A stretch of DNA of 64,000 nucleotides from contig JAUIAH010000002.1 in the NCBI GenBank assembly GCA_030425385.1, forward strand, positions 434,001 to 498,000, written 5' to 3'. Numbering within the stretch: position 1 is the first letter of the stretch; each line of letters begins with the position of its first letter. This document shows, one piece after another, positions 1-64,000 of the stretch. The notes under the pieces were generated by a model, which was not told the DNA's origin, did not search any database, and saw only the letters and a program-made list of their open reading frames with translations. Position numbers and translations under genes: made by a program. This DNA is from Verrucomicrobiia bacterium. GTDB taxonomy: Bacteria; Verrucomicrobiota; Verrucomicrobiia; Verrucomicrobiales; DEV007.

Positions 1-1
1 C

Positions 2-1351
2 CCTCAAGAAGGTCTTTATGAGGTGCGCTTCACGGCGACTCGCGAAGGCATCACGACGTTCGACGATCTCGTGATTGCTGCGAACACGCTCGCCGACGAT
101 GCCATCGCCGCCCTTGTCACACCTGTGAAATCGACGAGCCCCACCACCGCCAATCTCGCCGCCATGACTTTCTTTGAGACGGGAGAAGCGGAAGCCAGCT
201 TCTTCCTCGGACGGACGGATGGGGCCACAGTCGCTGGCAACTGGGAACAACAGCTTCCCGTTGGCACGATTCCGGCGGGTGAGACGACTCTTACCGCCTC
301 AGGGCTCCTCTTTGAAACCACCTATCAGTATCGCCTACGCATTCGTATCGATGGACAGACGGCATGGTCGGACGCAGGGCAGTTCACCACTGACGCTGCC
401 CCCATTCTTTCGACCTCACTCGTTGATGAAAGCAGCCAGGCGCGCGTCTTCGTGCCATTGGATGGCGCCCTAGGTTCTTCCTGGCGAGCAACCGCTTTCG
501 ACGACAGTGGCTGGACCAGCGGACTCAGTGGGGTTGGCTACGATCTCGACCCCGAATTTCGCCCCTGGATTGGTACCGATGTCGAAGGGGCAATGTATGA
601 GAAGGGAACGTCCGTATACATACGCATTCCTTTCACCCTCACCGAAACACAGATGATCGAAGCGCTCACCTTGAGCATGCGGTATGACGATGCCTTTATC
701 GCTTTCCTCAATGGGACTGAGGTCGCACGGAGCGCCACCGCTCCCCTCAACATCTCCCCGGCCTGGAATACCGCCGCCGCCATCTTGCGTGAAGACGACG
801 AGGCCGTGCAGTTAGAAGACTATGATCTCACCGCGCATCGCGCTTTGCTAGTCCCGGGAGAGAATATCCTCGCCATTCATGGTCTCAATTTCATCCCAGA
901 GAATCGCGACCTTCTCTTGGCACCGATCCTTCAATTGGAACGCCGCCAGACCTACTACCAAGAATGGATCGGACGCTTTCCTGGCGTCACCGCTCTCGCC
1001 CCGTTAGAAGACAATGACAGCGACCACTTGACCAACTTGCTAGAGTTCGCTCTCGGTCTAGATCCAACCGTTGCTGATCGTGGCCCGGAACTCCCATGGG
1101 AATGGTTTCCCAGCACAGGCGGATCACCCTTCCACATCCATTACCAGCGTCTCAGGGACGCTGAAGAGCGAGGGCTCAACGTACGGTTGGAAGAAAGCCC
1201 GGATCTGCAGACCTGGGGCCCTGTCGACGAAGCGCTGGCAGCGCAAATCCCAATCGATAATCGCCTCATCCGAGTGGAAATGCCTGTGGCGACGCCTCAA
1301 TCAGAGCTGACTTCTCGATTCTGGCGGCTCCATGTTTCCATGGGCCAGTGA
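2..1351 (+). CDS. C-terminal part of a secreted multidomain protein
   Basis: The frame is open from the window edge, so the N-terminus lies outside. The in-frame GTG at 23 sits inside a continuing domain and is not a credible start. Visible modules, in order, are a fibronectin-III-like stretch (LLFETTYQYRLRIR), a beta-sandwich of the kind found next to CotH and lamin-tail domains (FDDSGWTSGLSGVGYD, then RYDDAFIAFLNGTEVAR), and the short signature DNDSDHLTNLLEFALGLDP common in secreted Verrucomicrobia proteins, followed by a beta-rich tail. The same beta-sandwich recurs in the protein at 42173. The missing N-terminus may hold lamin-tail or CotH domains, as in the protein at 30694, but that is inference. 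No catalytic motif is visible in the part present, so the role (extracellular structural or carbohydrate-related) is unknown. Confidence 0.8.
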   Translation, partial: PQEGLYEVRFTATREGITTFDDLVIAANTLADDAIAALVTPVKSTSPTTANLAAMTFFETGEAEASFFLGRTDGATVAGNWEQQLPVGTIPAGETTLTASGLLFETTYQYRLRIRIDGQTAWSDAGQFTTDAAPILSTSLVDESSQARVFVPLDGALGSSWRATAFDDSGWTSGLSGVGYDLDPEFRPWIGTDVEGAMYEKGTSVYIRIPFTLTETQMIEALTLSMRYDDAFIAFLNGTEVARSATAPLNISPAWNTAAAILREDDEAVQLEDYDLTAHRALLVPGENILAIHGLNFIPENRDLLLAPILQLERRQTYYQEWIGRFPGVTALAPLEDNDSDHLTNLLEFALGLDPTVADRGPELPWEWFPSTGGSPFHIHYQRLRDAEERGLNVRLEESPDLQTWGPVDEALAAQIPIDNRLIRVEMPVATPQSELTSRFWRLHVSMGQ

Positions 1352-1445
1352 TGTCGTGTTGTCATCGCGTCTTGCGCGTTACCAAGAAGATGCCGCCCCA
1401 TCATTGCGCTTGATTTCACTGAGATTGAGTCTCAATTGCAATCCC

Positions 1446-1628
1446 ATGGCAGCCAAGCTCTGCGACATGAAGAAGAAGCTCTCCCTGAAGCGTGATCGCG
1501 CCTTGGTCGAGGCCTGTATCCGAGATCCTCAGTTCATTTGCAGGAAATGCTTCCGGGCCGCTAACTGTCCCCGTCTACTGTGCAAGCCAGAGAAAGCCTT
1601 CCGTGAAGCACCAGCCAAGTGCGCGTGA
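1446..1628 (+). CDS. small Cys-rich conserved protein, about 60 residues
   Basis: A short frame opens at ATG 1446, with a second in-frame ATG at 1467 giving the cleaner start MKKKLSLKRDRALVEAC. The protein is basic. Its cysteine cluster reads C-x7-C-x2-C-x5-C-x4-C (core ICRKCFRAANCPRLLCKP). From memory, short bacterial proteins with an ICRKCGRVA...LCKP core are widespread; the CxxC pair plus two later cysteines would suit one zinc site. The function of such proteins is not known to me. It lies alone between the end of the secreted protein upstream and the convergent coiled-coil gene. No good ribosome binding site is visible for either start. The longer frame beginning at 1332 overlaps the upstream gene and looks random before residue 39. 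Confidence 0.55.
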   Translation: MAAKLCDMKKKLSLKRDRALVEACIRDPQFICRKCFRAANCPRLLCKPEKAFREAPAKCA

Positions 1629-1694
1629 TCGATCATCGGGCACTACTCCCCGCAACTACGAGAGTCGGCGCCCGATCTCAATTCACAAACTCAC

Positions 1695-3194
1695 CTATAG
1701 ATTTGCCGTTTGGGCTGAGGCGAGGTCGCCCTGGATTTCTTTCACCTTGGAACGCAGCTGACGAAGGAGGGCTGTGACTTCCCGCTGCTGCTTCTGTTGT
1801 TCCTCCAACTGGCGGCGAAGATCATCCTCCCGAAGAGCTGAGGCCGTGGCGACAGTGTTGTCTTGTCGCACCGGCTGAGCACGATCAACGACGTTCTTGA
1901 ATTCTGCTAGTTGGTTGCCCGCTGTCTCAAGAGCGGACTGAAGGCGACGGATCTCGCGCTGCGAGGTCTCGACCTGCTCCTCTGCTTCCTCCGTCTCTTT
2001 GGCAGCCTCTTCCATCTCCTTCTTGAGTGCCTCGAGCTGTTTCTCCAGCTCAGACTTGGCTTTCTCGCTGGCGTCGAGCTGGCCCTTGATCGTCTCGACA
2101 GATTTCTGCGACTCCTCCAAGGCAGCAGCACTCTCTTTCAGCTGCGTTTCAATGGCCGACTTGGCATCCGTGAGCTCTTGGACATTGGCCGTGAGAGCAG
2201 CGACCTCGTCTTGTGATTTGGTGAGAGCCGCTTTAGCCTCTTCCAAGGCACCGTTCAATTCTTTCGCCTGGGCAGCGCTGGCTTCTTCCGCCGCCTTGAG
2301 TTTGGCGTCGACGTCTGCTTTGGCCGTCTCGGCAGATTGCACCGCTTTCTCAAGATTCGCGATCTGAGTATTGAGGCTGTTCTCGACGCCGGCTTTAGCT
2401 TTCTCTAACGCGTCAATTTGACCGCTGAGCTGCGCTTGCTGTTTCTGCGAGGCGGCGACGTCGCCTTCAAGTGCTTGGACTTGGTCGAGGAAAGCATTGC
2501 GTTCTGTCTCGGCCGTGGCGAGCTCGGCTTCCGTTGCCTTGAGGTTCGTTTCCAATTTCTCCGCTTCTTCACGGCTCCCAAGGAAGCCGAAGAGGAGGGC
2601 GAGGATCAGGAAGATGCCGATCCATTGTGCAAAGCCAAAGAGTTTCATGGTTTTTCCGATGAGTGAGGGAGGTTGATTGTCTGGGGTTGTGGGGTAAACG
2701 GAGCCGTCGAAGAGGGGGCTGGAGTCACCGCCCTCGGCGGCGGCGGCCTTCTGCACGTAGGGTGCGGTCCAAAGGGAATGGGAATCGCCAGGGAGACGAA
2801 CCCCTGACGAAGCGGGCTCGATGATGGCGCGCTTGGGATCCGTCCACATGCTGAAGCCTTCTCCAGGCAAGCAGAGGCCGCCTGTCACAGGCGATCCGGT
2901 GGAAACTTCTCCAGGCCAGAGGCTGAAACCGGCGCCCGGAAGGGTGACTGGCCCCGCACCAGCTGATGATGACGCCTCGCCCGCGAATCCCTGGGCGTAG
3001 GCAGGGTGGATCCAGGTGCTGAATCCGGCGCCCGGAAGCGAAACCGGCTCCGCCGTGAGGTGGACAACGGTAGCCTCAGAGGGCCAAAGGGAGAAGCCGT
3101 TTCCTGGAAGATGGACGGGCTGCGATCGGGTTTCCTGAGTAGAAATCCAAAGACTGTGCCCGAGACCGGGAAGGCGAAGTACGGAGGCGTCCAT
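1695..3194 (-). CDS. membrane protein with six LPGxxxSxW repeats and a periplasmic coiled coil
   Basis: The 499 residues form three parts. Residues 1-150 carry six copies of a short motif, L-P-G-x-x-H/F-S-x-W, starting at residues 8, 29, 53, 85, 109 and 134, separated by low-complexity Pro/Ser/Ala/Gly linkers. Residues about 186-206 are one hydrophobic membrane segment (WIGIFLILALLFGFLG). Residues 207-499 are a long Ala/Glu/Lys/Gln heptad-rich coiled coil ending in a shorter helical segment. With a single N-in segment, the repeats would be cytoplasmic and the coiled coil periplasmic. An internal start at residue 183 (MKLFGF) is possible, but the repeats use different codons in each copy while keeping the residues, which argues that they are translated. 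I do not recognise the repeat family. The motif could be a multivalent docking peptide; this is inference. Confidence 0.75.
   Translation of the reverse strand: MDASVLRLPGLGHSLWISTQETRSQPVHLPGNGFSLWPSEATVVHLTAEPVSLPGAGFSTWIHPAYAQGFAGEASSSAGAGPVTLPGAGFSLWPGEVSTGSPVTGGLCLPGEGFSMWTDPKRAIIEPASSGVRLPGDSHSLWTAPYVQKAAAAEGGDSSPLFDGSVYPTTPDNQPPSLIGKTMKLFGFAQWIGIFLILALLFGFLGSREEAEKLETNLKATEAELATAETERNAFLDQVQALEGDVAASQKQQAQLSGQIDALEKAKAGVENSLNTQIANLEKAVQSAETAKADVDAKLKAAEEASAAQAKELNGALEEAKAALTKSQDEVAALTANVQELTDAKSAIETQLKESAAALEESQKSVETIKGQLDASEKAKSELEKQLEALKKEMEEAAKETEEAEEQVETSQREIRRLQSALETAGNQLAEFKNVVDRAQPVRQDNTVATASALREDDLRRQLEEQQKQQREVTALLRQLRSKVKEIQGDLASAQTANL
2769..3173 (-). repeat. six LPGxxxSxW peptide repeats (coding)
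   Basis: Six copies at residues 8-16, 29-37, 53-61, 85-93, 109-117 and 134-142 of the protein read from 3194. Invariant positions are L, P, G, then S and W; the sixth residue is His or Phe. Spacing is 21, 24, 32, 24 and 25 residues. The DNA is not a simple tandem repeat, so the conservation is at protein level. Confidence 0.8.
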
Positions 3195-3316
3195 GACGTT
3201 TCGAAATCTAGTGATTGTGGAGGATCACGGCTATGCCAATGACCGCCATGATTCTACACCATGATTTCACGGTGTGGACGTTCTGCAAGCACTAGACTGG
3301 ACAATAAAGGCAAGGA

Positions 3317-4753
3317 CTAGAAGTCCGTGCCAGCCACCCCACTATTCCAGTAGTGATGCATTTCCTCAGCAGAGGGAACCTTGAGGGGGCGGATGATTCG
3401 GAATCCTAGGAACATGGCATCGGTGTGATACCAAATGCTCTTGGGCAATTGGGGATCACGCTTCTTCCAATTGGCGGAAGAACCAACGCGGACGGCGCTG
3501 CGGAGATCCTCTGGGAAATCATCCCAGCTCCCTCCGCGAGCAGTCGTGGGATAGAGCTCTTTGATAGGATTGTGAGGATTCACCACGCCGTCATTGAGCG
3601 ATTGATAGAATCCCGAATCATACTGATCACAGGTCCATTCCATGACATTGCCATGCATGTCATAGAGTCCCCAGGGGTTAGGCTTGAGCTTGCCGACAAG
3701 CTGGTATTTCCCATCGGAATTGTCTGCGTGCCAAGCGTAGTCATCGATGTCATCCAGATTGTCACCGAAAGAATACGCCGTGGTGGTTCCAGCACGGCAA
3801 GCGTATTCCCACTCGGCCTCTGTGGGTAAGCGATAGAAGTGACCCGTCTGAGCGCTGAGCCATTGGCAGTATTTGTTGGCCGCATGCTGCGTCATGCTAA
3901 TGGCAGGAAAGCCCTCTTGCCCCATGCCAAAGCTCATCTCCGTGTAAGGTGGAGTGGGCATGCTGACAGCATCCACAATGGTATCAGAATCTCCGGCGAC
4001 TTTCTTGGCACCATCCTTGTAGCGATCCACGGGTGTGATCATGAAAGGGCCATACTCGTCCCACGTGACCTCATGTTTACCCATCCAAAAGGGCTCAATC
4101 TTCACCTTCCGCTGAGGCCCCTCATCACTGCGACGCTCGTCTTCACCACTGGGACTGCCGAGGAGAAACTCACCTCCCTTGATGGGGACCATGTGATAGT
4201 CCGCTCCCGACCGCTCCACGGTGTTCGAGTAGGCTTTCATGTCTGCCTCAGCCGCCTCTTTCTGCGTGGCGAGAATCTTCTCCCGGATCTTCTCGACCAA
4301 GGCGAGGGTATCTGGCGAAGGGGGGCGGCCATCTTCTGATGGTCCCGTAGCCCGGAGGGGCTCTAGGTCGGCAGGCCACTCAGCACCCTGTGCGATCCAG
4401 AGACGCACTTTCTCGATGTCTTCGTCAGGAAGTTTGCCCCCACTTTTGACCGGAGGCATCAATTCATCGTCGTCCTCTGGCAAATTGATCAAGATGAAGA
4501 TACCACTATCTTCCGGCTTTCCAGGGACCAACCCCGGATATTCGTCAGGATCGTCTCCCGTGGTCTTGGAGAGCTCTAACGTCGTCATGTGGTAGTCGCT
4601 TTTATCACTGCCAGGATTATGACAAGTGACACATTTCTCCTCAAAGATAGGCTTGATGTCTTTGACGAAATCAATCTTGGCAGGCTCGTCTTGTGCGATC
4701 ACAAGACTAACACTAGAAACAAGAAGAGCGCTAGGAATCCAGGTGGCTTTCAT
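3317..4753 (-). CDS. secreted cytochrome c-like/SUMF1 (formylglycine-generating-enzyme-like) fusion
   Basis: A signal peptide (MKATWIPSALLVSSVSLVIAQ) is followed by a planctomycete-type cytochrome module: C41-V-T-C-H45 is a haem c attachment motif, and an LMPP stretch a little later could hold the distal Met. After a helical linker (about residues 130-180), residues about 185-465 are a SUMF1/FGE-sulfatase domain, recognisable by GGEFLLGSPSGE, EVTWDEYGPF, RLPTEAEWEYACRAGT, NPWGLYDMHGNVMEW, TARGGSWDD and the ending GFRIIRP. Family members either make formylglycine in sulfatases or serve as sugar/ergothioneine-type or purely structural modules. The oxidative Cys pair of true FGEs is not evident near the C-terminus, so I would not call it the sulfatase-maturing enzyme. 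It is exported and sits directly downstream of the oxidoreductase starting at 6097 (42-bp gap). Confidence 0.85.
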   Translation of the reverse strand: MKATWIPSALLVSSVSLVIAQDEPAKIDFVKDIKPIFEEKCVTCHNPGSDKSDYHMTTLELSKTTGDDPDEYPGLVPGKPEDSGIFILINLPEDDDELMPPVKSGGKLPDEDIEKVRLWIAQGAEWPADLEPLRATGPSEDGRPPSPDTLALVEKIREKILATQKEAAEADMKAYSNTVERSGADYHMVPIKGGEFLLGSPSGEDERRSDEGPQRKVKIEPFWMGKHEVTWDEYGPFMITPVDRYKDGAKKVAGDSDTIVDAVSMPTPPYTEMSFGMGQEGFPAISMTQHAANKYCQWLSAQTGHFYRLPTEAEWEYACRAGTTTAYSFGDNLDDIDDYAWHADNSDGKYQLVGKLKPNPWGLYDMHGNVMEWTCDQYDSGFYQSLNDGVVNPHNPIKELYPTTARGGSWDDFPEDLRSAVRVGSSANWKKRDPQLPKSIWYHTDAMFLGFRIIRPLKVPSAEEMHHYWNSGVAGTDF

Positions 4754-4795
4754 AGAACGACGGTGGTGGGAGGATGGAGAAATGGACGGTATAGG

Positions 4796-6097
4796 TTAGG
4801 AAAACTTGGTGACACCCGGCTGAGGCACACCACCGGGATCGAAAGCATCGTTGAACTGAAGCGTATCTGGCGCGAGATCCGTGGAGGATTGGAGGGCATC
4901 ATCCCAAGTGATGCGTTGCCCCGTGTAGGCAGCCATGCGTCCGAGAATGGCTAACATGGTACTCGTGGCCATCCAATCACCATCATTCACTGTCTCGCCC
5001 TTGCGAATCGCCGCAAACAGCGTGTCGTGCTCTTCTTGATACATGTTGTTGTCTCCGCGACTGCGAAAGCGCCACATCTCATTGCCGCGGCTATTCTCCA
5101 AAGCAACCCGTCCTCCATTGATCACGCAACGCCCGTTGGACCCCACGATGTAATCGGCGTTCTCATTGAAACAATTGGGGATCTGACGCGAACTCACCGC
5201 ACCAAGAACGCCGTTGGGATACTCATACATCACACTGAAGTGATCAAAGATATTGCCCTTGTGGTTGTCTCGCGTCCGACCGCCATTGGCAACGGCAGCG
5301 AGAGGTGGCCGATCCCCCATGGCCCAGGAAACCTTGTCCACGCTATGCACCGCTTGCTCGACCAAGCTATCACCGCTCAGCCAACCAAAGTTATACCAAT
5401 TCTGCACCTGCCACTCCACGTCACCCAGGCCTGCGGGGCGTGAACTCTCGGGATTCATGGGCTTGACCGGTCCCGTGTAGTAGGTCGCGTGGTAGGCGCG
5501 AAGATCGCCAATGTCCCCCCCCAACACACGCTCGAATGCCGCCCGACGCGAGGTGCTGTAGCGCCAGCAGAATCCAGCAACCAGACAGGTGCCTTTGGCT
5601 TTGGCCATCTGGGCAGACTCCATCACGGATCGCACGCCCGGAGCATCCACCGCCATCGGTTTCTCACAAAAGACGTGTTTCCCCGCTTCGACAGCCGCCC
5701 GGAGATGTTGGGGGCGGAAACCCGGAGGGGTCGCGAGTAAGACAACATCCACCCCGCTATCGATCACCTTCTGAAAAGCATCCAACCCCACAAAACGCCG
5801 ATCGTCAGCGACGTTCACCTGACCGTTCTCACCCTTGGGACCGTCTTGAAAGCGCTTCAGCGAGCGATTCAGCTGCCCCTCAAACGCATCCCCCATGGAC
5901 CACAAGATGGCGCCATTGTCCGCGTTCAAGGCCTGAGCAGCGGCTCCTGATCCGCGTCCACCACAGCCGACCAATCCCACCTTCACCGGGCTTTGATCTC
6001 CCTGACCACGCGCGATGTAGGGAGTGGCCACCAGAGCTGCGGCACTGGCTGCAGAGGATTGAAGGAAATGGCGACGGGTGGGCTGCGAAGGCTTCAT
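4796..6097 (-). CDS. Tat-exported Gfo/Idh/MocA family oxidoreductase
   Basis: A twin-arginine signal (TRRHFLQSSAASAAALVATP) is followed by an N-terminal Rossmann fold with VGLVGCGGRGSGAA for NAD(P) binding, then the CEKPMAVDAPG motif of the Gfo/Idh/MocA family, whose Lys is catalytic in characterised members. The C-terminal half is the beta-sheet substrate domain (GWLSGDSLVEQAVHSVDKV). Length, 433 residues, is normal for this group. Family members oxidise or reduce sugar-type substrates with bound NAD(P); exported versions are abundant in Verrucomicrobia and Planctomycetes, and their substrates are mostly unknown. It probably forms a transcription unit with the SUMF1 protein downstream. Confidence 0.9.
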   Translation of the reverse strand: MKPSQPTRRHFLQSSAASAAALVATPYIARGQGDQSPVKVGLVGCGGRGSGAAAQALNADNGAILWSMGDAFEGQLNRSLKRFQDGPKGENGQVNVADDRRFVGLDAFQKVIDSGVDVVLLATPPGFRPQHLRAAVEAGKHVFCEKPMAVDAPGVRSVMESAQMAKAKGTCLVAGFCWRYSTSRRAAFERVLGGDIGDLRAYHATYYTGPVKPMNPESSRPAGLGDVEWQVQNWYNFGWLSGDSLVEQAVHSVDKVSWAMGDRPPLAAVANGGRTRDNHKGNIFDHFSVMYEYPNGVLGAVSSRQIPNCFNENADYIVGSNGRCVINGGRVALENSRGNEMWRFRSRGDNNMYQEEHDTLFAAIRKGETVNDGDWMATSTMLAILGRMAAYTGQRITWDDALQSSTDLAPDTLQFNDAFDPGGVPQPGVTKFS

Positions 6098-6175
6098 AAA
6101 GGGCGATTAGCTAAGAGGATAAGTGGGGAGTATCAACCCCGGATACCGGTGCATCGGTTGCGGACCAAGGCATCT

Positions 6176-7102
6176 TTACGCCTCAACACAGAGTGCTTTC
6201 AGAAGCCAATAGAGCGTTTCCAAATGCCCCACGGGACTCCCGAGTGCACGTCCCTGGCGGTAGGCCTCTCCCCATATGGCCTCGACTTCGACGGGGCGCT
6301 GATTGAGGAAATCGAGGAGCGATGACGGTTTGTAAGGGCCCATTTCAGCCGTCTTTGCGAACTGATCAGCAATCAGATCGGCAGGCATTACCAGCCCCAT
6401 TTCCGTGGCGATTTCAATGATCTCGGTCATGAGCGCCTTGGCGAGCACAGACAATTCAGAGCTGGCGAGAATCACTGACACATCGACGCCTCCAGCGGCA
6501 ATGGCGATCCCATTGAAAGGCACATTCCACACCAACTTCCGCCAACGCGCTTGGCGGAGATCATCCATCAATTGACACTCGATTCCGCACCGATTCCACG
6601 TTTCTGCGAGAGCGCGTGTCCATGTATCAGGATTGGTGCCATGTCTTCCCATGGCGACGGTACCCTGACTAAAATGCTCGACCACGCCCGGCGCCAGGCG
6701 ATTGATGCAGACAAAGCACAGCCCGCCCAAGACACGTTCTTCGCCAAAGTGTGTGGCTAGGTAAGCTTCGTTCCCTAAGCCATTCTGCAACGTGAGGAGG
6801 CGCGTCTTGGGCCCCAGCAAAGGCGGGGTCAGTGTTAGGAGGGCTGCGTTGGCCGTCGCCTTCAACGCAATGATCACCAAGTCGCAAGGACCGATCGCCT
6901 CCGTGTCTCCATGCACGGAGATCTCATCGCGAAGCAGAACGGTGGGTTCCGCATGACTGCGAATCTCCAAGCCATGGCTCCGAACGCGCTCAAGATCCGC
7001 GCGCATGAGGAAATGCACGTCATGCCCGCCGCGAGCGAGCTTGGAACCGTAGTAGCAACCCACGGCACCGCTGCCGATCACGGCAATCTTAAGGGGCGGC
7101 AT
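6176..7102 (-). CDS. 2-dehydropantoate 2-reductase-like protein (ketopantoate reductase family)
   Basis: The N-terminal Rossmann motif is IAVIGSGAVGCYYG, followed by the family's LTLQNGLGNE and a C-terminal helical ApbA_C/PanE_C domain (RWRKLVWNVPFNGIA, then KPSSLLDFLNQRPVEVEAI, which carries the typical S-x-x-D). These match ketopantoate reductase, which reduces 2-dehydropantoate to pantoate with NADPH on the way to coenzyme A. I chose the start MPPLKIAV at 7102 because the frame upstream reads as non-homologous sequence; the ATG at 7114 is an alternative. Paralogues of PanE act on other 2-keto acids, so the substrate is not certain. It is divergent from the G8 gene across a 168-bp gap. Confidence 0.85.
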   Translation of the reverse strand: MPPLKIAVIGSGAVGCYYGSKLARGGHDVHFLMRADLERVRSHGLEIRSHAEPTVLLRDEISVHGDTEAIGPCDLVIIALKATANAALLTLTPPLLGPKTRLLTLQNGLGNEAYLATHFGEERVLGGLCFVCINRLAPGVVEHFSQGTVAMGRHGTNPDTWTRALAETWNRCGIECQLMDDLRQARWRKLVWNVPFNGIAIAAGGVDVSVILASSELSVLAKALMTEIIEIATEMGLVMPADLIADQFAKTAEMGPYKPSSLLDFLNQRPVEVEAIWGEAYRQGRALGSPVGHLETLYWLLKALCVEA

Positions 7103-7270
7103 GGCTGACGGCATCCGGAGGACTAGCGCGCATCCTCGCGGAAGGCAACGGCCTCCTGAATCTATGGAAATCATCTAAAAACCAAATGTTTGTAGGTAGC
7201 TGATAAAAGAAAGGTGAGCGGGGCGTAGTTAGAGGACCGGCCGCAATGGCCATAATTAAACACTATTTCT

Positions 7271-10200
7271 ATGAACGCCCCCTACTTCTCCCCGCGGGCG
7301 CTGCGATGGCTTCTTCTAGGTCTCGGAATCAGCGCCAGCCCCCTGCAAGCGGCTACCGATGCCGAACCCACGTCGTTTCCTCAGTGGCAAGTGCACCATT
7401 TCGGCGGGACCACCGCCGAAGCCCTTACTGGTGCCGATCCCGATGATGACGGCCTTTCCAATCTCTTGGAGTATGCGCTAGGACTCAGCCCGCACGATTC
7501 TAACAGTTTCCCTTCCCAAGCGTGGCTGGAAGGGAATGTACCCCTCTTTGAACTTCAGCTCCCTGAGCCCGCCTTGCCGGATGTGCGCTACGAAATCCAG
7601 ACGTGCCTCGACCTCGACGAACATTCGTGGGGCTTGTTGGCCTGGCGCGATCCAGGATCGGCATGGGAAGGCCCTGGCAAAGTACTCACCGCAGAGCCAG
7701 GCGGTGGCCATCAGCTGCATTTCTTCATCGGTGACCCATTTGATGAACACCCGCGGTGTTTCTTCCGATTGGTTGTTGTGCACGTCCCCGAACTAGCAGA
7801 GACACAGGAGACGCAGGTGGCGGTTTCCGATCCAGAGCCCTCCTCAGGCACGGCTCAAGTGACCACCGCCTTCACCTCTCCCATGCAGGGCATGATGCCG
7901 AGGACCTTCACCCACGCCGTCTCCGCTTCCGGCACACTCGCCCCAGGAGATCTTCCCAAGGACGCCGTCGTCCTCATCCCTCCTGGCATGGAACTTGTCG
8001 TCGCCGATACCATCCACACCGGTGTCTTGGCCATCGCTGGCAAACTCACTGTCCAAAGTGGGGCTCGCCTCTTTGTCGAGACCATCCGTGTCATGCCTAC
8101 CGGCCATCTCGAGGCGCGCGGTGAAGACATCGTCTTCACCTTCTCCGGCACTCCTGACAGTGATGTCGAGGAAACCGGCGTCGGCATCGCCGCCAAGGGT
8201 CGCGTCGATTTGTTAGGCGATCGCCGCCCCACTCACAAAACGACTGCTTCCGGCGTGCGGGAGGGTTCCCGCTCTCTCGTGGTCGACGATGCCAGTGGCT
8301 GGCGCGTGGGCGATCAGTTAGCCTTCCCGGATCTTTCGGTGCTTTCTTTGGCCCGCTACAAGCTGAACGATGAGCCCTGGCTCTACGATGAGAAACAGTT
8401 AGAGATCAAACGCATCGCTGCTATCAATGGCAACCGCGTGAACTTGGATACGCCTCTTCGGTACGATCACCTCACCGATGGCGACTCGGGTCCGGTGGTG
8501 CATCTCACTCGCTCGATCCAACTTCGCACCTCGCCAGATAGCCCCGCCCGCGCTCATGGCATGTTCTCTGGTCGCGCTCGCATCCGTGGCGTCGAGTTCA
8601 TTGACATGGGCCGGACCACTGGCCATCCCATCGATCCAGAGGACAATGTCATCGGGCGTTACCCCTGTCATGCACACTACAACGCGGATTTCGAGTTTGA
8701 CTATGTCAGTGTCCACGCTTCCCAGGAAGATTGGATTGGCAGCGCTCGCCATGGCATCGTCCATCACAGCAGTGAGGGCAACGTGCGCAATTGTGTCGTC
8801 GTCAATGCCCAGAGTTCAGCCTTCTTCTTTGAAGACGGTGTCTTTGGCGGTGAGTGGACGGACAACGTCGCCATCTGCGGTGGCTCCATCTTCAACTATG
8901 AAGGTGACGATGGCCGCTTCGGTCCTTTCGAGGGCAGAGAGTTAGGCGTCGGTCCCTCGGCCTTCTGGTTGCGTGGGCACCAGGTGTCGATCGAACGCTG
9001 TGAGGCTTACGGCGTGGCCATCACGGCCTTTGCTAGCTTCGTCCATCATCGCTTCAACGAAGATGAGGATTCCAAGAAACGCTCCTTGCCCAAGTTCGAT
9101 CATTGTCAGGCTTATGGCTCCTTCATCACTGGCCTGGTCATGATCCAGTACAGCATGGACGCCCGCAATGTCCTCACCAACTTCCATGGAGTGAACCGCC
9201 TCCAGACCAAAGATGGGCGCGATGGCTGGGGCTTTGTCGTCATCCATGGCAATGAGTTCGTCCTGGAGAACTGCCATTTCATTGGCAACGGCGGCAACTA
9301 CGGCGCCCACGCCATCAATGGCCCCGATGGGAAACTCATTCTCAAGAACACCCGCTTCGACGGCTTTCGCGACACCTTCGGCGATTGGCCTGAGGGCGTC
9401 GAGGTCTTGAATGACTCGCCCACTCCAGATCCAGAACCCACTCCAGATCCAGAGCCCACTCCAGATCCAGAGCCCACTCCAGATCCAGAGCCCACTCCAG
9501 ATCCAGAACCCACTCCAGACCCAACTCCAGATCCAGAACCCACTCCAGATCCAGAACCCACTCCAGATCCAGAACCCACCCCAGATCCAGAGCCAACCCC
9601 AGATCCAGAGCCCACTCCAGATCCAGATCCAGAACCCACTCCAGATCCAGAGCCAACCCCAGATCCCACTCCAGATCCAGATCCCACTCCGTCAGGCACG
9701 GCTCAAGTGACCACCGCCTTCACCTCTCCCATGCAGGGCATGATGCCGGAGACCTTCACCCACGCCGTCTCCGCTTCCGGCACACTCGCCCCAGGAGATC
9801 TTCCTAAGGACGCCGTCGTCCTCATCCCTCCTGGCATGGAACTCGTCGTCGCCGATACCATCCACACCGGTGTCTTGGCCATCGCTGGCAAACTCACCGT
9901 CCAAAGTGGGGCTCGCCTCTTTGTCGAGACCATCCGCGTCATGCCTACCGGCCATCTCGAGGCGCGCGGTGAAGACATCGTCTTCACTTTCTCCGGCACT
10001 CCTGACAGTGATGTCGAGGAAACCGGCGTCGGCATCGCCGCCAAGGGTCGCGTCGATTTGTTAGGCGATCGCCGTCCCACTCACAAAACGACTGCTTCCG
10101 GCGTGCGGGAGGGTTCCCGCTCTCTCGTGGTCGACGATGCCAGTGGCTGGCGCGTGGGCGATCAGTTAGCCTTCCCGGATCTTTCGGTGCTTTCTTTGGC

Positions 10201-11263
10201 CCGCTACAAGCTGAACGATGAGCCCTGGCTCTACGATGAGAAACAGTTAGAGATCAAACGCATCGCTGCTATCAATGGCAACCGCGTGAACTTGGATACG
10301 CCTCTTCGGTACGATCACCTCACCGATGGCGACTCGGGTCCGGTGGTGCATCTCACTCGCTCGATCCAACTTCGCACCTCGCCAGATAGCCCCGCCCGCG
10401 CTCATGGCATGTTCTCTGGTCGCGCTCGCATCCGTGGCGTCGAGTTCATTGACATGGGCCGGACCACTGGCCATCCCATCGATCCAGAGGACAATGTCAT
10501 CGGGCGTTACCCCTGTCATGCACACTACAACGCGGATTTCGAGTTTGACTATGTCAGTGTCCACGCTTCCCAGGAAGATTGGATTGGCAGCGCTCGCCAT
10601 GGCATCGTCCATCACAGCAGTGAGGGCAACGTGCGCAATTGTGTCGTCGTCAATGCCCAGAGTTCAGCCTTCTTCTTTGAAGACGGTGTCTTTGGCGGTG
10701 AGTGGACGGACAACGTCGCCATCTGCGGTGGCTCCATCTTCAACTATGAAGGTGACGATGGCCGCTTCGGTCCTTTCGAGGGCAGAGAGTTAGGCGTCGG
10801 TCCCTCGGCCTTCTGGTTGCGTGGGCACCAGGTGTCGATCGAACGCTGTGAGGCTTACGGCGTGGCCATCACGGCCTTTGCTAGCTTCGTCCATCATCGC
10901 TTCAACGAAGATGAGGATTCCAAGAAACGTTCCTTACCCAAGTTCGATCATTGTCAGGCCTATGGCTCCTTCATCACCGGCTTGGTCATGATCCAGTACA
11001 GCATGGACGCCCGCAATGTCCTCACCAACTTCCATGGGGTGAACCGCCTCCAGACCAAAGATGGGCGTGATGGCTGGGGCTTTGTCGTCATCCATGGCAA
11101 TGAGTTCGTCCTGGAGAACTGCCATTTCATTGGCAACGGCGGCAACTACGGCGCCCACGCCATCAATGGCCCCGATGGGAAACTCATTCTTAAGAACACC
11201 CGCTTCGAAGGCTTTCGCGACACCTTCGGCGATTGGCCTGAGGGTGTCGAGGTCTTGGACTAA
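7271..11263 (+). CDS. secreted protein with two near-identical G8/beta-helix halves
   Basis: 1330 residues. A signal peptide (to about residue 28, [10 protein letters not shown]) precedes a segment with [19 protein letters not shown]. Residues 192-713 and 808-1329 are two copies of one unit that differ at only two residues (R/E in MMP-R/E-TF and D/E in NTRF-D/E-GF). Each unit starts with a G8-like region ([17 protein letters not shown], then [17 protein letters not shown], then [15 protein letters not shown]) and continues into a right-handed parallel beta-helix rich in H, N and G ([18 protein letters not shown]). A Pro/Thr/Asp/Glu linker joins them. G8 domains occur in the hyaluronan-degrading protein CEMIP and in bacterial secreted proteins, so an extracellular polysaccharide role is plausible but unproven. 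No cell-wall anchor follows the second unit, which ends at the stop codon. A perfect hairpin lies 67 bp downstream. Confidence 0.9.
7844..9409 (+). repeat. G8/beta-helix unit, copy 1 (1566 bp)
   Basis: Direct repeat of 9692-11257 with a constant offset of 1848 bp and no indels. By eye there are 18 nucleotide differences. All lie in the first 384 bp and the last 328 bp; the central 854 bp (8228-9081) are identical to copy 2. Only two of the changed codons alter the residue. Confidence 0.95.
9419..9691 (+). repeat. PTPDPEP linker repeat (coding)
   Basis: About 91 codons built from the units P-T-P-D-P-E and P-T-P-D, in DNA terms imperfect repeats of cactccagatccagaacc. It joins the two G8/beta-helix units as an extended acidic, proline-rich spacer. 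Such repeats are prone to slippage, so length variation between strains is likely, as are assembly errors. Confidence 0.95.
9692..11257 (+). repeat. G8/beta-helix unit, copy 2 (1566 bp)
   Basis: Second copy of the unit at 7844-9409; see that entry for the pattern of differences. The gene stops two codons after the copy ends. Confidence 0.95.
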
Positions 11264-11329
11264 GGTCAGATGGACAGAAAGATGGACTTTATTTGAGCCG
11301 ATCGGCGTCAATGGGGTCCAAGTCATGAA

Positions 11330-11357
11330 GCCGACCTGGCCATCGGGCCAGGTCGGC
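11330..11357 (+). terminator. perfect 12-bp hairpin, probable terminator of the G8 gene
   Basis: GCCGACCTGGCC at 11330-11341 pairs perfectly with GGCCAGGTCGGC at 11346-11357 across the four-base loop ATCG. It lies between the G8 stop codon and the sigma factor gene. The following bases (ATTACTTG) are only weakly T-rich, so intrinsic termination is likely but not textbook. Confidence 0.6.
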
Positions 11358-11438
11358 ATTACTTGCATTGTCTCCTCAGCCCAGAAATCATGTATGTGAC
11401 CCCCGACACTGCCCCTGCCTGACTGGGTCTGATTTGGA

Positions 11439-12035
11439 ATGGAGACCGAACCACAACCCCAACGTGTGGATGAGGACCGCGAACTCGTGGAGCGTTCTCA
11501 GACGGGCGATACCGAGGCCTTTGACGCCTTGGTGCTCAAGTATAGTCCGAAGCTCTACGCCATGATCTACAACATGACGGGGAACCGGGAGGACACCCAC
11601 GATGTCTTACAGGACGTGTTTTCCAAAGCCTATCGCTCCATCCGAAGGTTCCGGGGGAAATCCACCTTCTATACCTGGATCTACTCCATCTCCGTCAACA
11701 TGACGCTGAATTTCCTGAAGAAGCGGGGACGGCAGCGGAAGATGAGCCTGGATGACATGGGTGATGCGGTGCTGCAAGACCCGGACTTTCTTGAGATGAC
11801 CGCCTCCAGCGATCCCGTTCGGGAAGTGGGCATCCACGAACTCCAGCAAAGATTGAACGTTGCTCTCCAGGAGCTGTCTGAAGATCACAGAACAGTGGTG
11901 ACCCTGTTCGACATTCAAGGTTTACCCCATGCCGAAATCAGCCGAATACTGGGAATCTCCCAAGGAACCGTACGCTCGCGCCTCTTCTATGCGCATCGAC
12001 AGCTACAGAACTTTCTTGAAGAATTTCGGCGCTAG
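11439..12035 (+). CDS. ECF-type RNA polymerase sigma factor
   Basis: 198 residues with the two sigma-70 regions and nothing else. Region 2 is at about residues 20-90 (AFDALVLKYSPKLYAMIYNM, then DTHDVLQDVFSKAYRSI, FRGKSTFYTWIYSISVN) and region 4 at about 135-195 (LQELSEDHRTVVTLFDIQGL, then AEISRILGISQGTVRSRL, a helix-turn-helix). This is the RpoE-like extracytoplasmic layout, which directs polymerase to a stress or envelope regulon. The start METEPQ follows the hairpin that ends the previous gene. The next gene begins 31 bp after this stop and encodes a short protein with one membrane segment, the usual arrangement for a sigma/anti-sigma pair. Confidence 0.93.
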   Translation: METEPQPQRVDEDRELVERSQTGDTEAFDALVLKYSPKLYAMIYNMTGNREDTHDVLQDVFSKAYRSIRRFRGKSTFYTWIYSISVNMTLNFLKKRGRQRKMSLDDMGDAVLQDPDFLEMTASSDPVREVGIHELQQRLNVALQELSEDHRTVVTLFDIQGLPHAEISRILGISQGTVRSRLFYAHRQLQNFLEEFRR

Positions 12036-12066
12036 CGAGAATGTAGAGGAAGAGCCAGAGAACACC

Positions 12067-12564
12067 ATGGACGACGAGACGATTCAGAAATTGATGCGGC
12101 TGAAGCGGCATGAAACGCCGCCCGAGGGGTATTTCGACGACTTCTTGACAGAATTTCACCGCCGTCAGCGCCAAGATGTCCTGAAGCGCTCTTCTTTCTC
12201 TCTCTTCATGGAGCGTCTCAATACCTACCTCTCTGATCCACGGTCCCAGGGTTGGGCGTATGCGCCGGTGGTTGCCGCTTTCTTGGTTGCCTTCTACTGC
12301 ATCATTGGATTCACGGATGACTCCCCGATGCCTTCATTGCCCTCAGTCGCAGCAGTGGAGTATTTCCAACAGCAGCAGCAGCAGGCCTCATTAGGCGAAG
12401 CCGATCTCACCACCGTCGCCTACCGTGGCCCCACCACGCTGTTAGGCGATTTGCCGCAGGCAGAGAAGCCTGATCAAGCCGCCGTCTTCCCCTCCAACTT
12501 GGAAGAGTTGTCTGGAGAAACGTGGTTGTCTGACATCGCGCTTGAGAACACAACCTTGCAGTAG
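12067..12564 (+). CDS. single-pass membrane protein, probable anti-sigma partner
   Basis: 165 residues from ATG 12067 (MDDETIQKLMRLKRHETPP). The same frame is open further upstream, inside the sigma gene, but that part reads as shadow sequence. The N-terminal 75 residues are soluble and contain a short segment, KRHETPPEGYFDDFL, of a type seen in anti-sigma-linked proteins of Verrucomicrobia; a hydrophobic segment (APVVAAFLVAFYCIIGF) follows, then a polyglutamine run and a low-complexity periplasmic tail. No zinc-binding HxxxCxxC motif is present, so it is not a ZAS-type anti-sigma factor. The role is inferred from position and topology only. Confidence 0.65.
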   Translation: MDDETIQKLMRLKRHETPPEGYFDDFLTEFHRRQRQDVLKRSSFSLFMERLNTYLSDPRSQGWAYAPVVAAFLVAFYCIIGFTDDSPMPSLPSVAAVEYFQQQQQQASLGEADLTTVAYRGPTTLLGDLPQAEKPDQAAVFPSNLEELSGETWLSDIALENTTLQ

Positions 12565-12575
12565 CCTTGCTCGCT

Positions 12576-13361
12576 CTAGGCCAGCATGATGCCAATGTCA
12601 GGGTGCGCATCGCTAAAGGCCGCAATTTCCTCTTCGCGCATGATAAGCGCAGCCGTCGACAAGGCGTCTGCTAGGGCTGCGGAGTCCGCCAGCACCCACG
12701 CCCGTTGCCGATCCGTCTCTACCGGAAATCCCGTACGTGGATCCATCACGTGCACCCCTTGAACCTCGAAGCCGGACGCACTCAAAGCGCGCTCATGGAG
12801 GGCGATCACGCCGTGTTGTCCGAGTGAGGCAGGCCAACCGTCGCCCTCCCCCTCTGGCAGATGCCCACGAGCGTAGAACGTGCTCCCCCCCGCATCGACG
12901 AAGGCATGCGCCACGTCTTGCTCAGTGAGGAATGCCACGATTTCATCGATGGCGAATCCCTTACCGATGCCTCCGAGGTCCACCCGCAATGGAGCCGCTC
13001 GCACCTCCACCACCCCCTGACCACATAGCACCAGATCATTCATCTGTGAATGCCAGGCGCCTTCCCCTTCTGGCGGCACGGTGACATCAAAGGCGCCATG
13101 GGTTTCTTGCCACACCGCTTTCGCCAACTCCAAGCACTCATAAGTATTCGCATTGACCGCTAACGCTTCCCCCACACGCAAACGCCCTAACTGACTCACA
13201 TACGAAGCGCTTTGAAAGCGGCTGAGATCAGATTCAAGTCGATCCACGATGGCAAACGCTTCCTGCGCGACCCAGCGCGCCGCGTCGTGGTTCTCCTCCA
13301 CGATGCGAAGTGACCACGGAGTGGCCATCGCTTCATGGTCGAAGTGATAGAGAGCACTCAC
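12576..13361 (-). CDS. apbE: FAD:protein FMN transferase (ApbE family)
   Basis: ApbE enzymes transfer FMN from FAD to a threonine of target proteins, as in the Na+-NQR and Rnf complexes. The family motifs are present in order: MATPWSL near the N-terminus, VDLGGIGKGFAIDE, VDAGGSTF, VMDPRTGFPV, and the metal-binding region ADSAALADALSTAALIM. The 261 residues match a minimal ApbE domain. There is no lipobox or signal peptide, so this version is cytoplasmic or its target is modified before export. It starts 2 bp after the stop of the glycosyltransferase gene, at the end of the Tol operon, and is likely co-transcribed; no obvious flavoprotein substrate is encoded nearby. Confidence 0.88.
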   Translation of the reverse strand: MSALYHFDHEAMATPWSLRIVEENHDAARWVAQEAFAIVDRLESDLSRFQSASYVSQLGRLRVGEALAVNANTYECLELAKAVWQETHGAFDVTVPPEGEGAWHSQMNDLVLCGQGVVEVRAAPLRVDLGGIGKGFAIDEIVAFLTEQDVAHAFVDAGGSTFYARGHLPEGEGDGWPASLGQHGVIALHERALSASGFEVQGVHVMDPRTGFPVETDRQRAWVLADSAALADALSTAALIMREEEIAAFSDAHPDIGIMLA

Positions 13362-13363
13362 CG

Positions 13364-14968
13364 CTATCCTCTCGAATCGAGAAAACGTTCGTAGAGAGCG
13401 CTCTCCACGTAGTTGTAGACTTTGAGATCATCTCGAATGCCATACATCGTCTCAAACCGATGCGTGCCCTCCACCGCCTTCATGAGCGCGGCATCAAAGG
13501 CTGGCGCGATGACGATCACGTCTTGCTCCTGAAGAACCTGGGGATCCGACGGCAAGGTCCGCGCCAAACCCACGTTGGGAAACGCCCTGAAATACCAGGG
13601 TAACGGCCATCCCACATCGGGATCACAGATAGCGATGCGCATGGCCTTGCCCTTGGGATGCACCGTTGCCATGTCGTGCACGTTGCGAACGAGATCGATC
13701 AATTTCGCAGGGGTGTGCGCATAGACAAAGGGATTGCGATAGTCTGCGCGGAATCGCGTGAGACTGTTCTCCACCTGCTTCCACAGATTCCCCAATCCCA
13801 TGGCGAAGAGCGCTAGGGCCAACACGGGCACCACAAAGTAATTGCGCCGCATGCTGACCAAGAATGCGAGCCCCAGGCCAGCTAGCAACATCAAGGTGAA
13901 GACCCAGCAAAGCATGCTCCATGGAGTCTTGTAAGGAATGGCGCTGTAGATGGCCGCCGTCAGCACCGTATAGAGCGCGATCCACCGCCAGAAGAGCGCG
14001 TTCCCGAGGCGCTTCACTGCAGGCGTGACACTCACCACCAGACCAATTGCCCCAAAGGCTAAGGTAAGACCTTCCGTCCAGAAGGGACCACCCTCCGGCT
14101 GCCGATTGAAGGCTAACAATCTGAAATAATAGGGCCAGGGCTTCTCATGGCCACTCCCTTCAGCCCGCTCGAAATAGAGGAAATAGGTGCGAATGCTATC
14201 AACGATGGCTTGAGGCTCCCGAAAGCAGACACTGAACATCAGCATCGACACAAAGAGACCACACCCCACCGAAGCTCCCAAATGTTTCCAATGGCGTCCC
14301 TCCGTGAGCACCTTTTCGCGATGCCACCAGAGCACGACGACCGTTGCCACGGCCATCGTGAAGAATGAAATGGCACCCGTTTCCTTCGTCGCATGCGTGA
14401 TGCCTCCAGCCACCCCAAAGAGAATGGCCATGCCATAGGAAGGTCGTTGGTGATAGCGCCAAGCTGCTAACATCGCCACCGTGATCCAAAAGACCATGGG
14501 AATCTCCATGATGTAGTAGCGGCTGTAATAGACCATGATGGGACTGAGTGCAAAGAGCACTCCTCCTCCTAACAATGCCCCCACGCCCAACTCGCTTCTC
14601 CAAAACCACAACAAGCCTAACAAAGCCACTCCGTAAATCGCAGGAGTCGCACGGAGTGTGAAATCCGTCAACGTCGCTCCGCTCATTTCCCCTCGGAGCC
14701 AAGCCAGAGGCATGGTGCTGTAGATCAATCCGGGCCCATGAAGATCTTTGGGGTTGTATTGATAAACCCCGTCATCTAACAGCTTGCCAAGCTTGCGTCC
14801 CTGGACCGCTTCATCCAAATGAAATGGCCGATAATAGAGACTCGCCTCGTCATCAGGGGAATGATCCCACCGGATACTGAGTCCGTGGAAACGGGCATAC
14901 GTTCCTGCCAGGAGCACCAACAGAAACAGGGAGAGCGTGATCGCTTTGGGCACCGTTCTTCGGATCAA
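13364..14968 (-). CDS. polytopic membrane glycosyltransferase-like protein (GT39/TIGR03663 type)
   Basis: 534 residues with about ten hydrophobic segments. After the first segment the loop contains FHLDEAVQGRK, the Asp-Glu pair expected at the catalytic site of PMT/GT39/GT83-type enzymes that use polyprenyl-phosphate sugars, and DLHGPGLIYSTMP. A second conserved block, SRYYIMEIPMVFW, and ATKETGAISF follow. This pattern fits the TIGR03663 group as I remember it. The start is a TTG at 14968 that overlaps the tolB stop (TTGA), so the two are translationally coupled. The substrate is unknown. Its position inside a Tol operon suggests envelope or outer-membrane protein glycosylation, which is inference. 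Confidence 0.75.
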   Translation of the reverse strand: MIRRTVPKAITLSLFLLVLLAGTYARFHGLSIRWDHSPDDEASLYYRPFHLDEAVQGRKLGKLLDDGVYQYNPKDLHGPGLIYSTMPLAWLRGEMSGATLTDFTLRATPAIYGVALLGLLWFWRSELGVGALLGGGVLFALSPIMVYYSRYYIMEIPMVFWITVAMLAAWRYHQRPSYGMAILFGVAGGITHATKETGAISFFTMAVATVVVLWWHREKVLTEGRHWKHLGASVGCGLFVSMLMFSVCFREPQAIVDSIRTYFLYFERAEGSGHEKPWPYYFRLLAFNRQPEGGPFWTEGLTLAFGAIGLVVSVTPAVKRLGNALFWRWIALYTVLTAAIYSAIPYKTPWSMLCWVFTLMLLAGLGLAFLVSMRRNYFVVPVLALALFAMGLGNLWKQVENSLTRFRADYRNPFVYAHTPAKLIDLVRNVHDMATVHPKGKAMRIAICDPDVGWPLPWYFRAFPNVGLARTLPSDPQVLQEQDVIVIAPAFDAALMKAVEGTHRFETMYGIRDDLKVYNYVESALYERFLDSRG

Positions 14969-16125
14969 CGACTCCAGGTGGGTTCACTGATCCCCGCCAC
15001 GTTGACCGGGACCCGCCGAGAACTTCCACTATCGACATTCAAGATATAGAGTGAGCCATTGGCGGCATAGGCCACGTGTCGCGAGTCTGGCGCCCAAGAT
15101 GGGTCTTCACCCGACCGAAGGCGCTGCGTCCGCCCAGACCGGAAATCGTGAAGCATGACACTCATGCCACCCGAACGCGCGGTGAACGCCAGCCGCTGCC
15201 CATCAGGCGACCAGGACGGCTCGGTGCAATACGCTTGCCCTAACGGAAGCAAACGCCCCTGTCCCCCAGATGCGGAAATACGATACAACTGGGGTCGCCC
15301 ACTTTGATCCGAACAGTAGATGATCTCTGATCCATTCGGTGACCATGTCGGCGACGACTCGCTCGCCCGCGTGCGCGTCAAAGGACGACCACGCCCGCCG
15401 CCACGCCCTACGATGTAGAGCTCTTTATTCCCGGAGAAACTCATCGTGCACGCGATGCGGTTGCCATCGGGAGAAATCGCGGCGCCACCATTGGTGCCTG
15501 GCGCATTGACGATGCGCCGCCTCCCCTGCCCCTCGATACCGATGGTATAGATGTCAGGATAACCACTCGCATAACTGGTATAGGCCACCCATTCCCCATT
15601 GGGACTGATGCTAGGAGAAACCGAGATGGATCGGTCACGGGTCAATTGCACCAAGCCAGAGCCATCCGGCGCACAGCGGAACAACTCCTTGCGCCCGCCC
15701 AACCGCCCCACGAAGACGATCTGACTCGCATTGATCCCCGGAACGCCCACGACAGCCTCAATGATATCATCGGCGAGTCGCGCCACATTCGACTGCATGC
15801 GCGTATCCTGATAACGTTGCCGAAACAAAGACTGGCCTTGTGGTCCCGTGAGAATGCCATCCACCGTGCGCCCGTCACTCCCACCCGTGACGACGTAGAC
15901 ACCTGGACCAGGAGCCTTGAGCGTGATGTAACCGGAATCGCGCAGCAGATTCCCAAGGTCTCGGGCCACACCTGCTCCCGCAGGCCCTCCAAGATTCGCA
16001 ATCGCCACATCGATACGGCTGGAACCGCGGACAATGATCTCATCCTGGCCACTCGCCGGGCTCCACGTGAGACTATAGACAAGGAGAGCGAGGAGGACGA
16101 AAGGAGACAGGCGCATGTTCATCAT
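14965..16125 (-). CDS. tolB: TolB-like beta-propeller protein
   Basis: A signal peptide (FVLLALLVYSLTWSPASG) precedes a TolB N-terminal domain (about residues 30-130) and a propeller with repeated blades, e.g. PSISPNGEWVAYTS, AAISPDGNRIACTM, PTWSPNGSEIIYCS, PSWSPDGQRLAFTA and PSWAPDSRHVAYAA. TolB is the periplasmic propeller of the Tol-Pal system, which keeps the outer membrane attached during division. It follows tolQ, tolR and the TonB/TolA-like gene in the standard order. Several ATGs (16125, 16122, 16116) could start it, and the frame extends to a TTG at 16146 that would overlap the upstream gene. No Pal gene follows; the OmpA-type protein at 26994 could serve, but that is speculation. 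Confidence 0.88.
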   Translation of the reverse strand: MMNMRLSPFVLLALLVYSLTWSPASGQDEIIVRGSSRIDVAIANLGGPAGAGVARDLGNLLRDSGYITLKAPGPGVYVVTGGSDGRTVDGILTGPQGQSLFRQRYQDTRMQSNVARLADDIIEAVVGVPGINASQIVFVGRLGGRKELFRCAPDGSGLVQLTRDRSISVSPSISPNGEWVAYTSYASGYPDIYTIGIEGQGRRRIVNAPGTNGGAAISPDGNRIACTMSFSGNKELYIVGRGGGRGRPLTRTRASESSPTWSPNGSEIIYCSDQSGRPQLYRISASGGQGRLLPLGQAYCTEPSWSPDGQRLAFTARSGGMSVMLHDFRSGRTQRLRSGEDPSWAPDSRHVAYAANGSLYILNVDSGSSRRVPVNVAGISEPTWSR

Positions 16126-16138
16126 GAGGGTGTGGGTG

Positions 16139-17437
16139 TTAGTCAATTTGAAACTTCACGGTCACTTCGTAAAGGTCTTTCGGGTAAGCAGGCGGAAGGG
16201 GAATCAACCGAGACCCCACACGCACGGCATCCATCGCCGACCGATCCAAGGCACTATTTCCAGAGCTTCGGGCCAAGCGCGAGAACGTGACTTTCCCAGT
16301 GCGATCAATGCGCACGAGCACTTCGGGGCGTTGATTGACCAGCAGTCCCTTCGGCGTTTGCCAGCGCGCATTGATCGTCCTCTGCACACTCGCTCGATAA
16401 CTCGCCATGTCCGCAGTCGCGCGCTCACTGCTACCGCCTCCGCGAGGACGCGCCGGGACAATGTTAGGCGGCGCAGGCGCGCCCGCGCCATTTCCAGGCT
16501 CCACCACATTCGCACGCACCACACCATTCCCAGGCACGATGGGACGCGCCTTCTCTACTGGCGGCGTGGCCGCTGCCAATTCCGCCGCGCGTCGTCGCTC
16601 TTCCTGTTCCATCAAACGTTGCCGCGCAGCCGCTTGCTCCGCTTTCCGCTGCGCCTCTTCTTCAGCACGCTTGCGAGCGGCTAGTTGTTCTGCTAGGAGA
16701 CGTTTCCGCTCCTCCTGCAAACGCCGCTCCTCCGCGACCTGACGTTGGCGCTCGACCTCGGCTTCCCGTTGCCGTTGCGCTTCGCGCTCGGCAGCCAGGA
16801 CACGTTGGCGCTCGGCCTCTGCCTCGGCCTCCCGTTGCCGTCGCCGCTGTTGTTCCGCTAGGATCCGTTGACGTTCCGCGTCCGCCTTCTTCTGTTCCTC
16901 TGCTAGCGCGCGTTGGCGAGCCTCTTCCTCCGCTTTGCGTTTGCGCGCTCTCTCCAGAGCAAGTTCTCGCTGGCGACGCTCGGCCTCCGCTTCAGCCGCA
17001 GCTTCCGCAGCGCGCTTCTCTGCTAGGGCCTTCGCTTCCGCAGCCGCCTTCGCTTTAGCAGCCGCTTCCCGTTCCTCTCGCGCCGCCTGTTCGCGACGAG
17101 CCTTCTCCTGTGCCAGAAGGGCCAGGCGTTCGCGTTCCGCCTTCGCCGTCTCACGCTGATTGGGAAGGACGAGCCGACTCGGTGGATCCTCATCTGACGG
17201 CGGCAGATCCTCGGCAGCCGCAGCGGCCACACGATCCGCCAGCGTCAGGTCCAAAGAAATGGCTTGAGAAGAATCAAAGCCTTCCGGCACCGATGACGGC
17301 GTCGCGATCGATGCCATCGCCGCCTGCCCAGGCATCTGACATCCCGCTGGGCGAAAGAGCAACCAGCCGATCAGCGCCACATGCAGACACACGACCAGCA
17401 GAAAGAAGGCGGGAAAACTGCCGTCTCGGGGTCTCAT
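16139..17437 (-). CDS. TolA/TonB-like energy-transducing protein
   Basis: A single N-terminal membrane segment (FFLLVVCLHVALIGWLLF) anchors a long, highly charged Ala/Glu/Arg/Lys helix (about residues 85-280, with repeats such as AEAEAERRQRE), the hallmark of TolA. The C-terminal 90 residues are a TonB_C-type domain (RTINARWQTPKGLLVNQRP, then VLVRIDRTGKVTF, ALDRSAMDAVR, and the ending YEVTVKFQID). TolA links the inner-membrane TolQR motor to Pal and TolB across the periplasm. The start ATG 17437 is 9 bp after the exbD/tolR stop; a TTG at 17446 is also in frame. Confidence 0.87.
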   Translation of the reverse strand: MRPRDGSFPAFFLLVVCLHVALIGWLLFRPAGCQMPGQAAMASIATPSSVPEGFDSSQAISLDLTLADRVAAAAAEDLPPSDEDPPSRLVLPNQRETAKAERERLALLAQEKARREQAAREEREAAAKAKAAAEAKALAEKRAAEAAAEAEAERRQRELALERARKRKAEEEARQRALAEEQKKADAERQRILAEQQRRRQREAEAEAERQRVLAAEREAQRQREAEVERQRQVAEERRLQEERKRLLAEQLAARKRAEEEAQRKAEQAAARQRLMEQEERRRAAELAAATPPVEKARPIVPGNGVVRANVVEPGNGAGAPAPPNIVPARPRGGGSSERATADMASYRASVQRTINARWQTPKGLLVNQRPEVLVRIDRTGKVTFSRLARSSGNSALDRSAMDAVRVGSRLIPLPPAYPKDLYEVTVKFQID

Positions 17438-17446
17438 TGATATCAA

Positions 17447-17866
17447 TTAAGGGTCAGAACGCGCCATGAATCCCACGTCCACAATCCCTTCACTTTTCAA
17501 AAGGTCGAGGACAGGCATCACGCTCCCCAAGGTCAGGCCGTGATCCGCGCGAAGCAAGACCCCAATTTCAGGACTCTCGCGGCGTTGGGCAGCAGTGTAT
17601 TCGCGTAGGCGATCAAGGGTCATCACAGTGCCTTCGATCTCCAGAACGCCCTCGTTATTCATATCAATGATCACCGTCCGTTCAGAAGCCACCGCATCAC
17701 GTGCCGCACGGGTAGTGGGAATGATGAGATCGACGCGACTTGCCAGCAAAGGTGCCGTGATCATGAAGATGATCAGCAGGACAAATGCTAGATCCAGCAT
17801 CGGCGTCACGTTCAGTTCGGCCAGGGTGCTCATCGAAGGGCGGCGTTGTCGGCGGCGTGGTCGCAT
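17447..17866 (-). CDS. tolR: TolR/ExbD-type biopolymer transport protein
   Basis: About 139 residues with a basic N-terminus, one membrane helix (DLAFVLLIIFMITAPLL) whose first Asp, in the motif NVTPMLDLAF, is the conserved proton-pathway residue of ExbD/TolR, and a periplasmic domain with VLLRADHGLTLGSVMPVLDL. It partners the TolQ-like protein encoded immediately upstream (12-bp gap) to form the proton-driven motor. ATG 17866 is preferred; a GTG at 17869 is directly upstream in frame. Confidence 0.92.
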   Translation of the reverse strand: MRPRRRQRRPSMSTLAELNVTPMLDLAFVLLIIFMITAPLLASRVDLIIPTTRAARDAVASERTVIIDMNNEGVLEIEGTVMTLDRLREYTAAQRRESPEIGVLLRADHGLTLGSVMPVLDLLKSEGIVDVGFMARSDP

Positions 17867-17878
17867 CACAAGTCACGC

Positions 17879-18739
17879 TCAGTGCGTTTCCGCAGAGGCT
17901 GGCGTCGGTTGGGGTGCTGGTTCGTCCCGAAGCGAGAGGTCGTCATCCGCGATGGAATAAGGTTCCGGAGGGGCCGTGGACGGCGCGCCTGCTGCCACCA
18001 CAGTTTCCGCAAGGAAACGCTTCGTCAGAACCGCCTGCAACTCAGAGGCGAAGTTATCCAATCGCACCGTCATCACACGGATACGATTCACAATGAAATT
18101 ATAACCGAACATCGCTGGGATGGCGACTAACAAGCCCACCACCGTGGTCACCAATGCGGAGGAAACGCCTGGGGCCATGGACTGCAAACTCGCCACACCG
18201 CTATCGCGCGCCACCGCACTGAAGGTATCCATCACGCCCCAGACAGTCCCTAACAAGCCAAGAAAGGGAGCCCCGCTCACAGCCGTCGCCAAGATGGTCG
18301 TCTTATCCTCGATCCGCACGGTCGCCTCCCCCACCGCCCGATCGATCGCTGCGTTGACGGCCTCCATCTGCGCGCTGGAAATCTTGGGCTCCAGAGGAAA
18401 GCGCTTCACCTCGCCCCCCTCGCGTTCCACCGTCCCTGAGAGGAAATAAGCCATCTCAGCGCACGCCATGCGATACACATGCGCAGGTGGCGCATAAGGG
18501 AAACGGTTCCCCAACTCGAAAAGCTCCAAAGGATTCTGCTGTCCACGAAACATCCTCAAGAAATGCTCCGACTGCTTACGCATCTTCCTCAGCATGAACA
18601 GCTTCGAAAGCATCACGGACCAACTGAACGTCGACAGCAAGACTAGCGACCCCACGATGACCATACCCGCCGGCGTCGCCATGGTCAGGGTATCAAGGCC
18701 ACTCGAAGCCAGGATGGAGAATGAGGATTCTAGCGACAA
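17879..18739 (-). CDS. tolQ: TolQ/ExbB-type proton channel protein
   Basis: Three membrane segments: MVIVGSLVLLSTFSWSVML near the N-terminus, then the family core GAPFLGLLGTVWGVMDTF and LVTTVVGLLVAIPAMFGYNF. The cytoplasmic loop between the first and second segment has the expected length. With TolR it makes the stator that converts proton flow into movement of TolA. The only plausible start is TTG at 18739. The C-terminal tail (rich in Ala, Pro, Asp and Glu) is longer than in E. coli TolQ. It is the first gene of the minus-strand operon and is divergent from the three-gene module across 249 bp. Confidence 0.92.
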   Translation of the reverse strand: MSLESSFSILASSGLDTLTMATPAGMVIVGSLVLLSTFSWSVMLSKLFMLRKMRKQSEHFLRMFRGQQNPLELFELGNRFPYAPPAHVYRMACAEMAYFLSGTVEREGGEVKRFPLEPKISSAQMEAVNAAIDRAVGEATVRIEDKTTILATAVSGAPFLGLLGTVWGVMDTFSAVARDSGVASLQSMAPGVSSALVTTVVGLLVAIPAMFGYNFIVNRIRVMTVRLDNFASELQAVLTKRFLAETVVAAGAPSTAPPEPYSIADDDLSLRDEPAPQPTPASAETH

Positions 18740-18988
18740 ATTAGACTAATTTCTCAAGATTGTATGCAAATTCTAATTATTAAGGTACGCAAACGAATTT
18801 CCAAGGAGAAATCCAGTCATTCTAGGCAGGAGAGGGACGCACGAAGCTGGGACACCATTCAATCCCATTCCACCTCCGGCACTGATGTCGCCATTGGCAA
18901 CTCCAGCCAACTCCAACCCATTTCTTTAGAAAACTCGGTTGCCCATTAAGTCTAATGAAGCAATTTATTCACGGCAATTAGCTTAAGT
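18740..18988. other. divergent intergenic region between tolQ and the three-gene module
   Basis: The ends of this 249-bp stretch are A+T-rich compared with the flanking genes. ATTAGACT occurs at 18740-18747 and its reverse complement AGTCTAAT at 18949-18956, close to the two divergent starts, which could be a shared control site or chance. I see no open frame with a recognisable product, no tRNA and no clear -35/-10 pair that I would defend. Confidence 0.4.
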
Positions 18989-19711
18989 ATGGATGTCATG
19001 GTTTCTGCCAAAGAACACAACAAGCAGGACCTTATTATTGACCTACTGAATCGCGCAGGATGTGAAGGGATGACGCGTTCATCCTTCGGATCCCAGGCCG
19101 GTACAGAGTTGTTTAAGAATGCCCTCAGGCACTTGATACAAGAGGGGCGTGTCGTCAGCTGGCCAAAGACACGTCCCAGGTTATTTACCAAAGCCCACGC
19201 TCCCAACTTGGAGGACGCCGCAAATACGCTGGATCAAAAGCTTTCCGAAGCTCCTCCAAAGAAGCTTTGGAATAAAGACCGCATGCGGAAACTACTCTCC
19301 CCGGTGCTGCGTCCTTTCTTCGATGATGTGCTCCCGTTGCTCATCGCCGACGGCATTCTCTTCGAGTTCCGGCAGGGAAGGACTCGCCTATATGTCCACC
19401 TAGGAGCCTTGGATCGAGCCCGCTCGCACTCAGCCATCGCAATGGCGCCTTCCGTGCTCGAACGGATGCGTGACGCGTATGCACGCCTGCGAGCCACATC
19501 CGAGATGCCATTTGTTTCGATCGCCGCCCTGATGGAAGCATCGGATCTGCCCAAAGACATAATCCATGAAACCTTGGCGGCAGAATCCAAAGCAGGTCGG
19601 GCATCCCTATCAGTCGGGGATTGGTCACTCGCGACCCCTGACGTCCGCGCCGCTGCCCTTTCATTGGGAGGCAAGTCCTTTGTCTCCGTCGCCTTTCACG
19701 AATCCCCATGA
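18989..19711 (+). CDS. winged-helix protein, first gene of the three-gene module
   Basis: 240 residues, not recognised. Secondary-structure reading suggests three helical winged-helix-like blocks: residues about 8-75 (DLIIDLLNRAGCEGMTRSSF, then KNALRHLIQEGRVVSW), about 85-145 (RKLLSPVLRPFFDDVLPLLI, then GILFEFRQGRTRLYV) and about 155-230 (VLERMRDAYARLRA, SIAALMEASDLPKDIIHETL, GRASLSVGDWSLA). Each ends with a short beta hairpin as in wings. The protein is therefore probably a DNA-binding or adaptor subunit. The stop overlaps the next start by 4 bp (ATGA), so it is translationally coupled to the ATPase gene. The C-terminal block of the ATPase looks like another copy of the same fold. Function unknown. 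Confidence 0.8.
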   Translation: MDVMVSAKEHNKQDLIIDLLNRAGCEGMTRSSFGSQAGTELFKNALRHLIQEGRVVSWPKTRPRLFTKAHAPNLEDAANTLDQKLSEAPPKKLWNKDRMRKLLSPVLRPFFDDVLPLLIADGILFEFRQGRTRLYVHLGALDRARSHSAIAMAPSVLERMRDAYARLRATSEMPFVSIAALMEASDLPKDIIHETLAAESKAGRASLSVGDWSLATPDVRAAALSLGGKSFVSVAFHESP

Positions 19712-21744
19712 ACTCGATATCTGACCTGTTCAATCCCTTTGCCGCTCGCTTTGTCGAGTCTCCAAGGAAAGTGCCAGCATCGGTAGCCTCACTCAATCAC
19801 GAAGCTTTGGAACGCCTCGTGCAAAGAGTTCGATTCCTGGCACATTCCCAGAAGTCCGGCCAACTGCCGCCCCCTCTTCCCGCCATCAGGATACTCTCAC
19901 CAGAGCCGGGCTGCGGCAAATCCCATCTCCTTGGCCGCCTCTTCACGGAACTTCGAACGGATGCAACCCGAATCTATGTGCAACCCTTCGGCAATGAGGG
20001 CACCGCTTGGACGTCCTTGCTGCAACAGACCCTGAAGGAGATGAGCTACCCTGATCTCGGAGCCACCGACTATTGCGAGACTGGAGAACTCAATCAATTG
20101 GATGCCTTTGCTAGTGGCGTCTTAGCGTATATCGCGGCAGTATACATTGAATCCGAAGAACCTTGCTACAGCGAATTTCTCCGTGCGCTGTTGGCCAATC
20201 CCCTCGAAAAGATGGCGCTGGCTGAGAAAGACAGTCCCGCACGAATTTGGATCGATCAGCATTTCGATACGCTCACACACTTCGCATCATCACGCTTCCA
20301 TGCCCGCGGGCTAACCCTTAGTGGCGACAACAAGTTGCGGTCTTGGTTGCGCGTGCTCTTCCTCTACGCGTGCTCTGCCAGGAACCCCGACCTGAGAGAA
20401 ACATGCTTGGATTGGCTCAAGCTCAAATCGGTCCCTGAGGATGCCAACAACTTGAGAATTGAGACGAAAGAATGTGAACGTCTAGAGACGTCAGCAGCTG
20501 AGCGAGAAGAGAAATGCCGCCATCGCATCCGTGATCTCACCATGCTCGCAACAGTCTTTCGGCCCTTCGTCTTCTGCTTTGATCAGACAGAGACCTATGG
20601 GCAGCGCCCAGAATTGACGCGAATCTTTGGGCAGCTGATTGGAGAAATGGTTAGCAAAGTGCCTAACCAACTCACTGTAGTGACCGCCAATTGGGAAGTT
20701 TGGAGCTCACGCCTGCAACCCCACATGGAACAGGCTGATCTCGATCGAATGAACGATACCGTCACTCTCAAATTGATGGGCCAAACCGAGGCCCAGGATC
20801 TACTCAGCCTACGTCTTGAGTCGGTGGCAGCCCCGCCTGAGGTGCATGCGCACTTTCATGAGGGGGGCTTTCAGGGAGAGGTCTTTAAACATGGCCCAGT
20901 CAGTGTCAGACGTTTCCTTGAGGCTGCGGCACTTCACTATGAGACGTTTAAAGCGCACGGGGTTGAGGGAAGAGGGCCACTCACGGGCGTCTTGCTCAAA
21001 ACCGTTTTTGAAGAGGAACGACAGGCCTTGATCACGCGTCCACGAGGCTTGGATTACTCGCCTGATATTCTCCATTGGTTCATCGAAACACTGCCTGACC
21101 GTGCGCATCCCGCTCGACAATCATGCGTTTCTTTCCCATTGAAATGGTCCCTGAGCGCTTCTGACATCATCTATATCTGCCTGGAGGAGGGAGCACACCA
21201 TTTCAAATGGAAGGCAATTGCTCAAGAATCCCAAAGACTCTCGAAACAGGTATCAACACGCAAATGCATGGCCTTGCGCACCTCAGAACAAGAGCTCATT
21301 CCCCGGAAAACGTGGAAGGCCATTGGGCCCATTGTTAGAAACGCTCAAGCAACAAACCTTGAGATCCGAATCCTCTCTCGAGAAGAAACGGCAGACATCT
21401 ATGCAGCCTGGGCCCTCTACTCGAAAGCTTGTCAGGGTGACATTGACCATGCAACCGAAGACGTTCTAAGATTCTGCAGACAGCAGTTGCGGCCACTCGG
21501 CAAGAACCTAGCGGCCGCTTACAACCGAGAGCAACCTGCCCCTTCGCCAAGAACTGACCCCTCTTCCGACTTAATCAAACGGATAAAAATCGCCGTACGC
21601 GATGCACGCTTCATCGGCTTCGAACAACTAGTCGCCCATCTCGGCGGCACTGTCTCCCTTGAACAGGCAATTCGCGCTAGCGGATCCATCCCCCAGATCA
21701 CCACAGTCCCTCATCCTAACACCGCAGTGTTTTTATGGAGCTGA
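19708..21744 (+). CDS. AAA/P-loop ATPase, second gene of the three-gene module
   Basis: 678 residues. The N-terminus (FNPFAARFVESP) leads into a P-loop, residues 66-72 E-P-G-C-G-K-S within RILSPEPGCGKSHLLGRLF, a form shared by helicase loaders and large defence ATPases. Walker B is VFCFDQTE around residue 292, with Gln after the Asp, and a sensor-1-like VVTANWE is at 325-330. Residues about 340-560 are helical, and the last 70 residues (IKIAVRDARFIGFEQLVAHL, then TVSLEQAIRASGSIPQIT) look like a winged helix similar to those of the upstream gene. There is no membrane segment. It overlaps both neighbours (4 bp upstream, 10 bp downstream), so the three products are probably made in fixed ratio and act together. 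I do not recognise the specific family. Confidence 0.85.
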   Translation: MNSISDLFNPFAARFVESPRKVPASVASLNHEALERLVQRVRFLAHSQKSGQLPPPLPAIRILSPEPGCGKSHLLGRLFTELRTDATRIYVQPFGNEGTAWTSLLQQTLKEMSYPDLGATDYCETGELNQLDAFASGVLAYIAAVYIESEEPCYSEFLRALLANPLEKMALAEKDSPARIWIDQHFDTLTHFASSRFHARGLTLSGDNKLRSWLRVLFLYACSARNPDLRETCLDWLKLKSVPEDANNLRIETKECERLETSAAEREEKCRHRIRDLTMLATVFRPFVFCFDQTETYGQRPELTRIFGQLIGEMVSKVPNQLTVVTANWEVWSSRLQPHMEQADLDRMNDTVTLKLMGQTEAQDLLSLRLESVAAPPEVHAHFHEGGFQGEVFKHGPVSVRRFLEAAALHYETFKAHGVEGRGPLTGVLLKTVFEEERQALITRPRGLDYSPDILHWFIETLPDRAHPARQSCVSFPLKWSLSASDIIYICLEEGAHHFKWKAIAQESQRLSKQVSTRKCMALRTSEQELIPRKTWKAIGPIVRNAQATNLEIRILSREETADIYAAWALYSKACQGDIDHATEDVLRFCRQQLRPLGKNLAAAYNREQPAPSPRTDPSSDLIKRIKIAVRDARFIGFEQLVAHLGGTVSLEQAIRASGSIPQITTVPHPNTAVFLWS

Positions 21745-23630
21745 CACACATCAATGTCTCCCAATTGGCCAAAGCCTGCGTCGATGAAATCTACCAGGCT
21801 GAACTCATCCAGAATCCGAAAGCTCCGCTTCCAAACCCTTGGTCTGGATCACCAGTAAAAGTTCAAGGCGGAGGCAACCTCCACGGGGCCAAGTTTCACC
21901 AACTCGCCTCGGAGTGGATGCGCTATCTTCGCCAGCTCAATGGCGAGGAAAGCAATTCTCTAACGTCGGCAGAAGCGCTGTGGCACACGTTGTACGATCG
22001 GTTTGCCAAAGAGAAGCTGCTTCCCTTGGCTCAGAAGGACCCACAAGGATCGATCAATCTGAGCGAAGCACTCCGCGCCTTCTGTGGGCGTTTGTCAGAC
22101 TATCATCGTCCAGGATCTCGCTGGCGTGCGGTGCTTCTAGCTGATGAGTATACCATTGATAGTGTGATTCTTGAGGAGGGTGGAAATCAGCGAATTGTCA
22201 TTTCCGGAATCATCGATGGCCTGCGCCTCACACCCGATAACAAATTGCTCTTGGTGGATTACAAGCTTACTCACGGCGCACATTTGCCCAAGGATTTGGT
22301 GCAGTTGGCAATTTACGCGCGCTGCCTCGCCAAATCGAAGCACGGCGTCCAGGTCGATGGTTTGCTAGAGTACTACGAGCCTGCCCTTCACGAGGCACCT
22401 GTAAGCCTAGTGGAGATGGCACAGATCTACGAGACAGTGGTGCAACCCGTCGTCGCGTCTTTGCTGCCGCCAGAACAGCAGATGAATCATCCTGATCCTG
22501 CTCCATCGGCAAGCAAACCTGACATTGCAACTGTCGGTGCCCAGTCTCATCTGGCCTTGGGAAATCGCCTTGTGGAGGCATTCGCTCAGTTCAATCTAGG
22601 CGTGGAAATCAAAGACGTTGTCGAGGGTCCACAGCTATACCGCTACCGCATTCAGCCAAACCCGGGAGTCAAGATCGTTTCATTGGCAAACCGCGCCGAA
22701 GACATCCAAATAGCTCTTACGCTTTCACAACCTCCAAAGATTGCCGCGGGAGCTGGATTCGTAAGTATCGACGTGCCGAAAGAGGCTCCCGCAGTCTTGG
22801 ATTGGGATAATGTCATGCAACAGGTTGCTCCAGAGGCTTGGCCTAGCCGAGTGAGTTTTCCCATTGGAGTCGGCGTGGGTGGCGATCTGATTATCGGCGA
22901 CCTGACTAATAGCAACATGGCTCATATGCTAGTTGGAGGCGCATCGGGGAGCGGTAAGAGCGAGTTTCTCAAAGCCGTCGTGGCGAGTTTGATGGCGCGC
23001 AATACCCCCGAAAGTTTGCATCTCACGCTTGTGGATCCGAAGATCCTGACATTTGGAGGTGTCAAAGACAGTCCTTTCTTAACGGCACCCGTCCTAACAG
23101 GTTCAGAGGATGCCATGCAAGCGCTTGAAGAGGCCGCGACTCAGATGGATCAACGCTATCAAAGGCTGGCCGATGAAGGCTATGAGAATCTTTCTCAACG
23201 ATTCGATCAGGGTGTGACAGACCTGCCCTTCCGCGTGGTCATCATCGATGAGTATGGCGATCTCATCCTGGGGGAGGCTTCTGTTAGGAAACAGTTCGAG
23301 AATCTCGTGGTGCGGCTCGCTCAGAAAGGCCGAGCGGCGGGCATTCACCTCGTCCTGGCAACGCAACGCCCAGATGCGAAGGTGGTCAGTCCACTCGTCA
23401 AAGCGAATCTCCCTCTCAAAGTCTGTTTGAGAGTCACCAGTCACACGAATTCCAGGATCATTCTGGGGGAAACGGGGGGCGAAGTGTTGCTCGGCAAAGG
23501 TGACCTACTATGCGATCAAGGGACGGGGTTGGTCCGTGCGCAAGCTCCCTATCTTAGCCAAGAATGTCTCAGCGCCATTGCCACAAATATACACCGAGCT
23601 TCTACTCAAATGGTCCCAACCGTTCGTTGA
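21735..23630 (+). CDS. PD-(D/E)XK nuclease fused to an FtsK-like DNA translocase, third gene of the module
   Basis: 631 residues in two parts. Residues about 40-245 are a RecB/Cas4-like PD-(D/E)XK nuclease: His50, Asp161 in IIDGL, the VDYK motif with Asp175 and Lys177, and the QLAIY motif with Gln190 and Tyr194. Residues about 270-355 match the FtsK alpha domain ([20 protein letters not shown], then [10 protein letters not shown]), and 370-610 the FtsK motor: Walker [10 protein letters not shown] (401-409), Walker [10 protein letters not shown] (501-509), [11 protein letters not shown], and [19 protein letters not shown]. There is no membrane domain and no C-terminal gamma winged helix, so it is not the chromosome-partition FtsK. 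All catalytic residues appear intact. A DNA pump carrying its own nuclease suggests cutting of invading or aberrant DNA. The 3' end overlaps the convergent sulfatase gene by 29 bp. Confidence 0.88.
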
Positions 23631-25044
23631 GTCTGGTGGCCAAGGCATTGGTCAATTCTGACTGCGTCTCCGCTAGGTTGAGCGTTTCTCTTTCGGGGCT
23701 CTCGTGGTCGTAAAGTTCACGGGTGCCGTCACGGTGGACAATAAGGCGATGCTGCGCTGTTCGGATCGTGCGGGCATTTCGCGTGTAGCTGAAGGCGGCG
23801 GCAGCAGGGGGCTCTTCGCTAGGATTCTCTAACAGAGGTTGAAGCGATCGACCGAGAGCAAATGTGGGCTTAGCGATCCCTGCGAGTTCGGTGAGGGTGG
23901 GAAAGAGGTCGAGCGTTTCGACCACGGCGTTGGTGGCTTTGCCAGGGTTCGCCATGCCGGGAGCACTGATGATGAGGGGAGACCGGAGGGATTCTTCAAA
24001 GAGCGCGTGCTTTCCCCAGATGGCGTGTTCACCCAGGTGCCACCCATGATCGCCCCACAGAATGACAAGGGTACGCTCGCGCTGCCCACAGGCATCGAGA
24101 GCGGCGAGGATGCGCCCCACTTGGGCATCGGCGTAACTGACACAGGCCGCATAGCGGCGGCGCACCTCCATGGCGAAGACGGGATCCGTGTTCGGATTCC
24201 GTCCCCAGCGATGGTATTTCATGAATTCGCCCGAGCCATGCCAGGTGGTCTTGCCCTTGGGTTTCTCAGGGTGTGGCGTGGGTGGGAGATCAAGGTCACG
24301 GTAGGGATCAAGGTAGCGCGCAGGGGCTCCGAAGGGGAGGTGCGGTCGGAGGATGCCGAAGGCGAGGAAGAACGGCTTCTCCGAAGCGTTTGCGGCTAAC
24401 TGTTGCAGTTGGCGGATCGCTTCCTCGGTGTTGGGGCCATCGGGATAGATAGCATCTTTGCCAGGAAGGGCTTGGAAGACATCCATGTCCTTGGCTTGGA
24501 CGCGAATCTCTCCGTGGGCGAGTCCATGCATCCATCCGCGAGGATGCTGCCATGGTCCGGCAGGAAGGTACTGGCGATCCCACGCGGCAGGCATTTCAAG
24601 TTTATCTAGCACATTCCAATCCGGACCGCCCCAGCCACCGGGATGGTGGGAGACCTTGCCCACGGAGACCGTTGTATAGCCATGCTCGCGAAACCACTCG
24701 GGCATGCTCGGCGAGATGGCTTTCGGTCGCTTTGCTAGGGTGTCCGCGCGCTTAAAGATCGCCCCATTGTCAGGAGGACCGTAGCGCCCGGTGAGCAGTG
24801 TGTAGCGCGAGGCCCCACAGGTGGGCGCTTGCACATAGTGCCGATGAAAGGCCACGCCCCGTGCGGCCAAGGCGTCGATGTGCGGAGATTGAATGTAATC
24901 GACTCCGAAACAGCGGAGTTCAGGTCTCAAGTCATCGACACAAATAAGGAGGATGTTAGGACGCCGCTCGTCTTGTGCCGAAGCATCCTGACAGAGAAAC
25001 AGACCGCAGACCCAGATCAGGCCGATGACGCATGCGCCTCGCAT
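23602..25044 (-). CDS. secreted sulfatase (iduronate-2-sulfatase-like)
   Basis: A signal peptide ([20 protein letters not shown]) precedes a type I sulfatase fold: [14 protein letters not shown] binds the metal, Cys76 in [16 protein letters not shown] is the residue converted to formylglycine (C-x-A-x-R form), and [22 protein letters not shown] and [13 protein letters not shown] are the other active-site blocks. The arrangement and the N-terminal [12 protein letters not shown] are typical of the iduronate-2-sulfatase-like group that removes sulfate esters from polysaccharides. The substrate cannot be read from sequence. The start (ATG 25044, or GTG 25047) overlaps the stop of the transporter gene, so the two are coupled. 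It overlaps the PD-(D/E)XK-FtsK gene at the 3' end. Confidence 0.92.
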
Positions 25045-26741
25045 CACGCCACGCGGCGATTCTTAGCGATGAAGGTGAAGATCCCAATGATCAGCATCGC
25101 GACGAGAATGAAGATGAAGACATTCCCGATAGGGAAGTGGCTCCCGCCAATGGCCATGGTGCGCCCTTTCAATCCCCAGATGGAACCAAAGGTAGCGATG
25201 GCCGTGGCGATACCCATGAGCGTGTTCCACAAGATGCGCTTGCCACCCTGCGGGAGAGCATCGCCCAAGAGGCGCTTGGAATTCATCAAGAGCAGAAACG
25301 TCATGTAGGCGATGGGCAGGAGCGCTCCTCCTATCACGGAAGTCGGCACGGCGAGTGCCGCTTTGGATTGGCCAGCCCAGATGAAGGGAAAGAAGATCCC
25401 CAAGATTCCCGGTATGAAACAGCCAATCCGATGGGCATTGCCCTCTGAGGGCACATTGAGCATTTCACAAAAGGTGAAGCCGCTGATGAGCATGAGAATG
25501 ATGATCGTGGACAACGCCATGCCAAGGACCCCGATGCCGAAGATGATCTGCGCCACGGCTTTGTTTCCGGTGAGATTCTGCAAGGCAGAGGCTAGGCTGA
25601 AGGCATCCCTTTCGGCTAACATTCCGGCGATGTCCTTCTCAGATTGAGGAAGGCTGTCACGCAAGGCCGCAACCTCCTCGTCAGCAAGGTCTTTGAAATT
25701 CTCGTGATCGGCAGCCAGGCGCTTGTCGACCACGGCGTAGTAATTCTTGGCCATCTTGGGATTCAAGGATCCGTCTGCCTGAAACACATCATCCGACTTG
25801 CCGTGAAACTGCGAAGCTGCCGCGAGAACCACGCACCCCGTGGCAAGGACGTAGGGAATGATCAATCCTGTGGAGAGGTCAAAGATGGCCAGGCCGCGAT
25901 GATTCTTGCCCCACCCTTTCTTCAGCATGGAATACGGGAGGAGGAAGGTCATGTTGATCCCCACAGCCGTAGCGAAGGCGGCGATCATCTTGTTCTTCTG
26001 CTGACCGACGACGTAGTTCTGCCAGAAATCCGAGCTAGCACCGGTCGCCTCAATGGCCCCTTCATAGAAAGGCGCAGGCGAGGAGAGGAAAGAAAGATTG
26101 GGGATGAATCCGGAGAAGATCTCGCCCCATGGCAACGTGCCCGCCATGGAAATGACCACGCCAAAGAAGCTGAGCACGACCACGGCGACCATGATCTTGA
26201 GGATGGTTTCAAAGATCTTCACGCCTTTGCCGCCCGAGTCATAGAGCCAGATGACGCTCCCAGCGATGAGCAGCAGCACCACGGCGATGCTGAGGTCATC
26301 TATCTTGCTGTCGGGATTCGCGAGGGAAGGAAAGAGATTCTGTTGGATGGCCGCTGTTCCGAGGGAGAATTGCGGCAGACACCAGACGATATTGGCCATG
26401 AGCGTGGCGATCAACCAGCCCCACCCAAGCAATGGACTCACATGTTGATTGATGGAACGGAAGGGACGCGCCCCTGTCGACAAGGTCACAAAGGCAATCG
26501 CGCTGAGCATGATGACACCCATGACCATGGCGATCGGCTGCAACCACATGAACCCGTAGCCCGCAATGATGCCTAGATAAAGGGAGCCCGCCAGGGATCC
26601 CCCTCCCAGGGTGATGGCTCCTTGGAGCCAACCGGGACCACACTTCGCGGCATAGGCTTTCAGACGGCCACTCAACGGGCGTTCCATGATGGCGGCCATT
26701 TCGGCAGCCTCGTTCGATGTCGACGAATCCTGATTACTCAT
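25044..26741 (-). CDS. NRAMP-like divalent metal transporter homologue
   Basis: 565 residues from ATG 26741 with about 11-12 membrane segments. The first segment region, [20 protein letters not shown], aligns in style with NRAMP transmembrane 1 (GPG...DPGN), but the DPGN metal-binding motif reads LGGGS instead, so metal specificity is doubtful. A large hydrophilic insertion (about residues 345-405 of this numbering; [18 protein letters not shown] through [15 protein letters not shown]) separates two membrane segments, which I have not seen in bacterial MntH. The frame upstream of 26741 looks non-coding. It precedes the sulfatase with overlapping stop/start. Related long forms occur in Verrucomicrobia and Planctomycetes, as far as I recall. 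Its function there is not established. Confidence 0.72.
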
Positions 26742-26993
26742 AAGTCGTTGGGCAAAGGCGGGATGCCAAGCTTGGGCGACGAGAATGGGCATTGTCATGG
26801 GAATTGACAACGAGAACTTGGGCAAATTTGAACCCAAACGGTATCGATTTCGAGAAATGCGAGGAAGTTCTAGAGTGCCACTCGGGCGAAGCTTGGCTAA
26901 GCACTTGAAATCTGTGATAATTCCATGGACGGCAGGGAGCCCCGGTGCTTAACGTCGAGCGTTTCGACACGTTTCCTCGAAAACTTCTCCCAC

Positions 26994-28991
26994 ATGTTCT
27001 CCAAGCTCGTCATTCCCCTAGCAGTTCTCCTGCTACTCGGCGGCGGATACGCCATCTGGCAAGTCCGTCCATGGGATGGTGGGCAAACCCTGGAACCTCT
27101 CGAGTTGGACCTGGGTTTCGACGACGAAGATGGGGAAGACAGGGAAACCGCCATGGATCTCTCTGGATCCGTTTCCGTAGAGCCCATGGACGATGAAGAC
27201 GACCCCGATCTCCTCGTGGAAGGGGAAGATTTCCCCTTGGAGGAAGGCGACCTTGAAGCAGCGTCCTTTCTGTCCCACGTCGTGGTCTCCGAGTTTCCCG
27301 GTCGTCGGCTCGTCCTGACCGGACTGCTGTCCACGCCTGACGAGCGGCGCACATTGATAGAAGCCGTGCAGAAAGATCTCCCTGACGGCTTCACCATCGA
27401 TGACCAGATCAAGCTCGACTACCGTTGCAGCCCCTTTCCCTGGCTGCTCGACATTGACCGTCTAGACTTTTCTAAGGTCAATGACATCCAGCGGTTCGAA
27501 CTCACGCTGGAACCCACACGTGTGATCGTGGCCGGCGAAGTCTATGGCGGTGATGGGCAAGCCCTGGTGGGCCAGATCGCCCGCGTGCTGCCAGACGGCG
27601 TGCAGGTGGACGATCAGATGAAGGCGGCCAGCCGCGACAAAGCGTCTTTCTCCGTCTGGACCGCCCCCGATCAGACGTTTCTCGTCTCAGGGACCGTCCC
27701 CGAAGGTGACGCGGAAGCGTACTTGAACATTGTCCGCCAGGCCATGCCCGGCGTCCCTGTGGTCAACGATCTCATGGAGGATCGTTTCCTCTCAAAACCG
27801 TCGTGGGAGAAACGGATCAAAGACTTCTTGCCAGGCTTCCTCCGCACAACACAGCGACCAGGCCTGAAGATCTCCCTTGGCAATCAGGTGAGATTGGAGG
27901 GCTTGGCTCAAGCCAGCGCCCTATCATCATTACGAAAGAGCCTCGCGGCCAGTTTCCCCTCCCCTGAGTTTCAATTGGAGATAGACATTCAGTTAGGCGT
28001 TCCCACGGAAACGAAAGTGGTGAGTGCCGATGTCAGTGCCCAACGGAAACCTCGCCCCGCCACGGATGCCAAGTCCGTCGAGGAAATGGTGGGCATGATG
28101 AAGATCTATTTCCGTAGCGGGCGGTCGCGGGCCTCGCAGTTGCGATCCAGCGAGATCGAGAAACTGAATCACTTTGGACGACTCTGGCGCAAGCAGGGCT
28201 TCAATAAGAAAGTGTGGGTCTTTGGATTCACCGATGCTTCCGGTGATGCCGCCACCAATGCCTATTTCAGCAAGACCCGCTGCCAGAACGTGGTCGCCTA
28301 TCTTAAGAAGAACTTTGCGATCGATGACAGCTATTTCGAGATCGTGGGCACGCCAGACAATCATCCTCAGGAGACGGGAACCCCGAACGAGCTTCGACGC
28401 GTGGAGTTCAGCCTCACTGATCGTCCCACGCAACCACCCGTCGCCAACTGGGCCGCAGCCATCAAGCGCCCTACCAATCTCCTCAAACCGATCAATTTCT
28501 TTGAGCTCTATTCCAACCTCAAAGTGGTCACATTCGGCAGTGGCAAGATCTCGCCCTCTCGCGAAGACCGCGCCAAGCTCGCACAGATGGGCAGCGCCAT
28601 GGCGTTGGAGAAGATTGAAGACGTCATGGTCATTTACGGATACTCAGATGGCAAAGGCAGTCGGCAAGCCAACGAGTGGTATACGGAAGAACGTTGCAAA
28701 GCCGTAGCCAAAGAATTCACGAAGAATGGGGTGCCCAGTGATCAAGTGATCGTTCGGCCCGTCTTGAGCGCGCAACCTGTGGCACCGAAGAAGGATGAAG
28801 AGCCGAAAGACAAGGACGCCAACGATGACGATGGGGAAGAGAAACCCGAATTCAATCCGCGGCGAGTGGAACTCGTCCTCATGACTCGCGAGGCCTTCGA
28901 AAAGAAAGAAGCTGCTGAAGCCCAGGCCGCGAAAGAGCAGGAAGCCGAGACATCCAAAGGCGATACCAGTGACCCTCCAGATGAGGCCTAG
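26994..28991 (+). CDS. envelope protein with BON-like repeats and two OmpA-type domains
   Basis: 665 residues starting at ATG 26994 with an N-terminal membrane anchor (KLVIPLAVLLLLGGGYAIW). An acidic linker precedes about three BON-like modules (VVVSEFPGRRLVLTGLLSTP, then RVIVAGEVYGGDGQALVGQI, then FLVSGTVPEGDAEAYLNIV, each ending in a short 'V-x-D-x-M'). Two OmpA-like peptidoglycan-associated domains follow: residues about 375-480 (VWVFGFTDASGDAATNAYFS, then RRVEFSLT) and about 500-640 (VMVIYGYSDGKGSRQANEWY, then RRVELVLMT). The second is interrupted by a Lys/Asp/Glu-rich insertion. OmpA domains bind peptidoglycan; duplicated domains with an inner-membrane anchor suggest a tether or scaffold. 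The tail is a charged Ala/Glu/Lys helix. It is divergent from the transporter gene. Confidence 0.75.
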   Translation: MFSKLVIPLAVLLLLGGGYAIWQVRPWDGGQTLEPLELDLGFDDEDGEDRETAMDLSGSVSVEPMDDEDDPDLLVEGEDFPLEEGDLEAASFLSHVVVSEFPGRRLVLTGLLSTPDERRTLIEAVQKDLPDGFTIDDQIKLDYRCSPFPWLLDIDRLDFSKVNDIQRFELTLEPTRVIVAGEVYGGDGQALVGQIARVLPDGVQVDDQMKAASRDKASFSVWTAPDQTFLVSGTVPEGDAEAYLNIVRQAMPGVPVVNDLMEDRFLSKPSWEKRIKDFLPGFLRTTQRPGLKISLGNQVRLEGLAQASALSSLRKSLAASFPSPEFQLEIDIQLGVPTETKVVSADVSAQRKPRPATDAKSVEEMVGMMKIYFRSGRSRASQLRSSEIEKLNHFGRLWRKQGFNKKVWVFGFTDASGDAATNAYFSKTRCQNVVAYLKKNFAIDDSYFEIVGTPDNHPQETGTPNELRRVEFSLTDRPTQPPVANWAAAIKRPTNLLKPINFFELYSNLKVVTFGSGKISPSREDRAKLAQMGSAMALEKIEDVMVIYGYSDGKGSRQANEWYTEERCKAVAKEFTKNGVPSDQVIVRPVLSAQPVAPKKDEEPKDKDANDDDGEEKPEFNPRRVELVLMTREAFEKKEAAEAQAAKEQEAETSKGDTSDPPDEA

Positions 28992-29035
28992 CCGATGCGC
29001 TCACCCACACTGTCAGAAAGCTCGGCGGGTCTCTG

Positions 29036-29548
29036 TTAGATCTGAGACTGAATCGCCCAGACCATTCGCCTCACGTGGGATGCGTATTTCGCCCTCGGCT
29101 TGAGGATGCGCAGGCTTTCTTTCAACGACCCCCACTCAATGATCTCAATCTCTACCTGACGAGCACCCCACTGACGCATGGCACGCATGGATGGCTTGTA
29201 AAGGTCAATGGTCTCCTTCCCCACCAAGGCTTTCCCATAGTCATCGATCACATAGATTGTGTTAGGATCCTTGAGCAATCGGAACTTGGTCCCGAGTGGA
29301 AAGCGCGACCAATCGGCGGCGGCACTCCGCACACGCCCGTACTTCAATGGCGTGCCGATCGCATTCTTACGTCCATACCGCTTGTGATCCGCTTCTCCGT
29401 GGTTGTAGGCCGTCGTCCGTACCGTTCGCAATTCGATTTCAATCTCATCCACCTCCGCGCAGCCCCATACTTGAGGCTCAGCCGAAGCCGTAAGGATGAG
29501 ACTAGCAGAAAGCGAAAGAATGGCTGTGATGACAGATTTGGGGGTCAT
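29036..29548 (-). CDS. exported 3D-domain protein
   Basis: A signal peptide (SVITAILSLSASLILTASA) starts at ATG 29548; the frame extends upstream, but that part is not convincing. The mature 145 residues carry the 3D (Asp-Asp-Asp) domain seen in MltA-type lytic transglycosylases and YabE/Rpf-like proteins: VRTTAYNHGEADH, AAADWSRFPLGTKFRL, YVIDDYGKALVGKETIDLY and RAMRQWGARQVEIEI. The three Asp positions are present, although the usual DTGG reads DDYGK. Such domains act on peptidoglycan. No separate MltA domain is present, so it is a stand-alone 3D protein, common in Verrucomicrobia and Chlamydia-related groups. It sits between two plus-strand envelope-type genes. Confidence 0.82.
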   Translation of the reverse strand: MTPKSVITAILSLSASLILTASAEPQVWGCAEVDEIEIELRTVRTTAYNHGEADHKRYGRKNAIGTPLKYGRVRSAAADWSRFPLGTKFRLLKDPNTIYVIDDYGKALVGKETIDLYKPSMRAMRQWGARQVEIEIIEWGSLKESLRILKPRAKYASHVRRMVWAIQSQI

Positions 29549-29731
29549 GAACAGAGACTGGTAAAATGGAGACTCGCAAGCACGAGCGGACGAGTTCTTC
29601 AGATCAAGACCCAATGCAAGCCTTTAGGTGCATATTTATCAAATTTAATATAGCCATCATACTCCAGAGCGCTGGTCATCGGTTGGCAAATCCCGGGGGC
29701 CGTGTAGCGTGAGCGTTCTTCACGGTTCACT

Positions 29732-30697
29732 ATGCGCACTCTCTTCTACATTCTTCTCTTCATCACGCCGACAGTCCTCGTGCTCGTCTACCGGGAACAC
29801 ATTCACGACATGGCCTCGGACATGGGGCTCGTCGCCCCAAGGCCCGATCGCGAGGCGCCCACTGCTCCCGCTAGCCCCGACGAGGATCCGAGCGCTCCTT
29901 CCCTCACCAAGAATGCTCCCCTTCCTCCTAACACATCTCCCACGACCCGCGAAGGGGTCGAGGCCCAGTCTCGGCCAGCCGACATCGATCGCATGGTTGC
30001 CGAGAAGTATCCGATGCCCTCTTTCAAACCACTTGAGGATTATGTGGGGAACTGGCGTGACGTTCCCCAACGAGCCTATCCTGAAACGGTGACCCTGAAG
30101 AAACCCGTGGATCTAGAATTGATCGTCAATGGCAAAGTGGCAGGGAAGTCCACGCTTCGAGTTGGCCAACATGCCTACCCAATTTCTATGAAACGGAGCA
30201 CATTGATTGTGTCAGGACGCGCTAACGATCCAACCATGCGTGGCGAAATTGCGCTCGACGACACCGACTTCAAAGATCAGGTGCGCAAGGCGTACAATGC
30301 TTGGAAGACCAAGCACGAAGGCAGAGTACACAAGCTCCGGAAAGAGGAAAAGCAGCGACTCCTCGCAAGTGGTGGTGAAGCGCCCCCCCTACCAGAAGCC
30401 TCGTCGTCCAGTAGCGGAGTGCTAGGAGAAGCTCCGAAAGTGAATGCGGACGGAACCGTTCCCGTGATGATCGCGAGCATTCAAGCAGGTGACGTGAAAG
30501 AGATTGAGCTGGATAAGATCCACTATTGGAAATGGATCGGCGAAGAGACCATCGGTGGTGAGGACTACTGGACCGGTGCCGTCGGTTACCTGGCCAACAC
30601 GATCTTTGGAGAGATCAATGCCGAGGGCAAAGCACTGATCCGCGATGGCAAAGTCGTGAAGTGGATCTACAGCGGCTCGGAAGAAGAAATCCGTTAG
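29732..30697 (+). CDS. membrane-anchored protein of unknown function
   Basis: 321 residues, not recognised. An N-terminal hydrophobic segment (TLFYILLFITPTVLVLVY) is followed by a Pro/Ala-rich linker and then soluble modules. Residues about 95-170 (YPETVTLKKPVDLELIVNGK, then STLRVGQHAYPISM) resemble a small beta-barrel; residues about 180-215 are a charged helix (KAYNAWKTKHEGRVHKL); and a C-terminal unit, about 240-320, holds EIELDKIHYWKWIGEETIGG and TIFGEINAEGKALI. The likely location is periplasmic and anchored. Its stop codon overlaps that of the convergent CotH/lamin-tail gene by 4 bp (30694-30697). No partner is apparent. Confidence 0.75.
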   Translation: MRTLFYILLFITPTVLVLVYREHIHDMASDMGLVAPRPDREAPTAPASPDEDPSAPSLTKNAPLPPNTSPTTREGVEAQSRPADIDRMVAEKYPMPSFKPLEDYVGNWRDVPQRAYPETVTLKKPVDLELIVNGKVAGKSTLRVGQHAYPISMKRSTLIVSGRANDPTMRGEIALDDTDFKDQVRKAYNAWKTKHEGRVHKLRKEEKQRLLASGGEAPPLPEASSSSSGVLGEAPKVNADGTVPVMIASIQAGDVKEIELDKIHYWKWIGEETIGGEDYWTGAVGYLANTIFGEINAEGKALIRDGKVVKWIYSGSEEEIR

Positions 30698-33600
30698 GGT
30701 TCGGAACCAATTTCCCGCACTCGATAGTAACCCGTTGCGACGCTCACGCGGCCGGGCGTCTCATCGCGAAAAGTGGACTCGTGGCCCGTGGCCTCTACCT
30801 CACCGACAGCCTCCCACCCCTCAAGCTGAGGGGAGAAATCCACGGCGTACCGCTGCCCTAACACACTCCGCCAATCGATTCGGAAGGCTTCTGCCTCACG
30901 CTCCACGCGCGTGATTTGGAAGATGTCATCGCCATCCCCGGCATCCTGGCTCGCCACCTTGCCTGGACTCGGAGCCTGCGCCACCCAGGCACTACCGAGA
31001 GAAAGATCGCCATGCGCCTCAAGCATTGCCAGTTCTAACGCCATGCCAGAGCCATCTCCTTCCGCAGGCCAGTCGCCTCGGTCCTCAAATTCGAAATCGA
31101 TCACTGCTGTGCCTGCTCCATAGGAAAGCTTAAGCCGTTCCCCTCCATTCGCGAGGCGCCCTTCATAGGCACCAGCCACAGGCAATCCCTCACCATGACG
31201 AAACGCCATTGCTTCTGGGTGGGCCACCACTAGAATCATCTCACCTGGCTCTAGCACTCCCTTATTGAAATCAAACTCAACCCCTTTGGTAAACCGCAAG
31301 GGGCTCAAATCGATGGCTTGGTTGCCTCGATTATAAAGTTCCACATATTCAAAGTCATTACGCCGATAGCCAGCAGCTCTTTCCTCTGTAGAGGTCACGC
31401 CTGGGTGATACATCAATTCCGAAATCACCAGATCCTGATAAGGTGTGAGGTCTGGCTCTCCGGCGATAAAGGTGATCGGCTCGGACCAATGACTCCACCC
31501 CCCTAACTGATTTCGATGCCGCACCCGCGCCCGATACGTGCCACCTGGACGAATCACCTTCACTGGCACTTGCACCATCTCTTCGAAAGTGTCCAGAGTG
31601 TCACTCACCCAAAGTGGCTCGATCTCGTAGCGCCACGGCGTCCCCGGCTCGTAGTCCGGTGTCTCCGGGTTGTAGAGTTCTCCGATCCGCCACTGCATGC
31701 CCGCGAACGTTTGCGTTTGGAAGAGTGACCCACCGGCGAATGCACTAGACACAAAGCGGAGATCATCCACTGGATACCCTTCTCCACCAGCGAAGGTGAT
31801 CACTGGTTGATCCGGTGCCATCCCATCATCGGCCTCCAAGGCCACGTAATTGTAGCCATAGCCTCGCTGATCGCCGTCCCCCACTTGGAAATCATCGGGA
31901 TCCGTATTCGTCGTGAAGTCCTTCACATATTCCGCAAACCCACTGAAATCAGCACTGGAAAGTAATCTCTCCAAATCACCTCCTCGGAATCCCTGCCGCG
32001 TGGGGGTCCTGAAGAAGTTGCCCTCATGTCCGCCAGTTGTCCGTGGATGATGATTCCACATGGCTGCATCAATCTCTGACCAGGCCGATCCCTGACCGAC
32101 GGCTTTCCCCGCCTGGATCGCGTCACCCTGCACCGTTGTCGCTGCAAAGATCGATACGCTGTAGGAGAATCGCTTATCATCTATCACTTCAACCTCGTGA
32201 TCTCCGTTGTAGCCGCTGCTACTCACTCCCACAATGCTGATCCGATCCCCCGTGGTGTATCCGTGAGGCTCCCTTGTGGTGACCACCGCCATCGTGCTCG
32301 TCTTCTCAATGGACGCCACGGGAATCCACGCTTTCTGCGTTCCCAGCCATTGCGCTATCTCTTCCACGACGGAGCCCACCTGTCCTCCGCCTGCCGCTCG
32401 GTCTGACAAAAGCAAATCCATGATCTCGCGGCAGCGACTACTGAATTCGATCGCCAGCGCATCGACGTTGAGGCAGTTCTTCGCATCAATCACGCCGCTC
32501 CAATGTGTCTCAGGCATGTAGGTCATGTCGAGATCCCACGGGATTGGATACCATTGCCCGTTAGGATGATGATAGAAATAATGATTCCACCCCTCGCGAA
32601 TATCGATATTTGAGATCGCCCGATTGATAGCTCGGAAGCTGTAGTAGCTATCCAGGTGCATGTTCGTCCGCCACCACTCGGCCGTTTGCGTGCGCCGCGA
32701 CTGACTCACAAAGGCACCATAGTCGCTCGCGATCGGTCCCGCATGTTTCTGATCACCATTCCCGCTCTCAATCTTAAAGGTGCTCCCATCCGGCAACCCG
32801 TTGCGACTGACAAACCGCCCATCAGGATGCTCCTGACTCAGATAAAGTCCCCACAAATCACTATCATACTGCGATCCCGAAGACTCTGCCTCTTCATCGA
32901 TCACTCGGAAGTGCACGTGATGCGTGCGTGGGCTCGGGACCCCCGCGAGCCCGTGAAGCCGAAACCCCACTGACTCATCCAGCCCGCTCATCCCCCGATT
33001 GGCTGGTACCCAAGGAGATGCGCAGGCACTGAAGTTCATGATGCGGAACCCACCCTTATAGACAATGCCATAGTTGTCTTTGGCCGCGAAATTTGCCCCG
33101 CGATTGAAGAAGAACTTCCACTTGTTCTTGCCACACTGATAGGTAGAGAACTCCCCGCGAATCTTGAACTCAATGTGATCGTAGACAACCCCATCATAGA
33201 CAAGGGTGCCGCGAAAGCGGCGAGTTTCAGAGGACGATTGATACTGACATCGTTCCACATCCGTGGCGTCCGCTATCAGATGGTAAACGGGCAGCATGGT
33301 TAATTCTTCCGTCGTGAACTCTCGGCGAGGTGCCTCGCCACTAATCGATCCTTGCCAGCTCGGCACACCGTCGTAAGTGAAGAACGCTCGGTTCGGAGTC
33401 GGATCGTCCTCGTAGGGCAGTCTCACCATGTTTCCCAAAGCATCCATCGCCTCCACCCGAAACCGCACGAGATGACGATGAGCTATCCATTCTTCCGGAA
33501 CCGTCGCCACGTAGATCGAGTCCCCTGCTTCGTCATCGCCTCCGGTCCCATCGTCCCGCATGGGAAAGGATTCCCAATCCGTCTCAAAGCCGGCATCCGT

Positions 33601-34308
33601 CAGGCGTAGATAAGCACCTGGAGCCACTCCTTGAATGTGCAGGAACACACCAGCCACCCCATCTGCATCGGTCACTTTTGCAGAAATGTGAACCGCCTCT
33701 CCCGAAACGGGCGCCATCGGGGAATGATTCACCTGCCGAACAGCGGGCGGTGCGTTCTCCACGGCGGCCCCATTCGCCTTTCCCGGCGTTGGCCCATTGG
33801 GAGAGCTTCTCCAGTGCCCTGACAGATCATTGTCTAACATAGCATTGATTAACTCCAAGCTTGCCCCCTCGCCATCTGGAGACACGGGCCACGGAAACGC
33901 ATCGCGATAGTCCACGGTATCGACAACTCTATCACTTGCATCGCGCAATGTCAGGGTCTCTCCCCCATTGGCAAGCTCACCTGCATCCCAGGCGGCATTC
34001 GCCTTGATGCCTCCCTGAAAGATTGACCCGAAAGCCGCATTGTAAGCACGCTCATCCTGCGCCAGAACGTAGTAGGCGCCAGCCTCCAAGACTGTTCCTG
34101 TGGGAAACACATGATCGATCCCCTCGGAGAAAGACCATCCAGAAAGGTCCGCCGCCGCGTCACCCGCGTTGACCAATTCGATGAATTCCGCTGGTGTCAG
34201 GGGGTCGTCATGATGATAGTGGATCTCATGGATGACGACGGTTGGCAGGTCCTGGGCCTGAAGGGCGGCCAGAGAGAGAAGGAAGACTAGGTGACAAAGA
34301 GCTTTCAT
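30694..34308 (-). CDS. secreted CotH-kinase/lamin-tail domain protein
   Basis: 1204 residues from ATG 34308 with signal peptide ALCHLVFLLSLAALQAQ. An N-terminal lamin-tail domain (about residues 20-160; VVIHEIHYHHDD, AEFIELVNAGDAAADLSGWS) precedes Ig-like segments. The CotH-type kinase domain is at about 340-680 (HIEFKIRGEFSTYQCGKNKW, FKIESGNGDQKH, and WYPIPWDLDMTYMPETHW, whose DLD binds metal in characterised CotH kinases). Then come beta-rich modules and a second lamin-tail domain (about 1015-1130; LVISELMYHPG, EYVELYNRGNQAIDLSP). CotH kinases phosphorylate proteins in spore coats and some effectors; secreted versions with lamin tails are abundant in Verrucomicrobia and their substrates are unknown. 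The architecture probably parallels the truncated protein at the window start. It follows metH; a hairpin lies just before its start. Confidence 0.9.
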   Translation of the reverse strand: MKALCHLVFLLSLAALQAQDLPTVVIHEIHYHHDDPLTPAEFIELVNAGDAAADLSGWSFSEGIDHVFPTGTVLEAGAYYVLAQDERAYNAAFGSIFQGGIKANAAWDAGELANGGETLTLRDASDRVVDTVDYRDAFPWPVSPDGEGASLELINAMLDNDLSGHWRSSPNGPTPGKANGAAVENAPPAVRQVNHSPMAPVSGEAVHISAKVTDADGVAGVFLHIQGVAPGAYLRLTDAGFETDWESFPMRDDGTGGDDEAGDSIYVATVPEEWIAHRHLVRFRVEAMDALGNMVRLPYEDDPTPNRAFFTYDGVPSWQGSISGEAPRREFTTEELTMLPVYHLIADATDVERCQYQSSSETRRFRGTLVYDGVVYDHIEFKIRGEFSTYQCGKNKWKFFFNRGANFAAKDNYGIVYKGGFRIMNFSACASPWVPANRGMSGLDESVGFRLHGLAGVPSPRTHHVHFRVIDEEAESSGSQYDSDLWGLYLSQEHPDGRFVSRNGLPDGSTFKIESGNGDQKHAGPIASDYGAFVSQSRRTQTAEWWRTNMHLDSYYSFRAINRAISNIDIREGWNHYFYHHPNGQWYPIPWDLDMTYMPETHWSGVIDAKNCLNVDALAIEFSSRCREIMDLLLSDRAAGGGQVGSVVEEIAQWLGTQKAWIPVASIEKTSTMAVVTTREPHGYTTGDRISIVGVSSSGYNGDHEVEVIDDKRFSYSVSIFAATTVQGDAIQAGKAVGQGSAWSEIDAAMWNHHPRTTGGHEGNFFRTPTRQGFRGGDLERLLSSADFSGFAEYVKDFTTNTDPDDFQVGDGDQRGYGYNYVALEADDGMAPDQPVITFAGGEGYPVDDLRFVSSAFAGGSLFQTQTFAGMQWRIGELYNPETPDYEPGTPWRYEIEPLWVSDTLDTFEEMVQVPVKVIRPGGTYRARVRHRNQLGGWSHWSEPITFIAGEPDLTPYQDLVISELMYHPGVTSTEERAAGYRRNDFEYVELYNRGNQAIDLSPLRFTKGVEFDFNKGVLEPGEMILVVAHPEAMAFRHGEGLPVAGAYEGRLANGGERLKLSYGAGTAVIDFEFEDRGDWPAEGDGSGMALELAMLEAHGDLSLGSAWVAQAPSPGKVASQDAGDGDDIFQITRVEREAEAFRIDWRSVLGQRYAVDFSPQLEGWEAVGEVEATGHESTFRDETPGRVSVATGYYRVREIGSEP

Positions 34309-34310
34309 CA

Positions 34311-34340
34311 GTGGGAAGAACGACCATTCGATCTTCCCAC
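34311..34340 (-). promoter_or_regulatory. 9-bp perfect hairpin immediately upstream of the CotH gene start
   Basis: GTGGGAAGA at 34311-34319 pairs with TCTTCCCAC at 34332-34340 across a 12-base loop. Read on the minus strand it lies after the metH stop (34382) and ends two bases before the CotH ATG at 34308. It could end metH transcription or cover the ribosome-binding region of the CotH gene. There is no T-run, so I favour neither. Confidence 0.4.
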
Positions 34341-34381
34341 GCCCCATTTGTCCAGCCAAAGCGCCTCTAACGCATCACACC

Positions 34382-37300
34382 CTAGGCAAGGTTAGGGGCA
34401 AGCCATCGCTCAATCTCCTCAAGAGGCATGCCCTTGCGTTGCGCATAGGCTTCGAGCTGATCCCGACCGATCTTGCCAACCGCGAAATAGCGGGATTCAG
34501 GGTGGGCAAAGTAGAGGCCACTAACACTAGCCCCAGGATGCATGGCACAGGATTCTGTGAGGGTCACCCCCGAGGTTTCGGTGGCCTTCAGTAGATCGAA
34601 CAAGAGATGTTTCTCTGTGTGATCGGGGCTCGCGGGATACCCGCCAGCAGGGCGAATGCCACGGTAGCGTTCGCGAATGTAGTCGTCATTGCTAAGGCCC
34701 TCTTCTTTGCCAAATCCCCATGCATCGCGCACCTGTTTGTGGAGATACTCGGCAAAGGCTTCTGCTAGGCGATCCGCGAGTGCTTTCGCCATGATGCCAT
34801 TGTAATCGTCATGGGCGTCCTCAAAGGCCTTGGCATAGGCATCGGCGCCGTGCCCCGCCGTGACGACAAACCCTCCGAGGTAGTCGAGTCGACCACTCTC
34901 CTTGGGAGCGATGAAATCCGCGAGCGCGTAGTTCGGCTTGTCCTTCTTCACCATTTGCTGACGCAACGTGTGGAAGGTTGTCAGGATCTCGGATCGCTCC
35001 TTGTCTGCATACACCTCGATGTCATCACCAACCCGATTCGCAGGAAAGAGTCCGTAGACACCCCGTGCCTGGAATGCTTTCTCATCAAGAATCTTCTCCA
35101 AGAGGGTCTGGGCTTCATCAAAGAGCTTCTTGGCCTCTTCACCCACATACTCGTCTTCGAAGATCGCGGGATAACGCCCTCGCAATTCCCAGGTGTGGAA
35201 GAAAGGCGACCAATCGATGAAAGGCACGAGAACCTCCAAGGGGAGGTCGTCAATGATCCGCGTTCCAGTGAACTCAGGCTCTGCGATCTCTTGGCTGCTC
35301 CAATCACACTGCAGCCCTTTGGCAATCGCATCTTGATAAGAGATCAGTTTCTTCTCGCCACCTTGCCCGGCATGCTTGCTGCGGAGCACTTCATAGTCTT
35401 CATGCAGTTGCGTCATGAACGCTGGCTTATTCTCTTCACTGAGCAAGGAGGAAACCACCCCTACCGACCGAGAAGCATCTAACACATGAACCACACCCGG
35501 CTCATAGTGGGGAGCGATCTTGATAGCCGTGTGCGCCCTGCTTGTCGTCGCCCCCCCAATGAGCAAGGGAATCGTGAATCCCTGGCGCTGCATTTCTTTC
35601 GCGTTGTGGATCATTTCATCAAGTGATGGCGTGATGAGACCGCTGAGACCGATCACATCCGCGTTCTCTTCGCGAGCCCGCTTGAGAATATCCTCACACT
35701 GCACCATCACTCCCATATCAATGACTTCGTAGTTATTGCAGGCTAACACCACTCCCACGATATTCTTGCCGATATCGTGCACGTCACCTTTGACCGTCGC
35801 CATGATGACCTTTCCCTGTGCAGAAGCATTGGGTGAGGCCGCGCGCTCCTCTTCCATAAAAGGCGTGAGATAGGCGACGGCTTTCTTCATCACACGCGCG
35901 CTCTTCACCACCTGGGGAAGGAACATCTTCCCTTCCCCAAAGAGATCGCCCACGACTTTCATCCCATCCATCAGTGGCCCCTCGATGACATTGATCGGGC
36001 GCCCGAGCTTGGCACGCGCCTCCTCTGTGTCTTCGTCAATAAAGTCCGTGATGCCTTTGAGTAAGGCATGAGCCAGGCGTTCCTCTACCGTCGCCTCGCG
36101 CCACGAAAGGTCTTGTTCCTTCTTCTTGCCGCTTTGCCCTTTGAATTGCTCGGCGTAATCGACCAAGGTCTCCGTCGCCTCGGCATTCTTGTTGAGAAGC
36201 ACAGCCTCTACTTTCTCTAACATTTCCTTAGGAATCTCTTCGTAGACTTCGAGCATGCCCGCATTCACGATGCCCATATCCAGCCCGGCTCGAATCGCAT
36301 GGTAGAGAAAGGCCGCATGCATGGCCTCACGCACACGATTATTTCCCCGGAAGCTGAACGAGATGTTGCTCACTCCGCCGCTTACCTTGGCATAGGGCAG
36401 ATTCTCTTTGATCCAACGCGTGGCCTGAATGAAATCGACCGCATAATTGTTATGCTCGTCAATTCCAGTCGCTACCGTAAGAATGTTAGGGTCAAAGATG
36501 ATATCGGCCGGATTGAATCCCACCTCATCCACTAGAATTCGGTAGGCGCGTTCGCAAATGCGGGTCTTATCTTCGTATGTCGCAGCCTGACCTTTCTCGT
36601 CGAAGGCCATCACCACGGTGGCCGCACCGTACCGCATGATTTGGCGGGCCTGCGCTTTGAAGACTTCCTCTCCTTCTTTGAGGCTGATAGAATTGACGAT
36701 AGCCTTGCCCTGAAGGCACTTGAGTCCTGTCTCGATGACTGACCACTTGGAAGAATCGACCATGACTGGCACTTTCGCAATCTCAGGCTCCGCACTGATC
36801 AGATTGAGGAAACGCGTCATCATGGCCTCGGAATCGATAAGCCCCTCATCCATGTTCACATCAACAATGTTAGCCCCATTCTGCACCTGTTGCTCCGCTA
36901 CATTGACAGCAGTCTCCAGATCGTCCGCTTTTATCAATTTGGCAAAGCGTGGAGAGCCGGTGATGTTGGTCCGCTCTCCCACCATGATGAAATTGGTGTC
37001 CGCATGAATGGTCAGCGCTTCCTGACCGCTGAGATGCATCTCTGGCTCATGCACGGGCACGGTCCGCGGTTTCGTCTCACGGATGGCCTTCGCCATGAGC
37101 CCGATCGTTTCCGGTGTGGTGCCACAACAGCCTCCCAGGATATTGATCAAGCCAGCTTCGGTGAGGCTACTCACCGCTGCCAACGTCTGATCGGGCGTCT
37201 CCTCAAACCCCGTCTCGCTTAGGGGATCAGGTAGGCCCGCATTCGGATGACAACTGATGTGGCAATCAGCAATTTGACTCATTTCCTCCACAAGCGGACG

Positions 37301-38116
37301 CAAATCCAGCGCACCACGGCCACAGTTGATTCCCACACTGAGCGGCTTGGCATGGGCAACGGAACGCCAGAAAGCCTCGACCGTTTGCCCTGTAAGCGTG
37401 CGATTCGATTTATCGGCAAACGTCACCGAAAGCATCACTGGCCACCGCTTACCCTTGGCATCGAAGACCTGCTCGATCGCCATGATCGCCGCCTTAGCAT
37501 TGAGCGTGTCGAAGATCGTCTCGACTAACAGGATGTCCACACCGCCATCAATGAGCGATTCCACCTGCCAGGCGTAGGCCTCCACGAGTTGGTCAAACAC
37601 GACCGTACGGAAGCCTGGATCATTCACATCTGGGGAAACCGAACAGGTGACCGGCAGTGGCCCGATGGATGCTGCCACGAAGCGCGGCTTATCGTCTGAA
37701 TGATAGGGCTCCGACGCTCGACGCGTACAAGCGACGCCCTCGATGTTGAGCTCGCGCACGAGCGCCTTCAGTTCCTCATTCTCCAAAGCTGATTGGAAGA
37801 AAGCGGGATCCTTCTTCGCAGGATCGGGCAAGAAGAAATCGGCCTGGGAAACGACCGTCGCATTGAACGTGTTCGCAGTGACTATATCAGAACCTGCTTC
37901 GTAGTAGCCACGGTGGATCTCCTCAATCACGTCGGGGCGGGTCAACGACAGGATGTCTGCGTTGTTCTTCAGGTCCTTATTGTGACCGGCAAAGCGTTCT
38001 CCGCGAACGTCAGTCTCTGAAAGCTTGTAGCGTTGGATCATGGTGCCCATGGCACCGTCTAGGAGGAGGATGCGATCGTTGAGGAGAGCAGGCAGTAGAT
38101 CGAGAGGAGCCGTCAT
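34382..38116 (-). CDS. metH: cobalamin-dependent methionine synthase
   Basis: 1244 residues, full length for MetH. It transfers the methyl group of 5-methyltetrahydrofolate to homocysteine through cobalamin. Modules in order are the homocysteine-binding barrel (about 1-330; [13 protein letters not shown], with zinc Cys in GINCGRGA and GGCCGTTP), the pterin-binding barrel (about 360-630; [14 protein letters not shown]), the cobalamin cap and Rossmann domain (about 650-900; the [14 protein letters not shown] motif gives the lower cobalt ligand His), and the AdoMet-dependent reactivation domain (about 920-1244; [15 protein letters not shown]). No B12-riboswitch-like structure is apparent upstream; instead a 26-bp palindrome lies 42 bp before the start codon, suggesting protein-mediated control, for instance by an SAH/SAM-sensing repressor. 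Confidence 0.97.
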
Positions 38117-38157
38117 TCCCTTACGTTGACGGAGAAATGCTGGCTTTCAAGAGCATA

Positions 38158-38183
38158 CATCAATATATCATGATATGTTGATG
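38158..38183. promoter_or_regulatory. 26-bp near-perfect palindrome upstream of metH (candidate operator)
   Basis: The half-sites CATCAATATATCA and TGATATGTTGATG are inverted repeats with 12 of 13 positions matching and no spacer. The ATCAA...TTGAT frame with inner ATAT resembles ArsR-family operators; the SAH-responsive regulator SahR is known to control metH in several phyla. Assignment to SahR is inference; no such regulator gene is in the window. Confidence 0.65.
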
Positions 38184-38251
38184 CGTTTCCAATTCGAGCA
38201 CAAGGAGACCTCGAGAGAGAGAGAAATTGCGGAAAGATCAGCGCCTAAGGC

Positions 38252-38548
38252 TTAGTAGCGACGGAAATCGTCTGGAGTCACCATAGGAGCCCTTGGATCA
38301 GCCTTGTCTTCCCGCAGGGCGACGAAGGTCCAGACGACCAACCCAATGATCCCGAGCAGGCAAATGATGTTGACCGTGATCTTGAGATTGCGCGCGAAGC
38401 GAGCCTGTGAACGCTGATTGCGTAGGATGCGATCAACAGCCTCCACCTTTTCACGAGAAGCACGTGCGCGCGCATACGAACGCCTCGGCGCGAAGTCTCG
38501 GCGCCGAGATCGGTTGGGCAATTGCCGTGGCGTTTGTTGATGAGGCAT
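38252..38548 (-). CDS. small single-pass membrane protein
   Basis: 98 residues. A very basic N-terminal half (RRRDFAPRRSYARARASREK) is followed by a short helix and one membrane segment (ITVNIICLLGIIGLVVWTFV) and an acidic tail (LREDKADPRAP). Topology is N-in by the positive-inside rule. I do not recognise a family. The basic face could bind RNA, DNA or phospholipid. It is on the metH strand but separated from it by the palindrome, so it is likely a separate unit. Confidence 0.6.
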   Translation of the reverse strand: MPHQQTPRQLPNRSRRRDFAPRRSYARARASREKVEAVDRILRNQRSQARFARNLKITVNIICLLGIIGLVVWTFVALREDKADPRAPMVTPDDFRRY

Positions 38549-38685
38549 GATCCAGCAATCAGCTACACTGAGCTACGAATCGATCTCAGCCCCGCGCTCA
38601 AGTCAAGCGCAGACTGACGGCTTCACGGCACTCGCGGCACCCAAGTATCAGCAAGCTCTTTCCATTCGTAGTTCGCTGCTAGCAC

Positions 38686-39726
38686 TCACTCCAACCGCTC
38701 CCGCAGATCACGCAACGACCGCAACTCTCCCCAATCCCCACCGCGCATCTTCCGCCCACCATCCTTCCGCTTCGGCCCAAAGTACTCCCGCTTCGCCTCA
38801 AAGAACCCATCCACAAACCCTTTCGACCCAATCACCACCCCATCCGTGAAATAGCGCACCCGACACCGCAACAGCGCCGGCAACGACAGCTCCCCTCCTG
38901 CCTCACGCACCGCTGCCACCGCTTCCGCAGACGCCCCCTTCCGCACCACCTCTCCAGAAGCCGTCACCTGCGCCTCCCCCATCCCAAACAGCACTCGCCG
39001 ATACTCCCGACCCACCACGCGCCAATTCGGAATCGCCCGCCCCTCGCGCAACGCCTCCTCCTGCATCAGAAGACCCAACCCACGCCGCGCCGCCTGTTTC
39101 CCCGCCACCGCCTCCGCATACCCGCACCACCGATAATCCTTCGGATCCTCCACCATCCCCGCCCGCACCGCATTCAGATCCACATACCCCGCCACCGTCA
39201 TCAAGGCGTCCCAACCACCCTCAATCACCACACTCTTAAACCGCTGCTCCCAAAGCCGCCCCACCCGCTCATGACGCTTGTTGAACCACACCGTGAACCG
39301 CTGCAGCAAGGTCTTCATAAACTCCGAAAGATCATGCATCCGATTCACGAAATCCTGCCGATACGCCTTCTCCTGCACCACCGCCGTCGCGCCCCCATTC
39401 AGTTCATAAAACGAGGCAATTCGGGCCCGAATCGCATCCATCTCCTCCCGAGAATAAAGCGCACTCAACCGCGCCCAGAACTCTTCCTCCGGCAGCTCAT
39501 CCACCCCAATCGCCTCCGGCACCTGCAGCACCAAATGCAGGTGATTATCCAGCATCGTCCACGTCACCACGGTGACATTGGCAAAGCGCTCCACCTTCCG
39601 CAGCAGCGTCGCAAACCGCTCCTTCGCCTCCTCATCCAACAGGAAATGCCGCCCATTGATTCTGGAGATTACATGGAAGTATTGCCCGCCATCGGCAAGC
39701 ATCTGGAAACGTCGGGGGATAGCCAT
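38686..39726 (-). CDS. REP-associated-type Y1 transposase homologue
   Basis: 346 residues. The N-terminal half matches the TnpA_REP/Y1 family: FHVISRINGRHFLL, TVVTWTMLDNHLHLVLQVPE (the HxH of the HUH motif) and RVGRLWEQRFKSVVIEGG followed by AGYVDLNAVRAGMV and PKDYRWCGYAEAV. These enzymes cut and join single-stranded DNA with a catalytic tyrosine. In the block that usually reads (G/Q)RYKS, this protein has QRFKS, so the usual tyrosine may be absent or supplied elsewhere. The C-terminal third, about 120 residues beyond the core, is basic and may bind DNA. There are no flanking IS ends typical of mobile IS200; instead an 89-bp direct repeat covers the start codon. Such proteins are usually single-copy domesticated transposases. 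Confidence 0.85.
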   Translation of the reverse strand: MAIPRRFQMLADGGQYFHVISRINGRHFLLDEEAKERFATLLRKVERFANVTVVTWTMLDNHLHLVLQVPEAIGVDELPEEEFWARLSALYSREEMDAIRARIASFYELNGGATAVVQEKAYRQDFVNRMHDLSEFMKTLLQRFTVWFNKRHERVGRLWEQRFKSVVIEGGWDALMTVAGYVDLNAVRAGMVEDPKDYRWCGYAEAVAGKQAARRGLGLLMQEEALREGRAIPNWRVVGREYRRVLFGMGEAQVTASGEVVRKGASAEAVAAVREAGGELSLPALLRCRVRYFTDGVVIGSKGFVDGFFEAKREYFGPKRKDGGRKMRGGDWGELRSLRDLRERLE

Positions 39727-39792
39727 GGCTTTCTATAGCCTCCCCCCAACCACTCCGTCAACCCCTCTTCTAATAATAGCAGTGTCCAATAA
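39704..39792. repeat. 89-bp direct repeat, copy 1 (covers the transposase start codon)
   Basis: Identical to 39798-39886 except one C/T change (39739 versus 39833), with the five bases TAATA between. Copy 1 includes the first eight transposase codons and 66 bp upstream. Within it, AGCCATGGCT is a perfect 10-bp palindrome centred on the start codon, flanked by G- and C-runs (GGGGGAT, TCCCCCC) that could extend a stem. Confidence 0.9.
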
Positions 39793-39797
39793 TAATA

Positions 39798-39886
39798 TGG
39801 AAACGTCGGGGGATAGCCATGGCTTTCTATAGTCTCCCCCCAACCACTCCGTCAACCCCTCTTCTAATAATAGCAGTGTCCAATAA
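39798..39886. repeat. 89-bp direct repeat, copy 2 (upstream of the transposase)
   Basis: Second copy of 39704-39792. It contains a duplicate of the transposase start region, but its frame is not connected to the gene. It lies between the transposase and the rhodanese gene and may be a REP-like recognition sequence for this transposase. Confidence 0.9.
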
Positions 39887-39947
39887 AAGGCCTGGGAAAT
39901 GGGATGATTTCGCTGGCGACAGGGGGTGCCCGCGCCTAGAGGTCGCT

Positions 39948-40817
39948 ATGAGTGCGAAATTTGCTGCCTATGCAAACCCGGAGGTCCTTGTAGATCGGGC
40001 CTGGTTGACGGAACATCTCGACGATCCGGGAGTTCGTCTTGTGGAGAGCAACGAAGACATTCTTCTCTACGACATGGGGCACCTTCCCAATGCCGTGCAC
40101 ATTGATTGGAGACGCGATCTCCAGCATCAGACCGTGCGAGACTACATCGACGAAGCCGCGTTCGCCGAAATGTGTGGCAAGCACGGGATCACGCCCGAGA
40201 CCACCGTCGTCTTCTATGGAGACAAGTCTAATTGGTGGGCTTGCTACGCTTTCTGGGTCTTCTCACTCTTCGGCCATCAACGACTCAAAGTGCTCGATGG
40301 CGGTCGCGATCTTTGGATCGCTGAAGGCGGGCCCATGACGAAGGACGTGCCCGCTTTTGCGAAGACGAATTACCCGATTCCCGAAAAGCGCCGCGATGAC
40401 GAGATCCGTGCGTTCTTTGCCGATACGTTGGCGCATAGCAACCGCGGGCTTCCACTTGTCGACGTGCGGTCACTTGGCGAGTTTCGGGGCGACATCACCC
40501 ACATGCCCGAGTACCCCCAGGAAGGGGTGCTTCGCGGGGGACACATTCCCGGAGCCAAGAGTTGCCCCTGGAAGACCGCCGCCAACGATGATGATACGTT
40601 TCGGTCGCGCGCTGAGTTGGAGGAGATTTACGAAAAGGGACTGGGTCTGAAGAAAGATGACGATGTCGTCGCCTACTGCCGCATCGGTGAGCGCTCAAGC
40701 CACACGTGGTTCGTGCTGACCCATTTGTTAGGGTTTCAGAATGTCCGCAACTACGATGGGAGCTGGACCGAATGGGGAAACATGGTGGGCGTGCCCGTCG
40801 AGAAGTCTGCTGAATAG
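39948..40817 (+). CDS. sseA: two-domain rhodanese (thiosulfate/3-mercaptopyruvate sulfurtransferase)
   Basis: 289 residues from ATG 39948, preceded by a weak AGAGGT. The N-terminal inactive rhodanese domain ([62 protein letters not shown]) and the C-terminal catalytic domain ([25 protein letters not shown], then [18 protein letters not shown] with the persulfide-forming Cys, and [11 protein letters not shown]) are complete. Such enzymes transfer sulfur from thiosulfate or mercaptopyruvate. The SufE gene starts 8 bp after its stop, so the pair probably feeds sulfur transfer together. The frame upstream to 39819 runs into the direct repeat and is not part of the gene. Confidence 0.95.
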
Positions 40818-40825
40818 GGAAACAC

Positions 40826-41281
40826 ATGGCCACGCTCTATCCTGCCAAACTTGAGGAAATCCTTACACTTTTCGAAGGATTGCCTGAAACAGAGCGCCGC
40901 GAGATGCTTATCAGCTTTGCCGAGAATGCGGGCCAGCACGCTCCGCGCGACGGGGAAGTCTATGACTTGGAGGATGTTCGCAAGGATGATGAATGCACCG
41001 ATGAAGTGGGCGTCTATCTGAATGTTGACGATCACGGCGGGGTTCACTTTCGCGTTCAGTTAGGGCCGAAAGTGCAGACCCTCACGCGAGCGATGACTTC
41101 GGTTTTATGCCGGGGACTTGAGGGAAGCACTTTGGAAGAAGTGCAATCCGTTCCCCAAGACTTTGTGCCCCGGATCGTCGGTGCCGAACTTGTCCGTTTA
41201 CGCAGCCAGACGGTCTACTACGTCCTGACACGCATGAAAGCCGCTTGTGCGCTTTACGCAAGGAGACAAGTATCAAACTAA
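40826..41281 (+). CDS. sufE: SufE-family sulfur acceptor
   Basis: 151 residues of the SufE/CsdE fold: LEEILTLFEGLPETERREML at the N-terminus, then the sulfur-accepting Cys in DDECTDEVGVYL, HFRVQLGPKVQTLTRAM, a GLEGSTLEEVQSVPQDF stretch and the ending AELVRLRSQTVYYVL. In the best-known pathway SufE takes persulfide sulfur from a cysteine desulfurase for Fe-S assembly. Here it is paired with a rhodanese and no desulfurase or Suf scaffold gene is adjacent, suggesting delivery from or to the rhodanese; this is inference. Confidence 0.9.
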   Translation: MATLYPAKLEEILTLFEGLPETERREMLISFAENAGQHAPRDGEVYDLEDVRKDDECTDEVGVYLNVDDHGGVHFRVQLGPKVQTLTRAMTSVLCRGLEGSTLEEVQSVPQDFVPRIVGAELVRLRSQTVYYVLTRMKAACALYARRQVSN

Positions 41282-41303
41282 CAACGAACTTACTCCCAGC
41301 CCC

Positions 41304-42059
41304 TCACAACATCCCATGCTCCTGAAAGCTAAAGTAGCCCGTGGCATCAGCATGCGCTGAGGGGTGCCCTATAATGAGGTGATCAACCATCTGAAGGCGC
41401 ATCAGCTCGGCGCATTCTTTCACTCGCCGCGTGAGATGGCGGTCTGCCGCACTGGGCTCTGGGTCACCTGAGGGGTGATTGTGCACAAGAGCGAAACCAT
41501 GACATTGATTGACCAGGACGGGGTGGAGGATTTCGCGCGGATGTGCGATCGTCTCTCCCACACTCCCCGTCGACACGGTGACCACTTTCACCAGTCGCAA
41601 TCGCGTGTTGAGTAAGAGGACGCGCAGGCTCTCCGTCGGTAAGCGCTGCATCTCTGGAGCCATGAATTCGTAGATTGATTCTGGGTCTCCCAATGGCGTG
41701 TCTCGCAGGCGCTCCTTGGCGAGACGATTCCCCATCTCAAACACGGCCGCGAGTTCCGCCGCTTTGGCAGGGCCAATACCTTTGTTGCCTTTGGCCAACT
41801 CATCCACGCGAACACGTGACAAGGCGTGCAGGCTTCCGTATTTCTCTAACAAGGCGCGACTCATCTCGATGGCATTCATGCCCTGGCAGCCAATCCGGAA
41901 AAAGATGGCAAGCAATTCCGCTTCGCTCAAAGCCTGGGCACCATGGCGCGCGAGTTTCTCCCGCGGACGTTCCTCCTCTGGAAGGTCATGGATTCGCACC
42001 GTGCGCGAGGTCGCGGGCGATTCGCGAAGGCGTTCGTCTTCCTGGTCGTCCATCGGCAT
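41304..42059 (-). CDS. radC: RadC-family JAB/MPN protein
   Basis: 251 residues with an N-terminal helix-hairpin-helix region (PREKLARHGAQALSEAELLA, GIGPAKAAELAAVFE) and a C-terminal JAB domain with the metal-binding ALVHNHPSGDPEPSAADRHL and ILHPVLVNQCHGFALVH. The family is widespread; despite the name, a DNA-repair role is not established. It is complete and convergent with the SufE gene. The start MPMDDQEDERLR at 42059 gives the usual charged N-terminal extension. Confidence 0.93.
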   Translation of the reverse strand: MPMDDQEDERLRESPATSRTVRIHDLPEEERPREKLARHGAQALSEAELLAIFFRIGCQGMNAIEMSRALLEKYGSLHALSRVRVDELAKGNKGIGPAKAAELAAVFEMGNRLAKERLRDTPLGDPESIYEFMAPEMQRLPTESLRVLLLNTRLRLVKVVTVSTGSVGETIAHPREILHPVLVNQCHGFALVHNHPSGDPEPSAADRHLTRRVKECAELMRLQMVDHLIIGHPSAHADATGYFSFQEHGML

Positions 42060-42172
42060 GCGTGCTTCTGCCAGGAAGGTGCTCCTGATGGCAAGTGCGA
42101 TCCGCGTGATTTGACTGTCGCCCTTGCGAACGCAGGCTTGATCCCTTGCTCAAGCCCAGTCACCATGCACGC

Positions 42173-42865
42173 ATGAAACGATTCGCCACCCTCGTACTAC
42201 TGGGGATGCTCCTTCACCCCGCACACGGTGAAGAGAAAGACAAGGCCATTGTTCCGCACAGTTCAGGCGGATGGCGCTTCTGGGATCAGAAAGCCGCCCC
42301 GCACGAGGATTGGCACGCGCGTGATTTCGATGACACAGCTTGGAAAGAGGGAACCGCCCCCATGGGCTACGGTCGCGAACCTGTCGCCACCACCGTATCA
42401 TTTGGCGAGGATCCCGCCAAGAAGCACGCATCGACTTACTTCCGCAGAGTTTTCGAACTGGAACAGGTGGATGCCGATGCCTATGTGTTAGAATTTCGAT
42501 GCGATGACGGTGTCATCATCTATGTCAATGGCATGGAGATGCACCGCTTTCGCGTGCCAGAGAAACTACCCGAAGACGGCTATTCAGGCATTCTGTCAGG
42601 GCCAGGAGTGGTTGATGAGTATGCGGGACTCCTAGTGAACAAGAGCTTCCTCAAAGAAGGGAAGAATGTCATTGCGATCCAACTTCTCCAAGGAAACGCC
42701 ACGAGTAGCGATCTGTACCTCGACCTCCGACTCCAGGGACTCTCTGAAGCCGAACTGGAGGCTCTTAAGAATCAAGCGCGTCCCCAACAAGAATCGCCAC
42801 AGCAAGATCCCCTTCCCGATGAGGAGAAGGAAGAGGACACCGCGCCGTCTCCATCTGAATCCTAA
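42173..42865 (+). CDS. secreted beta-sandwich protein
   Basis: 230 residues from ATG 42173, with signal peptide FATLVLLGMLLHPAHG. The mature part is one beta-sandwich with the blocks HARDFDDTAWKEGTAPMGYG, TYFRRVFELEQVDADAYVLE, FRCDDGVIIYVNGMEMHR and VIAIQLLQGNATSSDLYLDL, the same module seen near the end of the partial protein at the window start. The C-terminal 30 residues are disordered Pro/Gln/Glu. It resembles galactose-binding-like domains that accompany glycoside hydrolases, but no catalytic residues are evident. It starts a plus-strand run with DUF1080 (12-bp gap) and the probable selenoprotein. Confidence 0.78.
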   Translation: MKRFATLVLLGMLLHPAHGEEKDKAIVPHSSGGWRFWDQKAAPHEDWHARDFDDTAWKEGTAPMGYGREPVATTVSFGEDPAKKHASTYFRRVFELEQVDADAYVLEFRCDDGVIIYVNGMEMHRFRVPEKLPEDGYSGILSGPGVVDEYAGLLVNKSFLKEGKNVIAIQLLQGNATSSDLYLDLRLQGLSEAELEALKNQARPQQESPQQDPLPDEEKEEDTAPSPSES

Positions 42866-42877
42866 CACCAACGCACC

Positions 42878-43480
42878 ATGAAGTTTACTCACACCTTGAC
42901 CACTGCTCTCGCTGCCACTCTCCTCCTAACCAATCCATCCATTGCCGAGGAGCCTGCCCTCACGTCCATCTTCAACGGGAAAGATTTCACAGGCTGGAAA
43001 GTACCCGATAATAATATCTGGTATTCGGTCTCCGATGGAGAACTCCGTTTGCAAAGCGGCCCTGACAAGAAAGGTTCTGCCGTTTGGACGGAACAAGCCT
43101 ATGAGGACTTTGTGTTTGAGTGTGAGTTCAAGTTCGGAGAAGGGACGATCGATTCTGGCGTCTACCTGAAGGAAAGCAAGGATCAGATCCAGATTGGGAT
43201 TTCAGGCTCGTTGAAGGTCGACATGACCGCGCTCGCGTATATTCCCGGCAAAGGTTACCCCTTTCGCAATGATCTCGCGGTGCAACTCCTGAAAGAGGAT
43301 GGATGGAACCACCTCAAGATCCGCGTGGTGGGCAATGTCTACGAAACCTGGCTGAATGGTGTCTATGTCATGAAATATACTTCTGACAGTGCGAAAGACA
43401 AGGGGCCACTGGGGCTCCAGCTCCATGGGAATCGCGACATGAGCATTGCCTATCGCCATCTTAAAGCAGCCTCACTCTAA
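42878..43480 (+). CDS. secreted DUF1080 (3-keto-disaccharide hydrolase-like) protein
   Basis: 200 residues. A signal peptide (TLTTALAATLLLTNPSIA) precedes one DUF1080 concanavalin-like sandwich: SIFNGKDFTGWKVPDNNIWY, then FVFECEFKFGEGTIDSGVYL, LKEDGWNHLKIRVVGNVYE, TWLNGVYVMKY and PLGLQLHGN. Some members hydrolyse 3-keto-glycosides produced by Gfo/Idh/MocA-type oxidoreductases; such an oxidoreductase lies at 45624. In this genus-level context the domain is very common, so the pathway link is inference. Confidence 0.9.
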   Translation: MKFTHTLTTALAATLLLTNPSIAEEPALTSIFNGKDFTGWKVPDNNIWYSVSDGELRLQSGPDKKGSAVWTEQAYEDFVFECEFKFGEGTIDSGVYLKESKDQIQIGISGSLKVDMTALAYIPGKGYPFRNDLAVQLLKEDGWNHLKIRVVGNVYETWLNGVYVMKYTSDSAKDKGPLGLQLHGNRDMSIAYRHLKAASL

Positions 43481-43491
43481 TCCTCCTCTCT

Positions 43492-44835
43492 ATGAAGCGC
43501 GTTAGCTCTACCATCAGTCTCCTCGGGGCCTCTCTCGCCCTCATCACATCGTCGTCAGCCGCAGAAGAAGGCAAGAAGACTCGTGATGAGATGGTCATGG
43601 ATGATCGGTCTGCCTTGGAGGAGAGTGCCCACTGGATCTACAACGACCTGAAGAAGGCTTTTGCAGAGGCGAAGGCTTCTGGAAGGCCGTTGATGGTGGT
43701 GCATCGGTGCATCCCCTGACATGCTTGCGCCGACTTTGACCAGCAGGTTGTTGGTCGCCACGAAACGATTCGAGAGTTGATGGAGCAGTTTGTCTGCGTG
43801 CGCGTCATCATGGCGAACGCGATGGACCTTTCATTGTTCCAGTTTGATTATGACATGTCCTTCGCCGTGACCTTTCTCCATGCCGATCGCACTGTCTACA
43901 GCCGCTACGGCTCTCGCCAAGATAAGCCAGAAGAAGCCGATAACCACATTTCGATGAAGGGGCTCGCGGAAACGATGGAGACGGTTCTCTCCCTGCATCA
44001 AGCCTATCCTGACAATCGTGCACAGCTAGAAGGGAAGCAACCGCGGCCAGTGACTAAGCAAGTGCCTGAGGACTATCCCGAACTCGGAAAGTACAAGGAT
44101 CATCTCGATTATGGCGGAGCGGTAGCCAAGAGCTGCGTGCATTGTCATCAATTACATGAGGCGCAGCGGCTCGCTCCGTGGACGGCAGGCGAGAAGATCA
44201 CGGACGCTGTTCTTCATCCATGGCCGATGCCGAACACGATCGGCTTGACTCTTGATCCCAAGACCATGGCCACTGTTGCCAAGGTGACATCGCGATCCCC
44301 CGCCGAAGCGGCAGGCTTTGAGTCGGGTGATGTATTGCAGTTGTTAGACAATCAACGCGTCACCTCGGTGGCGGACATCCAATGGATTCTCCATCATGCT
44401 CCCGGAGAGGCCGCCCTACCCTACGAGGTGATGCGCAATGGCAATACCGTGCCTGGCGTGCTGCGCCTGGCCAAGAATTGGCGTCAGCAAGTCGACATCG
44501 CTTGGCGCACGTCGACGTGGGACCTCCGCCGCATCGCCCTCGGAGGCGCTGTGTTAGTGCCTATCGAGCCCGCGGCCCGCCAGGCTCTGAATCTGAAGAA
44601 GGACGCTCTCGCCTTGCGCGTCAGTCACGCGGGGCGCTACGGCTCCCATGCCGTGGCGTGGAATGCGGGCATTCGCCCTGGAGACGTCTATGTGGCTTTC
44701 GACAGCCTCACCACAGACCAATCAGAAACTGACATCATCCGCCACGTGCTCACCCAAAGGAAGATCGGCGATCGAGTGATGATCGCCTTCCTTCGCGATG
44801 GGCAGCGCCGTGAAGTAAGGATGAAGATCCAGTGA
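43492..44835 (+). CDS. thioredoxin-like/PDZ protein with in-frame UGA, probable selenoprotein
   Basis: The frame from ATG 43492 runs to TAG/TGA at 44835 with one interruption, a TGA at 43717-43719 (codon 76). Reading it as selenocysteine gives C73-I-P-U76-H-A-C79 at exactly the place of the CxxC of a thioredoxin fold (after the strand PLMVVHR, before ADFDQQV). A SECIS-like hairpin follows the UGA. The product is 447 residues: signal peptide (SSTISLLGASLALITSSSAA), thioredoxin-like domain to about 180, C215-V-H-C-H219 (haem c or redox motif), then a PDZ domain (about 250-330; ASVTSRSPAEAAGF-type block) and a second PDZ-like unit near the C-terminus (AWNAGIRPGDVYVAF). From memory, annotated 'Trx7/PDZ domain-containing (seleno)proteins' share this layout. 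The ATG at 43777 is internal. Confidence 0.8.
43717..43756 (+). promoter_or_regulatory. UGA codon and SECIS-like hairpin
   Basis: The UGA is at 43717-43719. Downstream, GACCAGC (43738-43744) pairs over seven bases with GTTGGTC (43750-43756), with one G-U pair, closing the loop AGGTT (43745-43749). A GG at the loop start, 26-27 nt after the UGA, fits the bacterial SECIS layout recognised by SelB; the loop resembles the AGGTC loop of E. coli fdhF. Confidence 0.75.
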
Positions 44836-44851
44836 TCGCTCCCAATGTCAG

Positions 44852-45550
44852 TTAGAGATCACCGAAAGCTGCTAGCTTTTCGTTGGCTTCTGTCAGGCGC
44901 TTTTGGAAATCCGCGTAGATCTTGTTGTTCTCTTCGTTCTGCTCGGGCTGGGTCCCAATCCACTTGGTCAGCTCTTCTTTCACTTTATCCACGCCAGCGA
45001 GAGCCGCTTTCAAGTCGTCGACTTTCTCTGGGTGCTCTTTCCCAAAGGCCTCAATCCCACTGGGACTGGTCAAAAGGACCATCTTAAACTCGTCGATGAA
45101 AGAGCTAGGGGTCTTCCCGCGTCCAGCGCCAAGTTGGCCAATCTTTGTTTTCCCATCGCGATCGAGGACAATGTAAGTTGGATATCCCTGAACCTCGAAC
45201 TCCTTCTGAAGTTCCTGATTCCGCGCGACAAAGTCTTCGGGAACGATGGTCTTATCTTGAGGGAAATCGAGGGTCACGAGCACGACATTCTCCGCCGCAT
45301 ACTTCTTCCACTCATCCTTGGCGAAGACTTCCTTATCCATGAGCTTGCACCAGCCACACCAGTCTGACCCAGTGAAATTGAGAAGAACAGGAAGCTTCTT
45401 CTCTCCAGCAAGCTTGATAGCTGCATCGTAGTCCTGCGTCCACTGTCCTACCTTGGCCCCCTTCGTGGGAACGCCTTCTTCTGCCATGCTCGGAAGCGTG
45501 AAGAGGCAACCAAAGGCGATTGCGTGAAAGAGGGATAGAATCGGTTTCAT
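44852..45550 (-). CDS. exported thioredoxin-like protein
   Basis: 232 residues from ATG 45550. A signal peptide (LFHAIAFGCLFTLPSMA) precedes a thioredoxin fold: LPVLLNFTGSDWCGWCKLMD holds the CGWC redox pair, and VQGYPTYIVLDRDGKT holds the cis-Pro. A C-terminal helix bundle (about 60 residues, KVKEELTKWIGTQ) is an extension not present in plain thioredoxins. The frame upstream of 45550 is open but reads as random sequence. It probably reduces or isomerises disulfides in the periplasm. It is convergent with the probable selenoprotein, separated by 16 bp. Confidence 0.88.
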   Translation of the reverse strand: MKPILSLFHAIAFGCLFTLPSMAEEGVPTKGAKVGQWTQDYDAAIKLAGEKKLPVLLNFTGSDWCGWCKLMDKEVFAKDEWKKYAAENVVLVTLDFPQDKTIVPEDFVARNQELQKEFEVQGYPTYIVLDRDGKTKIGQLGAGRGKTPSSFIDEFKMVLLTSPSGIEAFGKEHPEKVDDLKAALAGVDKVKEELTKWIGTQPEQNEENNKIYADFQKRLTEANEKLAAFGDL

Positions 45551-45623
45551 ATGAATACTCCAGTTAGATTTGGTCACAGCTTCGGTGGCCAACGGCGTGG
45601 TGCAAGGGCTCATTCCACCGTGA

Positions 45624-46889
45624 TCAGATTTCCCAACCTTCTCGATAGGCTCGCCGCCAAGCGGCCCCATGGCCCCCAAGCACATCGTCCCACGCCTGAT
45701 CCGCTTCCCGGGTGAGCGTGCGATTCTCCCTGTAGGCAACGTTCCCGAGATGACAGAGCATAGCGCTCTGCTGCGCGTCGGCTATCGGCGCATTCAATGC
45801 GGCGCCTTCTCGGATAGCATCGGCAAAGTTTGTGAAATGATAGAGATCGTCGAAATCAGGATCCACCTTCTCGACACGCTGTCCATCAAGATCGAAGCGC
45901 TCGTAGCCGCTGCTCCCGAAAGCCATCGATCCTTTCTCACCATAGAAGGCCACAAAGGGATGTGTCTCTGACTTCCGCCGATGACAACTACTGCCATGCC
46001 AGGAAACGCCGCAGTGACCAAAGTCAAACACCGCATCGCCCGTGTCCGGCGTCTCCTGATCATCGTCATAATGATAGCGTCCACCCGTGTAGCTCACCTT
46101 GACTGGCAAATCCACACTGAGCCCCCACCGTGAGATATCCAGTGCATGAACCCCGTTGTTCCCCAGCTCCCCATTTCCCCAATGCCAATGCCAATGCCAT
46201 TCGTAGTGGACGAGATTGTCTTTGTAAGGCCGCTCTGGGGCGGGTCCCTGCCAGAGATCATAGTCTAACCAATCAGGCACGGGAGCGGGGTTCCCCTTGC
46301 CGATGCTCCCCCTAGCATTGGCATACCAACAACGCGAGTAACGGAGCTTGCCAAGAATGCCCTCGTGCAGTTGGGCAATGCCTCGGCGGAAAGATGGCAA
46401 GCTACGCCGCTGATTGCCCATTTGTACAAGTCGCTTGGTTTCCGCCGCTACCTCGACCATGCGTGTGGCTTCGTATGCGTTGTGACTCCCGGGCTTCTCG
46501 ACATAGACGTGCTTGCCCGCTTGGCATGCGAGGATGGTGGCGGGCGCGTGCCAGAAATTGGGAGCCGCAATGGACAAGGCATCGATCTCCTTGTCATCCA
46601 GGATACGACGGAAATCCGTGACTGTCTTGGGCTTGCTCTCTTGCTCTTTGCTCACGTGTTCGGCAGCGGATTCCAAGCGCCGCGAGTCCACATCACAGAG
46701 ATACGCGATCTCGACATTGGGCACCCGGAGAAACGCCTTCACATGAGCCATGCCGCGGCCCAATCCCATCACACCCACGCGCAAACGATTCGATGGAGCC
46801 TCCTCCTGACCACACGCCATGGCCGGGGCGAGAGACGCCAATGCAGATGTTTGTATAAAGGACCGACGGGAACGCAGATGCATCTTCAT
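45624..46889 (-). CDS. Tat-exported Gfo/Idh/MocA family oxidoreductase
   Basis: 421 residues. A twin-arginine signal (SRRSFIQTSALASLAPAMA) leads into a Rossmann fold (VGVMGLGRGMAHVKAFL) and VYVEKPGSHNAYEATRMV with the catalytic-type Lys. The C-terminal domain has HYEWHWHWHWGNGELGNNGV and VHALDISRWGL. The run of alternating His and Trp is characteristic of one exported subgroup of these proteins. Like other family members it probably oxidises a sugar with bound NAD(P), substrate unknown. It is divergent from the sulfatase at 46984, sharing a 94-bp promoter region, so the two may be co-regulated. Confidence 0.9.
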   Translation of the reverse strand: MKMHLRSRRSFIQTSALASLAPAMACGQEEAPSNRLRVGVMGLGRGMAHVKAFLRVPNVEIAYLCDVDSRRLESAAEHVSKEQESKPKTVTDFRRILDDKEIDALSIAAPNFWHAPATILACQAGKHVYVEKPGSHNAYEATRMVEVAAETKRLVQMGNQRRSLPSFRRGIAQLHEGILGKLRYSRCWYANARGSIGKGNPAPVPDWLDYDLWQGPAPERPYKDNLVHYEWHWHWHWGNGELGNNGVHALDISRWGLSVDLPVKVSYTGGRYHYDDDQETPDTGDAVFDFGHCGVSWHGSSCHRRKSETHPFVAFYGEKGSMAFGSSGYERFDLDGQRVEKVDPDFDDLYHFTNFADAIREGAALNAPIADAQQSAMLCHLGNVAYRENRTLTREADQAWDDVLGGHGAAWRRAYREGWEI

Positions 46890-46983
46890 GAAGGTATCCT
46901 ATGCCCCACTCGTGCCCTCATGCGAGCGCCTTCTCACTCAGGTTAGGATTGTCTCCAGAAGAACCTCCTTCCATGCTCAACCC

Positions 46984-48405
46984 ATGCCTCAGATTTCCGT
47001 AGCGCTCTTCTTCATCATCCTCGGCACTGCTCTCGCGCATGCCGCCAAGCCTCACATTATCCTCGTCATGACCGATGATCAGGGATGGGCACAAACAGGC
47101 TACTATCAACATCCCAGACTTGAAACGCCTCATCTGGACGCCATGGCAGCCAACGGTCTCCGGCTTGATCGCTTCTACGCTGCAGCTCCCGTCTGTTCAC
47201 CGACCCGCGCAAGCGTCCTCACCGGACGCACAAACATGCGCACCGGCGTCAATAGCCACGGGCACGCTCTGCGGATACAAGAGCGGACCCTCGCACAAGC
47301 GTTGAAGTCCATCGGCTACGCCACGGGGCACTTTGGCAAATGGCATCTCAATGGTTTCCGCGGTCCTGGCGTGCCGATCTTTGCCGACGATCCTCATGGA
47401 CCGGGCGCGTTTGGCTTTGATCATTGGCTTTCTGTTAGCAACTTCTTCGATCGCGATCCTGTCATGAGCCGTGATGGCTCCTTTGAGCCCTTCCAAGGTG
47501 ACTCTTCTGAGATCATCGTTAGGGAAGCGCTTGCTTTTCTCGCCCGTCAGGTGGAGGCTGCGAAACCGACCTTTAGTGTGATCTGGTACGGAACACCTCA
47601 CAGCCCATTCCGAGCATCCCCACAAGATTGCCTCCCCTTCTCTGACCTTGACCAGGCTTCCCAACATCAGTTAGGCGAACTCGTCGCCATGGACCGCAGC
47701 GTCGGGCATCTTCGATCCGGCCTTCGAGATCTAGGCATTGCCAAGGACACACTCATCTGGTTCTGCAGCGACAATGGCGGCCTCAGCAAGATACGTCCGA
47801 GTTCGGTGGGCTCGCTGCGCGGTTTCAAAGGGAGCCTCTATGAGGGCGGACTCCGCGTACCGGGTATCATCGAATGGCCCGCCACCATCACTCCTGGGCG
47901 GACGACCACCTTTCCTGCGGTGACCATGGACATCTTTCCCACCATCGCCTCAATCGTCGATCTCCCTCGAGAGACATGGCTGCTTCCTCAAGATGGAGTC
48001 AGTCTCTTCCCACTCTTCACTTCAGACCTCATCACGCGCAGCAAACCGATTCCTTTCCACTGCTTCAACCAAACGGTTTGGCTCGATTATCCCTACAAGC
48101 TCCTCAAGAAGAAAGAGAAGACAGCATTCGAATACGAGCTCTATCATTTAGAGAATGACCCTCGCGAAACCACCAATCTCTGGAGCACCGCGCCGAACAT
48201 TGCCAAGCAGCTTCAGGTGGCCATGGAAAGCTGGGAGCACTCCATGCAGGCAAGCATTGCTGGTCTAGACTACCCAGAAGGGCGCGTCTATCCCGATCAC
48301 CCGGAACCTCAGTTCTGGATGGATTCTGATCGCTATGAGCCCTATTTCAAAACCTGGCGGGAACGGCCAGAGTATGGTCCTCGCCTCCGCCGAGCAGGCA
48401 GATGA
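46984..48405 (+). CDS. secreted sulfatase
   Basis: 473 residues from ATG 46984. A signal peptide (VALFFIILGTALAHA) precedes the type I sulfatase core: HIILVMTDDQGWAQTGYY with the two Asp metal ligands, Cys71 in PVCSPTRASVLTGRTNM as the formylglycine precursor in the canonical C-x-P-x-R form, GHFGKWHLNGF, WFCSDNGGLS and LRGFKGSLYEGGLRVPGI. This matches arylsulfatase-A-like enzymes of marine polysaccharide degraders. The frame extends upstream through the divergent gene and is not used. The next gene starts 50 bp downstream on the same strand. Confidence 0.93.
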   Translation: MPQISVALFFIILGTALAHAAKPHIILVMTDDQGWAQTGYYQHPRLETPHLDAMAANGLRLDRFYAAAPVCSPTRASVLTGRTNMRTGVNSHGHALRIQERTLAQALKSIGYATGHFGKWHLNGFRGPGVPIFADDPHGPGAFGFDHWLSVSNFFDRDPVMSRDGSFEPFQGDSSEIIVREALAFLARQVEAAKPTFSVIWYGTPHSPFRASPQDCLPFSDLDQASQHQLGELVAMDRSVGHLRSGLRDLGIAKDTLIWFCSDNGGLSKIRPSSVGSLRGFKGSLYEGGLRVPGIIEWPATITPGRTTTFPAVTMDIFPTIASIVDLPRETWLLPQDGVSLFPLFTSDLITRSKPIPFHCFNQTVWLDYPYKLLKKKEKTAFEYELYHLENDPRETTNLWSTAPNIAKQLQVAMESWEHSMQASIAGLDYPEGRVYPDHPEPQFWMDSDRYEPYFKTWRERPEYGPRLRRAGR

Positions 48406-48454
48406 TCGCGGTGCTGTGTTGACGTTTCCCGCACCCGCTGCGATCAATGACAGT

Positions 48455-48955
48455 ATGAAGCACTATCCTGTCAGTTCCAGCAAGGTCGACGACCTTCGTC
48501 GGCGCATGCAGGCGCTTGGGTTGACGGAAGACGCTATCGAAGAACGTTTCTTCTGTCCCAATCAGGGACGTCTGCGGAAACGCGGGTCTCAGGTGGCGGT
48601 ACGACTACGCCACCTTGAGACGAATACCAACGTTTCCTGTCAACGCTCGACTAGCCAATCGCTCAATCGCTTCTTGGCTCGCCGCATGCTTGTAAGACAG
48701 TTAGAGAAACGACAAGATTGCACGCGGTCCCCCATCTCACCATTAGCGCCGCCCCCCTTCTCCTCGTCCCCCGGAGAGTCGTCAGCTCAGCACATGCATC
48801 GCATGTTTGCGCGCAGCTTCGAGAAAGATATCGCCCAACCCTATCCTATTCCTTCGCAAAAGTTGTTAGGGGCGGGCGAACCTCCTGCCAAACTCATTGG
48901 GATCCTGGGAGAACGCGAGATTCCAACGGGCCCAGCCAGCACCCGCCGTGGCTGA
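48455..48955 (+). CDS. release-factor-like protein lacking the GGQ motif
   Basis: 166 residues from ATG 48455. Residues 1-90 align in style with the catalytic domain of class I release factors and the RF-like family: SSSKVDDLRRRMQALGLTED, then VAVRLRHLETNTNVSCQRST and SQSLNRFLARRMLVRQLEKR. Where active proteins have GSGGQ-x-N-K, this one reads CPNQGRLRKRGSQ, so the GGQ that triggers peptidyl-tRNA hydrolysis is absent. The last 75 residues (SPLAPPPFSSSPGESSAQHM onward) are low-complexity and do not resemble the basic tail of the family, so the gene may be frame-damaged or decaying. No frameshift that restores GGQ is obvious. It overlaps the DedA-like gene by 8 bp if that gene starts at 48948. 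Confidence 0.5.
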   Translation: MKHYPVSSSKVDDLRRRMQALGLTEDAIEERFFCPNQGRLRKRGSQVAVRLRHLETNTNVSCQRSTSQSLNRFLARRMLVRQLEKRQDCTRSPISPLAPPPFSSSPGESSAQHMHRMFARSFEKDIAQPYPIPSQKLLGAGEPPAKLIGILGEREIPTGPASTRRG

Positions 48956-49643
48956 GTTCCGCGCCCCTCGGCATTTGCTCATCCTGTCGGCAGGAAGTCT
49001 CTGTCTGCTCACAGGGTGCTCGGGCGGTGAGGCCCTCTTCCAATGGCTCGAATCGGCGTCTACCGAGTCACCTTTCTTGGTACTCCTCGTTCTGGCTGCG
49101 GCTACGGTGACAAGCGAAGACTTGGCCTGTGTCACAGCAGGTGTCTTGGTCTCCAAAGGCACCTTGAGCTTCCTCATGGCAGTGAGCGGCTGCCTCATGG
49201 GCATCGTAGCGAGCGATGTCGGTCTCTTCTTGTTAGGCAAATGGTGGGGGGAACGGATCCTGCGTGTGCCGCCAATCAGTTGGTTCGTCACGCCCAAGCG
49301 TCTCGACCTCGGGAAGACACTCTACAAACGCTACGGTGGCGCCCTCGTTATCTCTTCTCGCTTTCTGCCAGGGACGCGGATGCTCGCCTATATCGCTGCT
49401 GGCATGTTAGGCTATTCTTGGAAGCGCTTCATCCTCTACATGAGTCTTGCCTGTGCTGTGTGGACCCCGGTCATCGTCGGGTTCGCCATGCTCTTTGGAG
49501 GGGCGATCGCCACCAAGTTGGAGTCCTATCAGAAATGGGCTCTCCTCGGATTCCCCCTAGCCATCCTTGCGGTCTGGCTATTTCTCAAAGTCTTCTTTAA
49601 GATCACGGAGGCGCTTCATCCCGCCAGCGACCACGATGATTGA
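48948..49643 (+). CDS. DedA-family membrane protein
   Basis: About 231 residues with four to five membrane segments. The family core is visible: PFLVLLVLAAATVTSEDLAC with the acidic residue pair near the first re-entrant helix, GIVASDVGLFLLGKWWGERI, ALVISSRFLPGTRMLAYIAA with the conserved Arg, and YMSLACAVWTPVIVGFAMLF. DedA proteins act as flippases/scramblases for undecaprenyl or phospholipids. The GTG at 48948 gives an N-terminus (LLILSAGSLCLLTGC) that looks like a signal or first membrane segment; the frame upstream to 48897 overlaps the previous gene. The stop overlaps or abuts the start of the PEP-CTERM gene. Confidence 0.8.
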   Translation: MAEFRAPRHLLILSAGSLCLLTGCSGGEALFQWLESASTESPFLVLLVLAAATVTSEDLACVTAGVLVSKGTLSFLMAVSGCLMGIVASDVGLFLLGKWWGERILRVPPISWFVTPKRLDLGKTLYKRYGGALVISSRFLPGTRMLAYIAAGMLGYSWKRFILYMSLACAVWTPVIVGFAMLFGGAIATKLESYQKWALLGFPLAILAVWLFLKVFFKITEALHPASDHDD

Positions 49644-49645
49644 TC

Positions 49646-50254
49646 ATGAAGTTCTTGCTGACCCTTTCTCTTATCCTCGGGACGTTTGCGTTGCTGATCC
49701 ATGCGCATGCGCAAGTATTCATTCACAGCGAGGCGAGTAGTCACGATCTGAGCGATACCCATACCGCCCCTACACCGCTCGCACTTCCGTTAGGAACGAG
49801 CTTCTTGGAGTTCACGGTAAATCCCTTCGACCTCGATCTCTTTAGCCTCGACGTTCCCGCTGGGCTTCAATTGGATGCAGTCATCGTACGGAGCTATTCG
49901 TCAACCCCAGGGAACCTTTCATTCATTGGCTTTCAAGAGAACCGCACCACCCTATCCTCTCCTCCTTCGAGCATCTTCCCTGACCCCATCCAGTATGCGC
50001 TCTTTGGAACAGTCTCCTTGAGCGATGACCTCCTGCCACACATGATCGGGAGGACCCACGCCACGCTCAGCGGATCCCTGCCAGCAGGCAAGTATGCCTT
50101 CTGGATCAACGAAACGCGTGATCTCGCCAATGCTGTCTTGGAATTCCAAAGCTCTGAAGCCCCTCCCATCCCGGAACCGCAAACGTCCTTCTACTTAGGG
50201 TCGGCCCTTCTATTCACCTTTCGACGCTCTCGCCGACGCCCCTCTCGCCACTAA
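49646..50254 (+). CDS. PEP-CTERM-type exported protein
   Basis: 202 residues from ATG 49646. A signal peptide (FLLTLSLILGTFALLIHAHA) precedes a small beta-rich domain (ALPLGTSFLEFTVNPFDLDL, AVIVRSYSSTPGNLSFIGF) and a C-terminus with the exosortase sorting signal: IPEPQTSFYLGSALLF (P-E-P, hydrophobic span) followed by the basic tail RRSRRRPSRH. Exosortase cleaves such signals and links the protein into the outer envelope, usually with exopolysaccharide. No exosortase gene is in the window. The mature domain has no recognised function. The 3' end overlaps the convergent gene by 41 bp. Confidence 0.75.
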   Translation: MKFLLTLSLILGTFALLIHAHAQVFIHSEASSHDLSDTHTAPTPLALPLGTSFLEFTVNPFDLDLFSLDVPAGLQLDAVIVRSYSSTPGNLSFIGFQENRTTLSSPPSSIFPDPIQYALFGTVSLSDDLLPHMIGRTHATLSGSLPAGKYAFWINETRDLANAVLEFQSSEAPPIPEPQTSFYLGSALLFTFRRSRRRPSRH

Positions 50255-50738
50255 CAAGATCGTCGTCCGTCCACATCTGCTGATCTGGTCCCGCAGATCG
50301 GACCTCCACGTGATCCGCGGCCTCGGCGTGAAAGAAGAGGGGTGTCCCCCAGCGATCCACAAAGGCTCCTTCCGCATCAAACGCATGATGATCGTGAGGC
50401 AATAACGCCATCCGACTCCGATTCTCTCCGCGAAAGGCGGCGGCAATAGTGGCGTTCGACGCCAATGGAAGCGGCGCGTCGCCTTTCACCAACATGAAAT
50501 AACTGCCTAACAAGCGCTCCATCAGTTGCACATCACCTCGACCATCACTCCTGTCCGATGCATAATCCTTAAGAATCCCACTCCCAACCGCGGTTTCGTC
50601 CACCATCGGGAGAGCTATCGCTTCCGGTTCCCCTGCAGGAGATGGCTGCGGTGGACTCACGGATCGACTCGGCCGAGCCAACCATAGCCCTAATAGAAGC
50701 ATCAAGATCAGCGTGCCGATAAGCCATGCTTTCTCCAT
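50214..50738 (-). CDS. pseudopilin-like membrane-anchored protein
   Basis: 174 residues from ATG 50738. An N-terminal membrane segment (AWLIGTLILMLLLGLWLA) is followed by a Pro/Ser/Glu linker and a domain ending FVDRWGTPLFFHAEAADHVE and SAGPDQQMWTDDDL, which resembles the C-terminal calcium-binding end of type II secretion GspG-type pseudopilins (DPWG...GPDG...TDDD). No prepilin peptidase site is evident, so it is probably not a pilin itself. It follows the DUF1501 gene by 7 bp in a three-gene unit with DUF1800, an association I recall from other Verrucomicrobia. Confidence 0.65.
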   Translation of the reverse strand: MEKAWLIGTLILMLLLGLWLARPSRSVSPPQPSPAGEPEAIALPMVDETAVGSGILKDYASDRSDGRGDVQLMERLLGSYFMLVKGDAPLPLASNATIAAAFRGENRSRMALLPHDHHAFDAEGAFVDRWGTPLFFHAEAADHVEVRSAGPDQQMWTDDDLVSGERGVGESVER

Positions 50739-50745
50739 AAGAACA

Positions 50746-52194
50746 TCACGCCACAAACCCAATAGGCTTGGTCACGGTCGACGGATTGTAGAATTCATTG
50801 ATATTGGGCAAGACATCCTCCATCGCGCCCGAGGACACTCCAAACCATGCAAGCAATTCTCCCAAATACTCGTCGACCGAGGTCGTTGGAAGGAGCAGGC
50901 CTCCACGACCAATATTCTGCGCATTTGCACCCTCCTGCAAACTCAGCGAGGGATATCCCGAAGGTCGCAGCGTGGTGCTCACGACCTTGCCGCCATCAAT
51001 GGGCGCCCCCATGACAAATGCATTTCCACCCCACGCATGATCCGTGCCTCGGCCATTGGACGCCAGCGTCCGCGCAAAGTCCGAGCAGGAGAATGTGATC
51101 ACGTCATTCGCCAATCCCAGCTCCTCCAAAGCTAATTGGAAAGCCGTCAGAGCGGCATCCAACGTGGTCAATAATTCCTCTTGCGCATTGAGCAGTTCCC
51201 CATGGTGATCCCACCCTCCAAACTCCACAAAGAAGGTCTGACGTCGTAATTGAAGATTCTCGCGAACCGCAATGGTCTTAAAGATTGCCTCCAACTGGCG
51301 CCCTAACCACGAATCCGGAAAGGAAGTGGAATAACTCGGCGGATTCTCAAACTCTGCCGTGAAGGTATCGCTCGTCTCGATGCTATCTTTTGTCAGTCCA
51401 GCAAACGTTCGCTGGAAAGTGTTCGCATAGTGCGCCTCCATCACATTCTTAAGTTGGTCGTTCTTGATCGTGAAAAGCGGCTCTGATTGAGAATCGCTAA
51501 AACTCAAGGCTCCATCAGGCGTGATGACAAACTGGGTCAGGCTCTCTCCGGTCTGCATCACATTGTTTCCACTCAGGGAAATATTCATGGAGACCGAGCC
51601 CGTATTCACAGTGGAATGCAAGATATCGGCAGCACGTCCGGCCCAACCAGTCAGTTGTTGCATGCCTTGCGGAACGGAGGTTTGCCATTGCTCGATCTGG
51701 TCCTTGTGAGAAAAGAGGGCCTTGGGAATGGGCAGGACACGCGCCTGATACTCTGCCAATGTCAGCGGTTGGATCAACGTCCCCACATTGGTAACGAAAC
51801 TCAAGCGACGCTTATTGGCGAACGCTCCTGTCCCATTGAACATCGCACCCATCCCCGAGGCCGCTCCATGCAAGCGATAGAGTCGCCCATCGCCACCACT
51901 TGCCTGGTTGAGATCGATCGTCTCATAGGGCTGCAACGCGAGATTGCTACGCGTCTGCTGGTATTCCGCATAAGGATCTGCGTCGCGCGGGATGAGCACA
52001 TTGTAAGAATCCCACCCGCCACTGAGAAAGATACAAACAAGAGATCTGCAATCCCCTCCCAGCGCCAAATTATCGGCCGCTGCATGATTCGCCATCTTGA
52101 GGTTGAGGAGCGTCGAGAGCATCGATGCCGATCCAATCGCAGCGCAATTGGCCTGCTTGAGAAACTGCCGGCGCGAGGTTTTCGAATGAGTCAT
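50746..52194 (-). CDS. DUF1501 Tat-exported protein
   Basis: 482 residues from ATG 52194. A twin-arginine signal (SRRQFLKQANCAAIGSASML) precedes the DUF1501 domain: SLVCIFLSGGWDSYNVLIP, NKRRLSFVTNVGTLIQP, FFVEFGGWDHHGELLNAQEE, FSCSDFARTLASNGRGTDHA and WGGNAFVMGAPIDGGKV. The fold belongs to the alkaline-phosphatase/sulfatase superfamily; the Asp/His residues of the metal site (FGGWDHHG, SDFARTL, GTDHAWG) are present. The biochemical role is not established. It is almost always adjacent to a DUF1800 gene, as here (26-bp gap). Confidence 0.93.
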   Translation of the reverse strand: MTHSKTSRRQFLKQANCAAIGSASMLSTLLNLKMANHAAADNLALGGDCRSLVCIFLSGGWDSYNVLIPRDADPYAEYQQTRSNLALQPYETIDLNQASGGDGRLYRLHGAASGMGAMFNGTGAFANKRRLSFVTNVGTLIQPLTLAEYQARVLPIPKALFSHKDQIEQWQTSVPQGMQQLTGWAGRAADILHSTVNTGSVSMNISLSGNNVMQTGESLTQFVITPDGALSFSDSQSEPLFTIKNDQLKNVMEAHYANTFQRTFAGLTKDSIETSDTFTAEFENPPSYSTSFPDSWLGRQLEAIFKTIAVRENLQLRRQTFFVEFGGWDHHGELLNAQEELLTTLDAALTAFQLALEELGLANDVITFSCSDFARTLASNGRGTDHAWGGNAFVMGAPIDGGKVVSTTLRPSGYPSLSLQEGANAQNIGRGGLLLPTTSVDEYLGELLAWFGVSSGAMEDVLPNINEFYNPSTVTKPIGFVA

Positions 52195-52220
52195 AGCCGT
52201 GGTCTTTATCCTAACATCGT

Positions 52221-55200
52221 TTATCTGAGAATCGCACCATCCGGCGAACACAAAGTGAGATATGCTGCCAACACCGCACGCCATCTCGGAGGACTTTCGG
52301 CCGGAAGCGCGTTGATGGCTAGGATCAAGGCGTCCCGCGTGCTCACACTCATCTGCCCGCCACAAAAGAGAAGATTCATACGATCCACCAAACGCTCGGC
52401 ATCACCATTCAACACGTCCGTCTCCTGATAATCGAGGCCAAACCTTTCCACGCCATCACCTCCGCGTCCTCCGGGAAAGCCCGCACTCAACAGCTCCCAT
52501 AGATGATTGGGAAAGGCAATGGACGTGAAGCTATCGGCGATCTGAAAGACAGGACTCACCAAATTTGCCGCGCGCACCTCACCTGGCGCCTGATAATCGG
52601 GTCGATAAAAGTTGAAGACACTGGGCGCCTTACTCGGGATTTGAAAACTCGCACGCTCAAGGGATTCCAAATCCCACCAGACCAAATCAGGGTGTCTCCC
52701 CAAGTTAAAAGCGCGCGCCAAGGCAGTGATCCGAAGCACAGGTTCCTTGAGCTTTCCAAAACCCTCATCACTCAAGGACCGCGGTTCCCGTGCTTCCACG
52801 TCCAGAAGAATCGCCTTGATGACCGCACCCAAGTCCCCGCGCTCTCCCACACCGTTATCGACGAACACGTCCTGCACCCGCTTGACATAATCAGGCGAAG
52901 GATTGGCAGTGACGAGGAACTGGATCAGCTGGCGGCAAATAAACGGCGGCGTGTTGGGATGTTCAAAGAGCATCGCCACGGCATCGCGAATATCTTGGAG
53001 CCCATTGGCCTCCGATTCCGCACGAGCAGGAATGATGACGTCTGGACGCCCAGGAGCGGGACGATTCGTGAAGATCGCCTTCTCACCAAAGTCATGCCGA
53101 TCGGCATGCATTCCCATTGGTTTCGTATAGTGCGAGTCATCCCATCCACCATCCCCCCAGGGACGTTCACCAAACCAGATGCCCGTGAACACTCGCGCCA
53201 ACTCCTTGATGACATCGTTATCGTAGGTAGGCATGGGCTCCCCTGCTCCATCCACCAATCTCTCTCCATTGGGTGCCAGTTCCCACAATCCAATCGTAAA
53301 CAATTGCATGATCTCTCGTGCGTAATTCTCATCGGGAAAACGATTGATGGTCGCATCCGCCTTCTGATTGCCGATATGGCTCAAGTAACGCCCCATCACC
53401 GGATGCATGGATACCTCCCAGAGAATGTCTTCATAGTTCCCAAAGGCATGCCTCACCAAGATATCATAAAACGAACACATGCCCTGAGGATAATCCACGA
53501 GGTTTGAATCCTGGCGTGATGCCACTAAGATCTGACTCAGGGCGAAGGCCACCCGTTGGCGCAATTGATCACTTCCCTGAACGGCTCCGCGAAAGAACGA
53601 TGTCGTGGCATTATTTCCCGGCACACCGAAATTCCCTTTCTGATAATTCGGCACTTCTCGAAACCCATGGCGATGATCTTCCCAGAGTTCAGCAATGTAA
53701 GGCTCGTGCAACGACAGTCCGCGCTGCGTGATCTGCTCGTCTATCCATCCTTCATAGCCCAGCGCAACGACTTGATCGATCTCTGCTAGTGTTGCTCCGA
53801 ACGACGCCTGCATGAGAAAGCGTGCCGCTTGTGAACGCGATGGCACTCCTGGTCCGGCTCCGCTCGCAGCTCCCCGCACGGATTCAATCAACCGAATGTA
53901 ATCGCCCGCCAATGCTGCTCCGCCGACGCCCATCTCTGACGACGCTCCACTATCCGATCGCGTCACTGCCGTCCCTATGATTCTTTCCGCATCGTCAGAA
54001 ACACCGTCATGATCCGTATCCACGATGGCGACATCTACTCGATACATGTGGCGATCATAACTCTCCCCGTGCCCAGAAAGCACCTCCACAATCGACGATG
54101 TCTCGCCATCCCATGTTCCCAACGATTTCCAGTCACTCAGATTCTCGGACGCCATCAATTGATAACGCTTCCCTGGAACCGCATCCCATTGAATGTCCAC
54201 GTCTGAGCCATCCAAAGCCATTACCGGTTCCAACATCGATGAACGATCCCAGGGATCGGTTCCTGCTAGACTCTCGAAGGCATTATTCTGACCATCACCA
54301 TCAAGATCCAACAGAGAATCCCATCCAGGAGGGAGGCCATAGGAAACTTCCCAAAGATCAGAAACGCCATTTCCATTAATATCTCCCAACGGACTCGTCG
54401 GCGCTCCATAAGCGGCATACGGCGGGAAGGACGTGTCATCTGTTGCAAGATAGCCACGATGCACTTCGAAGCCATCCTCTGCATCGTCACCATCACTGTC
54501 TTTCTTGCGTGGATCAGTCATCCAGAGGGCCTCTTCTGCATTGGTGAGTCCGTCCATATCAGCATCCAGCAAGGCATCAGCCGGATCATTCCAATCAAAA
54601 GCGTGAGCGATCTCAAACGCATCTGACATCCCATCATTATCCGTATCCGGAGGCGCCAACGCTCCACCAATACTCCATTGAATGCCTGGCGCCGACCACA
54701 TCGTCGCCTTCGCCCGCCACTCTCGAGAAGACCACTCTGCCGTCTGATCCTGAAGCGATGCAGGCGCCTTTCCGGGAAAACGCGCGTCGACCAGCGTCTC
54801 TCCCGTATGTTCATTGTGAAGATGGAAGCTCAGGGAAGCGCAACTAAAAGCATCCTCGCCTGGACACAAACGGGCATCAAAGACCAAAGGATCCGATTCA
54901 TCACTGGCACCACGGCCCGCAAGGCCCAGGGCAGCCTCCCATGACGAAGGCGTGTCCCAGAAGGCTCTCCAAATGCCATAGCCATCGCGATTCTCCAATA
55001 CGCCGGGGCCGGTTGTAACATAGAAGCTGCTCCCAGAGGATGTGTGATATCGAAAGCCTAATTCCCAAGCACTATACACCGGCTCTGAACGATTCTGTGC
55101 GGCAATCCCAAAGAATCGGCTCGTCCCTCCTGCATCCACGATCGGAGCGGCCGCTCGATGATCCCAAAGAACCCGCAACTTCTCAATGCGCCATATCCAT

Positions 55201-58200
55201 TGATCATCGAAATACGAATAAAAGGGAAGCGATGCGCCCTCAGGATGATCAGACGCATCGTTAGGATCCGTTCCCCACCACAATTCGTGATAGTCACCTC
55301 GACCGTCTCCATCCGTGTCGAATGCATTGGGATTGGTCGGGTGAATGGGATCATTGATCTCTCGCCCGTCTGCCAAGCCATCGTGATCGGTATCCGCAAG
55401 AGACGGATCTGTCGTGGTTTCGTGTTGATCGCCAATCCCATCGCCATCTGAATCAGGATCCATTGGAGAAGTGCCCATGGCCTGCTCCTGGCTATTGGTC
55501 AGCGTATCATTGTCAGGATCTCCATTGGCAGCCTGTGCTAGATTCGGGAAATAGGCACGCTCCCATGCATCAGTCAACGTATCGGCATCACTATCCGTTT
55601 GGTCTCCAGGGGCGACGATCTCAATATCGTCAATCAAGAGATCTTCAGTCGCTCCTCCCGTTCTTGCCGCGAAGATGAAACGAGATAGTGCACACGGAGT
55701 GAAGCCAGGCGTGCTCAAATTCGCAAAGATTGGGCTGCCATCAATTTCGAAATCGAGCGTGCCACTGGTGGCACCCGATTTCTTCCAGCGGATTTCTGCC
55801 GAGTGCCAATTGCCATCCACCGGCACAGGCATCGCCACGGACCCTCCTGGCAAATCGACGCCATCAAGGGCGACAGCATAACCAATCGGGTCCTCAGCAC
55901 CATTGGTATAGGTATCAAATTCAACGGAAAGCCCCGATCCAAATCCTTCTTCACCTCCTGCGAGAGATGGGGTGATTGCTCCATAATTGAATGAGAATCC
56001 ATCAGCAGCAGTCCCTGGAGAGCTCAATGAGAATCGAAACTTGGCGCTGAAGCCCTGCGTCGCCCCGTCACCCAGATCAGGCAAGACAAAGTTGGCAAGC
56101 GCGCTATACGAGCCAATCGCCGTCAGGCGAAGGGCATCTGACTGAACGGACGCGGCCTCCTGTCTGACATTCACCACGTGACTACCATCAGGAAGGTCAA
56201 GGGTGCCATTGGCAAGGCCATTGAAGTCCTGCGAATATGTCAGGACACGAAGCAAGGGACGCCGATAGCTCCCTGGATACTGAAGATTATCCAGTGGGTC
56301 CGTTCCCACAAGTTTCTCATAGTCGTCGTCAAATCCATCGTTATCCGTGTCCACCTCCACATTCGGTTGCGTGGGATCACTGCCTGCGGACACCTCCTCA
56401 GCATCGACGATCCCGTCGCCATCGGTGTCTTTCTCGGTGGGATCTGTCTTCAACGCAAACTCTTGAGCATCCGCTAGCGTATCATTGTCGAAATCAGCCG
56501 ATCCGTTGCGTGCGAGCGTATTGAAGAAATGCCTTTCCTTGAAATCATCGATTCCATCCAGGTCGCTATCGGCGGTCGCAACGGCATGAATATCGAACGC
56601 TTGCAAGACATCCACTGTCTTGGTCGTCGCCTCCGTCACTTCTCCGAAAGCCACTCCCCCGATCAGGGTCACCCCTGAGCCACCCTCTCCAGCCCAATAG
56701 ACGAAACGGACATCGTGCAACCCCTCAGTTAGAGTCACCGTTCCCAGACTCGTGCCGCGCCCACGGCTTTGATTATAGAGAGTGACCAGTTCTCCATCCA
56801 CCCATAAGGCTCCTCCATCATCGCTATTGAATCCCAAGGTGACGTCACCATCTGCCCGCTGGTAGATCTGGCCTGTCACTTCCATTGCGAAGTGGTTCTC
56901 GGGCATGTAGGCACCTAGAATCGGAAAAGGTTCTGCCGTGCTCCCGAAGAGCCACCCATTATCGAAAAGCTGCTCCTTAAAATTAATCAACCGCTCGAAC
57001 GTCAGCGAGCGGTCCGTCACTTGAGGATGCCGCGGCCGAAGAATCTCTAAAACCCCCACTTGATAAGCTGCGGAGTCCAGGTGCCAAAGAGCGTCCCGGC
57101 TCCGCACCATTCGCACTCGCCAAGAACCCGCACTATAAAACGGAGTGGGATTGACCGTCGGATCAGTACCACGCCGATACTCATCGGCATTGGTGTGCCC
57201 ATCCAAATCGGGATCCAGAGCGGCGTCATTCACGCCCACCTGCAACCCAAAGTGCGTTTCCCAATCATCTCCCAAGCCATCGTTGTCACTATCGATGATA
57301 CCACCGAGGGCCCATGGGTCCGCCGTATTCGAAGCCAACTCGCCAATCTGTGATGGCGTCAGCGCATCAGCGAAGATCGCAAATTCATCGATCTGTCCTG
57401 TGATGCTTCCCCACCCTCCAAAGGTAGCTCCCACTGACAACAATTCCATGTCCAAAGGCAGATCAGTGACATTCACCCCCTCTCTCAAAAGCACACCATT
57501 AAGCCATATCTGCTTCTGTGAGCCTTCTTTGACGAACGCGAAGTGATGCCACCCACTGGTCACGTCCGTCGCGGCCGGGATCTCCGCGCTGGTCCGATAG
57601 GTGTTGCCACAGCAGCCTCCGGTATCCCAATGAATCCAATTGTCCGACCACGGCGCATGGGCCTGTGCCGCACGTTCTTCACTGGGAGCGGTGAACCAGA
57701 AAGCGCTTGAACTGGTGCGGCCGATGAGGCGCTGCCAGAAACTCACGGTCATGGCGTCTTTAGCCCCCATACCGGCCAACCATTGCGTGGGCGATACGCT
57801 CATGCGTTGACTGGCTTGAGTGCTCCCCAGGTCGAGGGCGCGATCCCCCGACGCGCCGCTATGCCCGCCACCATCTGCAGTGAACGCCGCGCCACTCTCG
57901 AAGGAACCGATGCGGCCGGCGACGCGGTCGGCTGAGGCATTTGCTAGGGATGTATCATCGAAATCCCAGTAGGCGATCAGACCAGACCCGTTGGCAGGAT
58001 GACTCAACGGGTCGATCGGATCCGTTCCCACAAGCACCTCTTTGGCATCGTCGAAATCATCGCCATCCGTATCGACGAGCAGCGGACTGGAAAGCACGCC
58101 ATCTTCAAGATCATCTCGCAGCCCATCACCATCGGTATCTGCCAGGGTAGGGTTCGTCCCTCGGTTAGAGGCATTCACAAAGATCCAGGTGGCTGTCTCC

Positions 58201-58988
58201 ACACCATCCAATAGCGAATCATCATCGGAATCGGGATCATCGGGATCGGTGCCCAAGCGTTGCTCTCCCAGATTGTTTACCCCATCATTGTCGGGATCAT
58301 TCGTCCCTGATTGGTTCAAGTTGCCAAAGGCATCGCGTTCCCATTGATCGCCGAGACCATCCATATCGGTATCCGCGGCCGTGTCCACTTTCATCCACAT
58401 AGTCGCGCCATCACATCCGTCGTTCGCGTAGTCTCCGTCCGTGCCAGCGGGCGTCTGAATCAAATCTAACACATCACCAGGACCAATACTTAGATACACG
58501 GTCTCTTCGACGCCCACGGCATCGTCAAAGGCAATGGTCGTTTCAGAGAGCACCCGGCCATTGATCGCCACCGCCGCTGTGACGCCATCCCCACAATTTG
58601 TGTTGGTCTTACGGACAACGTAGCGCACGGCAATGGGAGTTTCATTGCTCACCGCGGCTTCCCAACGGCGAATGGGCCATTGAATGCCCTTTCCTGTGAT
58701 GCCTGGGTGCGCACTCGTTCGGCGAATCTCTGTCCAAGGCGGATTCCCATTGGGCGTGTCCCAGAAGTTCCCCGTCCACCAGGAGGCTGGTAGCGCGGTG
58801 AATTCTTGGTGTGGATGATAGTCTCGTCGCATCTCTCTCACTTCCCGATAGCCATAGGTCCAGCCATTCTCACCCTGAGTGCCCGTGCCGCTCCAATCCA
58901 AATCGGAATCCGATAGAGGAGCTCCATGGCTCCACGAGAGAAGAGATCCTATGAGTGCCGCATAGAAGGAGAGGGCTAGCAGTTTCAT
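52221..58988 (-). CDS. giant secreted DUF1800 protein with TSP3, LamG, PA14 and lectin-like modules
   Basis: 2255 residues from ATG 58988 with signal peptide LLALSFYAALIGSLLSW. The approximate order is an N-terminal beta domain; a run of thrombospondin-type-3/Ca-binding repeats (e.g. DTDMDGLGDQWERDAFGNL, NDPDNDGVNNLGEQRLGTDP); a LamG-like domain (AMTVSFWQRLIGRTSSSAFW, DEFAIFADALTPSQIGEL); a PA14-like domain (FNSDDGGALWVDGELV, LHDVRFVYWAGEGGSGVTL); further TSP3 repeats; a legume-lectin-like domain (GFSAKFRFSLSSPGTAADGF, SVEFDTYTNGAEDPIG); more TSP3 repeats; and, in the last about 480 residues, the DUF1800 domain (RSQAARFLMQASFGATLAEI, RQRVAFALSQILVASR, NENYAREIMQLFTIG-type motif). It is probably cell-surface associated. 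The function is unknown; the modules suggest calcium-dependent glycan binding. Confidence 0.92.
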   Translation of the reverse strand: MKLLALSFYAALIGSLLSWSHGAPLSDSDLDWSGTGTQGENGWTYGYREVREMRRDYHPHQEFTALPASWWTGNFWDTPNGNPPWTEIRRTSAHPGITGKGIQWPIRRWEAAVSNETPIAVRYVVRKTNTNCGDGVTAAVAINGRVLSETTIAFDDAVGVEETVYLSIGPGDVLDLIQTPAGTDGDYANDGCDGATMWMKVDTAADTDMDGLGDQWERDAFGNLNQSGTNDPDNDGVNNLGEQRLGTDPDDPDSDDDSLLDGVETATWIFVNASNRGTNPTLADTDGDGLRDDLEDGVLSSPLLVDTDGDDFDDAKEVLVGTDPIDPLSHPANGSGLIAYWDFDDTSLANASADRVAGRIGSFESGAAFTADGGGHSGASGDRALDLGSTQASQRMSVSPTQWLAGMGAKDAMTVSFWQRLIGRTSSSAFWFTAPSEERAAQAHAPWSDNWIHWDTGGCCGNTYRTSAEIPAATDVTSGWHHFAFVKEGSQKQIWLNGVLLREGVNVTDLPLDMELLSVGATFGGWGSITGQIDEFAIFADALTPSQIGELASNTADPWALGGIIDSDNDGLGDDWETHFGLQVGVNDAALDPDLDGHTNADEYRRGTDPTVNPTPFYSAGSWRVRMVRSRDALWHLDSAAYQVGVLEILRPRHPQVTDRSLTFERLINFKEQLFDNGWLFGSTAEPFPILGAYMPENHFAMEVTGQIYQRADGDVTLGFNSDDGGALWVDGELVTLYNQSRGRGTSLGTVTLTEGLHDVRFVYWAGEGGSGVTLIGGVAFGEVTEATTKTVDVLQAFDIHAVATADSDLDGIDDFKERHFFNTLARNGSADFDNDTLADAQEFALKTDPTEKDTDGDGIVDAEEVSAGSDPTQPNVEVDTDNDGFDDDYEKLVGTDPLDNLQYPGSYRRPLLRVLTYSQDFNGLANGTLDLPDGSHVVNVRQEAASVQSDALRLTAIGSYSALANFVLPDLGDGATQGFSAKFRFSLSSPGTAADGFSFNYGAITPSLAGGEEGFGSGLSVEFDTYTNGAEDPIGYAVALDGVDLPGGSVAMPVPVDGNWHSAEIRWKKSGATSGTLDFEIDGSPIFANLSTPGFTPCALSRFIFAARTGGATEDLLIDDIEIVAPGDQTDSDADTLTDAWERAYFPNLAQAANGDPDNDTLTNSQEQAMGTSPMDPDSDGDGIGDQHETTTDPSLADTDHDGLADGREINDPIHPTNPNAFDTDGDGRGDYHELWWGTDPNDASDHPEGASLPFYSYFDDQWIWRIEKLRVLWDHRAAAPIVDAGGTSRFFGIAAQNRSEPVYSAWELGFRYHTSSGSSFYVTTGPGVLENRDGYGIWRAFWDTPSSWEAALGLAGRGASDESDPLVFDARLCPGEDAFSCASLSFHLHNEHTGETLVDARFPGKAPASLQDQTAEWSSREWRAKATMWSAPGIQWSIGGALAPPDTDNDGMSDAFEIAHAFDWNDPADALLDADMDGLTNAEEALWMTDPRKKDSDGDDAEDGFEVHRGYLATDDTSFPPYAAYGAPTSPLGDINGNGVSDLWEVSYGLPPGWDSLLDLDGDGQNNAFESLAGTDPWDRSSMLEPVMALDGSDVDIQWDAVPGKRYQLMASENLSDWKSLGTWDGETSSIVEVLSGHGESYDRHMYRVDVAIVDTDHDGVSDDAERIIGTAVTRSDSGASSEMGVGGAALAGDYIRLIESVRGAASGAGPGVPSRSQAARFLMQASFGATLAEIDQVVALGYEGWIDEQITQRGLSLHEPYIAELWEDHRHGFREVPNYQKGNFGVPGNNATTSFFRGAVQGSDQLRQRVAFALSQILVASRQDSNLVDYPQGMCSFYDILVRHAFGNYEDILWEVSMHPVMGRYLSHIGNQKADATINRFPDENYAREIMQLFTIGLWELAPNGERLVDGAGEPMPTYDNDVIKELARVFTGIWFGERPWGDGGWDDSHYTKPMGMHADRHDFGEKAIFTNRPAPGRPDVIIPARAESEANGLQDIRDAVAMLFEHPNTPPFICRQLIQFLVTANPSPDYVKRVQDVFVDNGVGERGDLGAVIKAILLDVEAREPRSLSDEGFGKLKEPVLRITALARAFNLGRHPDLVWWDLESLERASFQIPSKAPSVFNFYRPDYQAPGEVRAANLVSPVFQIADSFTSIAFPNHLWELLSAGFPGGRGGDGVERFGLDYQETDVLNGDAERLVDRMNLLFCGGQMSVSTRDALILAINALPAESPPRWRAVLAAYLTLCSPDGAILR

Positions 58989-59136
58989 GAAATCAGGGGG
59001 ATGCATGCAGACGTCCCGATCCATACGTTCTCAGGACCGCTCAATTATCACGGATTCTCAGGAAAAGGCGAATTCGAACGCTCAGAAGCACGCGATCAGG
59101 CGCATCGCTATACTCCCTGCGACGCTATTCTGTGAA

Positions 59137-60090
59137 TCAGCGCGATCCTAACAGACCTTCTGCCGCTTCGATCACTTCGTGCGCCGTGATCTCGCTGAGC
59201 AACCCACTGGGATGTTCGATGACACGCGCATGGGCGTGCGTGGGTGCCCACACAGGAGACATCGTGGGGCCAAACAGAGTGATGGTTGGCGTGCCCACGG
59301 CCGCCGCGAGGTGCGAGATGCCGCTATCGTGCCCCAGATAAAGGGCACAACGTGAGAGGGCCGCCCCGAGAACCGGCAGCGGCCAGCGGTTGGCACGCCG
59401 ATGGGGTAGCCCTTTCCGTTGCAGGGCTTCCAAGAAATCCGCCACGGGTTCATCCTCAGCCTCGCCCGTGGAAATCAGCAAGCGCGCCTCTGGATGCGAT
59501 TCATGCAGCCGCTCGGCGACGTCGAGCCACCGAACCAAGGGCCAATTCTTGTAGGGACTTCCGCTGCCCGGATGAAGAGCGATCCAGGGGCGCGCCTCCT
59601 CCTCAAGATGCGCATCTCCGAGAGCCTGCGTAGAATCGTCGAGAATCAGTTGCGGCGATCGACGGCTTTCATCTAGCAACAGCGCCAATTCCTCTAACGG
59701 ACGCGCCAATTGCTCCGCCGCTGGGGCACCTTGATGATCCACTCGATGCGAACATTCGATCAGGGTCTCGACCCCAGCCCGTTGCAAGTTGTCGCGGAAA
59801 TGGTGGTCTGGATCGTAGAGGTAACTCACGACCACACTGAAGCTGGCAAAGTAGGCACTGAGCCCGTCGTCCAAGGGCGCACCTTTGGCGAAGAAGGGTG
59901 CCAGCGCCCCATACTCAATGGAGCGTGTCTGCTTCGTGTAGCCTCCCGCCTGCGCAAGCGCAATGATGCTCTCGTAGCCCATGATCTCCACCTCAGCTTG
60001 AGGAAGGTCTTCAACTAACAGACGAATCGCGGGCAATGTGAGGATGAAATCCCCGATCGCGCCTCCACGGATGACGAGTATCTTGCCCAA
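59137..60090 (-). CDS. glycosyltransferase family 9 (heptosyltransferase-like)
   Basis: 317 residues. The family motifs are present: ILVIRGGAIGDFILTLPAIR at the N-terminus, IALHPGSGSPYKNWPLVRWL (the donor-binding H-P-G-S-G...K-x-W motif), and LYLGHDSGISHLAAAVGTPT followed by ITLFGPTMSPVW. GT9 enzymes add ADP-heptose or related sugars to the LPS inner core. The protein is slightly shorter than WaaC/WaaF (about 320-350) but complete. It is encoded 11 bp after the stop of the AAA gene on the same strand, which may be only coincidental clustering. The acceptor cannot be told from sequence. Confidence 0.92.
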   Translation of the reverse strand: MGKILVIRGGAIGDFILTLPAIRLLVEDLPQAEVEIMGYESIIALAQAGGYTKQTRSIEYGALAPFFAKGAPLDDGLSAYFASFSVVVSYLYDPDHHFRDNLQRAGVETLIECSHRVDHQGAPAAEQLARPLEELALLLDESRRSPQLILDDSTQALGDAHLEEEARPWIALHPGSGSPYKNWPLVRWLDVAERLHESHPEARLLISTGEAEDEPVADFLEALQRKGLPHRRANRWPLPVLGAALSRCALYLGHDSGISHLAAAVGTPTITLFGPTMSPVWAPTHAHARVIEHPSGLLSEITAHEVIEAAEGLLGSR

Positions 60091-60101
60091 GGACTCTCTC
60101 T

Positions 60102-61550
60102 CTATGGCTTGCCGCCAAGATAGCTGAGGACATCGTCATAGAAACCACTATGGTTTGCATGCACAGCATGTCCTTTGGCGTGCTCAAACCAGCCCCGCGT
60201 GGACGGTCGCACTCCTCTTGAGGCTTTCGTGAGGCTTCGCGTGGAGAGTGGGACGATGCGCCCCTCCTTCATTGCCTGCATCAGCGCCTCATCAGAAGCC
60301 TGATCGAAGACAGCCTTGAGATCCGCCCCGGAAAAGTCTCGCGTACGCTTGGCGAGCGCTTTGGCATCGAGATCCGCCATCGGCTTATCCTTGGCCATGA
60401 CGTTGATGATCGCTTCTCGAGCCGCTTCGTCGGGCGGTGGGGCAAAGATCAGTTTGTCGAATCGGCCCGGTCTCAGGAAAGCAGAGTCCAGGTGCCATGG
60501 CGCATTGGTCGCCCCAATGACCAGCACCCCATCATTCCTGGTATCCGTGGTATCGATCTCGGCAAGAAACTGATTGATCAACGACCGCCCTGCAGTCTGT
60601 CGCATGTCTTTGCGATCTGCAGCCAGGGCATCAATCTCATCGAAGAAGAGGACGGTCGGTGCATGCTCACGAGCCAACTGGAATAGCTGGTTGAGATTCT
60701 TCTCCGTGTTGCCCACATACATGTCTAACACTTGATGCAATCCCAATGAGAAGAAGTTGGCATCGATCTCGCCCGCGGCCGCCCGCCCGATGAGCGTCTT
60801 GCCACACCCCGGAGGTCCGTAGAGGAGTAATCCGCCTCCCACTGTCTTCCCATAGGCTCGGAAGAGTTCGGGATTCTTCATCGGATAGAGCACCTTCATC
60901 CGGATCTCTTCTTTGAGATCGTCCATCCCACCGACGTCTCGAAAGGTGACACTGGGTTGTTGGAAATCAGAAATCGAGAAGCCACCGAAAGGATGATAGG
61001 GTGATAGGAACGGGTCCTCCTCATCGTCATCGTCATCCTCTTCTCCGAAGAAGAATGTCTCGTCCGCGTCCTCCTGCAGACTCGGATCGTCATCTCGCCA
61101 ATCTCCCGAAAAGAGATACCGCTGCTCGCCGCCGCGCTCATCCGCCTTCTCCACTTTGCGTAGGCCTAACTCTTTCTCCAGAGCGTGATCACTCACCTGC
61201 TTGTTGATGGAAATGCCGCGGCGATAGAATTCGGACGCCAAGTCAACATTGCCCTCACTTAAGTAAAGGCGACTCAGAAAGACGTAGACCGGGGCGTGAT
61301 CAGGTTTCTCCTTTACCAGAGTTTCCGCACGGATAGCCGCCTCCGAAGTTCTGCCCTCGAGATAGAGGACGCGCGAGATGCCCAGCCTTGCCTCCGGGGC
61401 ATTCGGCTGAAGACGCAGACAGCGTTCGTAGGCCTCCCGAGCCTCCGGGAGGGCGAAGGATTCGAGACACGCCTCCGCATAAATCTGGAGAAGGGGCACA
61501 TTCTCCGGAGACTCAGCGAGAGCACGGCGCAGGGACTCCAGATCGGTCAT
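60102..61550 (-). CDS. TPR-AAA ATPase
   Basis: 482 residues. Residues about 1-125 are three to four TPR repeats (VPLLQIYAEACLESFALPEA, PEARLGISRVLYLEGRTSEA, APVYVFLSRLYLSEGNVDLA). An acidic stretch rich in D and E (about 160-180) follows. Residues about 205-450 are one AAA module of the Cdc48/FtsH/spastin type: VTFRDVGGMDDLKEEI, LLLYGPPGCGKTLIG (Walker A), TVLFFDEIDALAADRK (Walker B), VIGATNAPWHLDSAFLRPGR with the arginine fingers, and FSGADLKAVFDQASDEAL. There is no protease domain or membrane segment. It is probably a cytoplasmic unfoldase or remodeller with a TPR adaptor. Actinobacterial and planctomycete genomes have similar proteins. Its substrate is unknown. Confidence 0.9.
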   Translation of the reverse strand: MTDLESLRRALAESPENVPLLQIYAEACLESFALPEAREAYERCLRLQPNAPEARLGISRVLYLEGRTSEAAIRAETLVKEKPDHAPVYVFLSRLYLSEGNVDLASEFYRRGISINKQVSDHALEKELGLRKVEKADERGGEQRYLFSGDWRDDDPSLQEDADETFFFGEEDDDDDEEDPFLSPYHPFGGFSISDFQQPSVTFRDVGGMDDLKEEIRMKVLYPMKNPELFRAYGKTVGGGLLLYGPPGCGKTLIGRAAAGEIDANFFSLGLHQVLDMYVGNTEKNLNQLFQLAREHAPTVLFFDEIDALAADRKDMRQTAGRSLINQFLAEIDTTDTRNDGVLVIGATNAPWHLDSAFLRPGRFDKLIFAPPPDEAAREAIINVMAKDKPMADLDAKALAKRTRDFSGADLKAVFDQASDEALMQAMKEGRIVPLSTRSLTKASRGVRPSTRGWFEHAKGHAVHANHSGFYDDVLSYLGGKP

Positions 61551-61603
61551 GGAGGAAACCTAAACACGTGTCCTCTTTCTGAAAACTGAAATTGTGGGGG
61601 AAT

Positions 61604-62536
61604 TCAATGAGCATCTTCGGGCGGTCGTCGACGCCAGAAGGTGGCCAGCAGACTCCCCATGAGACAATGATACACAGCCGCAATGGCTCCAGGGACTGAC
61701 ACCGCACCCGCGGCGAAATGCTGTTTCGCCAGGTGCACCGCCAACCCCGAGTTCTGCATCCCCACCTCGATCGCGACGGTCCGGCAGAATCGCTCGGACT
61801 GCCGCAGAAGGCGCGCGGCCACGTAGCCGAGGACAAACCCCATGGAATCGAAGAGAAACATCACGAGGAGCAGCGTTCGCCAGTGATCTCGCAGTTTCTC
61901 TAAGTTCAGCGCCACGATGCAGGCAACAATGAGCGTCACCGCCAGGACCGAGATCAGCGGGGCAACCGTCCTGCCCACATGATCAACCAACGAGGGAAAG
62001 AGCCCGTTGAGCACCATCCCCGCCGTCACGGGCAGCAGCACCACGGTGACCATGCTCCACACCATGGAAACAAAGTCTCCCCCGAGAGCCGTGCCTCCTA
62101 GCCAAAGCGTGAGAGCGGGCGTGAGGATGACTGAGAAGAGGGTGGATGTCATCGTCATGAGGACCGACAAGGGCACGTCCGCACGGCTCAAGTAGGCAAT
62201 GACATTCGACGCGGTCCCGCCCGGGCAACAACCGACAAGAATGAGCCCCATGGCAAACTCCGGCTCCAAGCGAAACAGCTTGGCGCAGCCGAAGGCCAGC
62301 GAAGGCATGATGACAAACTGCGCCACGACCCCGATCATCACGCTGACGGGCTGCTTGAGCACCGCGCGGAAATCCGTCCAGCGCAAGGTGAGCCCCATGC
62401 CTAACATCACCACTCCTAGTGCCGGCGTGATCCATGGTTGAAACCAGGTGAAGTGCGACGGCGCCGCCACTGCCCAAGCCGTGCCGATCACGACCCAGAC
62501 CGCAAAGAGGTTCGTCAGCGTGGTGTACCATTTCAT
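61604..62536 (-). CDS. BASS-family transporter
   Basis: 310 residues with about nine or ten membrane segments. The family core is visible: ITPALGVVMLGMGLTLRWTD, LILVGCCPGGTASNVIAYLS with the G-G-x-x-S-N sodium-site motif, and MQNSGLAVHLAKQHFAAGAV. Members of the bile acid:sodium symporter family carry bile acids, pantoate, pyruvate or other organic acids; the actual cargo here is unknown. It lies 53 bp from the AAA gene start and is divergent from the altronate dehydratase gene, so a role in import of a sugar acid is possible but only inferred from position. Confidence 0.92.
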   Translation of the reverse strand: MKWYTTLTNLFAVWVVIGTAWAVAAPSHFTWFQPWITPALGVVMLGMGLTLRWTDFRAVLKQPVSVMIGVVAQFVIMPSLAFGCAKLFRLEPEFAMGLILVGCCPGGTASNVIAYLSRADVPLSVLMTMTSTLFSVILTPALTLWLGGTALGGDFVSMVWSMVTVVLLPVTAGMVLNGLFPSLVDHVGRTVAPLISVLAVTLIVACIVALNLEKLRDHWRTLLLVMFLFDSMGFVLGYVAARLLRQSERFCRTVAIEVGMQNSGLAVHLAKQHFAAGAVSVPGAIAAVYHCLMGSLLATFWRRRPPEDAH

Positions 62537-62625
62537 GTCCCTGGCCTACCTGCCTTTGACGCCCTTGTCGATTCCTCCTTGTCCTCTCCGGTCCATTCGT
62601 CATGCTGCCTACTGACTTCACCCAC

Positions 62626-64000
62626 ATGCCTGCCCCTATCAAAGCCCTACGCGTCCATCCCGATGACAATGTCCTCGTCGCACTGAGAGATCTAGAGGCG
62701 GGCGAAAGCGTGACCGTGGAGGGATCTACCCACGCTCCTTGCGAGGCCATTCCCGCCAAGCACAAGTTCACCGACCGTCCACTCGCGACAGGTGAACCGG
62801 TGACCATGTATGGACTCACTGTCGGTCTGACAGAGTGCCCCATCCCTCTTGGCGGACGACTCACCACGGCCAATCTGACCCATGCCGTCGAAGCGGCGGC
62901 CCTCCGCGACACAGCCGCTTCTCCCACCTGGACGCCACCTGACGTGAGCGCCTGGGCGTCCCGCACTTTCCACGGCTACCACCGGGCAAATGGCGCTGTC
63001 GGCACGGCCAACGTTTGGTTAGTCATCCCCTTGGTCTTCTGTGAGAACCGCAACTTGATGTTGATGAAGGAGGCCTTGTTAGGACCCTTGGGATACGCTG
63101 TGAGCAGTCCTTACCATGCCTACGTGCAGCAATTGACCCATGCCCACGCAAGTGGCGACGCCCTACCTGACATCGTTGCCGAAGACAGTTCCGCCGCCAC
63201 CAAGCAGCGTCTCTTTCCCCATGTGGATGGCGTGAAGTTTCTCGCTCATTCCATGGGATGCGGAGGCACCAACGGGGATTGCGATACGCTCGCCGGTCTG
63301 CTAGCCGGCTACATCGCGCATCCCAATGTCGCCGGCGCCACCATTCTCAGCCTAGGCTGTCAGAAAACGCAAATGGATCAGCTCCGCGAGGAGATCCACC
63401 AACGCGACCCCGGCTTCTGCAAGCCCTTGCATTTCTTCGAACAACAGAAGAGTCAATCGGAGCGCCAAATGCTAGGGGCCGCCTTGAAGGCCACATTCTC
63501 TGGCCTGGCAGAGGCGAACTCGCTGCGCCGACAACCTGCGCCTCTTCACCAATTGGTCCTGGGCGTGGAGTGTGGCGGGTCAGACGGATTCTCTGGCATT
63601 TCGGCGAATCCGGTTATCGGGCTCGTTTCCGATCGCTTGGCCGCCTTGCGAGGAACCGTGATCTTGTCAGAGTTTCCCGAGCTATGCGGCGCGGAACAGA
63701 ACCTGGTCGACCGGTGTGAGACGCCCGCCCTAGCCAAGCGATTCCTCGAACTCATGGCCGCCTACCAGGCAGCGGCTCAACGTGTGGGTTCAGGATTTGA
63801 TCAGAATCCCTCACATGGAAACATCGCCGATGGTCTGATCACGGATGCCATGAAGTCTGCCGGGGCTGCACGCAAAGGCGGCTCTTCTCCCGTGCGCGGC
63901 GTGCATGACTATCCAGGATGGGTTGAAGGATCCGGCCTGCAACTCCTCTGCTCGCCGGGAAATGATGTGGAATCCACCACCGCCATGGCAGGAGCCGGCG
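62626..64000 (+). CDS. uxaA: altronate dehydratase-like protein (UxaA), cut by the window end
   Basis: The frame is open from ATG 62626 (an in-frame ATG at 62602 is also possible) to the end of the window, about 458 residues. The N-terminal SAF domain (IKALRVHPDDNVLVALRDLE) and the dehydratase body are visible: FHGYHRANGAVGTANVWLVI, VFCENRNLMLMKEALLG, HSMGCGGTNGDCDTLAGLLA, TILSLGCQKTQMDQL, LVLGVECGGSDGFSGISANP and SEFPELCGAEQNLVDRC. The conserved Cys and the GGSD motif match altronate/galactarate dehydratases, which dehydrate D-altronate to 2-keto-3-deoxy-gluconate in uronate breakdown. The C-terminus is missing. The adjacent divergent transporter may import a related acid. Confidence 0.93.
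   Translation, partial: MPAPIKALRVHPDDNVLVALRDLEAGESVTVEGSTHAPCEAIPAKHKFTDRPLATGEPVTMYGLTVGLTECPIPLGGRLTTANLTHAVEAAALRDTAASPTWTPPDVSAWASRTFHGYHRANGAVGTANVWLVIPLVFCENRNLMLMKEALLGPLGYAVSSPYHAYVQQLTHAHASGDALPDIVAEDSSAATKQRLFPHVDGVKFLAHSMGCGGTNGDCDTLAGLLAGYIAHPNVAGATILSLGCQKTQMDQLREEIHQRDPGFCKPLHFFEQQKSQSERQMLGAALKATFSGLAEANSLRRQPAPLHQLVLGVECGGSDGFSGISANPVIGLVSDRLAALRGTVILSEFPELCGAEQNLVDRCETPALAKRFLELMAAYQAAAQRVGSGFDQNPSHGNIADGLITDAMKSAGAARKGGSSPVRGVHDYPGWVEGSGLQLLCSPGNDVESTTAMAGAG

What the first reader, a model, noticed from the sequence alone, without database searches (positions are those of the whole stretch)
7844..11257. Two 98.9% identical 1.57-kb gene halves with an 854-bp block of perfect identity, suggesting gene conversion
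By eye I count 18 differences over 1566 bp: 8 before 8228 and 10 after 9081, none between. Outside the block the divergence is about 2.5%, so about 21 changes would be expected inside it. Fifteen of 17 changed codons are synonymous, so both halves are under purifying selection. The simplest history is an old duplication, then recent homogenisation of the centre.
Basis: seen in the sequence. Interest (0 to 1): 0.6.

Follow-up and report, generated by a model that had tools for sequence, protein, structure and literature searches.

The report
Duplicated gene half with homogenised centre
A bacterial gene for a probably secreted beta-helix protein carries two copies of its main domain, and the middle of one copy seems to have been overwritten recently by the other, an ordinary kind of DNA self-copying that is nicely visible here.

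Summary
Copies 7844-9409 and 9692-11257 differ at 18 of 1566 bases, with none in an 854-bp block (8228-9081 = 10076-10929); the next largest spacing is 123. Chance gave such a block in 3 of 200,000 simulations.

Both copies lie in one 1330-aa ORF (7271-11263): signal-peptide-like start, 191-aa N-terminal part, G8/CEMIP-like domain, (PTPDPE)n linker, the same domain again. The syntenic gene of a congener has one domain, 59% identical, so the duplication looks lineage-specific. Fourfold sites are not significantly more conserved against the congener in the block than in the arms (24/92 v 15/70). Arm dS 0.093, centre 0.

In 2.84 of 8.01 Mb of this genome two other places show identical tracts (791, 692 bp), and an exact 2083-bp repeat is resolved, so simple repeat collapse is unlikely.

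Best reading: in-frame domain duplication, then recent gene conversion of the centre. Direction, exact recombination route and absence of assembly error cannot be settled without reads or strains. The process is known, for example among mycolactone PKS modules. Modest interest.

The parts
7271..11263 (+). Whole ORF, 1330 aa, with both copies in one frame
   Evidence: no internal stop or frameshift
7271..7843 (+). N-terminal region (191 aa): signal-peptide-like start ([27 protein letters not shown], judged by eye) and an [17 protein letters not shown] segment
   Evidence: no Pfam family at E<=10
7829..7840 (+). DPEP-coding 12-mer just before copy 1, identical to the core of the linker unit; proposed seed of the linker (inference)
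7844..9409 (+). Domain copy 1 (522 aa), G8/CEMIP-like beta-helix
8228..9081 (+). 854-bp block of perfect identity, copy 1
9410..9691 (+). Linker of 282 bp, imperfect 18-bp repeats coding PTPDPE units, in frame; stands where copy 2 has its stop codon
9692..11257 (+). Domain copy 2 (522 aa), followed by GAC TAA
10076..10929 (+). 854-bp block of perfect identity, copy 2

Best explanation
A gene for a probably secreted, single-domain G8/CEMIP-like right-handed beta-helix protein underwent an in-frame internal duplication in this lineage, and the two copies were joined by a Pro/Thr/Asp/Glu repeat linker that grew by slippage. Both copies then drifted, almost only at synonymous sites. More recently a homologous recombination event between the copies (gene conversion, presumably RecA-dependent; minimal tract 854 bp, limits 8227-9082) made the centre identical and left the two arms at 2.5% divergence. 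SHOWN: two copies in one ORF, the identical block, its improbability under even change, low dN/dS in the arms, a single-copy syntenic ortholog. INFERRED: that the agent was conversion, the RecA route, the linker's origin by slippage, secretion, the fold, and the protein's role (binding or cutting an extracellular polysaccharide). Direction of conversion: undetermined.
For: Block and statistics: (3 of 200,000 simulations; zero of 15 NG86 synonymous changes in a centre that holds 53% of the synonymous sites, binomial 1.2e-5). No sign of constraint: fourfold-site identity to the congener is 0.15 left, 0.26 centre, 0.31 right; centre 24/92 v arms 15/70, Fisher p 0.58. Timing: arms dS 0.093, centre 0 with a 95% upper bound of 0.0155, i.e. 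within about the last 17% of the arms' divergence if rates are equal. Duplication derived: G002 has one domain, between a reductase-like ORF and the sigma gene. Identical tracts elsewhere in the genome: C18 67231-68288 v 68974-70031, 791 bp, inside an SdrD_B repeat frame; C14 175690-178895 v C22 2042-5247, 692 bp, inside LamG paralogs that are 64-96% identical per 100 columns outside the roughly 1.1-kb 94-100% stretch that holds the tract (the short last bin left out). No third copy in the genome that could be a donor. Precedent: identical tracts inside near-identical mycolactone PKS modules, PMC2569948 (passages).
Against: No reads and no second strain: one draft assembly only. The identical block sits near the middle, with arms of 384 and 328 bp, the shape that a repeat-collapse or polishing error anchored in the flanks could also leave. 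The outgroup is saturated at synonymous sites, so the direction is unresolved (5 of 18 sites match copy 1, 5 copy 2, 8 neither). The chance figures assume evenly spread change. The C18 case may be a repeated block rather than a conversion, and the C14/C22 case lies near contig ends. A published median tract in M. tuberculosis is 101 bp (PMC13061034, passage), much shorter.
Confidence: 0.75

Rival explanations
1. Other homologous recombination: the array once held more copies, or two unequal crossovers (or imports from other strains into the arms) left two mosaic copies with a shared centre.
For: Same sequence outcome; the linker is built of 18-bp units with one 12-bp step, a sign of length instability. 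A gene of SdrD_B repeats in the same genome has a multi-domain block repeated at 97%.
Against: Needs two crossovers or two imports where one conversion suffices; no remnant of a third copy found.
Confidence: 0.12
2. Assembly or polishing artefact: the true copies differ in the centre but the consensus was collapsed there.
For: Near-central position of the block (arms 384 and 328 bp); the genome is a draft in 74 contigs; two of the three PF01609 transposase matches lie near contig ends (C18 435-986; C5 196178-196912 of 197557), as when repeats break contigs.
Against: An exact 2083-bp repeat is resolved with flanks on both sides in C48 and C4, provided C4 truly belongs to this genome. Differences about 50 bp apart would keep the copies apart in a k-mer graph (reasoning). 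The C18 tract is asymmetrical (arms 230 and 38 bp). ORF intact over 1330 codons; 17 of 18 differences are transitions with no indel.
Confidence: 0.1
3. Chance clustering of mutations, or nucleotide-level constraint on the centre.
For: The protein is more conserved in the centre (66% aa identity to the congener) than on the left (45%) or right (59%); fourfold identity in the centre (0.26) is above the left arm (0.15) though below the right (0.31).
Against: 15 of 17 changed codons are synonymous, so protein constraint matters little; 3 of 200,000 simulations; fourfold identity centre v pooled arms not significantly different, p 0.58.
Confidence: 0.02

Closest known systems
Gene conversion among modules of the mycolactone PKS genes (PMC2569948, passages read)
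   Different: Many modules over large plasmid genes, within and between genes, with strains compared; here two copies in one chromosomal gene of a single assembly
Gene conversion tracts between close paralogs in M. tuberculosis PE/PPE genes (PMC12046097, passages)
   Same: Intrachromosomal, non-reciprocal copying between close repeats; a tract shows as an exact match inside a diverged pair
   Different: Between separate genes, shown with long reads and strains, and there it adds variants to the target; PMC13061034 (passages) gives a median tract of 101 bp, much shorter than 854
TMEM2 ectodomain (PDB 8c6i) and CEMIP, G8 plus beta-helix proteins
   Same: The profile of alignment A3 matches 8c6i at E 6e-69; RYPxHxH and SGWxxGD motifs shared by all rows of A3
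   Different: Two domains in tandem with a linker; the window-plus-congener profile alone finds nothing in the PDB at E<=1; no activity known

Membership tests
Gene conversion tract between tandem paralogs | Block of identity longer than expected between paralogs that differ on both sides | tested here: met
Gene conversion tract between tandem paralogs | Non-reciprocal transfer: an unconverted relative shows the target's former sequence | not testable with these tools
   the only near ortholog found is single-copy and saturated at synonymous sites; no second strain held
Gene conversion tract between tandem paralogs | Not explained by local sequence constraint | tested here: met
   fourfold identity to G002 0.15 / 0.26 / 0.31 left / centre / right; centre 24/92 v arms 15/70, p 0.58
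Pfam G8 (PF10162) | Score at or above the gathering cut-off | tested here: not met
   15.0 bits for copy 1, 18.8 for the congener; cut-off 22.9; own-genome search for PF10162 0 of 1 at E<=0.001
Pfam CEMIP_beta-hel (PF24606) | Score at or above the gathering cut-off | tested here: inconclusive
   whole protein 33.9 bits v 27.3, presumably by summing two copies; one copy alone 20.5, congener 19.2
G8/CEMIP-like beta-helix superfamily (wider sense) | Linked by intermediate homologs to members over the cut-off or of known structure | tested here: met
   7 of 7 A3 members match G8 and CEMIP_beta-hel at E<=0.1, best 2.2e-28 and 1.4e-74; A3 profile v 8c6i E 6e-69, presumably driven by the four distant members
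G8/CEMIP-like beta-helix superfamily (wider sense) | Right-handed beta-helix fold | tested here: inconclusive
   two AlphaFold2 models of low confidence, mean pLDDT 41.2 and 47.2, mostly strands and coil
Hyaluronidase | Hyaluronan-degrading activity | not testable with these tools
   activity of TMEM2 itself is disputed (PMC10206443 v PMC10474455, passages)

The most novel reading that the evidence does not exclude
This lineage has an unusually active ectopic homogenisation process that copies tracts of about 0.7-0.9 kb between repeats in exported multi-domain proteins, so that surface domains evolve in concert: one tandem G8-like gene, one SdrD_B repeat gene and one LamG gene pair, found in about a third of the genome.
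Probability: 0.2. Interest if true: 0.45.

Novelty: new member of a known kind. Interest (0 to 1): 0.27.

Why it matters
It is a clear example, roughly datable, of likely gene conversion inside one bacterial gene: a tract with two sharp limits and differences kept on both sides. With identical tracts in two other places it makes this Verrucomicrobiales genome a usable place to measure homogenisation of exported proteins. It changes no principle; the process is known.

Tried and rejected
Nucleotide constraint in the centre: no support from fourfold sites against G002. Direction of conversion from G002: uninformative, 5 / 5 / 8 of 18 sites. A third donor copy: none in the genome (whose only other hit is an 83-bp linker-like match in C21; protein search, two matches, the two copies). 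More orthologs: 2 of 74 family genomes including the own one at E<=1e-20; 5 of 57 genomes including the own one at E<=1e-3, three of them distant; genome contigs, single-protein query 0 loci of 29 candidate stretches, alignment query 3 loci of 57, one the congener's record and two distant. G003, whose sigma protein is 85% identical, has an oxidoreductase-sigma junction without the gene; G001 gave no sigma match at E<=1e-40 and no domain match at E<=1e-3. Structure models too weak for a fold search, which I did not run. NCBIfam: no family at E<=0.001. The SdrD_B tract in congeners: no DNA match in 3 of 3 other genomes of the genus. 16S count (one) and transposase places did not by themselves settle the kind of assembly.

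Papers: listings seen; PMC6053082 abstract and outline only; passages of PMC9205934, PMC2569948, PMC12863079, PMC10206443, PMC10474455, PMC12046097, PMC13061034. PMC12863079 reports no sign of recent gene conversion among the giant surface-protein genes it studied. A search for 'G8 domain' with 'Verrucomicrobia' gave 0 papers.

Full report
WHAT IS THERE. Window 7271-11263 is one open reading frame of 1330 codons. It begins with a signal-peptide-like stretch (by eye) in an N-terminal region of 191 aa, followed by a 522-aa domain (7844-9409), a 282-bp linker of imperfect 18-bp repeats coding PTPDPE units (9410-9691), and the same domain again (9692-11257), then GAC TAA. The two domain copies differ at 18 of 1566 positions. 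Differences lie at 7901-8227 (8) and 9082-9397 (10), none in the 854 bp between. The next largest spacing between differences is 123. 17 of 18 are transitions, 15 of 17 changed codons are synonymous and there is no indel.

IS IT MORE THAN CHANCE? With 17 events placed on synonymous sites with transition weighting, 3 of 200,000 simulations gave an identical block of 854 bp or more; the analytic figure is 1.3e-5 for 18 events. The centre holds 53% of the synonymous sites and none of the 15 synonymous changes counted by the NG86 method (binomial 1.2e-5). These figures assume evenly spread change. Constraint on the nucleotide sequence was tested with the congener's ortholog: fourfold-site identity is 0.15 left (41 sites), 0.26 centre (92), 0.31 right (29). 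Centre against pooled arms is 24/92 v 15/70, Fisher p 0.58 (counts rebuilt from the rounded fractions), so there is no sign that the centre is specially conserved.

HISTORY. In G002, of the same genus, the gene between a reductase-like ORF and the sigma gene has one domain only (842 aa, domain 59% identical). The window's own neighbours are an ApbA-type reductase and an ECF-type sigma factor. G002's contig has the same length (18,146) as CALLLI010000021.1, an uncultured Verrucomicrobiales MAG, and is taken to be that record. In G003 the oxidoreductase ORF lies next to the sigma gene, without the reductase and the G8-like gene. Apart from G000 and G002, none of the 74 genomes of the family searched has the domain at E<=1e-20. 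So the duplication looks lineage-specific. A 12-base DPEP-coding sequence that matches the linker unit lies just before copy 1 (7829), and copy 1 runs into the linker where copy 2 has its stop codon (TTG AAT GAC TCG against TTG GAC TAA). I infer that seed plus domain were duplicated and the linker then grew by slippage.

Arms: dS 0.093, dN 0.0055, so dN/dS about 0.06; left 6 and right 9 synonymous changes, not significantly different (one-sided binomial 0.12). Centre: dS 0, 95% upper bound 0.0155. Both copies therefore seem to be kept by selection, and the centre was made identical within about the last 17% of the arms' divergence, if rates are equal. The direction is unknown, as G002 is saturated at synonymous sites (of 18 sites 5 match copy 1, 5 copy 2, 8 neither).

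IS IT AN ARTEFACT? I compared 2,844,573 of 8,006,327 bases of the genome with itself, 9,786 of them N. Of 194 rows in all, 44 have at least 300 bp and 88% identity (one pair appears twice). Three of the 44 have an identical block of 300 bp or more: this one; C18 67231-68288 v 68974-70031 (791 bp); and C48 238625-240943 v C4 2165-4482 (2083 bp). The last pair has flanks on both sides in both contigs, so this assembly passes exact repeats of 2 kb, provided that C4 belongs to it. Against this, two of the three PF01609 transposase matches lie near contig ends, and the near-central block with arms of 384 and 328 bp is also what a flank-anchored consensus error would leave. I put the artefact at 0.1.

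OTHER TRACTS. The C18 pair lies in a 2624-codon stop-to-stop frame rich in SdrD_B domains. Its tract is asymmetrical (arms 230 and 38 bp) and its neighbours are related repeats, so it may be a repeated block rather than a conversion. Below the 88% line, C14 175690-178895 v C22 2042-5247 (LamG/TSP3 paralogs, 85.6% overall; Pfam run on the C14 protein only) holds a 692-bp identical tract within about 1.1 kb of 94-100% identity, with 64-96% per 100 columns elsewhere, the short last bin left out. This is the usual look of interlocus conversion, though both lie near contig ends. Three further rows of the 44 have formal p below 1e-4 but blocks of only 176-283 bp.

WHAT THE PROTEIN IS. One copy alone is below the Pfam cut-offs for G8 (15.0 v 22.9 bits) and CEMIP_beta-hel (20.5 v 27.3); the whole protein passes the latter (33.9), presumably by summing two copies. 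An alignment of both copies with five homologs (G002, G012, G021, and two loci titled Meiothermus and Betaproteobacteria MAGs) shares RYPxHxH and SGWxxGD, and its profile finds the TMEM2 ectodomain 8c6i at E 6e-69, with two weak hits besides (0.014 and 0.17). That score is presumably driven by the distant members, since the profile of the window copies and G002 alone finds nothing at E<=1. So it is a divergent G8/CEMIP-like beta-helix protein, probably exported, probably acting on an extracellular polysaccharide; substrate and activity are unknown. Two AlphaFold2 models were of low confidence.

WHAT IS KNOWN. Gene conversion between near-identical modules of bacterial genes is established. [quoted passage not shown] tuberculosis (PMC12046097, passages). 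The present case is a new member of that kind.

Noticed in passing
G000 C18:67231-68288 and 68974-70031 (own genome, outside the window; L095): 97.3% repeat with a 791-bp identical block inside a 2624-codon frame rich in SdrD_B domains.
   Followed up: partly
G000 C14:175690-178895 and C22:2042-5247 (own genome; L166, L127): LamG/TSP3 paralogs, 85.6% identical overall, with a 692-bp identical tract: looks like interlocus gene conversion.
   Followed up: partly
G000 C48:238625-240943 and C4:2165-4482 (own genome): Segment of at least two ORFs present twice with 2083 bp of perfect identity inside a 2319-bp match; a recent duplication, if C4 belongs to this genome.
   Followed up: no
39701-39792 and 39795-39886: 92-bp direct repeat (98%) covering the start and upstream region of a Y1/IS200-like transposase ORF (38686-39726, minus strand), which belongs to a family of about 1-kb repeats at 93-96% in contigs C9 and C14, with a 333-340-bp piece at the end of C18.
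   Followed up: partly
L036:2362-4574 (G003): In a congener the oxidoreductase ORF directly neighbours the sigma gene; both the ApbA-like reductase and the G8-like gene are missing, so the two may have come or gone together.
   Followed up: no
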